Assembly (NCBI RefSeq): GCF_042242105.1
Contig: NC_092025.1
Span: 15,118,309-15,182,308 of the forward strand
Origin: Pempheris klunzingeri
Lineage: Eukaryota; Chordata; Actinopteri; Acropomatiformes; Pempheridae
Reading direction: 5' to 3'
Length of the DNA stretch: 64,000 nucleotides
Every line of letters starts with the position of its first letter. The first letter of the stretch is position 1. Of this stretch, positions 1 to 64,000 are shown one piece after another. The position numbers and the translations under genes were made by a program. Under the pieces are notes generated by a model. The model saw only the letters and a list, made by a program, of their open reading frames with translations, ran no database searches and had not been told where the DNA came from.

Positions 1-660
1 GAAGGAGAGTCACAAAATATAAGGGTGATGACACGTGCTTCTGTGCACCAATCAGGATTTAACAATATTCAAATCAAAATCTGATGACCGTGTTGCTTTG
101 CCACTGTCAATCATATGTGATCTAACCACAATATAGTATATAAAAAAAACACATAACATTTAAAACCACGTTTTCTGAGGCGTCACCAGAAATTTGCATC
201 ATTCTGGTTGATGCACACAGATGCCAAATAACTGGGGTCAATTTTACTGTAAATAAACACAGCTTACTGCTGAAAAAGGTTTCTGCACACTTAGATCTAC
301 GCAGCAAATGAATTTAATTGTTAAGCTTTCGATCTGTCAGACTTTCATCAGAGCATACATGAAACAGCAATGGACAGGTAGGTAGAAATAACCAGTCCTA
401 TTTCAGTCATCAACTGCATATAAACCACCTGTATACACCCCAATGGTAGAGGCTCCACCTCTTGGAAATTGTGGAATACAAATTGGAACCATTTTGCAAA
501 AACTGTGTTGTGCAACTAAATGCAGAAACAGGAAGCATCTTTTAGTGGTGCCGTACAATTTCATAACAGTAAATAGAGCTCTGAGAGGGATCAGGCATGA
601 GCCATCACTGATCAGAGATCATTCGGCCAGGAGAAGCAGTGGTCATCCAGCATTACAGTA
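1..660. other. Non-coding left edge with repeat-like sequence
   Basis: I see no exon here, although the minus-strand FBXO40 gene must continue to the left. Bases about 310-350 hold a phrase (aagctttcgatctgtcagac, tttcatcag) of a kind that recurs in vertebrate retroelement ends, so a retroelement remnant is possible. Nothing else is recognisable. Confidence 0.35.
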
Positions 661-685
661 AATAAATATAGTTTGAAATCATCAC

Positions 686-2234
686 CTTGAAAGAGCGCAG
701 GGTCTGGACTGGGATAGGCTCCAGGCTGCCATAGACAAAATCTTTCTCCCTCGGTGTACAGGCCTGGATGTGTCCGAAGGAGAGCAGCATGCGCCCATGA
801 TGCACCATATACATGTTGTACTCTTGCGGGGTCAGCTCCTTCCCCAGACGCTCCATCACCCCCTCCTGCCACGGGGCAAGCCCTGTCAAAGCTGAGGTTT
901 TTGAGCATGCAGTCGCATCATCTTTCTCTGTGTCTTTGTGGTCTTTCACCACGCTGTCCTGCTTCTGCGTCTTCACCTTCTCACCGGGTTTTGTGTTTTG
1001 TTTGGGATTGTCTTTGTTTTCCTGAGCGACCGCACAGCCGCCTCTCTCCATGCCGAACATCATCTCACACATGTTGAACTTCTCCATGTTGATGTTTGAG
1101 CCTTGCCCCGCACTGTGTCCAGTCTTCTCATCAACATTATTCTCACACAAGCTGCTTTCTGCAGCAATGGACGATGGGGGGACAAAGAGGGAAGAAAGGT
1201 ACAGAGCAGAAAGTGTATTATTTTTAGATATAGATACTGTTGAAGATGTTTATGTGTCTATGAAAGAGTTTTCTTCCAAGAGTTCTGTATATTGAAAACA
1301 TTTTTCTCATTCAAATTCATTTGTGTTTCAAAATTAGATATGATTAAAAAAACTAACAATTGTCGTTTTAAAACCCTTGAAAACTTGGTTTTAAATATTT
1401 AGTAAGCTAATTGAGAAAATATTTTCAGGTTTCAGGTTTTGGGACCTTTAAAGTGATTCCTAACTACGGTGGTTATTTCATGTTGGACCAAAGCAGCACT
1501 ATGATTTACCTTCATTGGTGTCTTTGTTTGCAACACCATTGACAAACCCTCCCATTGCCGTCTCCTCTTTCTCCTCATCCTTCATTTCCTCCTCTTCTGC
1601 TACCATCAGCTCTGGATAAAGGGGCTTCATTTTCAGGTGGCTGTAAAGGTCTGACTGATCGACCAGGGCCATGGCAAGATCCAGAGAATCTCCCTGCCCC
1701 TCATTTTCCTTCATCAAGTTGTCCTGCAGAGTTATGGTGCTGTGTGGGTGTGTGTCATCAAGTGGCCAGCGGAGCCACTCCATGGAGCAACACACCACGC
1801 TGGCAGGACACACCTGCAGGTGAGCTGCCTGCGAGGAGCGGGGCAGGTGGACCGGGCAGCCGTACGCAGCGTTGAGGCAGGGCACCCTCACGTTAGGGCA
1901 GAGCAGCAGGTGATCCTCCTCTTTGCACAGGTGGAAGACGGCTCCACAGAGGAGGCGGCAGGGGATGAGTGCACAGCACACAGACACCTCCACCCGAGCC
2001 CTGCAGCGCCGGCTGTAGCAGGAGTCACAGTGGACATGCTGCCGCACTCTGGAGGCTCGAGAACGATGACTCTGATTGGATGAGAAAGAAAAAGAGAGAA
2101 GCCAACTGGGATGAAACAATAATCAAGGAGAAAGATTTACAAAAGGGTCATCATATTAAACAGACATCAAGGCTGTATAGCCTAATACTTAATTCAACAT
2201 CAAGATTTATGTCTAAAAATCTGCTACTCACCAT
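686..2234 (-). CDS. fbxo40: FBXO40-type F-box protein, 5' part (continues past left edge)
   Basis: The visible coding exons are 2232-2234 (ATG only), 1510-2071 and 686-1158; phases agree (0, 1, 0). The start is chosen because an ATG stands directly before a GTGAGT donor, and the next exon opens in frame with the Cys/His-rich TRAF-type zinc finger (HCDSCYSRRC, then LLCGAVFHLCKEEDHLLLCP). Exon 3 carries the FBXO40/FBXO30 signature TGLAPWQEGVMERL, then YNMYMVHHGRMLLSFG and CTPREKDFVYG. The F-box half is not in the window; after the donor at 685 I find no further exon down to position 1. Human FBXO40 is a muscle SCF ubiquitin-ligase adaptor that targets IRS1; the role here is inferred from family. 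It is head-to-head with a paralog at 3942-10299 and shares a 349-bp inverted tract with it. Confidence 0.85.
1775..2123 (-). repeat. Left arm of 349-bp inverted near-identical tract
   Basis: This segment, reverse complemented, matches 4446-4794 base for base except one T/C difference that changes Leu to Pro. It spans the end of an intron, the acceptor and the zinc-finger part of exon 2 in both FBXO40-type genes. Identity stops abruptly at both ends, and the exon downstream is clearly diverged. This pattern suggests recent gene conversion between the two head-to-head copies. Confidence 0.93.
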
Positions 2235-2399
2235 ATCTACAGGACCTTGAACCAGACGTTTTGTAATCCTGCGATAAACATACAGAAAATTGACATATAG
2301 ATTCATACTTTTAATGTAACATCAGCCCTAAATAGTGAATCACACAGGTCACTGATCCCTGAAAACAAAGCAACGATTGCTTGTGATCAAGTCACATAG

Positions 2400-2800
2400 A
2401 AATATTGTATTTTTACTCCACTACATTTACCTGACAGCTTTAGTTACTCTCCAGATTTAGATTATAATGCACAATATAACAAAGTGATGTCTTGTTATAG
2501 GTTAAGCTGACTATCAATAATAATAATAAGTAATTAGCCTCATCTTTACCAGCTGCAACATTAAAGTGATGCATCAATAATCATAATACAAAATATATTA
2601 CATATATTACTCTGACATGGTCCAATCTGCACAATGAGTACTTTTACTTTTGGTACTTTAAGCATGTTTTGATGCTTATACTTTTGTGCTTTTTCTTAAG
2701 TATATTTCTGAACGCAGGACGTTTATACTTTCAACAGAGTATTTCCACACTGTGTCATTGCTTCTTCTTTACTTAAATAAATGATTGCAGTAGTTCTTCC
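2400..2800 (-). repeat. Dispersed teleost repeat, family 1 (copy 1)
   Basis: The phrases tactccactacatttacctg and acagctttagttact, ending in ttcttccaccac, match a sequence type scattered through fish genomes. Similar but diverged copies lie at about 9290-9480, 14895-15160, 30485-30790 and 46015-46200 in this window. Limits are approximate. Confidence 0.55.
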
Positions 2801-3636
2801 ACCACAGCTGTTATCTCTTGACCCTTCATGCTGTGACCCTTCAGTGACAAAGGCCTCACAACAGTTGAGCAGCACATGGCACAGTCACGGCAAACATTTT
2901 GCATTGATGCAACAACTTAATTCCTTCATGCTCTAAAACAAATGTTACTCAGCTCCAAATAACTCTCTGGCGAGCTGATAACCAGTGCAACTAAATATTT
3001 AACTTCCACAGTTTTATAACTTGTCTGAGTATTTTTACTGTTCTGCTAGCATATTAAGATAAACAAAAGTAAATAGTATAAACGTATTTCAACACATTCA
3101 CACTGGGATCAAACCTTATCTAGACCAAGGTCTCACCAAGGTCCCACTGCAGACGTGTTGTTTCTTCTCTGGTTTTATAATGTTGCTTTCAGTCCTTGTG
3201 CTCTTTAAAACTGGCAGGTTAAAATTAGCCAAGCAGCACCAAGCAGTTTCAGCAGGAAATATATCTCCCCCTCAGTGAATTCAAGAAACAGCCACCAAAC
3301 TTTATTATACTGTCTATCTCTTTAGGGTGGAGCAAGTCAGAGCACCTGTTTGCTGCAATAAATGACTACAAAAAAGGTAAAAAAAAAAAAAAATTAATAA
3401 AATCCACACAGACATAGATATTGTTTTGATTAAATCTCCACTAGAGGACACTGTTTGGATATTAGATTTGGATATTAGCCTCATTTTGTTCTTTCCAGGT
3501 CAAAGTACATTTTACAGGACCATAATATGAATCAGAGAGGAGAAGGTGAAAGAAACATCCTGATGTAAGTCACAGAGGGGGCTGGTAACCCAAACCATGT
3601 TTCTGACCACCTGTGTCTCATTGCTCAGCTCTATTT

Positions 3637-3640
<4 letters not shown>

Positions 3641-3686
<46 letters not shown>
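3641..3686. repeat. (CA)n microsatellite
   Basis: This is an uninterrupted CA dinucleotide run of about 23 units in the shared upstream region of the two FBXO40-type genes. It is read as (TG)n on the minus strand. Confidence 0.95.
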
Positions 3687-3689
<3 letters not shown>

Positions 3690-3941
3690 GCACAAGAAGC
3701 ACAAGACGGACAGACAGGACTGACAGGAGTGTGTTTCTCTCCTTCTCAACTCTTACAACTGTGGGCTGAAGTGTGTAAGTCACTGTTCCCATTGACTCTA
3801 ATGACTCTGCTGCCATTGTGTGTTTACATGCAGTTTTTCTGGTTGTAACGTGAGACTGCCTCTCAAAGTTTTGTCTCTGTTTTTGCAGGACAGACCTACA
3901 GCTTCAGATGAAATAAAAACTGGTGCTAGAGGATCTGAAGC

Positions 3942-6900
3942 ATGGTATGTAAGATCAAATAATGCTAAAAGCAGCTCACTTTTCACATTCACTCTTAAGT
4001 AACCTTAAGGTTGCTAAAATCATCCTCTGACATTAACATATAGAGTATATTCTGTTTTGGCCACTCATTGAAGATATAAGACTAAACATTTCCATGAAAC
4101 TGAAATATTGTGGATGTCTTTTGCATCATTCTATACACAAATTCAGTTTGACATATTTGGTATTTGTAGAAACGTTTACATACATAACTTGTGTTACACA
4201 TAACTTTACGTAGCTTTAACATTGCTTTAAATTCATTTAGAATTTTGAAGTAATGTTCTGTTGATTTAACAATATTTGGTTTATAATTAAGGCTAAATAA
4301 TGCAACATAATGATAAATGTGACTTATAATGTACATGTAAATAACATAAGTAATATGGGAATTGAATTTAATGCTAATCTCTATGATTTCACTTCATATT
4401 GAGTTTGAAATGCTGATTAAAGGTATATCCCTTTTGTAAATCTCAATTATTGTTTCATCCCAGTTGGCTTCTCTCTTTTTCTTTCTCATCCAATCAGAGT
4501 CATCGTTCTCGAGCCTCCAGAGTGCGGCAGCATGTCCACTGTGACTCCTGCTACAGCCGGCGCTGCAGGGCTCGGGTGGAGGTGTCTGTGTGCTGTGCAC
4601 TCATCCCCTGCCGCCTCCTCTGTGGAGCCGTCTTCCACCTGTGCAAAGAGGAGGATCACCTGCTGCTCTGCCCTAACGTGAGGGTGCTCTGCCTCAACGC
4701 TGCGTACGGCTGCCCGGTCCACCTGCCCCGCTCCTCGCAGGCAGCTCACCTGCAGGTGTGTCCTGCCAGCGTGGTGTGTTGCTCCATGGAGTGGAACCGC
4801 TGGCCGGCCAACGACGCCCACTCTTATCTGAGCACAGAGCTGCATGAAAACCTGCTCAGGGAGAGAGAGAAGGGAGGATGTCTGGACCTGGCCATGGCCA
4901 TGAAAGATCAGGACCTCCTGTTTCACTCCATTAAGATGAAGAAGCTGTTCCCAGAGCTGATCCAGAGCGTGGAGGAGGAGGAAGAGGAAGAGAGGAGGGA
5001 GACAGAGAGGAGGAAGGAGAAGCAGAGGCAGAGAAAGGCTGCCTTAGAGAAGGAGGCACCTGCAAGGGAAGCCGGTGGTCAAACCTGGGAGCCTTTTATC
5101 ACGTTTGAAATCAATACCCCTGATAAAAAGGAAGATGAAGACGAAGATGATGTTGAGCTTGAGGTTGCACATCAGCAGGAGCTAACCCAGGAGGAGAGAG
5201 AGGCTATAGCCAGGGGCTCAGGAGTGGAGGCTGAGCTGTTAGAAAACTACAATGCATGGGAGCGCATGTTCACTATGGAGATGGGTGGCTGCAGGGAGAG
5301 TGAAAAGGTAGCTGGGGCAGGTAGAGGCTCTGGACTGGAAGGGAGAGGCAAAGGCCTGGGCACACCAACAGAGGATGATACAGGCGCTACCTGTATGGGT
5401 CCCACAGCATCAATCACCTGCAAACAGGTGAGCAGCCCATGTGGTGCCTCCTCTGCATCCTCCTGTCTGACTGGAAATCAGAAGAAGACGAAATTTGTGT
5501 ACGGATATGTGGAGCCGATGAAGATTATCACAGTGCGTACCTTTCAAATCCCAACCAGCTTCTCTGCCAGGCAGGGCCGCATCCGCAACCCTGGTTTCTA
5601 CAGGAGGGGGAATCAAGCAGTGGATACCAGTGACCTGGGGATGGCTCTGGAGCAGATGCCAGTGTGGGAGGAAGTTCAGGTGAGAGTGAGAAAAATTCAT
5701 CCTCCTTATGATCTTTTCAGTCCATTGCATTTTCAGGTACTTAGTTACTTTTAGTGTTTGGCCACTTGAGGGCAGCAAAAAAGTCCAATACTCACTCTTC
5801 TTACAGCTCTTTTATTGGTTTCCACCATATCCTGAGGGAAATAATAATATGGAAGTAATCTACGGTAAGTCACTTATTTAAATATATGTGAGTCTAAATT
5901 AATTAATTAACTAAGCTGAAAGAGCACATTTCGTTTGTTGATACAGTTTATCCGTCATAATTCCTGAAGTTTTCAAAAAGATCTGTCAGATTTTTTTTAA
6001 TAATTACTCCAAAAGGACAAAAAAATAGTTAAAGGCATTACATCATATCCATCTCTTACTGTTTACTCAGTTGGGCTGAAAACTCTGAAATCCTTTTACT
6101 TAACTGCAGCTTCTCTGCAGTTGCTGCTCTCTAATAAATTTCAATCTTCTGCCCATACAAGGAGCAGACAGATGTCGACATACAGTCAGTTTCACTGAAA
6201 AAATCTTTAACATGATTAATATTTTAATGGAGGAAATAATCAGTTGTGTTTAATATGTATGAAATTCATCAGCAGCTGCAGCCATATTTAAAGTAGGACA
6301 CCCAAAATTGCATTTGTTCAGTGTCATCATGTTTGTGTGACACCTCCGTGACTTTCGCTCTCCATATTTCCTGAAAAAAGTGACCACAGATGCTCATTGA
6401 TTTGCTCCTCAGGCCAGTCTGCTCTGCTCCCTGGAGAAGGAGCAAAGAGGTCACCTCATTGCAGAGAGCGTGTGCACAGATGGCCTGTTACACGATGAGG
6501 GCACACAGACCTACAACTTCCTGTCTGCTCCTTTCCGGCCAGACACGTCGCTGGCTGACCTGACGGCCGCAAAACCGCTGGAGCTGCACCTTCAGCTGCA
6601 GGTGGAGAGCGTCACCAGCCGACACCACAAGGCCTCCTCCACCTTCACCTTCCTCTGTGGACACACCTTCCAGCGCAGGGAATACGGAAAACATTACAAG
6701 TGGGTTTTCTTTTTGTTTTTTATCCAAATGAATAGAATTAGTATTTTTAAATGATATGCATGATTCAATTATAGTCCCAAAATGTTTGGTTTCATCAAAG
6801 TAAGATATGGGACCTGAGAGGATTTCAAAAATCAATCACAGTTTATGTTTAAACTCATAGAAATAACACTTTTAAAACAATGTACATAACATAGAGAAAA

Positions 6901-9900
6901 GGAAAAGGAAATTTATACCATCATTAATAATCTATTCTGCAGCAGTTCACTACTGCACAAAAATTAAAACTTTATCACTCAGGTCAATATCATGCTCAGT
7001 TTTAATGCTATATGTTTGTATAGGACCAAAGCAACTAAGCACAAAGAATGTCATAGCAAGTCTTATCAAGTTTGATTGTCTATTAATCAATATGCTCTGA
7101 TATGCAGGAACATCCATAGTGACATCCAGATGTGTGTGAACGGATGGTTCGAGCAGAGATGCCCTCTGGCGTACTTGGGATGCACCTACAGTCAGAATAG
7201 GTTGCAGCCCTCCACACATGAAGCAACCGTCTCCTACAAGTGAGATAAAACGTTTTTATATCTATACGCATCTTTCTTTTTGTTCTTTAGATAAATCTGT
7301 TTTATGTCAAAGCAACATTTTATTACATAGAGTGGTTTTAAATCAGCAGTGACTGATTTTTTGGCAATTTGTGGAGATCTGAATGTCTTTATAAAGTTGA
7401 TATGGTGAACGTCTTAGCAAGCGCATATCTATTTACACATCCAGCAGTTACAGAGCAACATTAATAATAATTCCGAGTTGTGTTTCTGGCTCTTTAGTGA
7501 ATGTAAGTCCAATAGTCTCTCTCTTTTAGCTCTATTTTTGGTCTCTACCAACTCCTGAGGAAAATATCTGATTATTTAGCTGCTAAATGCTCCACTATAT
7601 TCACCAGCTTGTTGCTAACTGTGTCTAGCTGCTGTTTGGTATTGGGCAGGTAGTGTATGTTGGATTTTTAGTGGTTTTTCACTGAAAACAGCTGCCTGCT
7701 GTGTCTGGAAACGCTGCTATTAGAGCAGTGAGAGGGAACTGAAACAGTAATGTTGTATGTCAGACAGCCAACCAAAAAGTTGAGGGTCACAATAACGCTC
7801 TGTAGAGCTGTTACTCAAGAGACAGGTTATAATTTTCTGTAGGTTCTTCACTACAAGTGAGTCCTTTTACATCACACATAGTTATTTGATCCATTGGTAC
7901 AATAAAACTATTGATTATAGCAGCGTTGTGTTTTTGCATTTAAGAATCTACAACTTTAACTTTTATACATTTTACACATTGCAGTCTGTTTACAGGGGAG
8001 TACTACTGCAAAGGTTATATGTAAAAAGTTAGTTGCCTTAGGTGATGTCACTTGAGTCAGTGTCGATTCAGTCTGAAGACTACAAATATGAAAATGTAAA
8101 AAAGCCTGTCAGTGTGTCATCATCTCTGCTTGAGGGTAGCAGCTCAAAGCCACATTATCTAGCAAAACACGCCCTAGTCTTAGACCAAACTTTTGGCAGT
8201 CAAGTTGCATTATGGGTAATGAAGGTGCTAGATTTTGAAAGAACAATACATGGAAAAGATCTCTCTTGTTTATTCTCGACTTGATTACCGCAGTGCACCT
8301 TATTCAGGTACCACCAAGGGATCCGTCCTCCGTCTCCAGTTGGTACAAAACACAGATGCTCGTCTCAATAACTCAGAGGCATGAACACATCACCCCTGTG
8401 CAGCCTCCCTGCAGTGGCTTCCTTTAAGGTCTCAAATTGTTCTCAATTGCAGTAAATATCTAACACACCTTTAGAGACCACAGTTTCAACTTTGCTTTCA
8501 GTGAGGACCTGGGCTGCTTCAGCTTGCGCCCCACCATCCCTGTCTCTCTGGGTGACGCCTCACAGCCGTCCCGGAGCACCGAGGACTCCTCCACCACTCA
8601 GAGGCAGAGGAGAGGTCGTGCAGCAGGAGGGCAGGACTGTCTGAGCTCGCTGCCCTACGAGGTGCTGTGCCACATGGCCAGTTTCCTGGACAGTCTGTCC
8701 CTGTCCCAGCTGGCTCTGGTGTCCCAGCTCATGAGGCAGGTGTGTTCCACTCAGCTGCAGGAGAGAGGGATGGTGACCCTCCACTGGGAGAGGAAGACCT
8801 ACTCACATGGAGGAGCCAAGTGGAGGGTGAAGCAGAGGGTAAGCTGTGTGTCTGTTAGGAGAATTTACCAGGTGGAACAGTGTATATGGTACATACAGTA
8901 TATTCAAGTTTTCATCAGCAACATCTGGGCAGTTTAACGTATGTCATGTACATTAAATCACATTAGGGATTAATATACACTGTTGCCTATAAAGTTGGAA
9001 TAATTGTTCAATACCCCCAATTTTGTTAAAGCCTGAATACACAGTTTACAAGGGTTAATTGTAGTTTAAGTTTCACTGTGATATGTTTGGAAGAGTTTGA
9101 TCAATAAAATTGAGAAGATATACACTTTATTTATCAAGAATAAATCACATTGTCACAATCATTTCATGAGAAGAGGTAAAAAACATTTTATTCCAACTTT
9201 ATGGGCAACAGTGTATATGTGTCGAAATTATAAAATCAATTGTGGTCTAGTTAAAAGAATAGAAATGGAAAGCAAATCATTACTTTGGTGGAATTACAGT
9301 GGTGGAAAGTTACAAAGTACATTTATTACTGCACTCAAATACAATTATGAGGTACTTCTACTTTGCAGAATTTTTATTTTCTGCTGCTGTGTAGTTCTAC
9401 TTCACTACATGTGTCTGCTAGCTGTTGGTTACTTTACAGTTTAGATTATATGTGAATAAATGAATGATCAGCTTGTAATGTACATTGTTAAATGTTAAGT
9501 CAGTGGATCCTGTGTGATAAAAAATAAAAATAAATCTATTAGGGGGTCAAATTTCACATGTCTATGAGTTGTTAGCAGTTCCACCAAAGAGAAATTTCTC
9601 TTCTAAACCTCTCAGATTGTTTCATTTCAAAGCCCAAAGATGTAAAATTATCCAATATTTCTCAAAAAGATTACAGAAAATTCCCTTTTCATCTTTGATG
9701 CTTTAAGAACACTTTGCTGGTAATACTTGTATTAGTACTTTTACACAACAGTTTTCTATGTTCATCTTCACAACAAAGAAAAAAATCTACAATCTAATAT
9801 TTGATTGAATGTAATTATAGCATCACTATTAGGAGAATACGGATTGAAATTACAGTATTTCCTCACCTAATAAACATGCAGGGGCTTTTTTTCTCTTTGG

Positions 9901-10299
9901 ATTTTTGGCAGCTGAACAGTCAAAGGACGCTGCTTAGAGAATATAATCAGTAAATCAAGCTTAAACAAAAAAAATAGGGTTTAGGAGATGTCTCTACATC
10001 CATAGTAGAGACATCTCCAAAATTATACTCTTTGAATCAGGCCTAAATGTTCAGTTATCTCTGTCTCTCTGTGACTTCAGGTATGGCAGTTTAGCAACTT
10101 GTTCACTCCTGTGGACACTTGGTGCTTCCAAAACGTGCCGTCCATGTCCGAGCATCTGAAGGTGTGTCCCTACTACGAGAGGGCGTCCAGGACAGAGAAG
10201 GTTCACCTGCCGCGTATCAGAGAAGAAATCCAAACCAACACAAGCTGCAAAAGCCCCACTCTGGTTTCCACGCTCCAGAAGAGGCAGATCATGATGTAA
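3942..10299 (+). CDS. fbxo40: FBXO40-type F-box protein, complete paralog
   Basis: The exons are 3942-3944 (ATG), 4498-5679, 6413-6699, 7108-7239, 8502-8838 and 10081-10299, giving 719 aa (human FBXO40 is of similar size). Domains in order: TRAF-type Cys/His zinc finger (residues about 8-100), an acidic/basic low-complexity linker (Glu-rich near 160-200), conserved FVYGYVEP and AVDTSDLGM blocks, a second Cys/His region (FLCGHTFQRREYGKHYKNIH, then GWFQQ-type RCPLAYLGC), and an F-box starting at LSSLPYEVLCHMASFLDSLS in exon 5, with SMSEHLKVCP near the C-terminus. The start is an ATG that forms the last codon of a 5' exon (GTATGT donor follows). The TGLAPWQ...YNMYLVHHGR segment present in the minus paralog and in human FBXO40 is replaced by a shorter Ser/Thr/Cys-rich stretch. 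A poly(A) signal follows at 10399. Confidence 0.88.
4446..4794 (+). repeat. Right arm of 349-bp inverted near-identical tract
   Basis: This is the partner of 1775-2123 (348 of 349 positions equal by eye). The arms are separated by about 2.3 kb and could form a large stem-loop. It covers intron, acceptor and first zinc-finger codons of the plus-strand FBXO40-type gene. Confidence 0.93.
7425..7875 (+). repeat. Dispersed repeat, family 2 (copy 1)
   Basis: It starts near atttacacatccagcag and runs through ttttagctctatttttgg and ctgctaaatgctccacta to a gagcagtgagaggga-type phrase. The same ordered phrases recur at about 32975-33365 (plus) and reversed at about 24880-25100. This copy lies in the intron between exons 4 and 5 of the FBXO40-type gene. 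Confidence 0.7.
8976..9215. mobile_element. Tc1/mariner-like MITE of about 240 bp
   Basis: The ends are inverted repeats of about 28 bases: tacactgttgcctataaagt at the left, and the reverse complement tacactgttgcccataaagt at the right, with one mismatch over the full arm. TA dinucleotides flank both ends (8974-8975 and 9216-9217), as expected for Tc1/mariner insertion. The interior has no transposase ORF, so it is non-autonomous. It lies in the intron between exons 5 and 6 of the FBXO40-type gene. Confidence 0.9.
9290..9480 (+). repeat. Dispersed teleost repeat, family 1 (copy 2)
   Basis: The phrases gtggtggaaagttacaaagt and gaggtacttctactttgcag are typical of this repeat type. It follows the MITE in the same intron. 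Boundaries are approximate. Confidence 0.55.
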
Positions 10300-10398
10300 A
10301 GCACTGATATGATATTGTATGCTGCTTTCATTTGTTATTATAAAACATGTAGCCAGTTGTATGTTTTCCCCCGTCGCTGCTGTGCACCGTTATTTAAA

Positions 10399-10404
10399 AA
10401 TAAA
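10399..10404 (+). terminator. Poly(A) signal AATAAA of plus-strand FBXO40 gene
   Basis: An AATAAA lies about 100 bases after the stop codon at 10297-10299. This is a normal distance for a short 3'UTR. No competing signal is closer. Confidence 0.6.
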
Positions 10405-11137
10405 GTAGAAAAATGACATTAAAATAAGAAAAAAGAGTTCTCATATTAATGTTGGAATGCCTTATGGCAATCTTAAGACCCTAACCTTAGAACACACCTT
10501 AACTTTATTAACAAAAAAATATCAGAATAGAGGTCAAGTCAATTATGTCCAAAATAAATTGGATAAAGAAATAAATGTAATCAAGAAGCCACAGCTGTGT
10601 GATATTTTGATTGAGATGCTTCTGTTGCAAAGACAAATGAATGAAAAAAACATTTGTTTACTTTATAAAATTAAGAACCATTAAGAGCGTCATAGAAAAC
10701 AAGTTAATTATACAGAGCATCCACACATTTGAAACACACTTACTGAATGTCATTGAAGACACTGAATATGACAAAAAAAATGACACAATAAGAATAAATA
10801 TGTGAGTAGTTGTATGTAGTAATGTCCCTTTGATAGCTTATTATTTCCCAAAACAGAGAACTTATGACATTAAACTGACATTATGTTATCCAACTGTTAC
10901 AATGAAATGTATTCAGATGTGTAATTTGCCAAACTATCTTGAAGATAAAGGCAGCTTAGACTTCAGATTGCTCTAGTATGAAAAGATATCTGCTTTTTTT
11001 TGCTCTCCGTCATAACTCGAAGAGGACTATGACAAACACTGTAACTTACAGCAGCACCTTAAAACTCTGTTATTTCTGATCAAGAGAAACCACAGACGGA
11101 GCTGTCGTCTGTAGGAGAAACACAGTGCAGGCTCCCT
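10405..11137. other. AT-rich intergenic spacer
   Basis: This stretch lies between the convergent 3' ends of the FBXO40-type gene (plus) and the TLCD2-like gene (minus), so it should hold the minus gene's 3'UTR. It is AT-rich with no recognisable gene or repeat. Confidence 0.5.
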
Positions 11138-12728
11138 CTAGTGGTTCATGCTGGTTTTGTTTGTGTTGGCGAGGAAATCTGCCCTGAACAGCCTGTAAAA
11201 CAGCACAAAGTTCATGGTGGAGATGAGACTCAGGCCTACTGTCCCCATCATCAGGACGTAGCGAGGCACACGGTCACTGTGAGCCACCAGCCAGCGGATC
11301 ATCCAACCCGTCGTACAGACACGAAACACCAACAACCTGCAGGTTTGATAGAAAATCAGTGAGAAACATCTGGAAACCTGAGCAGACAGATGAGAAATAC
11401 AAGACAACTAAGACAAAACCCTTTCACTACTTACTATTCTTTTAAAGTCATAAACCTGTAGGATTATTTCTTTAAAATCAACATTATGAGGACCCACAGA
11501 AGAGTATCACCTACGTTCCCAGGTTGAGCCAGCTGGTTATGCTGTAGGCCACAGAGGGGCGAGGGGCTGTATTTTCTGTCCCTGGCCTGTTCCTCCGTCC
11601 TGACAGGAGGAGGAGCTGTCTGACATGAAGGAAAACGGAGTTGATCTCAATCAGCAAGGAGACCACAGCGAAGCCCAGATAGAGGCGGGACGTTACAGCC
11701 AAACTGAAGCAGGAGATCACCTGTTAGAAACACGAACAGGCACAGGGAAATAGCAGCAAAATGTCATTCACACTCTAACCTCTACAAAATCAAGGTCACT
11801 CTTAGTTATCAATAGTTTTGCAAGGGTTTGGAGTATGAGGTAATTTTATTAGTGTTGATTTATAAAGTCTTCCAGCATAACTTTTTTCATCTTTTACCTC
11901 TAAATTGTTTTAAGTAGATTTTGGCCTAGATGTTGAGATGTATGGTCTAGATTTTTTCCACAAGGTCAATGGTCAAACTCTCCATTTCAGGTGTCGTCCT
12001 GATGAATTAAAGATCCAGATAAAACAAACAAACATACAAAGCAAGACATGGAGGAGGATATACTGTGGGCAGAGGCGTCTGAGCCCCTACTATAAGACCT
12101 TTGCTATTTTTAAACATTTTAGCAAGTTTGGATCAAAATTAGTTATGTGAGGCCGTGTCATAGGTACAGTAGTATATGAATTAAAAATCCCATTCCCTGT
12201 CCTTACCTAAGCCATTTTCTCATATAAACTCTGGACAACTCCCAGAGAGTCAGGTCCACACATGTAGTACTCAGCTACACAGTCTATGCACACAACATAT
12301 GACTGTCTGTGTCACAAACTACTGAAATACTCTGTTTGGTTTAGCCGAGGGCTGCAGGAGGAAGGACACGATGTAAAAGTCTGCTGCGGTTGTGTTTAAC
12401 AGAAACAAAATGTCTTTTATGTTAATGAAGCCTCTGTATTTCAGGAAATGGGCGTTAATGTGTGTTAATTAAATGAACATTTTCCCGTCATACCTTTCCT
12501 TGCCGGTCAACTAGGTGACCATGACCGTGGCCTGTTTTTAAACCCTGGCAGCCATAAAGTCTATCGTCTTATTAGCAGAGAGATTAGCAGACCTTGAACT
12601 GTGATAGTGGTGTTCAGGATGAAGAATCCTCCATGTAAAGATCAATGTTTGACTACCTCTCCTGTTAAATCAGCAACTTAAAAGAGCTGCATGGAGAGAA
12701 TTATCAGCCAGAAGTAAACACCCACACA

Positions 12729-12800
<72 letters not shown>

Positions 12801-14174
12801 AAGGCACCTTGTGCTGCCTCAAAACATGTCTTGTTTATACAGTGTTTTGTCACTATGAGCTGACGAGCTGCTGGAGGTGAATCTGGTCACGACCTCTGCT
12901 GCCTGAGATAAAAAGTGTCACACGGATCGAGGCTGAGCACCACTGAGGGGACAAACAGCAGTGAAGGATGACTGTGCAGTTTCATTCACTGACCTTCTCA
13001 TTATCACAGCACACACAGATGTAAGGGGTGGGCGAAGTAAGACGAACACCTGACAATGCTGTGACAAATATTATAGCTATTATCATTGTTTACTATCATA
13101 TTTCCCCCAGAAAAGTAATTTAGTAAAAGTATAAAGTAGTATTAAAAGTAAATATTCATGTGATGTACAAGTATCTCAAAGCTGTCTCTTAAGTATTGTG
13201 CTGCCCCTGTCATTTAAATTAAGTGGTTTTTCAAGATTTGGGAACTAAAACTTGGTTAAGTGGGCTGAGATGATTTATTTACACATACATGACTAATTTT
13301 AGTATTCATATCTAGATATCTATGGTTGGTAGGAGCCTGCTGCAATATTGGACACATGCTAATATTGTGTTTGCCTCCCTTTTTTACATACACTGTTGTG
13401 TGAAATAATGTTTAATAACAACAACAATATAATGTAATATATAACAATATTACTTTTGTTATACTGTATTTAGAGTGTGGAATTTGCAAATGTGTTTTTG
13501 CAGTGTTGTAGGTGTAAAGTTTCTTACCGCAGAGTAGTGGAGGAGCAGCTCCCAGGAAAGTTTAAAGGACTGGTTCGAGGCCACGTCCAAGAAGTCATGG
13601 ATGAAATAACCTAGAGGAGAAAATACACGAGAAACATTTATGCACAAAGAAACATCTGAAATGAAATGTAAAACTTTCTCATAGTGATGTTCACCTCGTT
13701 AGTAGAAGGAGAAAAAGTCCTTCTCTTTTACTGTTTTGGTTCAGCTTCACTTCAGTTCAAACCCTTTATTAAATCTTTGTTTAGGTTTTTATAATTCCCA
13801 CACTTTATTGCCAGCATGTAACCTACAGTAGTACGACCAGCATTTGATTTGTGTTTGTCTTATTTGAATTAATCCTTGAGCTGAATGATGCATGACCTGG
13901 ACGTTGTAAAAGCCTCACAAATAATAACTGGTCAGTAAGTATCTGCTGTTGACGAGGACATTTGAATTAATTTTGTTTCCATTCTCAATAAAGTTGACTT
14001 GAAACCTGATGGGCAGATAAAGTGATCTGTCTGCTGATCTAATGTAATTCTTAATGTAGACATGTGAATCTTTGAGTGTTGGTGTCACCTGTAGACACAG
14101 CTACAAGGCTGTGGGAGAGCAAGGAGTGAGAGGAGATCAGGTCCTCCAACATCTGAGGTTGACAGTAGAAACTG

Positions 14175-14226
<52 letters not shown>

Positions 14227-14468
14227 ACAGGAAGAGTAAAAATTAAATTAAATTACAGCACCAACCCCGATTATTGTATCTTTACGCACCATGAAACGGC
14301 CCATGCTCCTGTCAGCGAGCTGTGAGCTAAAGACGTGCTGATATTCCTCCACTTCCAGGCTTTGCTGCACGCCGGCTCTGGTATTGGCAGAAATCTGGTG
14401 ATCGTGTTCAGCAGTTTGAAGGAGCACGCAGATCCTCCAGTGACCAGAAGTGCTGACCCCAAATTCAT
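11138..14468 (-). CDS. tlcd2: TLC domain-containing protein 2-like
   Basis: The five exons are 14290-14468, 14089-14171, 13528-13610, 11515-11720 and 11138-11336, giving 249 aa with all phases consistent (2, 1, 0, 2). The protein starts MNLGSALLVTGGSACSF and contains RNISTSLAHSSLTGAWAVSW, then LVAVSTGYFIHDFLD, FLHVRQLLLLSG and YSITSWLNLGTLLVFR, which match TLCD2 in order. It is a multi-pass membrane protein; TLCD1/2 are known to affect the fatty-acid make-up of membrane phospholipids. The TLC His-His position after WELL reads HY (LLHYSAV), not HH as in most family members. TLCD1 is the alternative, but the LLLLSG and SITSW blocks favour TLCD2. It is head-to-head with the oxidoreductase gene at 15732. 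Start: the ATG at 14468 is the first in frame in exon 1. Confidence 0.85.
12730..12794. repeat. (CA)n microsatellite
   Basis: A CA run of about 32 units lies in the long intron between exons 3 and 4 of the TLCD2-like gene. It ends in a short TA stretch. Confidence 0.95.
14178..14223. repeat. (GA)n microsatellite beside TLCD2 exon 2
   Basis: This GA run, read as (CT)n on the coding minus strand, sits only a few bases upstream of the TATACAG acceptor of exon 2. It therefore forms the polypyrimidine tract of that splice site. Confidence 0.9.
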
Positions 14469-15731
14469 GACGAGACTTTACCACAGAGCCCGGCGCCCTG
14501 ACCTCACTTCAGATCTCATGTGCTCCTGTGTTCAGGGCACATGTCAGCATACGAAAACACAGCAGAAGTATATATATGTATGCAGTCCCTGTACTCTAAC
14601 ACACATTCCTCCGCTCACTTCAAGTGGTAAACTGATCACTGATAACGGGTGAAGGGTCGTGGTCGTGTCAGACATCATTGGCCCTTCCTGGCCCAGATAC
14701 TGCGTTCCTGCTCCCACAGTATTTAATCATTCACGGTTGAATCACCCAGCAAGCAAGCAAACACTGTCTACAACTTTAAAAGCATTGTGTGTTCATATTC
14801 AGGGTAAATGGAGGAAGCATCAGCCACAGGTGAAAACAGGTGGAACACAAAGCGATATGATTAACATTCAGACAAAACCAGAATAAAGAAAAAATTAAGT
14901 ATTATATAAGTAATTAAAATTAGCCAGCTACAATATTAAAGTGATGAACACTCAGTGAATCAATAATTATGATTCCAATAATGCAATAGTCTAGACTTTA
15001 TTCTAAAAGGGCATAATTACTACTTTTAGTACTTACTATATTGTGATGCTAGTGCTTTTACTTGAGTAAAAATATGAATGCGTGACTGCGTATTACTGCG
15101 TGGTGTTACTGCTTTTACCGAAGTGAAAGATGTGAGTGCTGCTTACACCACTGCTCAGTCCTACTCTCATGGTTTTAACATTTAATAAGTGAATGATTTT
15201 CTGTGCAGTGTTTTAAGTCCTTGAGCTCCACGCTGATGAATCTTGAACCTGAAACGATGTATAGATGACAGCAGGCCCTGCCTCCAGTTTTGTAGGCCAA
15301 GTGGTGCTTTGTCGTCTCTCCATTCAGTGCCGGCGATGCTGCCTCGTCAGCCTTTCTCTTTACTGCCGTTGTGAAACACAAAAGCCCTCCGTCGCCTTTT
15401 TCTGCAACAATACCGGGGCTGGACATGACCAGTGACATCACCCACACACCGTTCATTCACCAGACACTCAAAACTAGTCTAACTTTTTGGTTGACTTTTG
15501 CTCGTCTTATCAAACCCAACTTTAAGTCCACTTTTCAAGCTTTCTCCCTGGACCAAGGGATGAGGGTTGGGGATGGACCGGTTGCCGTGGAAACGGACTC
15601 TTATCCCATCATTGAGCTGATGAGCAGGAAACAAACTGTGCAAAACTTCTTTCATCTGAGCATCTGACTACCTTTTAATGTTTCTGGTGGGGGGTTGTGT
15701 ATCTTTGTGGTGCTGCAAGTGAATCAGAGAC
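14469..15731. promoter_or_regulatory. Divergent promoter region of TLCD2-like and AIFM3-like genes
   Basis: The two genes are transcribed away from each other with 1,263 bases between their start codons. The region must include both 5' ends. It holds a family 1 dispersed repeat at about 14895-15160. I see no strong TATA box. Confidence 0.45.
14895..15160 (-). repeat. Dispersed teleost repeat, family 1 (copy 3)
   Basis: It shares agccagctacaatattaaag and the tacttttagtactta, tgatgctagtgcttttac phrases with copy 1. The order of phrases is the same. Boundaries are approximate. Confidence 0.55.
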
Positions 15732-15943
15732 ATGTCTGGGGCCAAACCACGTGAGTAACCAGCATGAATTTATATTAGTAGTCATCAGACATCGGATATT
15801 TGATCGATCTGTCACTAAAATTCACAGCAGTTTAATCACTGGGTGTTTTCTGAGTGTCTGAAATTAAAGTAATGATCTGTATCTTTATTGAACTGCAACT
15901 GTAACAATTGATTATTTTAAATTCATTTGATGTGTGTGCGTGT

Positions 15944-15996
<53 letters not shown>

Positions 15997-16007
15997 TGTG
16001 TGTGTGT

Positions 16008-16046
<39 letters not shown>

Positions 16047-16874
16047 CAGCCCATGGTGAGTTTCCGGACTCTGATCCAGAAGACTCATCAGACCCTGAGC
16101 TGACAGAAGTCGTGTGTCTGGAGTCAGACCTGCAGGATGGACAGTAAGAGGAGGGGAAAGGGGGATCTTCACGGCCTGATGTTCACACATCAGGACTTAT
16201 TATAGATATAAAATGATTAATGAACCGTCGATCAATAAATGATGATAGCCACACGTGTGTATCCAAGCCTGCCTCTCTGACAAAAGTCTCCTGGTAACAA
16301 CCTGACAACCTAGAATTGGCTTTAATTTACACATGATTACTATTTATCATTGATGTTTAAAGTGATTTGTACTGAAAGTGTTCAGTCCTCCAACCAAAGT
16401 AATAATAACACAAGTAATGTCATAATGTTGACCATGTGCACCATCTTAGTATAGTGTGTTAGCATGCCTAGCATGTGTGTGATATGTATGTGTGTGTGTG
16501 TGTGTAACCTCAGGATGCTGGAAGTTGAAGTGGGACATCACAGTGTGCTGTTGACACACAGCGAGGGCAAATACAGCGCCATCGGTAACCAGTGTACACA
16601 CTATGGCGCTCCACTCAGCAAAGGTATAGAGGACGAGTTTGTGAACATTGGGGATATAAATCTGTGACAGAGAGGATGTCCAGTAAACTGACCTGTTTAT
16701 CATAGTTTATTATTTAAGCAGATAAATGCAGCTTTAATGTAAATGTATTCAAAGTTCACATGAAAGTATGAAATATATGGAAATTATGGAAATACTGCAT
16801 TTTAAACAAGTTCTCCAGTTAAATAGTTTGTCTTAAACTATTGTTAAGTTTCTTAACACTAGCTCCATGTGTGA

Positions 16875-16905
<31 letters not shown>

Positions 16906-19900
16906 CCAGGGTATATTTCTGGACACACAGTGCGCTGCCCGTGGCATGGCGCCTGTTTCAACGTCCACACGGGAGATCTTGAGGAATATCCCGGCATGGA
17001 CTGTTTACCCTGCCATAAGGTACGAACCAGACAGACAGACAGGCAGACATTTAGCTTATGAAGACATTTGCTGTCATTTTAATTTGTCTTTTTCTCTTTT
17101 GAAGGTCAAAATTCAAAACAGCAAAGTGTACGTGTCTGTAAACAAAAAGGTTAGTAGGTTAACTTTTCTTTTTCACTTGATGTCACGGTGCTTCCTGTCT
17201 CGTCACATCGTCGTCAGTTTACTTTTATTTACTTCAGAGAGGACATATGCTATGTGGGTTTACGAGAGACGATATTTTTGTATTTTGTTGAAGTCTTTTG
17301 TGTTTATATTCAACAATTTCAACAGTATTTTTGCGCTTAAAGCAGTTCAAGTCCTATAAAACACTTTAAGAGCACCACCAGCTACACAAACTCCTGTCTG
17401 AAACCCAAAATAAAGAAATTAATTTACTCTTATGGGGATGTTTGCTTTAAAAATGACTAAAGTGACATTATTGAAAAATTTGATACATACAATGGACGCA
17501 TAGTTTCTTTAGTTAATCTTGCTAATGAGATCTCAGCTCAGGTTGAGGTCGGTGAAGTAACCAGATAACGAGCTGTTCATTTGAATGAGGTGTGTGTTGG
17601 AGCAGGAAACGTGTAAAACATGCAGGGCAGTGGGCCCTCAGGAGCAGGACGGGGAAACACTGATGTAGAGAATCACATTGAACTCTTCAGACATTCAGAT
17701 AAAACAGCAGAGAGCAAATAAAGCACATTATACAGTAAATACAGAGCAATTTCTGACATAATTCAGCCATTAATTCGCCTCACACTGCAGAACACTGAGC
17801 TAATTTGCAATGCCGTCCCCAGATGGGCCCCAATAAATACATACATTAAAACATAAAACTCAGAACTAAACAAGAACAGACAGACAAAACAGGGGAAGCA
17901 GGGGATCTCAGCTCTGTAGGACTGACATTCATCCAATATATCAATCAATCAGTAGTTCATCCGCACAGTTATTGAAACAGTAAATAAAGAACAGAAGACA
18001 TTTGTTTAAATAGTGGAAAATTGGATTCTGACTAAATTTAATTTAAAGTACATATTGGAATGCTGTATTCAAGATGTATTGTAGTTGACTAGTAAATTAA
18101 ACTACAGGTATTTACACATAACTGCTACTTCTTCCTGTTGATGAGTTTTTTTTTTGTTTTATACATGATTCAGACTCTCAGGCAGGAAAAAAGATTAAAG
18201 AGTATGGGAGCTGCGGTACAAGGAGTGACTCACACTATTCTGCTGCTGGGGGGAGGTGAGCCTGGACCACTCAATTTAAAAGAAAAAAATCATTTTATGC
18301 TTTTCTCTGCCTTACATGAGTCTAAACTGAATATATTTGGACTGTTGTTTGGACAAAACAAAAAATTTGAAGACATTTTGAGCTCTGGAAAATTTCAACA
18401 ATTTCAATGTTCAGTTATAGCAAAATCAGTCGGTGAGGTAATTAATGGTTGTTGCTGCCATGCTGTCATTACTGCATTTACTCCTGAGCACTGACTGAGA
18501 ACAACAGCTAAGAATACAACATAGATCAACAATAACATGGTCGATAATAAGAAAACTGAGGATAAAAACGAGCAGTTAGTTATAATTTGAAAGTGCTAAC
18601 GTACAGTGTAAACATTATATGAACAGATGAATAGCATCAAATAAGTAAAATGATGTAAGATAAGAGTTTTCAGTGTGTGTGATGGTGTGTTAACTTTCTG
18701 TGAGTGCAGGAGCTGCGTCTCTGATCTGTGCTGAGATTCTGCGGCAGGAAAGGTTCGGCGGGAGAATCATCATGGCCACCAGAGACGAGCTTTTACCCTA
18801 CGACAAAACCCGGCTCAGCAAGGTGCTGCCGTCACTGACATGACAAGGACACTGAGATTTTAGTGATGAATATGTGTGTATTTTTACATTCGACTACCAA
18901 TAAATGAAGCCAGTGTTGCTCCCGTCTCCCAGGTGATGAACGTGGAGAGTAGCAGTATTGTGCTGAGGAGGATGGAGTTTTTCCATCAATACGACATTGA
19001 AGTGTGGCTCAAGAAAGAAGTGAGTTGCTTTTCTGTCTACTCACTGAAAATAAATGTTCTTCTGGACATTAACTCACATGTTTTTCTTGTCCTGAGACTG
19101 ACATTGTTAATCAGGAATGCTTAGAAAAGCATGCTTGGAAATAAAGCCAGGGAATTTCAGGCATTTAACAAAGATGTATTTTCTCCAAACTCAAGAATTG
19201 TATTTAATGAGCATAAAGGGAGCACAAAATCACACACACTTAATCAGAACTGGTGCCCCATGTGTAGGTGAGAGAGTGAATGAGAGGCAGAGCGGTCTGC
19301 AAGGAGTGACCACGTGACCTTAAACAGGGAAATGAGGGAAGGAAGTGAAAAAATAATAGCAAATAGGGATCTTTGCGACAGACCTGCTACTTAAGAAGTG
19401 GACAGATCAGGACGTGAGTGTGGCTGGATACAAAAAGCTTCAGATTTAAAGGCCCCCGTTGTGGAACTGAGTGGACTCTCGGTGTGTTTCCAGGCGCTGT
19501 CAGTGGACACAGACAAGAAGACAGTCACGTTTGATGATGGTTCGGTCCAGCGCTATGATCAGCTCCTCATCTCAACAGGCTGCAGGTACAAACACACACA
19601 CACACACATAAGCACAAAATGTATGTGTGCAAGTATTCATTTTAAACCAGCCTAAGGCTTCTTCTGGCCCCTCATGTGCAGACCAGCGACCCTTAACTAG
19701 AATGTAGGACAATTAAAATCTAAAAATCTAAAGAAACAAACAGTAATCCTTGAAAAATAGAAAACACTTGTTTGGAGCAGCATCACTATGATGGAAGGTG
19801 TAAATTGATCGAGTACTTCAAATATAGTATACTGTATATTGCACACGTACATATTATATATATTATAGTTTAGTGCCCTTAAATCCAAAGGTTTTCAAAA

Positions 19901-22900
19901 AAGACCCCAAAATGTGCCGTTGCACAAACTCATATCTATAAATCCTTTAATAGGAACAAAAACATGAGCAGAAGAAAAACAAAGAAGGACTCTAAGCAGC
20001 CTCTTAGCTCACTAGTGCCTTTGAACAGCTCTGTGTTTAATCAATTGCACATATTGATTACTGACCAGAGCCTTGTTCAACCTTTAGAGGTGTTTCCCAG
20101 AAGCTTCATAACCAAAGACACCTGTAAAAACTTGTAGGAGGGGAGAGGAATCAAAAGCTACAAGTTTTATCTAAGTTTTGATTATTCTTAATATTCCAGT
20201 GAAAAAAAAAAATTAAATTTAACTAGCTGTAGACCGTTTACTGCACATTAAGCTTCAATTTCATGCTGACAAACTCCAAGTAAAAAAGATGTTTACAGGC
20301 ACATATATACAACACAGATTACATAAATTACTTCAAAGTGTGTTCAGCATCATCTTCAGCTCCACAGACAGCTGACGTTAAGAAGCTCTTAACAGTGAAC
20401 ACATGAGAAACACTCTTAGAAAACCCTCTTAACTTCTAAGAGATTCAAATTCATTATCAGCAGAATTTCTCCTGACTGCAACAATTTTGGCCAAACTGTT
20501 ATATTTAGTCAACTCTGACCAGCAGCAGGTGTGACGACTACACCTCAGCTTTAGTTCACTGTTGAGCACCACTGTGATCTGTTCCTCAGAGCAAAGGGTC
20601 TGGACGTCCCCGGGATGAAGCTGGACAACGTCAAGATGTTGGAGACACCAGAGGACGCCCGGCAAATCCACGCAGCCTGTCTGGGCTGCAACGTCGTCCT
20701 CGTGGGAACCTCTTTTGTTGGTACTGTGTTAATACGCAGATATATACACATATTTTTTTTTTTATCATTTGTCTACACTGGTGGTGTGTAGAAAAAAACA
20801 CAACAGAATCAAATCTACTGTAATTGTTTATTTGATTATGAAATGCAGATAAAAATGTTAATTTTTAAAGTTTTTTAATCATCATTTTGACAAAAATATG
20901 AAATATTAAAATGAAAAACATGAAAATAAAAGTGAAGAATAAACCATAGCTAATTAACTAATGAAGTGAGTATAATGGAAATATAAAGCTTTATACTTTT
21001 CTTCTAACCTCCACTCTGTTGATAAAGATAATTTATAACTTTATTTTATTTCTGTACTTATCTGTCACTTGCTCGCTTTCTGTCCTTACTTCTTTTATTT
21101 TTGTATCTTGGCACACTTTAAACAGCATTTCCTGTTTTCCTTTTACTTATATGCTAACTAGATGGACATGCACATGCATGTAAAAGCTTTATTTTTATCT
21201 TTACCCACCACTGTAATAATCTAACTAACAGTATGACTTGTCTTTGCATTTAATTTGATTCTTGTTCCATCTGATAACTTTTACTGCTCTGTGTCAGTTT
21301 TGGTGCTCCATACATCTGTAGATGTTTTCACTTCTTGGATTTTCATTTGAATATTCTCAGTTCCTGATATTCTCTACTACATGGTAATTACCATATTTCT
21401 TTCAGGCATGGAAATCGCATCTTATTTGATAGACAAAGCCGCAAGCATCACAGTGATTGGCAGCAGTGAGCTTCCGTACCAGAACACACTGGGTCGTGAA
21501 ATCGGCAAATTCACATTGACGGTAAGAGTCTTGAATTAAATCCTCACATTCCTCCTCTGTTCAGCTCAGTGACTCGTAGTTCAAACTCTGTTGTTCCTGC
21601 AGATGCTTTCAGAGCAGAATGTGAAATTCTACATGAACGATAATGTGACAGAGGTCAGAGGTGTGGATGGCAAGGTAAAGTGGAAAAATACATGTGCCCG
21701 TTTGTTTTATCACTCCACATTCAGACATGAACATCACTGAGCGCAGAGTGAAATTTCTCCTCTTGTTCTCTGTCTCGTTGTTCTTTCCTTCTTCCTCAAG
21801 GTGAAGGAGGTTGTGCTGAAAAGTGAAAAAGTTATCCCAGCTGATGTTTTGATTGTTGGTATCGGTAAGTGCAATGCAGACATTATGTGATTTCACCCTT
21901 ATATTATAATATTTCTCATTCAATGTCTGTATTCATTTCTCTGCTCATTCCCTTCTTTAGTCTTTAATGTCCTTTCCTGTAATGCATGATAACTTCTTAC
22001 AAAAACAGTGAAAAGTCTTATGATGACCTCTGGAGAATACTGAGCAGCTTTTGTAGGAAATTGTGACTTCAGTGGCCATATCTGTTGATCAGCATTAATC
22101 AGGTAAAGATAATATGTTTACAGATATGAGAGTTTTCCTGAAACCAACATTATAACATCAGACCATCAAATGTAATTGGCTTGTTGGTTTTTGGTTCTTC
22201 AGAGCATCATTATATTGTTTTGCCTTCAAAGCTTGAGTGTCTCAAAGGCTAGCTATTCCCCCGTTTCCAGTCTTTGTGCTAAGCTAAGCCAACCAGGTGC
22301 CACCTGTAGCTTCATATAACACTAAAATCAGTATTCCTACAAAAAAAAACCTGCTCAGCCACTTTTGTCCTGTTTCTCTCTTCCACCAGGCATCAAACCT
22401 AACTCAGAGTTCCTGCGGGGCAGTACGATACAGATGGACTCAAAAAACTTTGTAATTGTTGACAAGGTCAGCTAATAACCTGTTGTTTATCTACATCTCA
22501 CTCTGTTCATTTATACTCAACACATAAGCTTGTATTTTGTCGGGATTTACTTCCTCATTGTTTGGGGTCCCACAGACCCCACTTCTTTATGTATAAACAT
22601 ACTGCTACTACTATTAATAATAATTATTATTATTATTATATAATCTATATCCTCTATTCTTTTGTCTTTTTAGAGTAATCATATGTGGTAACTCTTATCT
22701 TTCCCACAAACTCGGCAATTTATTGAAGGTGACTAAATATGGAAATGCCAATAAGTCACTCACTGACGGGAAAAAAAAGAGTTAGACCTCTTTTGAATAA
22801 ACATTTATAATACTTGAATAGACTTATTTGAATATTATAACAAATATCACGCTTTACAGCTGAGTTTGTTGAAACAGAAGCATTGAAGTATTTTAACTTT

Positions 22901-25900
22901 AACAGCCTGCTGAAACATGCCATCACATGATTATAAGCAGTTCCTATAGAAATAAGGAGAGATCATAAAGCTAAACAATGTAAAATAGAGCACAGGTTTT
23001 CCAGGACTCCACCACTGGGGTTAGTAAATATGTGTTCTCTGAATCATTGATAGGCATTTCTCTTCCTGTATTTCCCTCCTGTAGTACATGCGCACCAACG
23101 CCCCTGATGTGTTCTGTGGGGGCGACCTGGCCACCTTCCCCCTGGCGATGGCCAAAAACCGTCTGGTCAACATCGGACACTGGCAGATGGCACAAGCACA
23201 CGGTAACGTGGTGACAAAGTAAATGTAGTCACAGAGTCAGACTCATATATATTCATATATTCAGCTGTAATTAGCTGTTGTTCTTTTTAAAAGTGATTTT
23301 TTGATAGCAAATGTTTTTGTATTTGTTTATTAGGGAGGATAGCAGCTCTGAACATGCTGGGTAAATGGACTGAACTCACCTCAGTTCCTTTCTACTGGAC
23401 CGTCCTACTGGGTACAACCATCCGATATGCAGGTGGGCGCGCACACACACACACACACACGTGCATGTGTATGCATGTCTGTAATTGCTCAATTTGACAC
23501 ATTTTGCCACACTCAGAGGTCATCAGAGTCACATGATCGCAGAAACTCAAACCACGGCTCCTCGTATGCAGATGTGTCAGAAATTAGATATTTTTTTCAT
23601 TATCATTTCAAGTTATTTTATGTGTTTGTATTATGAGTTTTAAATCAAAAACTAACTAAATTCAAACTCGAATCAAAGAGCAAAAGTGTTTAAAACGCTC
23701 TGCCTCACCAACTCACTGTACACACTGAATCCCACCATGACAGCTCTCTGATTTTCCCACCTATCACCGTCAAATGTAACTCATGCTTTTACTCTGGTTG
23801 TGTGCAGGCTATGGGGAGGGATACACTGACATTGTAATGAAAGGAAAGTTCGAGGACAAGAAGTTTCTGGCATTGTACATCAAGTAGGTTGAGTAAAAAA
23901 GCTGCTGATGTCGACAAAAACATCTCTAATCAAAAAAATCTAACTGCTTTAATTAAATTAAAATATGTGTGTTTCTATTTTTGTAGGGATGATGAGGTCA
24001 TAGCGGCAGCGAGCCTAAACTTTGACCCAGCGGTGTCTGCAGTTGCTTCGAGGCTTGTAGCAGGAAAAGTCATCACGAAGAAAGAGGCTGAGTACGTCTG
24101 GTTTTGTAATAATATATACGACGGATTACTGGTTTCATAGAAATGTTGAGAATTTTATTTGTAGTGAACAAACAAAAGGGACCAAAATATTTTGCAGTGT
24201 TTCTGGACTTTGGGGAATTATAGGGACGGCTCTCCGGGTTAGACTGAAGACGAATAAGGTGACTTACTGGAACGCTCTCCTACTGAAACATCTCACAAAG
24301 TGACAAAACATCAAATCAAGTATATTTTTGCCTTTACTAAAGGAGAGGGATGGGGGATGACATTTAGACAGCAGCTGAAACCCTTAGGCCGTGTGCCTCA
24401 TTTTGAGGTTTGTTTGAACAAAAGTCAGCATCCGTCCTGCAGCAGCTGTTTTGTTACAGAGGACACATATTCAACTTATTTCTCATTTAAAGCGGTTACA
24501 CACATATAAACATTACAAGGCTGTTGGACTACATTTCTCATCCAGGTGCCGTTGTTGTTTTTGTAAAACAAAAGCAAAATATTGAAGTATGAATTATAAG
24601 AAAGGGACATACTTAATAATAACATCATTTAATAATGATTTTAGGTGACATTGTTCACATTAAGCAAAAACATATGTCATCTTTGATAGACACCGTTGGA
24701 TTAAGAAAAAAGACACAATATGTGTTTATATTTTCATCCGGATAGTTAGAGGATACATTCACAGCAGTGTTTTTTAGCAGCTGTAATCGATATTTTTCAT
24801 AGTAATAATGTATCAAATAAGATCATGAAAACAAATAAAAATGAACCTACAGAGAATTAACATCCGGATCTGCAGCTGCCCTCAAGTTTATAGCTCATTC
24901 TTTCACTTTCAGCTCATTATTTAGCCGTCTGGCCCACAATTTTACTGTGTTGGTTCACTCTCACTGCTCTCACAGCTCTAAAACACTCCCTGCTCAGCAC
25001 TAACCAGCAGACAGACAAAGTTAGCAGCTAGCTGGAGGGTGTAGTGGAGCATTTAGCAGCTTAGGAGACACATATTTCCCCAGGGGCTGGTGGCGCTAAA
25101 CTAGAAACCATCATGTACTGGGATCACAGCAGCCGGGACGTCAGATTGGTGTGCATGGTGCAATGGAACACATGACATGAGAGAAGTGAGTTTGACAAAA
25201 CAGGTGAAATGTGCCAGATTTATTCAATATGCTTAACCATCGTGGTGTGGATAGGGACATCCAAGTACAGGTTTCATGCGCTTTCTCCTTAAATAGTATT
25301 TTTATAATGGATGTAATGGTCTTTGTTGACGGGTGGTTGCACAAAATGCTTTGTTAGTATGTGTACAGTAATTAAGATGTAGCAGTTGATAGCTGTTGTG
25401 ATAAAGGTTGAATGTTATCTAGATTGTGTTGGATTGTGTGTTGTGGATGGGAATGACTGAATGAAACTAAGATACAGTGATCTGTGACTTGAATATGGGT
25501 CAGGGGCATTAAGTCGAGGACTTCATCATGATCTCAACTACACGCCTGCAAAGTTTTGTGATTTTTCAGAGTTGTGACACAAACACAAGATCTGTCCTGG
25601 TGTCTCCAGGACCACATTTTGTCATGATGACACCCTCACACACACACACACACACACATTGTTTGTGAGGTCTCTCACTGACATAATGCATTCCCCAGCC
25701 CCTTATCCTAACCATAACCTAAACCTAATTCAGTAACCAGTAACCTTCAAGTCTTATCCTTAGAACAGTCCTTTGAAGTAGTGAGCACCTGTCAGAATGT
25801 CCTCATTTCTCAAAAATGTCCTCACTCTGCTGTAAAATGCATATGCTGGTCCTCACTGTGTATTAAGTACAAGAACACACACACACACACAGACTCACAA

Positions 25901-26192
25901 GGGGTTGCAGCCGGTGAAGAGAGGACACTGGTGTTCATGAGGTGACCAAAAACGTGATCTTGAATGACTGCTAATGTTTTTCTATAACTGCCGCATGTGT
26001 AAATAAGCAAGTTAACAGGTGATAATATGTCGATGTTGTATTTACAACTTATTTCCACTGCCCCTACTGGCCAAAAAGATCACAACAAACTGGGAGAAAC
26101 CAAGTGCTTCAGACGATGCGATCCCCTATAAAAACATGCGCTGTCTTTGTCCTAACAGATCAGATGACCTGAGCTGGATGCAGTTGTCTTGA
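15732..26192 (+). CDS. AIFM3-like Rieske / FAD-NAD(H) oxidoreductase
   Basis: Nineteen exons: 15732-15750, 16050-16143, 16514-16623, 16910-17019, 17105-17149, 18174-18255, 18710-18822, 18933-19019, 19494-19585, 20590-20720, 21406-21521, 21603-21674, 21801-21864, 22390-22466, 23085-23202, 23334-23432, 23808-23883, 23987-24091 and 26159-26192. Phases agree and give 547 aa. The N-terminus is acidic, with no evident mitochondrial presequence. A Rieske [2Fe-2S] domain follows (residues about 40-125; ligand motifs QCTHYGA and RCPWHGAC), then an FAD site (LLLGGGAASLICAEIL), an NAD site (VVLVGTSFVGMEIASYL), a second FAD motif (VFCGGDLATFPLAMAKN) and an AIFM3-type tail (RYAGYGEG, KKEAESDDLSWM). Human AIFM3 is pro-apoptotic when overexpressed and is mitochondrial; here the role is by family only. 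It could be a fish-specific paralog (aifm4 type), so I give no symbol. The third Gly of GxGxxG is Ser. Confidence 0.9.
15930..16045. repeat. (TG)n tract at the acceptor of AIFM3-like exon 2
   Basis: About 55 TG units, slightly interrupted by TA, run straight into the TTCAG acceptor of exon 2. UG-rich RNA is a known binding target of TDP-43 and CELF splicing factors, so it may affect exon use. Confidence 0.95.
22200..22330. repeat. Dispersed teleost repeat in intron 13
   Basis: The phrase tttccagtctttgtgctaag followed by ctaagccaaccaggtg and tgtagcttcatat recurs widely in fish genomes. It lies between exons 13 and 14 of the AIFM3-like gene. Its full extent is uncertain. Confidence 0.5.
24880..25100 (-). 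repeat. Dispersed repeat, family 2 (copy 2, reversed)
   Basis: Its reverse complement contains ctaagctgctaaatgctcca and ttagtgctgagcaggga in the same order as copy 1 at 7425-7875. It lies in the last intron of the AIFM3-like gene. Confidence 0.65.
25600..25890. repeat. CA-flanked teleost repeat
   Basis: The unit begins with CA repeats, continues with tgacataatgcattccccag, ccttatcctaaccataacc and gtcctcactgtgtattaag, and ends in CA repeats. I recognise this type as abundant in fish genomes. Confidence 0.6.
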
Positions 26193-28891
26193 TCTACACT
26201 TTCCTCCACCCATCCGCTCAACACATCATCTGCACAATGTCGTCAGTGTGATTCAGAAGAGACAGACTTCACTGACGGCCTCGTGTCAAAAAGCACAATC
26301 CTCAGCGAAGTTTATATTTACAGTGTTGAAGTATTGGATTTAAACTGTACGTCATATAGTCAGTGTTCATGTGAGGGAAACTCCACCATGCAAACAACAG
26401 ATACCTCAGATGGATGCAGCTTTTGGGAATTATTTTTTAATCTTAATATTTTTTTATTTTATTTTATGGCTTCGTGTCTCCAAGGGTATTTCAGTAACAG
26501 TGCAGAGACATCTCATCAAAGATGCCTCAGTATGTTCTCTGCTGTTAATATTTAAAAGGCGTTGTACGCTGCCTTTTACTTGGATGGGTCTGATGGAAAA
26601 ACACAAGTGACCTTAATGCCCACTGCAGCCACGTATGTGGTTGGGTCAGTGAGTCGGAGGGGGGATTAGGAGAACAGAGGGGGAGTGTTCAGCTCTTTGA
26701 CGCAGAGATGCTGAAATCGGCAACGGTGACAAAACACAGCAGCAGGGAACAATCAGCCTTCGACAAACAGCACACAAAGGCAGTGTGGCAAAACCTTCAC
26801 AAAAGAAATGCTGTGTTTTCCTCTCTTCCCCTCTCTGTCTCTCTGCTGGTTTATCACTGTCTTTACCTCACATCTCTCTTTCCACCTCCGCATTTACTCT
26901 CCGCTTCACCCTCAGTGCCCTTCCTGTCAATAGCACGCCTCAGCTCACTGTATCCACGGCCTTTCAGGGCGAGTACCAGTTATGAGTACCAGTGGATTAC
27001 ATTTTGCACTAATGTTATATGTAAAGGATTTAGATTTTATTTTTATTTTTTTTTTTGACATGACAAGAATTCTTTTTTTTTTTCTTTGCATGGGGAAAAA
27101 TTAACAAAATTTATATTGTGATCAGCATTTAAACTCAAAGTGCTTAATCTTAATAATGGTGGGAGATATAGATAAAACCTTATTTCACTTATCTTCAACT
27201 TATCTCTAATTTAAATCACTATATATATTGTGATGTAATACATTCTCTGGATAATCAACTGAGAAATCATTCATGGAAAAAAACTCATTTTTGACTAATA
27301 GAGCAAATTAAATATCAGACAAATCAAACATCCTCAACTCCAGATAACATGATAACATTCAGGATATCCTTCCACTCCTGAAGCTAATTATAGAATAATT
27401 TCCATCTTTCTGCTGATCTTACTGGCAGAAGACTGCACTGATATTGCTGCAACCTCACAATTTATGGACAAGCATTAAACTGTCGGGTAACAGATTAATA
27501 TTTAAACGTATCTACCAGCTTTAAATCTACGTTGCACCCAAACACATTTGAGCTAAGAAAAATATCAGTTTTGTTCTCCTGAGGATTTTAAGTGCCTCTT
27601 ATAAGATAGAGAAGAGAAGCTACAATACTGAACATCAGTCCTCTTGTTAGAAACAGCTTTGTTATCAATGCAAAGTGAACCCTGATGCCCAGGGAGAAAT
27701 AACAGGGATCTACTTGTCATTTAAACTTTTTGTCTTGTTTTCCACTTTGCTCATGCATAAAAAAAAAATCTCAGGCACAACAGCACCGTCTCTTTGCCAT
27801 TAATTCACTCATCAGCGTCGCAGCATGTGATTCACTCAGGGAATGTGTGACTTTTCTGCCACCTATCGTCCAGCTGAGGTGGTGTTTTTAAAGTTTACTT
27901 CAGCACGGACAGCAGCAACAAACCTGCAAATAATCTGTCCATTTTTGTAAATTCAGCTCTGTTTGCACTTCATTTGTAGCCTGTACATTTCAGGCATTAC
28001 AGAATAACTGATTCAGTAGTTTGCCACAAATTACCACAGCGATCTCCTTACGCGTATGGCACTGACATTAAACTTTACACTAAACTTTTTGAAGACTTAA
28101 TTGCCCTTAAATTTGCCCTTTACAGTTAACCATACAGAGCAGCAAGAAATCAATAAAAAGAGACAGGGGTGTATCCCAGGATGGACTCAGGATTTTGCAC
28201 ACAAAATCACCGGTGCAACAGATCAGAAAATATAAAACAGATACGACGTTTGGAGCTTTTTAACCAGATTTTTATTGGATTGTGTGACAGCATAGTAGCA
28301 CACTGTTACAGTCACATTTCACACACACTGTGGTGGATGACTTTCTGGGTATTTCTGTAAAAAGGAATAAAAGGAGAAAGAAAGACAGAAAACTGCTTAC
28401 ATTGTAAACAAAATGTGTTGTGTGACCCCCATACATTTAACCCTCCTCCTCCTCACTGGCCTGTGCCGTGGACATGCAGATGAGGGGGGGTTCACTGGTA
28501 TTATTCTGATTAGGTTTCAGTCCTGAAAGATCAACTGTGGGTTTTTTCTAGAAGTGCTGCATAATTGACAAGCACAAAATAAACAAATCCTCTATTAACT
28601 TTTCAGCAGGCCCATTCAGCAGGAGGGGGACCCGTCCTCGTCCGCTGACAGTTGTGCCACTCTAGATGCACATTTTGTACGTGACAGAGAAAGCATTTCT
28701 CTTTTATTGAATTGACAACATGCTCACGTCTTCATGGCGCCCAAGGATCTTCACTCTGTGTCTGACAGTGAATCTGTTTTAAACTGTGAACAAATAAAGC
28801 CTGAGGTTACAAACAGCATAAGGCTCTCATTTGCTCCTTCAGTCTGTGCTCACATGCAGTAACGACACAGTCTCCTGTTGGTCACATCCAG
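26193..28891. other. Intergenic spacer between AIFM3-like gene and LIAT1
   Basis: The two genes are convergent here, so 3'UTRs of both lie at the ends. The rest is AT-rich with poly-T and poly-A runs. No gene, RNA or clear repeat was recognised. Confidence 0.5.
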
Positions 28892-30987
28892 TCAAAGCTT
28901 TTTTTCTCTGCTCTCTATAGGAAAAATCTGTCTCAATGCATTCTGCGTTTCTTTTATCCGGTCCTCTCTGTGTTTAGCGTAACGCTGCCGTCTGTTGGCC
29001 CTGTACAGCTCCAGCCTCTTCTCCTCAGCCTGGGGGTCCTCCAGCTCTCCCTCCCACCTCAGGCTCTCTTTGGCCTGGGAGCTGAGCTCTGCCACGTACC
29101 CTTGCGCCGGAGCTCCGCTGGCACTATTTCTGTTTGTCGGCGTTAGCAGTGTCTGTGAATCTTTAGGGTGTTTTGTGCTCCTCCGCCCGCTGCCAGCGAG
29201 CCGTTGTCTGTCCTTCCTACGGGTAGCTCTGGGCTTGGGCAGCTGGCCTTGAGGCTGACCCGGACTCTGAGGGGGCAGCAGGGACAGCGGCAAGGTCTCA
29301 GGAGGCAAAGACACAGCCTGAAGTTTCTCTGTAGGGAGGCAACATAAACATGTAGGCGTGTGCACGCTGCCAAACAAAGCAGAGGGTTTAGATTGCTAAT
29401 GACTCCCTCTGGAGTTGGACGGCTTGGTGTACAGTAATGAGCTGTAATGAGCCGCTGATGGGAAGTGACACTGGGGGCCTCGTCTCTAATGACCTATTCA
29501 GCCCTGAGGGGAATCTGCTGCTACCAGCACATGATCCTCATACTTGTGTTTACATTGTGTACATTGACAGTGCCCTTCGTTTAAAATGCCAAAGCGATGA
29601 TACAGTTTAAAGTTGTTTTTCCAATTCTTGGTTCACTTAGTGCTCGGCAACTCTGCAGCATGACTAATTATAAGTGCATGCTGTGAGGGAGATTTCAGGG
29701 CAATCAGGCTTTTCATTATATGAATACTTTCTGTGTTTGTTGGCAACATTTACTCCAGCAGGAATATATATTTCATGGTCTGCCTCTGCTTTTAATAAGA
29801 AATGCAGCACAGTAATTTAATTTCCTTCACTGTAACAAAGTCTCAGGTCTTAAATCTAATTTTCAGTTGTTCATCTTTTTGTGAGGGGTTCATGTGAGGA
29901 TTTCATTTTTCCAGGGGTTTAAGGTGAAGATCATGAAACACAACGCCCCATGTTTGAGTCCAGCTGGAGACATGGGACGGGCCTGTTATATGTATTTACT
30001 TAACTGTAGTATAACACCACAGAACACATAAACATACTGCTTTTAAGAATAACAGCTTTTACATATTGGATATTCAAAACTTATTCAAGAATCCTGTTAT
30101 TCACGAGACGTGCAGCATTTTTTGCATGTATGATCTGAACCTGAATCCTAACTACTATCCTTATCAGATTTAACAATATTTTCCAGTAAAGCATAAATGA
30201 AAATACTTTAAAAAGGTGCTATGTAGGACAGCAACTAATGACTATTTTCATTATTAATATTTCTTGATCAATCAATGAATTTTGAAAATGTCAGAAAATG
30301 ATGAAAAATGCTCATCACAAGTTCAGCCTGCTTGTTTTATCCACCCAGAAACAAAAGAAAATATTTTAAAATAATATGAAACAAAGAGAGAACCCTCATA
30401 TTTAAGAGGCTTGAACCACTTTGACATTTTGATACTTTTTGGATTATTAGAGATTAATTGATTATCAAGTTATTGTAGAGCCGTGGTGGAACATAAGTGG
30501 CACATTTATTCATTTGCACTGTACTTAAGTATGATGCTAAGTCACTTTTTTACTGGAGTACATCCATTTAGTGCTGCTTTAGACTTCTGCTTCAGTGCAT
30601 TTCAGCTTTTTACTCCACTATAAGTTTTAGTGATTAAATTGTGCATAGAAAACCTGTTCTGAGTTAATAAAATATGATGCATTGCTACAGATTAGGGTGC
30701 AGTAAATAAAGTAATAAAAAGATATATTAAGTAACACTGACTATATCCATTTTACAGCATAATAAGTACTTTTACTTTTGAAACTAGAAGCACATTTGCT
30801 TTCACACTGTTTTGACTGCATGCCTTTTGTTCAAACTGTGATGTTTACATGGTGGCTATCGCTGCTCACCTGTATTTTCGGGAGGACTGGTGGAAACGGT
30901 GGCTTTCTTTCTCTTGGTCTTTTTCCTCCTCTTCTTGTCAGAGCTCCTGGGTGGCTGCAGCAGCTCACAGCCTTTGTCCTCTGGCAT
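28892..30987 (-). CDS. liat1: LIAT1 (ligand of ATE1)
   Basis: The two exons are 30870-30987 and 28892-29328, giving 184 aa with a phase 1 junction. Exon 1 starts MPEDKGCELLQPP and carries a Lys/Arg cluster (KKRRKKTKRKK, residues about 19-29). Exon 2 has a Pro/Gln-rich part and then the conserved block SLRWEGELEDPQAEEKRLEL followed by YRANRRQRY. That combination of basic N-terminal patch and SLRWEG block is what I recognise in LIAT1 (human C17orf97). Human LIAT1 binds arginyltransferase ATE1 and stimulates arginylation in vitro; the function here is inferred. The ATG at 30985-30987 is the only plausible start in exon 1. The tRNA-Trp lies upstream on the same strand. Confidence 0.8.
30485..30790 (+). 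repeat. Dispersed teleost repeat, family 1 (copy 4)
   Basis: It contains ggtggaacataagtggcaca, tgcactgtacttaagtatga and tttactccactataag. The copy lies in the LIAT1 intron close to exon 1. Confidence 0.55.
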
Positions 30988-31663
30988 GGCTTCAGTGCGG
31001 ATGAAAAGGTCTGTGCAGGCTGAGCAAGTTAACCGAGTCTGAAGACGAGTGTGCCTGAAGTTAAAACGCCTCTCACATGAATCCTCTCACTTACTGCAAC
31101 ATCAGTAAACTGGGAGATTTACGACAACGGCCTTTAAAGCGATTTTCAACTACAATGAGACATGTAAGCTAGCTAATCCTACCCATGGAGAGCTGGAAAT
31201 CTTGCTTTACTCACAAGAAGTGGGGCTGAGCAGCCAGCTGTTGTTGCCCCTCAGTCCCGAGACACCCTACTTTATTTCCTGTAGTTTGAAAAACATTTCT
31301 ACACCCCACAAAAAAGGCAGGAAAAGGTAAATACTTGACGCTACATAGCTAGCTTTGGGCCGAGCTGTTGCACTGTCAGCGTTGCCCGGTGACGCGTCTC
31401 CATGACAACAGGACGCACCTTGTCAGAGAGGAGAGACGTGGAGGAAACGAGCACCGCCATTATCCTCACAGGTCCACTCACTGCCGCTGTCTTATTGTTT
31501 CACTTCAGCTTTCAGTTTTTAAAGTAGAAAACAAACGCAGCCATGTTTGCTTGCATGTAGAAAGGAAACAGGATAATACCACCAGGTAAGGTGTTATTGG
31601 ACAGGATGCAATAACATGGATAATAGGATTGATTACACTTACAGTGTGGGCAAAGCAAAGGTT
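30988..31663. other. LIAT1 upstream region
   Basis: This stretch should contain the LIAT1 promoter and 5'UTR. No TATA box or coding sequence is evident. Confidence 0.4.
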
Positions 31664-31735
31664 TGACCCCGACGTGATTTGAACACGCAACCTTCTGATC
31701 TGGAGTCAGACGCGCTACCGTTGCGCCACGAGGTC
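31664..31735 (-). tRNA. tRNA-Trp (CCA)
   Basis: On the minus strand the 72-base sequence starts GACCTCGTGGCGCAACGGTA and ends TTCAAATCACGTCGGGGTCA. GACCTCG at the 5' end pairs with the CGGGGTC at the 3' end through one G-U pair, the anticodon loop is CTCCAGA (anticodon CCA) and the T loop is TTCAAAT. It agrees with vertebrate nuclear tRNA-Trp. Box A (TGGCGCAACGG) and box B (GTTCAAATC) are intact. A run of four T, the usual Pol III stop, is missing just downstream. Confidence 0.96.
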
Positions 31736-31784
31736 CGTGAACGCACCAGGCACCTAAAAATATCTCGACCTGAAAGGCTGGAAA

Positions 31785-32235
31785 TAGGTAATATCTCAAA
31801 AGTGGACAGGTGTAATGTCATAAACAAGATTGTATACAGATTTGAGTACTTTATATTGAATATATGTAGAATGATAAATAGCACAATTGCTGAAAAAAAA
31901 TATGCATGACAAAAATATACATAAACTAAAACGAAAAATGAAGTTTTTCATCAGTACTTCCAAATGATCACCATGAATGCCTGAATTAAAGTATTTTTAC
32001 TGGTCATAAATAAGATAGATATTCTTATTAATCACTGGCTCAGACCACTTCACCATCATCTATTTATTAGTTTTGGATGTGTAATAATTATATTGCATCT
32101 CTGCATCTATATTTCTACTACATGTTACCCATTATGCCTTCATGTTAGTTTGAAGTTCACCCCTCTGCTTATACTTTGTGTCTCCCAACAATGTGATGCT
32201 TGTTTTCCCATACTCTTTGGCTGTCCTGTTAGTGA
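31785..32235 (+). repeat. Dispersed repeat, family 3 (copy 1)
   Basis: It shares the ordered phrases tctcaaaagtggacag, tatctctgcatct-like sequence, cacccctctgcttat and ttcccatactctt with 35145-35400. The copies are in the same orientation and moderately diverged. Confidence 0.7.
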
Positions 32236-32974
32236 GCTTGATCTATGTTGAGGACTGCGGCTGCAGTGGGCCTGTGAAGCTCTTTGACTCTTTACGTAAG
32301 TGTGTGTATGTGATACTGGACTGTAGAGAAAAACTTTACGGTCATCTGTGATTGAGGCTAAATGATAACTGAGCTTTAGTTCACCTAAAAGCACAAACGC
32401 CCTCTCACAGAAAATGAATTTGCCCACTCCAAACAGAAAACTTCCCTTGCATGCGTCCCATCATGACTGTGAAATGAAATCTCAACACGAGTACACACAC
32501 ATGATCATCAGATGAAACTAGAGAAGTGTGAGACCTCCAGGTCCAAACTATTTTAAGTCCTGGATAAATGTGGGCAGTGGTCCTTCAGTCATTGATGAGT
32601 TCTTTGAGTGAGCTGAACAGAAGCAGTTGGCCTTAATAACATGTAGAGATAAATAATAGAGAGCAAAGAAGAAGAAATGATTGTAATATACATATTAATC
32701 TATTTATGTAATACTTCATGATCATGTATTCTCATAAAATATTTGTTTGATCTGAATCGTTGGTGCCCCGTAAAGGTTTAAAGTGAGAATATGTAACTTA
32801 CAAAATAAGAAATAAGACCTTCCTGTACAAAAAAAGGTGTACACTCATAAGCAACAAAATGCACCTTAGCTCAATTCAACACACCCAGAGGTTTTACTGA
32901 TAAAACCTTATTGGTCTGGTATGACAACCACAGGGCAGCACAAACAACACGGACATATCATAACCTTATCACAT

Positions 32975-33365
32975 TTGCCTATTTACACATCCAGCAGACA
33001 AATGGAGCAACATTCGTTTGGAGCCCTGTTCACTTGACGAATCTAAGTCGAACATTCACCCTCCTTTTAGCTCTGTTTTTGGCCTCCACCACCTTCTGAG
33101 CGAAAGATCCGCACTATGTTCACCAGCTAGTCGCTGACAATATCTGATGCCAGCTGAGGTTTGTGCAGGGCAGGTAGCGTAGAGGGAATTTTTAGGGCTT
33201 TTCCAGTGAAATTAGCTGGATGCTAAAACAGTTACAGACCCAGTAAACTAAAACAATGAGCTCAAACACGCTGTAATGCACAGCAGAGCTGAGGACAACG
33301 GTAAAGTCAGGTGATCTCATGTGATCCATTGATAACATAAAGGTAATGATTACAGCAGCTTTAAA
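32975..33365 (+). repeat. Dispersed repeat, family 2 (copy 3)
   Basis: It starts at atttacacatccagcagaca and continues through ttttagctctgtttttgg and ggcaggtag, in the same order as copy 1. It is the most complete match to copy 1. Confidence 0.7.
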
Positions 33366-35144
33366 GTCTATTTCAAGGCAAATACACCATCATTGATTTA
33401 TCTTGTGCTGCTGACGGACTGTTTTGTCTGAGGAAACTGACATGCTTTTATTAATATTGGCTGAAAAATAATATTGCTGCACTGATTTGTTTAATTGAAA
33501 AATAGCTGTATACTATTGTGTTTTTACTGGTGTTTGAGGAACTTCAAACTATTTATAAAACCATGTCCTTTTAAATCGCTGCACAGGGACACGGCACGCA
33601 GCCTGGTATTTCCCAGGGAGTTTCCATCCTATTCCTGTTCTGCAGAATCCAGTCCTCAGTACACACATCACATGCCTGCACACACAGAAACAAACACACA
33701 CACGCTGAATTTATCACATTAATAAGTGTATCCCTTTGAAGCACACACCTTTGTTAAGTATTACACACACTGTAACCTTTCAAATAATTGGTTGGTGACT
33801 AAATTTGGCGCTTGGATGCTATGTTCTGTCTGCTATTAAACCATACACCCACCAGCGCTAAGAATAGGCTCGCTCCCTCAGCTCAAACAAGTCTGTCCTG
33901 CTTCTGCAATTCCCCCACATATCTGAGCTCTTCCAGTAAGAACTACAGGAAGAGGGAAGATAAATCATGATGCTGAGTCACAGAAGACACGTAACATTTA
34001 TCCACGCAGGAGTGACAGAGTTCACAGTGAGGTGCAGGCATGATACAGGTGTATTTTCCAAAGGCCCCCTTCTTTAAAGTGACAGAATAAGCTGGCAGGA
34101 TACCACAAACACAAATTTCACATGCTGATAGAAGCAAAATGGATCATTTATGGTCAACGTAAAGCACATTTGGCTCCGACAGCCGACATTTTTCTTCTGA
34201 GTTTTCACTCAACCTTTGATCCTCAGTTCACCGTTAACTCTACTAGGGCATGTGATTGTTTTTTATGTGTTGTGGACCATGGCCCCCTTGCTCACGTCTT
34301 GTTCTGATGAGCTTGCGAGTCACAGGCGGTGGTGGGGGAAGATGTGACTCGCACGCTTTCTCCATCTGGTGCGGACATCATCACACAAACAGATCGGGAG
34401 TTGCAGTAAAGTGCACTGGAGTCTGCTTGCAAGACTGTTTGCAACAAGAGCTCTTCTGCTAATGCACAAAAGTAGAATTTGTTTGGAAATTTCAGCCAAA
34501 TCATAGTGAATGTATGTATTACTGTTTGTACAGTATATAACAGTACAGACAGTTTTCAGAGAGCTATAAGATTCAAAGGATTTTCCTGTATGTACAAGGA
34601 CAAACAGAAGAATCTAAATACCGTTTCTCTCTCACCTTAACAACATATAAATAAAAAATTAAAACAAAGAAAGAAGATATAAAGAAAAATATAAAGAATA
34701 AATAGAATCAACATATATACATCAGTGGCGGTTGTGCAGTGTCGTGACAGCTTATTAGATAAGTCTGTGCAAAAACAGCTGAGGCAGAGTCCTTGTGTGT
34801 AATGGGTGTGCTACAGTCCAGGGGCAGGGGGGCAGGGGGGCAGAGGGGGGAGGTAGTGGACAGGAAAACTCGCTTCTGGTGTGCAGATGGACAAAAGATT
34901 AGAGTACAGCTTATTCTTTGGGGTTTATTGGTACCTGGAGTAAGTAAATGTTATATAATAATGTTCCTGTAGACATTTAAACCCCAACCAATGAACTACC
35001 AGCTATGTGACAGACATATATAATTCATTGGCCAATATTGCGGTTTATACAGAGAAGCAAAGACATGTGATTTAATATTTAGGTGATGAGCTTCTGCTTG
35101 AACTATAATCCACAATAACCACATGTGCCCACTTTTATGTCTTT

Positions 35145-35400
35145 ATGAATCTCAAAAGTGGACAGATGTAATTAGATTTCATCATAATATGCATACAGTC
35201 CATATATTATTATTTCATTATCCATTTATCAGTTTTCGATGTATTATAATTACATAGTATCTCTGCATCTTCATTTCTACTAATGTCACCCATTATGTCT
35301 TCATGTTTTGTGGTTTGGAGTTCGCCCCTCTGCTTATCTTTTGTCCTTCCCAACAGTGTGATGCTTGCTTTCCCATACTCTTGTGTCTTTTTTCCAGGTT
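35145..35400 (+). repeat. Dispersed repeat, family 3 (copy 2)
   Basis: This is the partner of 31785-32235, with cacccattatgtcttcatg and gcccctctgcttatc in the same order. Confidence 0.7.
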
Positions 35401-36266
35401 GATGTAGGGACGGCCCTGTGCTCGTCCACCTCTATCATCACACCACCCTGGCGTCAGAGTGGGTCAGGGACTCCTCTGCCACCAATCTGATCACAAAGTT
35501 CTTATTCACCTCTTTCTGTCTGCCAGTGAATGCGGCTCTCCTGTGATCTCTGTCCTCAAACACCAGGACAGTGTGATTAATGGCCTCGCCAAGTGCTGGA
35601 AAACTCCACGCTGTAGCGGTGAACGGGTACAGCGGATAGCCTCAAAGGTGAGACAAACATCTCAGCATTTTAACCGAAGGACAGAAGTCTACCGGCTGTG
35701 GCTGCCATGTTTACAACAGCCTGTTTTACAACAGCTGCATGGAAATCATTCGCTCATACCAAACACTGTGAGAGATATCATTTATTATCTTTCTTGTTAT
35801 TATCTTATATTCCGTGCTGAGCCCAAATGATGTCGCCTCTTGGTGTTATAATGCTGATCACTGATTCATGATGACTTCCACCTACACAAACGCCTAAAAA
35901 GGACATTGTGACTGAATCAGTGGGCAGCGAAGGTTACAGGTTGAAGGAACTTTGGATTGATTAACATTTCCACAGAAACAGCATCATATCCGGTAGGTAG
36001 GAGGTCACTAAAGTCCTGTGGGAGGTGTGTTAATTCAAAAGGAATGAATTAATTTACCACGGTCAAAACCAGGCTGGTGGTTTTCACCTAATCATATTCA
36101 AAAAAAAAAAAAAGTTGTTATAAAACAGGCAGAGGATGAGACAGCGGATTTGGTCTCGTGCGGATTTGCTGTGTGTGCTCTCTGTGATCAGGTGACAGTG
36201 AGGAAGCAGCTTCTCAAACTGCAGCAACCTTAAAGCTGCAGAGTGACGAACCCCAGTTCACAGGAG

Positions 36267-36292
36267 GGAGAGAGAGAGAGAGAGAGAGAGAG
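36267..36292. repeat. (AG)n microsatellite
   Basis: A short uninterrupted AG run of about 13 units. Confidence 0.9.
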
Positions 36293-37637
36293 GCAGAGAA
36301 AAGGAGGCCTTAGAGCTGCGTGAGTGTCCATGTGCATCAGCGCTGAAAGAGTAACATGCTCACCCTGACCTGCTGATGTCTCCGGAGGCCATTTGCAGAC
36401 TCAGATTGTGTCTCAACAAAGTGCAGCTTTTGTGCAGTGAAATGCAGGTTCAATCTGAAACCTTTCAAATGTTTACGGTTCATTATTTTCATTCTCCCTC
36501 AGACTCTCATCAGTCAGAAGTGAAGCTGCATTTAAGCTGCACGTGTAATGTACGACATGGATGTACATTTCAATCATCTTGTTTTACTTTTGTGATTAAA
36601 AAAACACTGAAATGTGAATCTGTGACATGCTAAAATATTGCATGGCAGTAGCGCATGTAATGAGAGATGATAGCTAAACCAGGCCAACTAGTTACACAGC
36701 ATTATCTAGTGTAGTGTTTGTAAAGTGTACCAAAAGGGGCAAGAGTGTGTTTTATTTGGAAATTAGCTTTTCATTTGTATGAGAAAGAATGTGTTATTTA
36801 TTCCCAAAAAAGTTGTATAGTCTCACTTTAATGCCGTTTGGTGCTTAGTGTCAAACCCAGTGAACCTGAGTCTTCAGGTGGCCCCTGGGGTCCAGGGCTC
36901 TAGCTTTGTTTCTGAGGAGATGTTTGAAGCCTGGATGTGTAATGACTGCTCACAGCCATGGTTTGACAGTTGCAGAAGTCAGAAAATCCATATTTGGTTA
37001 AAGAAGAGGAAGCCTGTAAGGAGCTGTGGAGGGACAATAAAGTGACTGCAGCAGTCTGAGGCAGTCAGACGCATAAACTATAACTATCTGCAAGCATTCA
37101 TGTCTGCTTGTTGGCTTGTTGGAGGCGGCATGTCGTGAGGGTGTGTGTAAAGTAAAGCTGTTCACTGGCTTTTAACTTCAGAGGTCAAACCAGTGGCCTT
37201 GTCATTGAACTTTTGGATGTTAAATGCAGAAAAGATATGGGTGTCCTGCAGCTGTACATTCATATTAATTCTATCAATACTGTGTGTGGTCTCTGTGTCT
37301 TTCACTTCTCAAGATTTATATATATAAAGATAGATTTATAATAAAACCTGTAGACAGATCAATGTTTGTATGTATTTCTTTTTATGTTTGTGATGCCAAA
37401 ACCTCACTTTCCTATGGTCATTCTTCATACAATGATAATAATAATAATAATAATAATGAACCAGGATTAAAACATTTCAGGACTACTATGAGTCAGAAAT
37501 AAAATCAGATAATTAAAACAATAGAAATAACGAAAGTGAATACAAACACATGCAACCGATGTAAGATTAAAACAATAATAATAAGACAGATGATACGCGC
37601 TGTAAATAAAATAAAACTGCATTAATGAGGAGCTCTT

Positions 37638-37689
37638 TACGTCAGATCCGTGCAGAGTCTGACGTCCTCTTCTCGTGGCTGCTACGTCA
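37638..37689 (+). promoter_or_regulatory. Cluster of three CRE-like sites
   Basis: TACGTCA at 37638-37644, TGACGTC at 37660-37666 and TACGTCA at 37683-37689 are near matches to the CREB/ATF site TGACGTCA. They lie in the presumed promoter of the miR-22 host transcript, upstream of the TG/GA microsatellites. The match is direct; the regulatory role is inferred. Confidence 0.55.
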
Positions 37690-37735
37690 TTACGCTGCCA
37701 GCTGATCGGAGTGGGAAGCCGGGTGTGTGTCTGAC

Positions 37736-37737
<2 letters not shown>

Positions 37738-37794
<57 letters not shown>

Positions 37795-37858
37795 GGACAG
37801 AGAGAGAGAGAGAGATAGAGAGAGGGAGGGGAGAGAGAGAGAGAGAGAGAGAGAGGGA
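37738..37858. repeat. (TG)n followed by (GA)n tract
   Basis: A TG run of about 26 units (to 37789) is followed by a GA-rich run (37801-37857). It lies between the CRE-like sites and the GC-rich presumed first exon of the miR-22 host. Confidence 0.95.
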
Positions 37859-38377
37859 GGACTGGAGCAGGAGTTGTGTAAAAGGGGCTGAAGTCCTGCG
37901 CTGCGTCCTCCACTGCTGCTGCTGCTGCGCTGTAAAGTAGACTCACCGCCTGATTAGTAAATGCTGCCAGACCGCTTTCTGTCGTGGACAAACAAACAGA
38001 CAAGCGACACACCCTGCTGAAGGTCCAGGACTCCGCCGAGCGGTGGGCGAGGCAGCCTGAACTCCGCCGCTCCGTCCAGATGGGCTGTCCGCGCAGGAGC
38101 GACCCGGCCGGTGGTCAAGGTGGGGCGTATTACTGTGAGGCTGCGAGGCTGTCTGTGCGTCTCTGCTGGCTAAATACTTCTTCCTGTCAGCCTGATTTAG
38201 CCTGTGGCGGCTTGATGACCCAGTTTGCGTGGAAACGACAACTGGGAAACCATCCTTAACACGACTTTATTCAAGTAAAATTCACCTCTGCAGGTCTGAT
38301 TTCTGGTTTCTGTTCAGTTTGGCGTCGTCAGATCCTCGAGGATTTAGATTTGATGTTATAGGAGTTCTGGCTGAAGG

Positions 38378-38380
<3 letters not shown>

Positions 38381-38453
<73 letters not shown>

Positions 38454-38454
38454 T
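38381..38454. repeat. (TG)n microsatellite
   Basis: A GT run of about 36 units inside the presumed first intron of the miR-22 host transcript. Confidence 0.95.
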
Positions 38455-39747
38455 CATTTAGATCATATCATCCAGGCCTGCTGACACTGGGGAAGTGATA
38501 TGATATGGCACCCTAGAAATCTGACCACAACCCCCCAGCTCATGCAAACATTTACTGAAACATTTAGATGACTGACACAGTCAAAGTGTGGGCAGAGGCT
38601 TTTCTAAAAGTGCTGCATGGAGTATTTGCACATGCAGTTATTTCACAAAGGCAGATAGCAGCTAAAGGGCTGCATGAAATGTGCTAAAAAGTCAGAATTA
38701 CGTCTAAATTAATACGGAGGGGAACAAAAAGCCAGCGAAGGTCCACAAACGGCTTGTTATCAGTGCTAACAGATTTACAGATTTGTTTTTACATTATCTT
38801 TAAACCTACTGTGGCTGCCACAGTTAGAAAATCAGGAAAACTTCAGGCCTTCAGAGAATTCATTGAGTCATTTAGAAGCGCTTAACTGCCAAATGTTGGA
38901 TTTCCAGGCCATAACGAGCTGTTGCAGTTGGAAGTTGAGGTCTGCATTAATAAAATCCAAACTTGTCAGAAAGTGTCAGCGTTTGCAGCCCCCTTTTTAA
39001 AATGTGCTGAGTTCATTATAGGCCAAGAAAAAAGCCTGTGCTCAAGTAGGGGATAGGTGAAAATCAGGAAGACGGCTGGGGCCGAGTCATTCCTCAGAAA
39101 TGCAGTGACACCAGCAGTCATCTGGCAGATCTTTACTCAAATGAACGTGTGTGAACACAGTTTATGTTACTGTGGATGTTTGTAAGGATCAGTGACACAT
39201 TCCTGAAGCAGGTGATGTAACAAAATATTCAGGCCTCTCTATCTCTCATGTCTCCTTAAGTCATAAACCAACATTTCTTTGTAGAGTTTTACTTCTATAA
39301 AGCATTTTAAAAGCAGTGATGTATGCTCAGTGTTTCTCTGGGATGAATAGTTAAGGGGGGGGGGGCTTAGTGTAGTGCATGTTACATCGATGGAGCCCGT
39401 CTTACATAATTGTACAGCCAGAGTTCAGTGTGCAGGTAGGAATGCGCAATAGGCTGTGTCACGAGCCGCATTTGTGCCATTGCAACCCAGAGCGTGACAT
39501 AAGCCACCCTGTCGATGAGGATCACATGAGGATGACAGGGTGTCGGTTAAAAAGCAACTCATCTTGTCCACATGCGTTGTTTGCCCTGCATGCAGGCAAA
39601 AGAAGCAGCCTCTCTCGTGCTGTTTTATTGCCTACATTTGCAGAAGTGAAGCCATCTTGCTCAACTTGGGTTACACCCTTCATTCCTATTGCGTGCCTTG
39701 TCAAGGGAGGATGGGGCAAGAAGGGATGTGTTATGTAGGTTCATTTA

Positions 39748-39763
39748 GGGGGGGGGGGGGGGG
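39748..39763. repeat. Long G homopolymer
   Basis: A run of about 16 G bases. A second run of about 11 G is at 39355-39365. Both lie in the presumed miR-22 host intron. Confidence 0.9.
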
Positions 39764-41579
39764 AATCCAGTTCTTTCAAACAAAATGGCAGAGACTGCCC
39801 GGGGACAGGCTTACAGGCCTCATGCAGCACATTACCATCTCACAGGATGTCATGGATTCGGAATGGCATTCGGCTATTCCTCTTAGCTAGAAAAACAACC
39901 CACACTCCTTATTTGTAGTGAACTCAGGGTTAAAGTCAGATAGCCTTTAAAGTCCCACAACCAGCGAGCAGCAGAGCATAAGAAGAGGCTCCCTGCACTA
40001 TGATCAGCGTGTTGCCAAGGCCACCGCCCTTTCCCTGTCTTTGTCCCCATTCCCAGTCTAAAATGATCAGACTGTATTACAAGCTACAATCTGGGGCAGT
40101 AAACGTTCTCCAGCTGGGCCACACCCACAGCAAAGGAATGCACCTGAATTGATACGTGTGATAGCTGGAGAACATTTAATTATCGTGCGTTTCCACTCGC
40201 AGAGCCATAGCAGCAGTATGCAAATCTGCAGCTCTGCCATTTTGTGTGATAATTCTGCATTTCTTCCCATATTTTCCTGCGTAGCTGCTTTGCTGACGGT
40301 CAGACTGATGATTGAGGCGTCTTATCTCGTCGTCTCATGTCGTATCCTAAAACATGACCCTAAAACATGAGAAGGTCAAAAGAGAGAGGTCTGTATGTCC
40401 ATCACACGGCTTTTTGTTGTGTGTGCTGCGTCTACCTGTCTACCCGTCTCATCTGCCTTTTATTATGCATCTTTTCCCTAATACACAATTTCAAGCGCTC
40501 TAGATGAATAATTTCAAACTCTCTGAGTCGTACCGAGGCTCCATAGGCAAATCTCCTTAAGAGATGAAATGTCAATAGTTCCTCTTGGCATTGTACATTC
40601 ACACCCTCCTATTTACACACCATCATTGCTGTTTCTCTGTGACACGCACATCCTGCCCGTTCAGCTCCAGTGTGTCTTTCCTCTTTCTTATCCTCCCTGC
40701 AGTGGCAGCGACTGCACGTCCACAGCCCCAGATAAGCTCAGTCTTTTGTGTATTAGACTGTATGTTATCTCTTTTTACACTGTTGCCCCATGTATAAAAG
40801 CCTGTCTCAAGGCCGTCCACGCTGGCTGTCATGTGGCTCTGTATGAGTCTCTCGCTCGGATAAGACGGAAAGGAAGAAAGAAAGAGAGAGAGGAGGAAGT
40901 CTGAGGTGCTAAAAAAGGTTTTAAAAAAAAAAAAAAGACAGAGTGGAGGTGGAGGTGAAGGTGATCCTGACGGCGAAGCCATGTCCGCCTCGTCCAGGGC
41001 AGACCAGATGTAGACGAGCATATAGAGAGGAGGTGGGTGCGGGATAGAGGGATGGAAAAGAAGGAGTGCAAGAGACTGTGCGAGCCCACAGCAGCTGGAT
41101 GGAATTTCTAACATACGCAGCAGGAATGCCAGGAATGCAGGACAGTCTGATCTGACCGAGAGAGAGAGGGTGGAGAGGACAGACGAGTCAGGAAAGACAA
41201 AAAAAAAAGGAGAAGAGATATGGGAAAGAGTGGCACAGCAAAAGACCCGAGGGGGCTCAACACTGGCCGTCATTGTGACCATAAAGATACAGTCACTGTC
41301 TGCGGAGGGACTGGCACGCAATGGAACAAATAACTAATTCAGTTTCAGATTGAGGTTGTGGCAGCCATAGTCAACAGTTATGACTCGTACTGTACGTCCT
41401 CTTCCCTGGCTTCCTTCAGACCAACAGTGGCAGGAGCGTCTGTGCAGGCCTGTGGGGGAGGAGGGTGGTGGCTCGCTTCATGAGACTTATGTGACGAATC
41501 ACGGCCTTCTTTTGCTGAAGTTCCACCATTTGCGAGATCTGCTGCTCACTTTGCGAAACGCTTGCTCCATGTGTCTAGG

Positions 41580-42170
41580 GATGGCAATGCCCTTCTGTTC
41601 GTCTGTGGTTTGGGCCAGCCTGCAATATCTCAACAACCATCAGAGGGATTGACATGAAAATGGAGACACACAGTCATGCACCCCTCGCTGTGAACTGTAA
41701 TAGCCTTGGTGGTCCAAAGTTTATGACCTACTGTTAAGCCTAAGACCCAAGTTTATGAATACCTACTGTACTATAAACTAGCGTAATTCCCATCAGCCAC
41801 AGCTGTACTTTGTGTTTATTGCTGAGAAGCAAATGCTAGCATGCTAATATCCTAGACTAAGACTATGAACATCATCATTATTACCAGCTAAGCGTTAGCT
41901 TGTTAGCATAGTGAGCCTATAAGCATGATGACATTAGCATTTAAATGGTAAATGTGCTTGTGCAGCACCTCTCTTGTCTTTACCATTACATTCACATAAC
42001 ATTCATTTCAGGCTGCCAATGGAAACCTTTCACTCACACACACTTAAACACACTTTGGGGTTCAGTGCTCACTGACACTTTGACATGCAGGTTGGACGAC
42101 CCGCCCTGCCGCTGGAGCACAGCCTCACAGAGGCGCCATCGTGGCTGCAGACGCTTGTTTCCTGGTGGCC
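41580..42170. repeat. Teleost dispersed repeat interrupted by a second one
   Basis: The left part (41580-41945) has cagcctgcaatatctcaaca, cagctgtactttgtgttta and a gctagcatgctaa run; its continuation (cagcctcacagaggcgccat) resumes at 42118. Between them (about 41945-42110) lies sequence like another repeat type (atggtaaatgtgcttgtgca, cacacttaaacacac). Both types are abundant in fish genomes. The nesting implies the inner one inserted later. Confidence 0.55.
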
Positions 42171-43204
42171 AACAGCGGTACTGCAACAAGTAGAAATTCT
42201 CTGTAGCAGAGGTCTGTCTACCCATAGTGGATTTTTAAGGGCTAATGATGACAATAGTTTAGGACAGGAACAAGCTGGCGTTAAGGATTAGCGAGCTAGG
42301 CTATCACAGTCTGCACCTATTTGTCTCTCCGTGCAGAGCAGTGATGTGCATCCTCACGTGACACGACGAGTAGCCAAGAGGCAACACCACTTTAGGCTAA
42401 TGAGTTTCTGAAAGAGAGGAGAGACATCACAGCAACTCTTACTGGAATCAATGGCCGCCTTTTTTGGAGTCCACTAATCAAATACATGGCTAACTGATCA
42501 CTTGATTGTAGCAGATCCAGTAGACTTTGATTTGTTTTAATGGAAAATGGCTGGCTCATTTCTTTCAGCGGAGTTTATGAGTATGGCTTCTTTTTTCAGT
42601 GTTCATCAGTCACAAGTCAGAACAGGCAGTCGGGGCCTCTGCACGCTGACTCACCCACCTCAAAAATATTTTGACATTTGTCATGTAGATAAATTTGTCA
42701 GGAGGCGGAAGAAAACCTTGGAAGTGTTTTTCCGTGTAGAGCCTGTGTGTTTCTTGTATTGATCAGTTATGCGTCTGAATGGAAATGACTCTGTGGTCCT
42801 CTCAGGGTGATGCTGAAGTAAAACCCAAGCCGAGTGTGAGACAAAATGATTCCTCCCTACAGCGGTGTCTGTAAAATTTCCTGTTGAAATCTTGTTGATT
42901 GTGACCCAGCGCGCCCCCCCCTGCTGTGTTCAGGCTACAGGCTACAGGACACTCAAATACCTGACATTATTGTGGCTTCTCCTCAGTGCAGGAATGCACA
43001 GCATGTGTTACTCATCGTCAACCAGACAAGTGGAGCGTGCCCCCAATATCTCAAGATCACCTCCAGATTACATTCTTCGAAGGCACAGACCTGCTGTAGC
43101 TTTTGTGCGTCTTAGTCTCCCAGTGGTCCGTTTTCAAACTGTCGTTGTGATCAACCTCACTGGTCATGTTATATTGTTATTATTATATTATGTTTTGGGC
43201 TGAT

Positions 43205-43400
43205 TGCAGTTTTATTAAGCGATGGATGTGTTCACCAAATTTCATGGATAATCGTTTTTAGACACTCAAAACCACAAATGTCAGCCTCATGGTGGTGCTG
43301 TAGGGAAAGTCAGAGGATCACCAACGTGACAGGCTTCATCATGTGGGAGCCATTAAGCTCTGTACTAGATTTCATGACAGTCTAATCTAAAAATAATGCA
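43205..43400. repeat. Teleost dispersed repeat
   Basis: The phrases caccaaatttcatggataat, ctcatggtggtgctgtag and gtcagaggatcaccaa are typical of the same family as the copy at 41580-42170. Confidence 0.6.
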
Positions 43401-44268
43401 TATAGTGGCTTTAATTTATACAAGGTTGATTTTATGTATATTTACCATCTCCTCAATGTGAACCTGCCCGTTCATTTCAGCTGGAGCATTCGAATTTATT
43501 GACAGACCTGAACACACCACAAACTCCACATTAACAGGTTGTTTTCAGTAAGCCAGCTCCTCTATTCCGTTTGTTATACCTGTAGCTTAGTCAGACCCTC
43601 CTTGACAGGTTTTCCCTCTGATCATTCACTTTATTAATCAAAAACAAATAGTTCTTTGGACTTCTGAAAGGACTCCAAGATCTCTGCTTTCATGTTAGAG
43701 GCTGTCTACTCCTCTTCATCGCCTCGCTCTCGTGCTTCGTAACCACGGTAACTGACAAAAAAAAAAGAAGAAAAAAAGTAGAGTGCATTTCCAGAGGCCC
43801 GGGCTGTGATTTTGAGCATCATAACTGAGAGAGTATCTAAGAATTTCTCGCTGGCACGGTATGACGTGCAGAGGCAGAGCTGAGCTGCCGTTGCACGTGT
43901 CCCTCTCTGTGATCTGAAGCATGATCTCGTGTGCATCTCTCCAGTCATTCTTACAGATCAGTTCATTTCACCCACTTATTCACAGCTGATCGTACACACC
44001 GTGGCTCGACTGCACCCACTAACTGTACATGTGCGACTGGCTGCGGGCCAACTCTTACCCACGCTACTGGAGCCGGGAGTTTGGAGGGGAACTTAAGCAA
44101 TCTCTTATTCTCTTTCTGCAGGAATATGTGCACCCACAACAGACAAAGGGAAGAGAAGGAGTCGTGATTTGTGCCTCTGAGCGGGCTGTCCGTCACTCCG
44201 GGCTGTCTGGTTCGAACTCTCACGCTCCCTGGCTGACTCCCAGCACTCCCTCACCCTTGGCCCTGAAT

Positions 44269-44356
44269 GGCTGACACACAGCAGTTCTTCACTGGCAAGC
44301 TTTATGTTCCTGTACGCATGCTAAAGCTGCCAGCTGAAGAACTGCTCTGGTCAGCC
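44269..44356 (+). ncRNA. mir22: miR-22 precursor hairpin
   Basis: The 3p arm at 44324-44345 begins AAGCTGCCAGCTGAAGAACT and the 5p arm at 44283-44304 begins AGTTCTTCACTGGCAAGCTT. The 3p arm has the seed AGCTGCC of miR-22-3p and differs from the human form at position 11 (C for T) and in the last base; I recall the C form as the fish miR-22a type. The arms pair along their length, and GGCTGAC at 44269-44275 pairs perfectly with GTCAGCC at 44350-44356 as the lower stem. The loop is about ATGTTCCTGTACGCATGCTA. Confidence 0.96.
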
Positions 44357-44587
44357 CTGCCCCGGATGACTCAAGAAGAGGAAGCGGATGGGGGTTGGTG
44401 GGAAGAGGACTGAGGAAGACTGTTTCACACGCTCAGCACTCAGACTGGACTTTAATCATTGTTTATATTCCTGTGTTAATGACTTGTAAGCTATATTTCC
44501 ATTTTAGGCAGTATAGAATATTTATGTTGTGGCCACACATGTTGTTTTTCCCTCAAAGTTTGTCTGTGATGTGTTTTTTTTTCTTGC

Positions 44588-44600
44588 AATAAAGAATAAA
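44588..44600 (+). terminator. Paired poly(A) signals of miR-22 host transcript
   Basis: Two AATAAA hexamers (44588-44593 and 44595-44600) lie about 230 bases after the miR-22 hairpin. They fit the 3' end of the host transcript. Confidence 0.55.
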
Positions 44601-44612
44601 ATATTCTCTCAG

Positions 44613-46340
44613 ACTCAAAGGTTTATTGTTGTGGACAAAACTGCACACTGTGGACAATAAAACACATACCAGCACTGAAGGCCTTCTCATCCAGAAATAA
44701 CAGCACACACACAAAGAGGCACAATATGCAAAAATGCGTCACACTGATCCCTTTTAACTTTCAAGTCTCTAGTGAACCCATTAAGCGGGAACAAAAAAGA
44801 TCAGAGTAAATTAAATTAAAAATAAAATTGAAGTCAAGTGGCCTCACATATGCAATGACTTCACAGTCTTTGTTCTCTGGTGGCTGATCACCACATTAAC
44901 AAGTCAACCAGCTGACATTTAGTCAGAACTGTACGAATCCTGTAAGGTTGTTGTTACGTATTGATGTGAAACAGATGGAGAAAGAAATAACTTCTTCGGG
45001 TTCTACAGGCATCCCGGCGGCTTCAAGGGATTCTTTCACAAACCACAAACTTTCATGGCACGTTCACTGCCGAAGTCACAAGATTATCAAACAGAGGAAA
45101 GTACTGAGATAACTCACTGAAACATAATGTTCATAAGACATAAGTTTTCACACCAGTGTTTCAACTTAATACATTTGGCTTCAGCAGCAGGTTAAATTAT
45201 TACTTAATTACATTTAGCTGAATTGGTTTGATAAAGGAAAAATTTAAGGTTCACAAATCAGTTTATAAAATGGCCCAATCATCGTAATTGTCAGATGAAA
45301 TGCTTGTCATTTTTCAGTGGTCCTCCATATATAAATCTGACTTTGCCGGTACACATACAGTACTCTGCACTCAGCGTTTCCTCGCGTTTATCAGACAAAT
45401 CACATCAGAAGACTGAAAAGGTAATAGTATGAATATTTTGCACACTGATCATTAGGAAAGTACAGATAGAATTAGAAAAGATGAGGTGAAAATTGATTGT
45501 TGTTGCTCCACTTAACCTTCAACTTCAGGGTTTTTGTGCAGTTCCTCCAAATCACCACTAGATGGCGCAGAACTCACGGTGAAACTGCGGACATACGAAC
45601 TAAAACATCTCCATTAAGAGAACTGAGGGAGTTAAAGTCAGTCAGACTAGTTCATTGCCACCTAAAGTGGATTTAGATTATTTTAAATCTGCAGTTTGTT
45701 AAATGGGCAAAACCCGGAGGGATGATTTTTAACCCTCAAATTCATCCAGTGAGATTGAAAGTGTGTGAAATCCTCACTGCGTCTCTGTCGCCTGCTATTT
45801 AATAAACTGGTGGCCTGTAGTGCCACTTAAGTACAAGACTGACTTTTATTTTGATACGAACGATTATTTGATGATCCTGGACGTGTTCAACACAAACAAA
45901 ACTCCACTGACCAAATCACAAATTGTTCAAGGGAATTTATTGTACAGATTAATAATCATGTAGTCGATGAGCACCAATGAATGAACGACTAAAACTGTCC
46001 TGTTGAATGTCTGTGATGGAAAGTGGTGGAGTAAACATTCACATTTGCTCTTACTGAAGTGAAATATTATCTGCGAAATGCAGTGTTAAAGTTTTCATTA
46101 TACAGAATGGGTTATATAATTATTACTGATGCATTAATCAGTAGGAATGGGCTTTATTGTAGCTGGTTAATGTGGAGCCAAGTGTCACTATTCACATGCT
46201 TTTGATATTAGGCGAGAATCATGATTTAAAGGGGCCAGAGCGTTTTATGTGGCACCTTGTAAAACTCGAATGAATGTTGAACGCTGTAAAATGTCAGAAT
46301 ATGACTTTACAGAAGGCTCTGAGTCAGCAGAGCCCTTACA
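44613..46340. other. Intergenic spacer between miR-22 host and TRARG1
   Basis: AT-rich sequence with no recognised gene. A family 1 dispersed repeat copy is at about 46015-46200. Confidence 0.45.
46015..46200 (+). repeat. Dispersed teleost repeat, family 1 (copy 5)
   Basis: It shares gtggtggagtaaacattcac and the gatgcattaatcagta, ttattgtagctggttaatg phrases with the other copies. Boundaries are approximate. Confidence 0.45.
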
Positions 46341-46876
46341 GTGTGCACCTCACTCCCTCACACACCCTGCGCCCCGTCCTCCATGCTGACCCAGCTGATG
46401 CACCCCGCGCGTAAATGGAAAGCTTTTACGCACCGCGCGTGTTCACTTCAGAAGAGGTTTAATTGTTGTTTTTGCATTGTCACACGCCTCGACTGGTGCA
46501 TAAGTAGGCCTCAGACACTGGGGATGTGCTGTGGAGATGTAAGGGATGCGGTAATACCTCACTACATAATAGAGAGGGGGTGGGGGGTGGGGGGGGGTAA
46601 AAGGCAGAGCGCGCGTCCGGACTCCCTCCGCCAACTAAACGCGAGAGGGACTCAGACATCAATAACATCTCGCTCATCAATAAGAAATTTTGATGGAGTT
46701 AGATTGCTTAATTAAATAGCTTGCCTTGAAGGTATTGGGCTCTCTGAATTTATAACATTTAATCTAATGACCCCCAATGGAGAACATCTGAAGGAAGACT
46801 CCTCAGCATCTGCATCTACAGGACAGCGGCTCGGTCAGACACGCATTAAGACTTCAAGATTTCTTATTGTTCAGTG

Positions 46877-47679
46877 ATGGCTATCAACACTGATGCTGCC
46901 TTTGGGAAAAGCGCCCTCGGCGAGAGGGAAGTTTCCAATCCCACCGACTTCCAGGACACGGAGAAGCTGCTGAGCACCGCGACCACGGAGCCCAGCGGGC
47001 AGAGCAACATCAAGGCGTCTGACTCCTTCTCCCTCAACATCAGAGGGAGCGTCCGGTCTCTGGACGCGGACCAGAACGGACACAGATCGCCGCTAAAGTC
47101 GGGCTCCATCGGGCAGCTGGCGGCCCCACCCAAGTCCGCGTCCCGGCTCAGCCTGGGCCCGCTGCCCTCCCCGCTGCCGCCCGGCTCCGTACCCCCGAGT
47201 TACTTCTGGCTCGCCGTGCTGTCCTGTTTCTGCCCCGCCGTGCCGCTCAACATATGTGCCTTGTGGTATGCAAATGTGGTGAGTTTACAGCTTTCTTCAT
47301 AACAACACAATGTAGGACAATCTGTCTGTGCGTGGGATGCTTTACTCCAAGTGCAACTATCTTTTCAGACATTACAGGTGTTTTGCTTCTATTGTTCTTC
47401 CAAGTAATTATTTCATTCCTGATCACCTCCTTCCCCATTAGTCGAGGTCCATTCTCCATACAGGAGATATTGAGGGGGCAAGGAAGTATGGGCGTCTGTC
47501 TATGCTGCTTAGCTGTCTGGCAATGCTGCTGGGTGTGGCTGTCATCATCTTCATAGTGTTTACAATAGGTAAAGAGACATAAACACATAAAACAAACACA
47601 CTCACTCACTCACAAGGCTCACTGTGAAGCTGTGTATCTTAATTTCCCTTCTCTCTGTTTCTCAGAGACCCAGAAGTGA
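46877..47679 (+). CDS. trarg1: TRARG1 (trafficking regulator of GLUT4; CD225/dispanin family)
   Basis: The exons are 46877-47278, 47442-47568 and 47666-47679, giving 180 aa (phases 0 and 1). The N-terminal 110 residues are polar, Ser/Pro-rich and poorly conserved. The CD225 domain follows: a first membrane segment (SYFWLAVLSCFCPAVPLNIC), the loop ALWYANVSRSILHTGDIEGA then RKYGRLS, and a second membrane segment (MLLSCLAMLLGVAVIIFIVF), ending TIETQK. The layout matches TUSC5/TRARG1, which in adipose and muscle regulates GLUT4 vesicle recycling; the function here is by family. The last coding exon holds only four full codons and the stop. The start is the ATG at 46877; a GTG codon directly before it is not used. 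The poly(A) signal is at 48598. Confidence 0.88.
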
Positions 47680-48597
47680 ACTGCGGGATGGAGGGAGTCT
47701 CCTTTAACTTCGTCTGATCTCAAATTTGCACAGAAGATGGAGGAAAGAAGATTAAAGATGAAAAAGCACAAAAACAAGCTGAAGAGACTCTAATGTACAA
47801 CTTATTGTTTTTCTTAATGCTATGGATGAGAGAAACAAAAAGGAAAGAAAGCGCAGGCTGTTTCACTTTTTCTGGCAACGCTCACGTCCAATAACCCCAC
47901 AAACTCAGGAACAAAGGAGAGAAAATAAAGGCTGCACACAGTGATGGTGTCGGATCATCAGACATCACATTCTGTGGAGAAAGTTTAAACTACTCATAGT
48001 TCAAACTACAGGTGCACTGACGCAGGCTACACCTGCCTGATACACAGACAATTGGATGGCACTACAGTGTACTTATTAAGACAAATCATTGGATAAGTCC
48101 TAAAGAGTGACAAACACGAACATCACAACACAACCAAAACACAAAATAAGATTTGTACGTGACGTGAAGATAATCAAACACACTCTCAAGTCATCAGTGC
48201 ACCTCTAGTCTGTAATGTCGCCACTGCCTGCCCTGTTTCCCTTTACAAAAAGCACGGACTGACTCCTCTTTCTGTTTTATCGGCTGTGGGGAAGACGTAT
48301 AAACTGATTTCATACACTGTTTACAAGTTTAAAACTCATGTACGGTTATCACAACAACGCCCTGCCGCAGTCATAGTGTGATATCTCGCTTTGCGTGCTA
48401 ATATGATAAACTAAACAGATTCCTGTTCGGGCTCTACCGAACTGCCTGGATATCTTCACCTCATTAAGTTTATGATATACTGCAAGATATGAATGGGGTT
48501 GTTCTCCCTGTATGCACTGCTCTTGGCACTCCGATGTTGGTGTTTATACATTTATACTGTATGACTGGTTTACTGTGCCATAGATCTGCATGTCTGA

Positions 48598-48603
48598 AAT
48601 AAA
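48598..48603 (+). terminator. Poly(A) signal of TRARG1
   Basis: AATAAA lies about 920 bases after the TRARG1 stop. No other AATAAA appears to be better placed, except an earlier one at about 47925. The region between would be the 3'UTR. Confidence 0.5.
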
Positions 48604-48998
48604 CTTATGACTGAGCATGACGAAGATGAAAGATGATCACCTTTATTTTATCAGGCACTGCCAATACTATACAAAGAAGTATGACAACAATCCCAGTACA
48701 CAATGCCAGTAAAATATGACTGCATACATTTATAGAGTTCAAATAATGACAGGATAGAAGTGGCAATACATACATTAAGAGATGGAGATGTTATCATAAT
48801 TCAGCAAATAAATAAACTTAAACCCTCTCACTTTCAATTAAGACTTTTCTTTATGTGATAGATTGTTCTGTTTGAAATAAAAATACTTTTTTAACTTGTT
48901 AAACTGTTGTTTTAAGGACAGTATGTTGCAGTAGAAGAAAAACGTATGAAACAATTAAAAAAGGTCTTTAAAATGAATAATTTTTGGTACTTAAAGAA

Positions 48999-49650
48999 TC
49001 AGTGGAAAGTGTAGAGCAACAGGAGTATGGTGCAGATTCCAATCACTCCGCCTAGAATCAAAGAGTCCCGCCTCTTGCGCAAATTGATTTTCTGGATGAG
49101 GCTGTTGATGGCGGGGAAACGATCTGAGGGGCGGGGAGGTGTGGTGAAGGAAAATAATTAAGAAGGATTTTCCCCTCCTTGCAGTGAGTAAGAGACAGAG
49201 AACAGCAGGGAAAATACATCAGCAGGACTCTTAACACAACCAGGAAAGAGAACAAGTGGAGCCTAATGGTGCCGTCTACTGTCTGTCGCTCCAGCCTTCA
49301 CTGTGAGTGAGGTTGTGTTGTGACGTCGTCTACTCTGGTTCTGCAGCCGAGAAATGTTCGACATGTGCAAAACCGAAACTTTCAGCTTAACAGAGAGGAA
49401 GTCAAGCAGGTCAGGCGAAGAGAAAATGAAACGATTAAAAGGATACTGGCCAAAGTTGTGACCCTGGTTTGAATGGACTTCAACATCCCCCGCTGAAAAG
49501 TGATGTTCTCTTTGGTAGCCATGGCGATGCTGGAGGGAGAGAAAGCATGACGGACCAGTGGCAAAGATGCATATAGCTGTCGTCACAGCATCACATTAAG
49601 CTGGTTTTAAGGGTCTTGAATGTGCAGTGTTTGCTTATGATGTGTGTGTG

Positions 49651-49682
<32 letters not shown>

Positions 49683-49743
49683 GGAGGACAGTGAGCGGAG
49701 CACTAAAGCTTACCTTATTGCATTGTCAATAAGACTATCTGAG
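48999..49743 (-). CDS. gosr1: GOSR1 (Golgi SNARE GS28), last three exons only
   Basis: The exons are 49714-49743, 49447-49529 and 48999-49123, with phases that agree and an intact stop. They encode SDSLIDNAIS, IAMATKENITFQRGMLKSIQ, TRVTTLANRFPAINSLIQKI, NLRKRRDSLILGGVIGICTI and LLLLYTFH, which is the C-terminal SNARE motif and membrane anchor of GOSR1. This SNARE acts in ER-Golgi and intra-Golgi fusion. The 5' exons (the LFLKEHDHLRN type and those before) should lie at higher coordinates on the minus strand, but I found none up to 52.9 kb, where another gene cluster begins on the opposite strand. Either the gene is split by a long intron holding that cluster, or the 5' part is lost. The three exons show no damage. 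Confidence 0.88.
49641..49678. repeat. (GT)n microsatellite in GOSR1 intron
   Basis: A GT run of about 18 units between two GOSR1 exons. Confidence 0.9.
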
Positions 49744-52700
49744 CTGTGAACATGAAATGGAAAAAGGAGGAGAAAAAAAGAGAAGAGTCAGATCAAGTCA
49801 ACTGAAGTACTTTCATTTATAAAGTCTGATACAAAGATTTAAAATACCTAAAAGTGCCACCATTTAATGAATCTTTTGCTGCCCATAATTCAGCGACCAT
49901 CACTTTTAATATATAATATGACATGATTTCACACATACTGTATATATTTCTCCTGGTTTAAGGCTACAGCACACAGCAGTGCCATGAAACCACACAGCTC
50001 TTTGGGTCTATTATCATAAAAGGAGCACTTCCTGCGAGGCAGGAGAAAGTGCTGGTTAATGGAGGACTTTTGGGATCCGATTGGTCACCCCCATCACAGC
50101 AGAAGCCAATGAACCTGTCTAATATAACATGACATAACATAAATTCCAGGGTGGTAACCTGATCCGTGTTAATTGATCCTAAATTGACGACAGTGCGCCT
50201 GAACACACACAGAGGAGGTTTACATCAGCCGCCATTAGCTGAGATAAGTGACGGACAGAAAAATGAAGCGTTCAGTCCAGAGCTGAGCAGAGTATATAAG
50301 GGCAGCAGTGTGCATCCTGGCGGACTCCACTGGAGACTAAAATCAATACTGCGCTTTATACTTCCTCCATCTATTCGTCCACCTCTCCGTCCGTCTATCT
50401 ACTGCTTTTTCTCTCTGTTCTTTATTCGCTGGCAGAGCCCACAGGCGATGCAGCTTCTTGCTTTTGTTTATGTTCTTCTTCCATTTAACTTTCCTTATTT
50501 AGGTTTTACTTTCATACTTGCAAAATGTAACTAAGTGGTCTGATCACCAGGTTTTAGTAGGGATGCACTGGCCCGACACCACTTCTGATACCGGCCGATA
50601 CAGAGTACCGATACCAGTGTTTAATGAATCAGCCGTGTGCTTCACTGTGTGGAAGAGACTGGGATCATTCTTTTATGTGTAATGAAACATCGAGCTGTAT
50701 GAATGTAACACATTAAGGAGCCGTTCTCCCTTTTTTTTTTTAAACCCCGTCCAGCACTGGTCATGGATGTGTAGCCATGTTGCCGGCTGTCTGGTTGGTG
50801 GGCACGTTTACAGGGTGTTCTGTCTGCTGTAGCTGTGGTAGTTTTGGTTATTAACCACCGTTCAAGCCCTCGTCTTCTTCCTCTCTTCTCCTCTGGAGCT
50901 ATTTTAGTAACGATGGTGTTAGCCAACACTAAGCCAGTTCAGCTAACTTGTAAGTAAGCACGAGGACACTGTCACTAGGCAGGTTTCTGTTGGAAGCCAT
51001 TAAATCATGACGTTTCAGCTTCTTTAGGCCTGCTTGTTCCAAGTAGATAATGCTAAAACCACAGTAAACTACCTGTGAGCTGCTGACACATAACGTAGTA
51101 TGTGCTCGTAGACCTAAACACAAGAAGGACTGAATGAATAAATGTATTTGTGTAGATCGGCCCGATTGTCACCAATCCCCAATCCAGGTATTTGAGTCAG
51201 CATCAGCAAGTATTAAATATCGGATATAGATACGAGTATCGGATATGAGTGCATCCCTTCTTTCTGAACCCTGTTTGCATGGGTCTACAGGACTTGATGT
51301 TGACGTTATTGCAACAGTCTGATTAAAAATAAGTTACATGTGCTACAGAGTCAGTACAGAGACAGTAGGCTGGATTTATAGCAAATGTTTAACCAAAATT
51401 AACTCCTTTTGTTGTTGTGTTTTTAACTGCAAAGCTGAGTGCAAGTAAAATAAAATACTAATTGAAAATTCATAATAGGTCGACATAACAAAGCCAGAGA
51501 AAACTGTCTGACTCTAAATGATACTGTACATCCACTTAAAACGATCTCTTAATTAACATCAATCTCGCACAGAAGTAAACTGCAGCATAACATAAGCATT
51601 GTACTTATAGTGTTCACAGTTACATTTCTATCCATCCATCGGACTGAACACTTTAAAATTCAGTAGGTGGGGCAGAAACACGATTTGCGGCTGTGCAACA
51701 AGACTGAGATGCTGTCTGGACCTGGAGAGACTCACACGGCTAAAAGCAAATTAATGTTTTAAATGTATTTGTGTCCAACAACAATTACACTTGGTGGCGG
51801 CAAGAGTGAGTTTTAAGAGACTCTGCCGCAGGAGGATCCATTTAAGGAAAACACTTGTAATTTGTTGAGGCTGAACAACTGTTAGTTATGGTTAAGGTTA
51901 TATACAGTTAGCCGCCGGTTCACTGTGAAACATGCTGTGAGTGTCCGACACCACACAAGTACCACGTGGCCACAGAAATAATTACAAAACCAACACACAC
52001 AATAATTGTACACACCTTCATTTTTAACAGAAATGGTGAGTCTGGCCACCTAAATAGAAACTAGCACTAAGAGAAGAAAACCAACTGAATGTGATGAGCA
52101 TGAATTGGATTTTTATCATGTAAAGTTGGATATTTTAAATATTATTATCACATGTCCAGGACAATTAACAATTTTTTATTGTCAGGAAATCTGCCAGTTG
52201 TTTTAATCAATCAATTAATCAATTACTTGCTAGTTCTATAAAATCTCAGAACCCAAGGTGACGTCTACAAATAATTTAATTTGTCTGACCTGAAGTGCAA
52301 AACCCAAAGATATTCAGTTTTCTACTAAAGAAGATTAAGAAAACCAACAAATACTCACATTTAAAGAAGTTGGAACCAGCGACTGAAACTATAAAGTGAT
52401 CTTCAGTATTTTTGCAGATACATTTTTCGTTGACTGATCTAGCTTATCTGACTTATCGCTCGCAGCTCGTCAAGTGTCAATGTTGAGGTGATGCTGTGAC
52501 AACTGCTCCATTAATCTTTACTGAAAGTGATCTCTTGAAGCCTGTGAACATTTATTCGCCACCAATTTTTGGTATTGAAAACTTGTTGATGTAACACTGT
52601 TAAACAAACACTCCCCCTTTCAGTGGAAATGAGGGCATGAGCTGAATCAATAAAAACCTCTTTGAAATACAGACCAGGAATCTGCTCCTCATCCATCACA

Positions 52701-52883
52701 GATATAATCACGCCTGTGTGGGACACCTGACGAAGCACAGTACCGTTTCCTCAAGTTAACCACGTCAGACTCTACGTGGTTCGGTCTCTGACTTGGCTTC
52801 ACGTCTGGGTCAGCTGCTGCCTTTGTGGGCTTTTCTTTTGTTTACATTGACATGTTACACATTAAGCTGATGCTGTGTCCCAG
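49744..52883. other. Spacer between GOSR1 3' exons and gene A
   Basis: It holds the TIR element at 50558-51259. I searched it for missing GOSR1 exons and saw none. An exact 8-base inverted repeat (AACCACGT at 52758-52765, ACGTGGTT at 52774-52781) lies about 100 bases before gene A's candidate start. Confidence 0.5.
50558..51259. mobile_element. Non-autonomous TIR element, hAT-like
   Basis: The ends are inverted: tagggatgcactggcccgac at the left and the reverse complement aagggatgcact at the right. Subterminal tracts have repeated gatacc/tatcgg phrases. No transposase ORF is present, and no clear 8-bp target duplication is visible, so the flanks are diverged or the limits are off by a few bases. 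It lies between GOSR1 and the repeat-protein cluster. Confidence 0.65.
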
Positions 52884-53567
52884 ATGGGACAATACAGAAC
52901 AGCCCTACAGAAAAAACATTACAGCCTGACAGTAGCAACAGGTGTGTCACAGCCACAGAGTGCTGGCATGGGATTTAACAGCACAACATGTTTTCTTTCA
53001 TCATTTTTCTTCATCTTTTTAGGCTCGTCTGTCAACATTTCAGCACGACCAGTGTCTCAAACCACTGGCAACAACAAAAGCATTTCCACTGGCTGCAAAG
53101 ACGGGAGGATAGGTGCTGAGAACGAGTTCAGTGTTACAGGTAAACTTAACTCCAGCAAGCTGGAAAAGGCTTTCCACAGCACAACTTTCAGCTGGATAAT
53201 CTGGAGAGTTTTGTGACATCGTCCTCTCGGATGTCTTCTCCTCTGCAGGTGATATTGGAGAAAATGTCTCTATGGGTAACATCAGCAGCATCCATGTTTC
53301 TGGAGCAAACCGAGGGTGCATTGGAGGAAGGAACAACTACGCTGTGACTGGTGAGTTATCTTTCTCATATGTCTCGTCGGTGGTTTATTCTCTTTTTTAT
53401 TTAAGAGGTCATTACACCACATATCTGAGCTTGATGAACTTGCTTATATTCCTGGTATTTCAACAGGACCAATTGCAGCCAAGTCCAACATTGGCAACGT
53501 CAGTAATGTTACTGTTGGCAACAACTCGGGATCTATTGGTTCAGGGAACCACATTAACATCAGCTGA
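52884..53567 (+). CDS. Gene A: Gly/Asn-rich RHIM-like repeat protein
   Basis: I do not recognise this family. The best model has exons 52884-52941, 53023-53139, 53249-53350 and 53467-53567, giving 125 aa with all junctions in phase 1. Exons 2-4 each encode one or two halves of a repeat: TGCKDGRIGAENEFSVTG, then ENVSMGNISSIHVSG with CIGGRNNYAVTG, then SNIGNVSNVTVGNNSGSIGS with GNHINIS. Each carries I/V-G-x-x-N followed by alternating hydrophobic residues. The first exon (MGQYRTALQKKHYSLTVATG) is not found in genes B and C and is uncertain. The codon that aligns with the start ATG of B and C is GTG at 53053 here. A 3'UTR intron begins one base after the stop, with its acceptor before about 53713 and AATAAA at 53791. 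No signal peptide or membrane segment is seen. Confidence 0.6.
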
Positions 53568-53790
53568 GGTGAGAAGGAAGGCGACACATTTACTGGTCAC
53601 ACAGGGGATAGTACTGAATGTGTGCATGTAAAATGTTTATGTGTTCATATTTTCTGCATCAGTTGTTTCTTCTACCTTGCTCTCCCCTCTTTCTCTGCCT
53701 CTTCTCTAACAGGAAATTGCCCTCCAGGGGATTTTAAATTCATGAGCTGAAATCAGCAAAGGTCAATGAGATTCGCCAGCTTAAACATTT

Positions 53791-53796
53791 AATAAA
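53791..53796 (+). terminator. Poly(A) signal of gene A
   Basis: AATAAA in the second 3'UTR exon, which starts with gaaattgccctcc after a CTCTAACAG acceptor. Confidence 0.6.
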
Positions 53797-56030
53797 TATA
53801 AATGAAAATAAGGTCATGATGCTGCACAAAACTGTTTTACATTGTTTTTTTTTCATTGTTTTTGGTCAGAGGCAAAGGAAACTTTTTCTCTTCATTTTAA
53901 GCCGAGCACTGGGAACACAGGAAAGATATACATGATAATATATATCTGATTAATCAAAACAACAGACATCTGATCCCAAAATGAAAAATCTTTGAGACAC
54001 TAAAGCAGCTATAGAGCGCCTGGTCATTATAGACCTGCCCATCATCTAAATGTAGCAATGAGGAACCTGTGATCGACCTCCAAGGAGGAGATTTCCACAG
54101 AGTCAGCTTGGACAAGGATGTCATTCTATGCTACTGTACATCTGTGGGACCAGCCGCACTGAAAAGCCTCAAAGATTCACCTGACTTCTAGATTTGTAAT
54201 GAACTCGGTGGTGATTGAATGATAATTCGCCATGCTAGTAATAATGTGTATTATTCAAATAAGTCTAAAACTTTATTGTAGAGTTGGATGCAAATCATGT
54301 TTATTTAAGCGGTAACTGGATGCTGCACCAGGATTGTAATTTTTTGGACTTGAGCAAGATGGCAACTTGCGACACTGGATTTAAGGAAATTCTGTGACGT
54401 AGATTTGAAATGGAAGCTTGGTTCTGGACCTCGCTGCCCATATCTTTGAGTATTACATTTATTTAAATAGGAAGAAATTAATAATACAGTGAAAGGAAAT
54501 GGCGATTCAGTCTGATTACCAGGCTAGTGAATTAGTGTATTATGACAGAGTGGCAGCAAGATGGGGCTATATCCAAACCTGTGGACACAGCTGTGATTGG
54601 TGCTCTGACGCTACTGATTTAGTTGACAATTTCAAGATGACATTTGAGAGGTGGATCATGTAGAAAAAAGAAATAAAAAGTTCTATTTGTGGCTTCGTTG
54701 AGATCATTAAAATATGCTGCTCTATCGCACTAAATTTCACACTTAATAAAAAGAACCTGAAGTTAGCCAACTTGAAGAACTTGGTGTTTTTCTCTCTCTT
54801 ACATATCCTTCACGAAAACATTTACTCTCAGAGGAGTTTTACCGATATAAAAGGAAGACATTAACATAGAGCTTGAATCTAAATCATCCAGCTGTGTACA
54901 TTGGTTGGTTTCTATCAATATAAATTCTCAACTTTATGACGTTCCTCTAAAGGTTAAAAAAGAATTATTTAAGACAAAGCAAATTGAATTCTCATCCTTT
55001 TTGGCTTTTCTTATTTATGATTTAATGTCCATGGTTTACATAATTGCAGATTTACAAGTTTTACTTTATAACGGCTACACAATCAAAATAAGCTTATAAG
55101 TAAATAAGTAAAGCTTCAGGCCGCACAGTTGCTAAACCAAAGGTTCAGATTAATGTCAGACGCCAAACTTGCGACTCATGGTGGTTTTGTGGTATTCAGT
55201 ATGGAACATTTATATATAAAAAAAAAAGTAGTAGTAGTTGTCTGAATTTGAAATTAGTTCATTACAAACATTTGACTGATTGTTATTAAAATAAAAAATC
55301 ATCAAGCACAGCATGATGCTAAAAGTCACAGCATTTGCTGAAAAATATATGAATTATATTATATTAAATATTACAGGTGTAGACAGATGCCAGCAGTCAT
55401 ATTTGAACCTCTGATTAGTTAATTATTCTGCTGGGAGAAAAAAATGCACCATGATTAGCATGTGGATAAATGATGAGATCATTAAGATGTTTAATTGTGT
55501 GTTAAACATCTTAAGTATGCCATAATCTAGCCTCAGATTTTACATTATCGTAGAAGTGCTTGCTGAATGTTTTGAATAACTTGTAATTTCTGAATACAAC
55601 AATAATGTAGAATTTGTTTAAACAGATATGTATGTCGACAGATCCATGATAACACAGTAAATTAACTGATTTTGTTAAAGGAAGTAAACTGGAAGGACAC
55701 TCTTGAATCCTGTTAATACTGTAAAGATAAAGAAAAAAACAACAACAGTACAACGAAGGCAGCAAGTAAGTTGAAGTCTCCACAGTGATTTCAAAATGTT
55801 TTGTTTTACAGTGATCATTTTTACCCTGTTGAGCAAATTACTGAGCAGAAATCTGGCTTGTTGTACGTAGTTCAAGTCTGGATTCATCCAGTGAGCCCAT
55901 GGATTTTTGCTGCTTTTGTTTTTATAAAGCCATATAGTAGCTCAAACACAATGACTTAATGTAACAAAAATCCATAGGCCCCCTTCATGGGCATATGTGA
56001 ACATTTCTAGAGTCTACAGTGTCAAAATAA
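53797..56030. other. Spacer between genes A and B
   Basis: AT-rich with no recognised gene. The last 200 bases, next to gene B, carry promoter-like elements listed separately. Confidence 0.45.
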
Positions 56031-56037
56031 GGTTCTT

Positions 56038-56047
56038 GAAACTGAAC
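56038..56047 (+). promoter_or_regulatory. ISRE/IRF-like site upstream of gene B
   Basis: GAAACTGAAC matches the IRF-binding pattern GAAANNGAAA at nine of ten positions. It lies about 170 bases before the TATA box of gene B and next to a block (acttcagctgatgtagcac) conserved upstream of gene C. The aligned gene C position does not keep the site. Confidence 0.35.
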
Positions 56048-56205
56048 TTCAGCTGATGTAGCACGGCAACACACCTCACGTATCCCCTTTAGGCTCTGTG
56101 GGAAAAGTTCAGTTATGCTGAACCAACAGAATACCTGACGAACACACTCACTGAAGTTCCTCCTCCATAAACCCTCAAATGACATGAACATGCACGACAG
56201 ACACT

Positions 56206-56211
56206 TATAAA
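56206..56211 (+). promoter_or_regulatory. TATA box of gene B
   Basis: TATAAA in the context acttataaaagcagag. A 5'UTR exon ending caactgaagccagtg|GTAAGA (exon end 56280) starts about 30 bases downstream. This gives a well-formed core promoter. Confidence 0.75.
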
Positions 56212-56449
56212 AGCAGAGCTGTCTCTCCATAATTCTGACAAGCTCACTTCACAGCACAGGACAAACAACTGAAGCCAGTGGTAAGACAAAAGACCCCATG
56301 GGTGTCTGCTTCTCTGTCGGACACCTCGGTCAGCGGCGGATATTTTATATTGAGGCTATGACGAACTCTCTTACACTTTGTGCACTTCTTACAACAATAA
56401 CTGATTCAACTGTGACTGTTCTCTGCCTGTCTAGATTTCAGCCGGAACA

Positions 56450-56959
56450 ATGGCGCAAATCGCAAACGCAAAGGACATTGTAATCCAGGACAACGAAGGG
56501 GAGGTTGCTACAGGCAACAGCGTCGACCTTAAAGGTAAATCGGAGAGTGACTACACCATTCTGTCAAGTTGCCTTTATAGTTTCTATTAAATCTCTTTCT
56601 CTAATGATTACTTTTACAGGAGGTATTGGACAACACGTCGCTCTGGGCAACACCACTGACATCTTGGTTACAGGAACAAACACAAAAGATGCACGAATTG
56701 GAGCACAGAACACTTTTACGGTTGAAGGTGAGTTACTCCTCTTATTGCTGAGACTGTATGAAGCCGTTTATCTCAATTCATTACCCATGTTCAGATATCA
56801 CCATCATTATGGGAAGAATCTGATTTTTTGTCCCCTCTCGTTCTTCATACTTCAACAGGAAAACTGGCAGACAATGCAAGTGTTGGCAACACTTCTAATG
56901 TTCTAGTTGGAAACAACTCAGGATCCATTGGTGCAGGGAATCGCATTAACATTGGCTGA
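56450..56959 (+). CDS. Gene B: Gly/Asn-rich RHIM-like repeat protein
   Basis: I do not recognise the family. The exons are 56450-56534, 56620-56727 and 56859-56959 (97 aa), all junctions in phase 1, after a non-coding exon that ends at 56280. The product starts MAQIANAKDIVIQDNEGEVA and contains VALGNTTDILVTGTN, then DARIGAQNTFTVEG, then ASVGNTSNVLVGNNSGSIGA and GNRINIG. Each exon holds motifs of the form V/I-G-x-x-N with alternating hydrophobic residues, as expected of stacked beta-arches. There is no signal peptide, membrane segment or Cys. It is the simplest member and probably close to the ancestral form. A TATA box is at 56206. The stop is followed by a 3'UTR intron (TGAG|GTAAG) with its acceptor at about 57121 and AATAAA at 57255. 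Function unknown. Confidence 0.78.
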
Positions 56960-57254
56960 GGTAAGAAGTCAAATTTACTTGCCACATTGGAAACAGTATC
57001 AGATGTGTACAAATGACCTACTGATGTCTCAGTTTGTTATTGTAAAACTACATAAACTGAATTTTCTCATCAATTTTTGTATCTCATTCTCTCTCGCTCT
57101 CGTTGTCTTTCTCCCTTTTAGGAAACTGCCGTCCAACAGACAACCCCTCTAAAAATGAGGAATGAGGAAGTGAACAGTGAACAATTTAAAAATGATACAT
57201 ATGTTAAAACCATTCACAAATGACATAAAATGAATGTAACATACAATTGAAAAT

Positions 57255-57260
57255 AATAAA
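57255..57260 (+). terminator. Poly(A) signal of gene B
   Basis: AATAAA in the terminal 3'UTR exon, which begins at about 57122 with gaaactgccgtcc. Confidence 0.65.
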
Positions 57261-57469
57261 GTCTACCTACTGCAAGACACTGTTCTTGGCTGAATATATG
57301 ATTTAACATTTAATTGTTTTACGACTGACCTCATTGTCATGAATGTTGTTTTGTCTCTGTGGTGTGTGTTTTTATTTAGAAAACTGACTAACCAGCAGTT
57401 AGCTGCTTTTTGATAATCTCCACTCAACTAAAAGTGGCTGCATGAGCATTATGCCTGACCTCCCTACCA

Positions 57470-57560
57470 GTCAGTTAGAACTGAAGAAGCCTCTTGGATG
57501 AGAGGCGAAACGTCTTCAAGTACCTTCAACAAGTCCAGTTGACTTTTTGCTCAACTCCTA
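57470..57560. repeat. Dispersed repeat fragment
   Basis: The phrase gaagaagcctcttggatgag followed by aggcgaaacgtcttcaag recurs in vertebrate genomes as part of a retroelement. Only a fragment is present. Confidence 0.5.
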
Positions 57561-57824
57561 AGGAACATGAGGTGTGACCTTAGCTGTGCCATAATAATGG
57601 GGGTGAATACTATCTCTGTAGAGGAAACGGTACAAGTAAAGTAGATAACAAATAACAAAGCTCAGTATTTAAAATCAATAAACACCTACATGTACACAGT
57701 TCAGCAGAAGAGATGAATGAAGGATTTGTGCGTCCTAACATTAACTATGACGAACACAGTCTAAGAGTGAGTGGATACCGAAATAAATTGAGCGGCTGTG
57801 GCTCCTACAACTCCCGTCGAAGTC

Positions 57825-58050
57825 ATGTCAACATGTCGAAGTGTCCTTGGGCAAGACACTGAACCCCAACTTGCTCCTGAAGCATGGCTTCAGTGTGTGA
57901 ATGAGTATGAAACAATAGTCTCCTCCAAATTACATTCCTCCTGTATGAATGATGTGTGAATGGGTGAATGAAGATGTCATGTAAAGCGCTTTGAGTAGTT
58001 GAAATAACTAGAAAGGTGCTATACAAATACAGACCATTTACCATTTCATT
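57825..58050 (-). repeat. SINE-like teleost repeat
   Basis: It has gtgtccttgggcaagacact, tgtgtgaatgggtgaatg and gtaaagcgctttgagtagtt, ending in ctatacaaatacagaccatt. This is a well-known abundant repeat type in fish. The strand call is tentative. Confidence 0.65.
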
Positions 58051-58900
58051 TATTAATACATGTGAATCGGTTAATATCTGGATCTATAAAGTTCTCTACA
58101 TTTACACAAATACACATAAGTGAGTCAAAGAAGGGACCTTTATATCTGTGATCAGAGCTTAGGATAACATGCATTACCTGGATATTAATGTCAAGGGTTA
58201 GGGTTATCAAATGTATTCAAAATGTGCAGCTGAAATTACTTGTAAGGAAAAAAAACTGTAGATTAAATTTAGTGAAACAATTAGAGCACTGATGCTAATT
58301 GTTCTACAATATGCAGATCTACAATATGTAACTAGATACAAACTACATTGCATTTGGCTGTTCTAATTCAGGTCTTATTCAAATGTTAATGTCAACCAAG
58401 GCTGGGCAATATGGCTAAAATCTATATCAAAATACTAATAAGAATATATTGTAAATATGAATACAGTATCTATCACTATTGTGATGTTTAATGTAATTAT
58501 TCACCATTTTCAGATTCTGATACTTTTTTAGAAACACTATTCATAACTGACATCCAACCATCCCCAAATAAATAAGTCCTAAAAACATCTCAAACAGGTT
58601 TTAAACGTCATTTAACATTTCCTGCCTGTTTCATTGTTTGTGTTCAGTCAACTGATGCTGATAATGTACAGTGCTTAATGCCTCTTCGGTAGTAACGTCA
58701 TAAGCAAAATGGCCGATATCAATGCTCATTTTTAAAACGTCTTAATATAAGTCAATTAAAATTTTAAGTACAATCTAAAGTTAACATTCTTGTTTCTCAA
58801 TCATTGACTTCAGCTGATGCAGCAGTGCTAAACAAAATCCCCCCTTTGGACTCCGGGAAATTTTGTTGAACCGAAAAAAAAAAACGGCTGCTAACCAAAA
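58051..58900. other. Spacer between genes B and C
   Basis: AT-rich with no gene recognised. At about 58809-58827 the block acttcagctgatgcagcag matches the upstream block of gene B, showing that the promoters were duplicated together. Confidence 0.5.
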
Positions 58901-59155
58901 GGAAGTTCTCATCCCCCCCCCAAGTAATCGACACACCTATTCAGAACACCACAGAGTCTTCTGTCCTCATATCAATAAGCACAGATCAACCAGAGGTGAG
59001 ATTATAACTGCATGTCTGTCTGTTTCTCTGTTTAAAGTTAACATCATTGTAAAACACTGATGTCAAATTCTTTAGAAGAGTTTTTTCATCTGAGAATTTT
59101 GACTGAATCCCTTTCATGAGAAATACGGTTTTCCAGTCTGTTTTCAGCAGGAACA

Positions 59156-61793
59156 ATGGCACACAGGATTGGTAACAACAAGGACATTGTAGTCGGGACC
59201 AACACGGGGAAGATTGGCTCTGAAAACATTATCAACATTGGTGGTGAGCTCAGCCACAGCACACTGGTGTTTGTTGATGATATTTATCTGTCATGTCAGT
59301 TTTGGGGTGAAGCAGAAAGTAGAAACTGTTCGGCAATTTCACATCCTTCACTTACACTAACAGATCAACATCTTTACAACACAGTTTTATGCAAGAGGAA
59401 GAGTAGGATTATCTAAGTTTTCTTTCCTTGTTCTTATCGTTTGCAATGCAAAAGGAGGAAAAGGATCCCAGTCAAATGCTGACAACTCATGTAACAGAAG
59501 AGGAGGAAGCAGCTGTGGATCGACTGCTTCCGATATTGTTAAAAGTGCATCCCACCAATTTAGTGCTGTACAATCAATACAGAGATATAATTTCTCCTTT
59601 TTTGCTTAACACATTCTTCTTTCTTGTCCCTGACAATAAAACTCGACTGGCAATAGTTTGGTCAGAGATTGGGGTGTGTTATGCTAGTAGCTGCTACTGT
59701 AGTCTTGAGCCGCTAACCTTCACTTTAACTCCACACACAGATTTTTTTCTCCATTTTCAAATTTGTAGTCCTCAGACCCAATGGATGCTGACTCAAGTGA
59801 CATCACTTGAGTCATTTTTTAAACTCAAACTTTACAAAGCTCCCTCTGGACCCACAAAAGACTTTTTACAACTTTTTTCACTTATGCAGTAGTACTCCTC
59901 AACACCAGTAAACAGACTCTGATGTGTACAATTTCTGAAAGTCCACTTTGGAGTGGGCTAATTTCTGATTTCTTAGTCTTTCTCTGTACTTCAAAAAGGA
60001 GGAACAGGAGCGCCGTCAAAAACTGGCAGCTCATGTAACACAGGAGGAGGAACTGGAGGCAGCTGTGGATCGACTGCTCCGGGAAAAACTGGCAGTAAGA
60101 GCGGTGAGTTCAGTGTCTGACACTGTTGAGAAGCTGTTAGAAGTGAGCTGTTTCATGATTTTTGATTTCTCGGTCATTCTCTGGATCTCAAAAGGAGGAA
60201 CAGGAGCGCAGTCAAACACTGGCAGCTCATGTAACAAAGGACATGAAGGCGACTGTGGATGTACTGCTTCAGGGAAAACTGGCAATGCAAGTGGTGAGTT
60301 CTGTGTATCTTTATTGCTGAAAAGTTAGTGATTTCTGATTCGTAACTGATAATTTGTGCAGTAAGATGTGTGCGCATTTCTATTTTTTGTGTTGAGCAGG
60401 AGGAAAAGCAGTTGACATTGGCAATGTTACTAACATGACAGTTGGAGACAATGCAGGAGACATCGGGGCAAAGAACAACTGCAATGTGAGCGGTGAGTAC
60501 GGTGCATCGTATTGGTAAGACGTTAATAGACATGGTCACTCATAAAATAAGATTAGACTCTGTACACTTAACAGTTTGCGATTTTTCAAACTTATTCATT
60601 GTATTTCAACAGGAGGAAAAGGAGTCATGGTAGATATTGGCAACGTAAGTAACATGAAAGCTGGATTCAACACCGGAGACATTGGAGCAGGAAACAACTG
60701 CAATGTAATGGGTCAGTTCTCTGTCTCACACTGATGGAAAGTTTGGAAAAATTGGGCAGATTCATGATTTCTGTTTTATTACTGTGTTCACACTGAAAAC
60801 AGCAGTGGTTTAAAAAAAAAAAAAAAAAAATCCAAAGGGTTGAGATGATGGCGAGTCGCCTCAGGTACTAACGCAACCGTGAACGATGATCCAGAAAGGC
60901 CAGTTTGAGCAATGACTTTGAAGAGTTATCAGACGTTAATACACTGTTCAGGGGATCCTCATAATAACTCACCAACGCTGGATCTGAGAGTCATACTGAC
61001 ATTAAGATTTAAGAACTTAAAAAATAATCTGAGAACAATATATATCAAATATACATATCTTAAGATAAACAAACATTTTTGATTAAGATCCCTTTAATTA
61101 GTTTTTTAAGGTCCCTAAAGACCAAAATATGTACCAAGGCAGTTATTTTAGTGGAAAAATAAAGACATCTTTGCTCACTGTTGGACAGAATAATGCCACT
61201 TATCTAAATGACCTCACATTTATCTTTATCTTAACACTGAGATTTCTGCAGTTTATATTGGCCTGGGCCACATTATGGCTCTGGAAAGTCACCACAGTGA
61301 CAATCATTTGTCAATGATCACAAGGTAAACGGTCTTCCTTCATGCAGTGCTAACACCAGCATCAACACAGCCTCAAAGATAATATTCTGTATATTATTTA
61401 TCTGACTACAATTAGCAGTAAAAAAAAAAACAGTGATTCTGTTTATGTATTATTCTTTGTATTTCAACAGGAGGAGACGGGGTCAAAATAAGTATTGGAA
61501 ACGTACGTAACATGACAGGTGGAGACAATGCAGGAGACATTGCTGTGGGAAACAACTGCAACGTGAGCGGTGAGTCCTGTGTCTTACACGGCATGATTAC
61601 ATGATCTCTCACTGATGTATGAGACTGTAAACTGCAGACCTAAGATTAACACTTTGTGAATTTATTCTGTTCATTTTTTTGTAAATCAACAGGAGGAAAA
61701 GGAGTTGAAATTAGTATTGGCAATGCAACAAACACAGAGATTGGCTTCAACGCAGGTGGCGTTGGTTCAGGGAACAATGTAAACATGAACTAA
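59156..61793 (+). CDS. Gene C: multi-unit RHIM-like repeat protein with Cys/Ser/Gly linkers
   Basis: I do not recognise the family. A 5'UTR exon ends at 58995. The coding exons are 59156-59243, 59999-60103, 60195-60293, 60400-60492, 60613-60711, 61471-61569 and 61693-61793, giving 227 aa; all internal exons are multiples of three with phase 1 on both sides. The order is: N-terminal unit (NKDIVVGTNTGKIGSENIIN), two Gly/Ser/Thr/Cys linkers (such as TGSSCNTGGGTGGSCGSTAP), three units ending N-N-C-N-V (such as VDIGNVTNMTVGDNAGDIGA), and a terminal unit ending GSGNNVNMN. The unit at 59455-59547 aligns with the linkers but has lost its donor and is left out. The 60711 donor is GTCAGT. A 3'UTR intron follows the stop (TAAT|GTAAG; acceptor at 61908), with AATAAA at 62067. 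Only this member has Cys. Function unknown. Confidence 0.72.
59455..59547 (+). pseudogene. Dead linker exon of gene C
   Basis: This segment aligns with the linker exons at 59999-60103 and 60195-60293, has an AAAAG acceptor, and has an in-frame length (93 bases). The place of the GTGAGT donor reads CATCCC, so it cannot be spliced in the normal way. Because the exon is symmetrical in phase, skipping it keeps the frame. Confidence 0.65.
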
Positions 61794-62066
61794 TGTAAGG
61801 ATGAGTTTTAGATGTCATAAAGAACCATTTTATCATTTTAGTTTTTTGTGTTAAAATACATATTTTGTATTTCATGTTTGACTGTGTTTCTCCATCTCTA
61901 TTTTTCAGGAAATCCCTGTTCAAATGATAAAGGACGACAGTGCTATATGACATCCTATTATGAGAAGTACTGAAACAACAGAGTAACAAATGCGACGTTA
62001 CAAAAAAAAATTGGTTTTGTGGCATCCTTTATAAATGTTTCTGTTTTGCATCTTCCATTGTCTCAC

Positions 62067-62072
62067 AATAAA
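62067..62072 (+). terminator. Poly(A) signal of gene C
   Basis: AATAAA in the final 3'UTR exon, which begins at about 61909 with gaaatccctg after a TTTTTCAG acceptor. Confidence 0.65.
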
Positions 62073-64000
62073 CATTGTTTGAAATCATGGTTTTATTGTC
62101 TTTATTGAACTATTTTGGACAGTTGGCAACTAACAAGAGAGATTTAATAGGTGATGAATAAGTTATTAGCATAATGATTATACTTAAATACAGTAAATAC
62201 GCCTGAAAACATAGGTACTGTATACACAGTTGTAGTTATTAAGAGCATTTGTGGTATTTCTAAAATGTCACTGTAGTCATCATACGTTTTGTTTTGTTTT
62301 TTTTTTTAAATGGGTTTAAGTGAATGGTAACCTGAATAGAAAAATCATTGTTTATGGATGTGTTTACATAATACAGAAGAACTCAGTCTCATGGATTGCA
62401 CTACTGTAGGTGATGATATGTTTGTTTTCTATGTTTGCCTGATTTTTGTCACCAACATGTAAAATTACAGTTCTCATTCAGACATACATGTTTAACACCA
62501 CAGCATAAACCAAAAGCATGTAGACATCTAATATTCTATTTAATAATGAATTAAATTCACCTTTTACTATAAATTCTAATGTAAAGTAAATTAGCTTCTG
62601 TATTCAAGGAAATCTATTCTAGAGATATAAAACAATGACAAATCAAACAAAAACAAAACTAAACAAATGTGTGGGGAAATAACAAATGTGGATCTGAACA
62701 TTCAGGACAGGTCACTGAATGGTTTGATGAGTATAAACATTATGTGAATCACATGTTGTGGCCTTCACAGTCTACATGTCTCAACCTAAATGAACACTAA
62801 CGGGAGATTTTGAAGTGTTAGACTCTCCAATCATGAAAACACCAAATGTGTGACTATATTTCGGAAGAATGTTGTCCACCTCAACCTGCCGGTGTCGCAC
62901 TATGGTCCTCCTTCACAGCAGTTTGACATACCAGTGGAATTTAAGAGACCGTGAATGTGAAAAATTATTTGGCCACAGCAGTTTGAGGAGCTCTGAATTC
63001 TGACATTGCTCTAATTACTGTAAAATACACTGATTCACTTAACTCCAACGCAGTCGTTACCAAAGATCAGTGAGCATAACTTTCAGGCAGCGCCTTCTCC
63101 TTTTTAAATGACGTTAACCATTGCTTTCAATGGTTAAAAGCACAAAAGTCGCCCGCTGTCGCCAATTAATGTTAATTCCATGAGTAACTTGATTCTCCGA
63201 TACTCTGTAGCACCGCTGTCCAGTTGTGAGTTGGGTGTTTCTGTGGTTATAACAGCTGTGATGCATTTTGACAGATAATGCCAGATGAATTTCTGGAGTC
63301 ACATTTTCCCGATTAAACTTTTAATTATATCATATGAACTTTGTATTTTTTAATCAGGACTTCTAGTATTTGGATCAAGAAGCCTGTAAAATATCAGATT
63401 AGGGAAGTTGTGCAGAGTGTAAGGTACATATTCAATCAGCATTTAGGTGAATATAAATGTTGGATTGGACTCTGTATCAGGCCAAAAAAACTTGATCTAC
63501 TCCACTAAAACAAATGTTATCTGCTTTGTTCCTCTTTCCGTCACATTGTCAAGCTGTTCCACAACTCATTCCTACAACTTTGCTAATTTCACTTGATGTC
63601 TTCTGCTTTCAAACATTTCGGTCACCACGTTTCCTTTTTTACTTTTGCTCTTTCGCTTTCTTTATTTCTTCATCTTCCTCTATTTGAACACTGAAAAGAG
63701 TATTAGCCACAAGAAAATGTGACTAATAACATGTCCAGTGAATCTCTGGCATGCATATGTGCATGTACACACACAGAAAGCACACAAAAACACGTTTCCC
63801 CACCACACTACCCATTCAGCTACCATAACCAAAAAACCCAACGTCCTCCTCGTCTAGTTTCATGTGCTAGTTTTGAAACAAAGGCTGCAGTTTCATTATA
63901 AGTAATAGATTACAGACTTTCTTAAACCTTGCAGGTAAACTGTTTAATGTAAATAACTGTCAGGCTGCTGGTTTTTCCATACAACACGCTGATCCGAGTG
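62073..64000. other. Right-edge sequence with no gene seen
   Basis: AT-rich sequence with short chance ORFs. I looked for further repeat units of the A/B/C family and for GOSR1 5' exons and saw none. Confidence 0.5.

Follow-up and report, generated by a model that had tools for sequence, protein, structure and literature searches.

Three tandem genes on the + strand of the window analysed here (64,000 nucleotides from Pempheris klunzingeri) encode small proteins made of repeats, with one unit of about 32 residues per exon, and raise the question of what kind of repeat this is. A sequence-only reading had recognised the three genes, which we designate A, B and C, and had linked their product family to the RHIM motif of cell-death signalling. 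The genes themselves were confirmed, each as a single open frame to one stop; the start of gene A, formerly placed at 52884, was corrected to the ATG at 52968, as in the relatives P0005, P0009 and P0010. The features are as follows.

52968-53139 / 53249-53350 / 53467-53567, +: coding exons of gene A, single open frame to one stop
52968..53139, +: gene A exon 1 (coding), signal-peptide-like segment and unit 1 with one conserved Cys; N-terminus like P0005, P0009 and P0010, 12-residue hydropathy 2.2
53249..53350, +: gene A exon 2, unit 2 with the second conserved Cys; phase 1-1, AG/GT borders, unit HMM E 1.7e-14
53467..53567, +: gene A exon 3, unit 3, TGA end; 91% identity to its Etheostoma counterpart
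53713..53815 (right end approximate), +: gene A post-stop exon, here 3'UTR; start found by string search and resembling the gene B exon, AATAAA near 53791
56046..56058, +: 13-base block upstream of gene B, the same 13 bases as upstream of gene C
56206..56213, +: TATA box TATAAAAG upstream of gene B
56236..56280 (start estimated from the TATA box), +: gene B exon 1, 5'UTR; similar stretch before the start in P0006, P0003 and P0015
56450-56534 / 56620-56727 / 56859-56959, +: coding exons of gene B, single open frame to one stop
56450..56534, +: gene B unit 1, start codon to donor, without signal peptide; the product matches P0001 over residues 1-96
56620..56727, +: gene B unit 2; open frame, exon borders, unit HMM match
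56859..56959, +: gene B unit 3, TGA end; same evidence as unit 2
57122..57280 (right end approximate), +: gene B 3'UTR exon; start by string search, AATAAA near 57255
58807..58819, +: 13-base block upstream of gene C, the same as upstream of gene B
59156-59243 / 59999-60103 / 60195-60293 / 60400-60492 / 60613-60711 / 61471-61569 / 61693-61793, +: coding exons of gene C, single open frame to one stop
59156..59243, +: gene C unit 1, start codon to donor, without signal peptide; matches P0003 and P0002
59455..59544, +: candidate extra Gly/Ser-rich unit exon of gene C (repeat family D3); donor doubtful, excluded from the gene model
59999..60103 and 60195..60293, +: two Gly/Ser/Thr/Cys-rich units of gene C without the motif; same-frame alignment to unit exons, similar stretches in Perca P0003
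60400..60492, +: gene C canonical unit 2; open frame, tree partner of croaker unit 2
60613..60711, +: gene C canonical unit 3; open frame, tree, identity table
61471..61569, +: gene C canonical unit 4; same evidence as unit 3
61693..61793, +: gene C canonical unit 5, TAA end; same evidence as unit 3
61909..62090 (right end approximate), +: gene C 3'UTR exon; start by string search, AATAAA near 62068

A second open frame through the two Gly/Ser/Thr/Cys-rich exons of gene C was dropped because its dN/dS is higher (1.74 vs 1.0) and because the alignment to canonical units uses the other frame.

The motif [IVL]GxxNx-phi-x-phi occurs three times in A, twice in B and four times in C, against a mean of 0.03-0.04 in residue shuffles; among 2000 shuffles the observed number was reached by none for A, one for B and none for C. 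A unit HMM built on 15 units of database proteins, none of them from the window, matched 10 pieces of the window's ORFs above 9.2 bits (the top score among 5 shuffles), all on the + strand at 52.9-61.8 kb, with a best E of 1.7e-14; its best match elsewhere in the window had an E of 0.5. The same search missed the two Gly/Ser/Thr/Cys-rich units and returned unit 61471-61569 at E 6 only.

Relatives were found in eight named species, all Percomorphaceae, where the records are hypothetical, uncharacterised or misnamed. The family was called unrecognised in the earlier reading, and so it proved in our searches: it carries no functional name, and none of Pfam, NCBIfam, PHROGs and the PDB gave a convincing match. 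Among the literature matches listed for fish RHIM or RHIM-like proteins, teleost beta-solenoids and percomorph repeat proteins, no title describes it, and searches with LOC115594365 and VgrG1b-like returned no match. The passages drawn on below come from PMC12119088, PMC7885112, PMC9444067, PMC5744647, PMC3004832, PMC12575786, PMC9815663 and PMC9543794. The repeat family is real, unnamed and present in several percomorph lineages.

Its conservation bears directly on whether the locus is a chance or dying gene cluster without protein function. Most named records lack a functional name and the two Ser/Thr/Cys-rich C units look relaxed, with a dN/dS of 1.0 in the one pair that they form, as would be expected of such a cluster; this explanation is, however, contradicted by identities of 65-73% for A-type orthologues, 54-59% for the nearest B-type sequences and 46% for tuna, by frames open over 3, 3 and 7 coding exons, by isoform names in the Sparus, Pagrus and Thunnus records, and by a dN/dS of 0.21-0.55 in the other 10 unit-exon pairs. 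The unit exons are mostly under purifying selection, and we regard the idea of a functionless cluster as barely credible. The order of units is also kept among the species compared: in the tree, gene C units 2-5 pair one-to-one, in order, with croaker units 2-5, and in the identity table the same-position croaker unit is the best match for C units 1, 3, 4 and 5; for C unit 2 it ties with croaker unit 4.

The kinship to RHIM was not borne out. According to PMC9444067 and PMC12119088, RHIM is defined by a core tetrad (V/I)-Q-(V/I/L/C)-G, and in one of these sources the five divergent natural tetrads named all keep the Gln. Across 36 sequences (33 database proteins and the A, B and C products), 0 of 80 phi-G-x-x-N sites have Gln at the tetrad position; one residue earlier, 70 sites carry Gly and 7 a hydrophobic residue. 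A bare tetrad occurs once, as LQLG in the P0004 tail; we take this tail for out-of-frame sequence from an unspliced ORF. Pfam scans at E up to 10 returned no row for the curated RHIM family model (PF12721), though in such scans few matches with E above about 0.1 survive the HMMER filters. The likeness that had been noticed does exist: G-x-x-N followed by alternating hydrophobic residues is present, both by the shuffle test and in the column counts of sites picked by [IVL][GA]xxN with G/A/D/E two places before. This shared pattern, the Gly- and Asn-rich composition, the absence of a signal peptide from B and C and the 7 sites with a hydrophobic first tetrad position are what speaks for RHIM-like or HET-s-like amyloid signalling proteins, whose units would act in cell death as scaffold, decoy or seed by templating amyloids of the RIPK1/RIPK3/TRIF type. 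The Gln and Gly counts, the empty profile search and the fact that PP motifs, as described in the literature, likewise centre on Gln nevertheless make this very unlikely, and the lesson is that a G-x-x-N resemblance is insufficient to call a RHIM.

Nor did we find the link to cell-death or antiviral signalling that had been suggested. Pfam scans of 12 members and the three window proteins revealed no domain at all, and hence no kinase, TIR or Z-nucleic-acid domain, and none of the 33 relatives has an entry in the precomputed Pfam annotation, which indicates that no kinase, NLR or death domain stands beside the repeats. None of the 9 ISRE-like and none of the 4 NF-kB-like sites of the window fall in 52-62 kb. 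Three GAS-like matches lie in this interval, all within unit exons.

The N-termini separate the genes further. Hydropathy over 12 N-terminal residues is 2.2-3.2 in five of the six A-type relatives with a listed N-terminus (the exception, P0007, is another isoform of P0008), whereas it is 0.3-0.9 in the window B product and five B-type relatives and 0.6 in that of window C; the value of 1.6 in P0003 falls in a stretch read as a 5' exon. By orthology of its signal-peptide-like start, the gene A product looks secreted, and those of B and C, judged by the same measure, are leaderless. An apparently secreted gene A product is a poor fit with an intracellular necroptosis scaffold.

The repeat pattern itself offers another reading. 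Each unit reads as four short strands (phi-x-phi-G-N / phi-x-V-G-x-N / G-x-I-G-x-x-N / phi-x-phi-x-G), and 11 of the 13 columns invariant in 12 homologues are Gly or Asn, in agreement with the column counts of 59 units. Autocorrelation of five sequences gave a unit period of 32-36 and, in most G, I/V/L/M and N profiles, a sub-period of 8-9, albeit an irregular one with steps of 7, 8 and 9 (in P0012 the strongest I/V/L/M lag is 6, and in P0002 the second-ranking G lag is 12). Judged by eye, most indels fall either in the passage from strand 4 to strand 1 or behind strand 2, like solenoid loops, and the gene B product (97 aa) consists of repeats from its first to its last residue, without a cap. 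The earlier suggestion of beta-arch stacks is supported to the extent that this strand-turn pattern, with its conserved Gly and Asn, could build them. The fold is read from the sequence pattern.

We propose, with about even confidence, that these small all-repeat percomorph proteins are capless beta-solenoid-type stacks with a scaffold or binding role, A outside the cell and B and C inside. The units would stack with hydrophobic residues pointing inward, Gly at the turns and Asn columns as hydrogen-bond ladders. Since the gene B repeats have no cap, the ends should be sticky, and molecules would probably link up at their ends or form pairs. Gene A would supply a secreted form, with two conserved Cys, acting outside the cell, and genes B and C leaderless forms acting inside it, C being the longest; a multivalent scaffold or binding surface is the likely role. 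Because two C units lack the hydrophobic pattern and have a dN/dS of 1.0, part of the gene C product may be disordered. Against the solenoid proposal, the uneven sub-period of 7-9 does not resemble what the nearest known folds show, namely layers of 14 residues or strict octads, and profile scans gave no convincing match to any beta-solenoid family.

Amyloid-like assembly of these proteins is possible, and the same all-repeat capless chains, 32-36-residue period and Gly/Asn columns would also suit a functional amyloid or beta-solenoid fibre that assembles by itself and is no kin of RHIM, such as one serving matrix, mucus or storage. In line with this, the last unit is the most conserved relative to Etheostoma in both gene A (91% vs 61 and 74%) and gene B (72% vs 45 and 58%). 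Many beta-solenoids stay soluble, however, and we consider a fibre of this kind unlikely. A more specific version, in which a vertebrate lineage acquired, through duplication of one exon, capless beta-solenoids that polymerise into fibres, one secreted and two intracellular, as a new class of fish functional amyloid-like polymers unrelated to RHIM, appears doubtful.

Capture of a gp5/VgrG-like spike or needle repeat from a bacterium or phage was brought up by the tuna record P0012, which is named VgrG1b-like and matches Gp5_trimer_C over residues 1-75 at E 0.012, by the octad-like spacing and by weak PHROGs rows. Yet Gp5_trimer_C matches one of 12 members, at 16.2 bits where the cut-off is 30.9; the units are separated by introns; and no relatives were found in phages, plasmids, viral contigs or prokaryote genomes, the contig searches reaching close relatives only. 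Gp5 octads, as described in the literature, carry Gly at a, Asn/Asp at b and Val at g, with one more residue before the Gly at a, whereas three of the four fish strands end phi-G. We hold such a capture to be highly improbable.

Weak database rows were rejected throughout. The Pfam rows RodZ_C (best E 0.0043), CBM_25 (0.0056), Gp5_trimer_C (0.012), AVR-Pik_HID (0.034, recurrent in C-type sequences), tRNA_anti-codon, Pepsin-I3, Gln_amidase_like, PRC, EAD10 and Pentapeptide_2 were all judged chance, since most weak rows are confined to one member, lie below the shown cut-off or have E >= 0.48; no Pfam row passed a cut-off where one was given. NCBIfam gave three weak rows (best E 0.12); PDB chains (eS4, an amylase domain, designed propellers, RNase G/E) reached E 0.48 at best, and other PDB searches returned none. 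We judge the 11 PHROGs rows, the best at E 0.0015 in 3 of 12 members and without description, and with two rows for tail fibres and one for a virion structural protein, to be repeat-composition matches. A PADLOC scan at E up to 1 and an Rfam scan of 50-64 kb of the window gave no match.

The family offers a clear example of a lineage-restricted repeat protein that arose by exon duplication; should its fold be a beta-solenoid, that would in our judgement be unusual for a vertebrate, with one secreted and two leaderless members adjoining. Among known systems, the RHIM of RIPK1, RIPK3, ZBP1 and TRIF shares with the fish units phi-G-x-x-N with hydrophobic alternation after it, as well as short strands and Gly turns, but the fish units lack (V/I)-Q-(V/I)-G, mostly have Gly for the first hydrophobic residue and form multi-unit proteins without a partner domain, one of them apparently secreted. 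HET-s and the fungal PP motif are alike in their repeated Gly/Asn motif and short strands; the Gln-centred PP core (NxGxQxGxN) is missing from the fish units, Pfam scans gave no PP or HET-s prion-domain row, and there is no effector or NLR partner. The octapeptide triple beta-helix of the T4 gp5 and VgrG needles likewise has Gly turns about every 8 residues with Asn after Gly, and weakly matches the tuna sequence, but the fish steps are 7, 8 and 9, a hydrophobic residue directly precedes Gly in three of the four strands, the Val position differs and the Pfam score is below cut-off. YadA/BpaC-type trimeric autotransporter heads, left-handed parallel beta-rolls with layers of 14-15 residues, resemble the fish units in G-x-N with Gly near position 8, in Asn columns and in stacking repeats; the fish sequences, with a period of 32-36 and sub-periods such as 8, 17 and 25, may have layers of about 16 + 17. 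They differ in having no head-repeat row in Pfam scans and no anchor, and in being encoded by animal genes with one unit per exon. Finally, grass ice-binding proteins are also small, with a short Asn/Val/Gly-rich repeat; they are described as having an NxVxG/NxVxxG beta-roll of 14-15 residues per turn, whereas the fish family includes warm-water species, its profile has no PDB match and its columns read N-phi-x-V-G and N-phi-x-G.

The window DNA reads as vertebrate type, with introns, and the repeat proteins are encoded by three tandem genes, A, B and C:

52.9-62.1 kb, + strand: genes A, B and C, internal coding exons of phase 1-1, one unit per exon

The encoded proteins are 124 (A), 97 (B) and 227 (C) residues long. 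The unit consensus, phi-x-phi-G-N-x-S/T-N-phi-x-V-G-x-N-x-G-x-I-G-A-x-N-x-phi-N-V-x-G (phi, hydrophobic), summarises 59 distinct sites, taken from the window together with its relatives; its first strand was assigned from the rows by eye. In autocorrelations of five sequences, C and the croaker relative P0002 repeat every 33 residues and the other three every 32-36, with a sub-period of 8-9 in most. Residue shuffles did not reproduce the motif numbers of A, B and C, and a profile of 15 units from database proteins matched 10 ORF pieces, all in the cluster, the best match in the rest of the window having an E of 0.5. The tandem repeat genes proposed by the sequence-only reading are thus borne out: there are three on the + strand, with motifs beyond shuffles and profile matches in the cluster.

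An intron seems to start one base after each of the three stop codons (53565-53815, 56957-57280 and 61791-62090). Two A-type ORFs from the databases, P0014 and P0025, have Trp at the stop position, and the last exon may therefore be translated in some fish. A gene C intron (59640-59814) matches 8034-8206 in inverted orientation at 71%, perhaps as a transposon remnant. Another inverted duplicate (1565-2147 and 4429-5007; 593 aligned positions, 85% identity) overlaps two ORFs that we name FBXO40/30-like from their domains, zf-TRAF_2 being present in both and F-box_4 at 8524-8934. The ORF at 46874-47299 has a CD225 (interferon-induced transmembrane/dispanin) match with an E of 0.00038, which does not reach the Pfam cut-off.

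Three protein searches retrieved 33 different relatives, 32 of them in one search and croaker P0002 in another; among the 32, 11 carry a named fish source and 1 a scaffold name only. All eight named species (Etheostoma spectabile, Perca fluviatilis, Perca flavescens, Pagrus major, Sparus aurata, Lates japonicus, Thunnus thynnus and Larimichthys crocea) belong to Percomorphaceae (Eupercaria, Carangaria, Pelagiaria), a range that stands for the species seen so far, in a search relying on shared five-residue words. This is a genuine repeat family without a name, observed to date in percomorph fish only. In a tree of 15 sequences the B and C groups are supported (96/99 and 99/99, respectively) and the A-type sequences do not form one resolved branch. 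A-type orthologues share 65-73% identity with window A; B-type relatives share 54-59% with window B in Percidae and 46% in tuna. Adjoining locus numbers (FQN60_000641 and 000642; PFLUV_G00190470 and 190480) suggest that A- and B-type genes are neighbours in two further species; a croaker gene prediction joins B-type and C-type units in one protein.

Simple Nei-Gojobori counts, point values without confidence limits, gave dN/dS of 0.21 to 0.55 in ten unit-exon pairs within the window and 1.0 for the two Ser/Thr/Cys-rich exons of C (59999-60103 and 60195-60293). A second frame is open in these two exons as well and would encode a charged, coiled-coil-like peptide; it gains no support from the selection counts. 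In a tree of 25 units, resting on 33 columns, too few for many forks, each of units 2 to 5 of window C pairs with its positional counterpart in croaker. By identity, C units 1, 3, 4 and 5 are closest to the same-position croaker unit, unit 2 is equally close to croaker units 2 and 4, and all three A and all three B units are closest to the same-position Etheostoma unit. Judging from these comparisons, the units appear to have stayed in order, with no homogenisation of the array.

Gene A is predicted to begin with a signal peptide, on the basis of hydropathy and orthology. The relatives P0005, P0009 and P0010 start with M-G-F, a hydrophobic stretch and SSVYIS(G/A)RP; the corrected window A, starting at ATG 52968 with no intron at 53023, is open throughout and has a similar N-terminus. 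Over 12 residues, window A has a hydropathy of 2.2, and 5 of 6 A-type relatives fall at 2.2-3.2. Since the sixth, P0007, is another isoform of P0008 with a different start, a leaderless A form may exist. Outside the leader, two Cys are conserved in all six relatives. Starts of the B and C types score 0.3-0.9 (window B and five B-type relatives), 0.75 (P0002) and 0.6 (window C); Perca P0003 reaches 1.6 in a stretch read as 5' exon.

The sequence-only reading had also proposed kinship with RHIM proteins, while remarking on the missing Gln. The 33 database proteins together with window A, B and C contain 80 phi-G-x-x-N sites; none of them has Gln at the tetrad position, and the residue before that position is Gly at 70 sites and hydrophobic at 7. 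This absence is more than a detail, because the RHIM is defined by its tetrad: five divergent natural tetrads in the excerpted text of PMC12119088 all keep Gln, which in RIPK1 fibrils forms a ladder (PMC12575786). Some C-type units among the relatives read VKIG, the hydrophobic frame of RHIM with Lys for Gln, and a single bare LQLG occurs in the tail of the relative P0004, a part that we take to be out of frame within an unspliced ORF. Pfam scans returned no RHIM row, NCBIfam and PADLOC nothing convincing, and no PDB chain matched the unit profile at E up to 10. On these counts and scans, the RHIM link is not supported.

As a working model, the strands would stack with open ends, through which molecules might join, or they might bind through their repeated surfaces; A would act outside the cell, and B and C inside. 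The proteins might also assemble in an amyloid-like way. A TATA box lies upstream of B and a 13-base block upstream of both B and C. Within 52-62 kb we found no ISRE-like or NF-kB-like site and three GAS-like sites, inside unit exons.

At the sensitivity of the searches used, no relative turned up among phages, plasmids, viral contigs or prokaryote genomes. The tuna record P0012 is named VgrG1b-like, after the bacterial secretion spike, and its gp5 match is sub-threshold; the name looks like an artefact of a repeat match. YadA-type heads, gp5 and grass ice-binding repeats gave no profile match to the family, and none of the three fits the unit in period and phase. In its Gly/Asn pattern and spacing the unit resembles beta-solenoids, the folds compared being YadA-type heads, whose 14-residue layers carry GDN/GEN/GSN and an Asn ladder (PMC9543794), the gp5 octads (PMC3004832) and the grass ice-binding repeats (PMC5744647).
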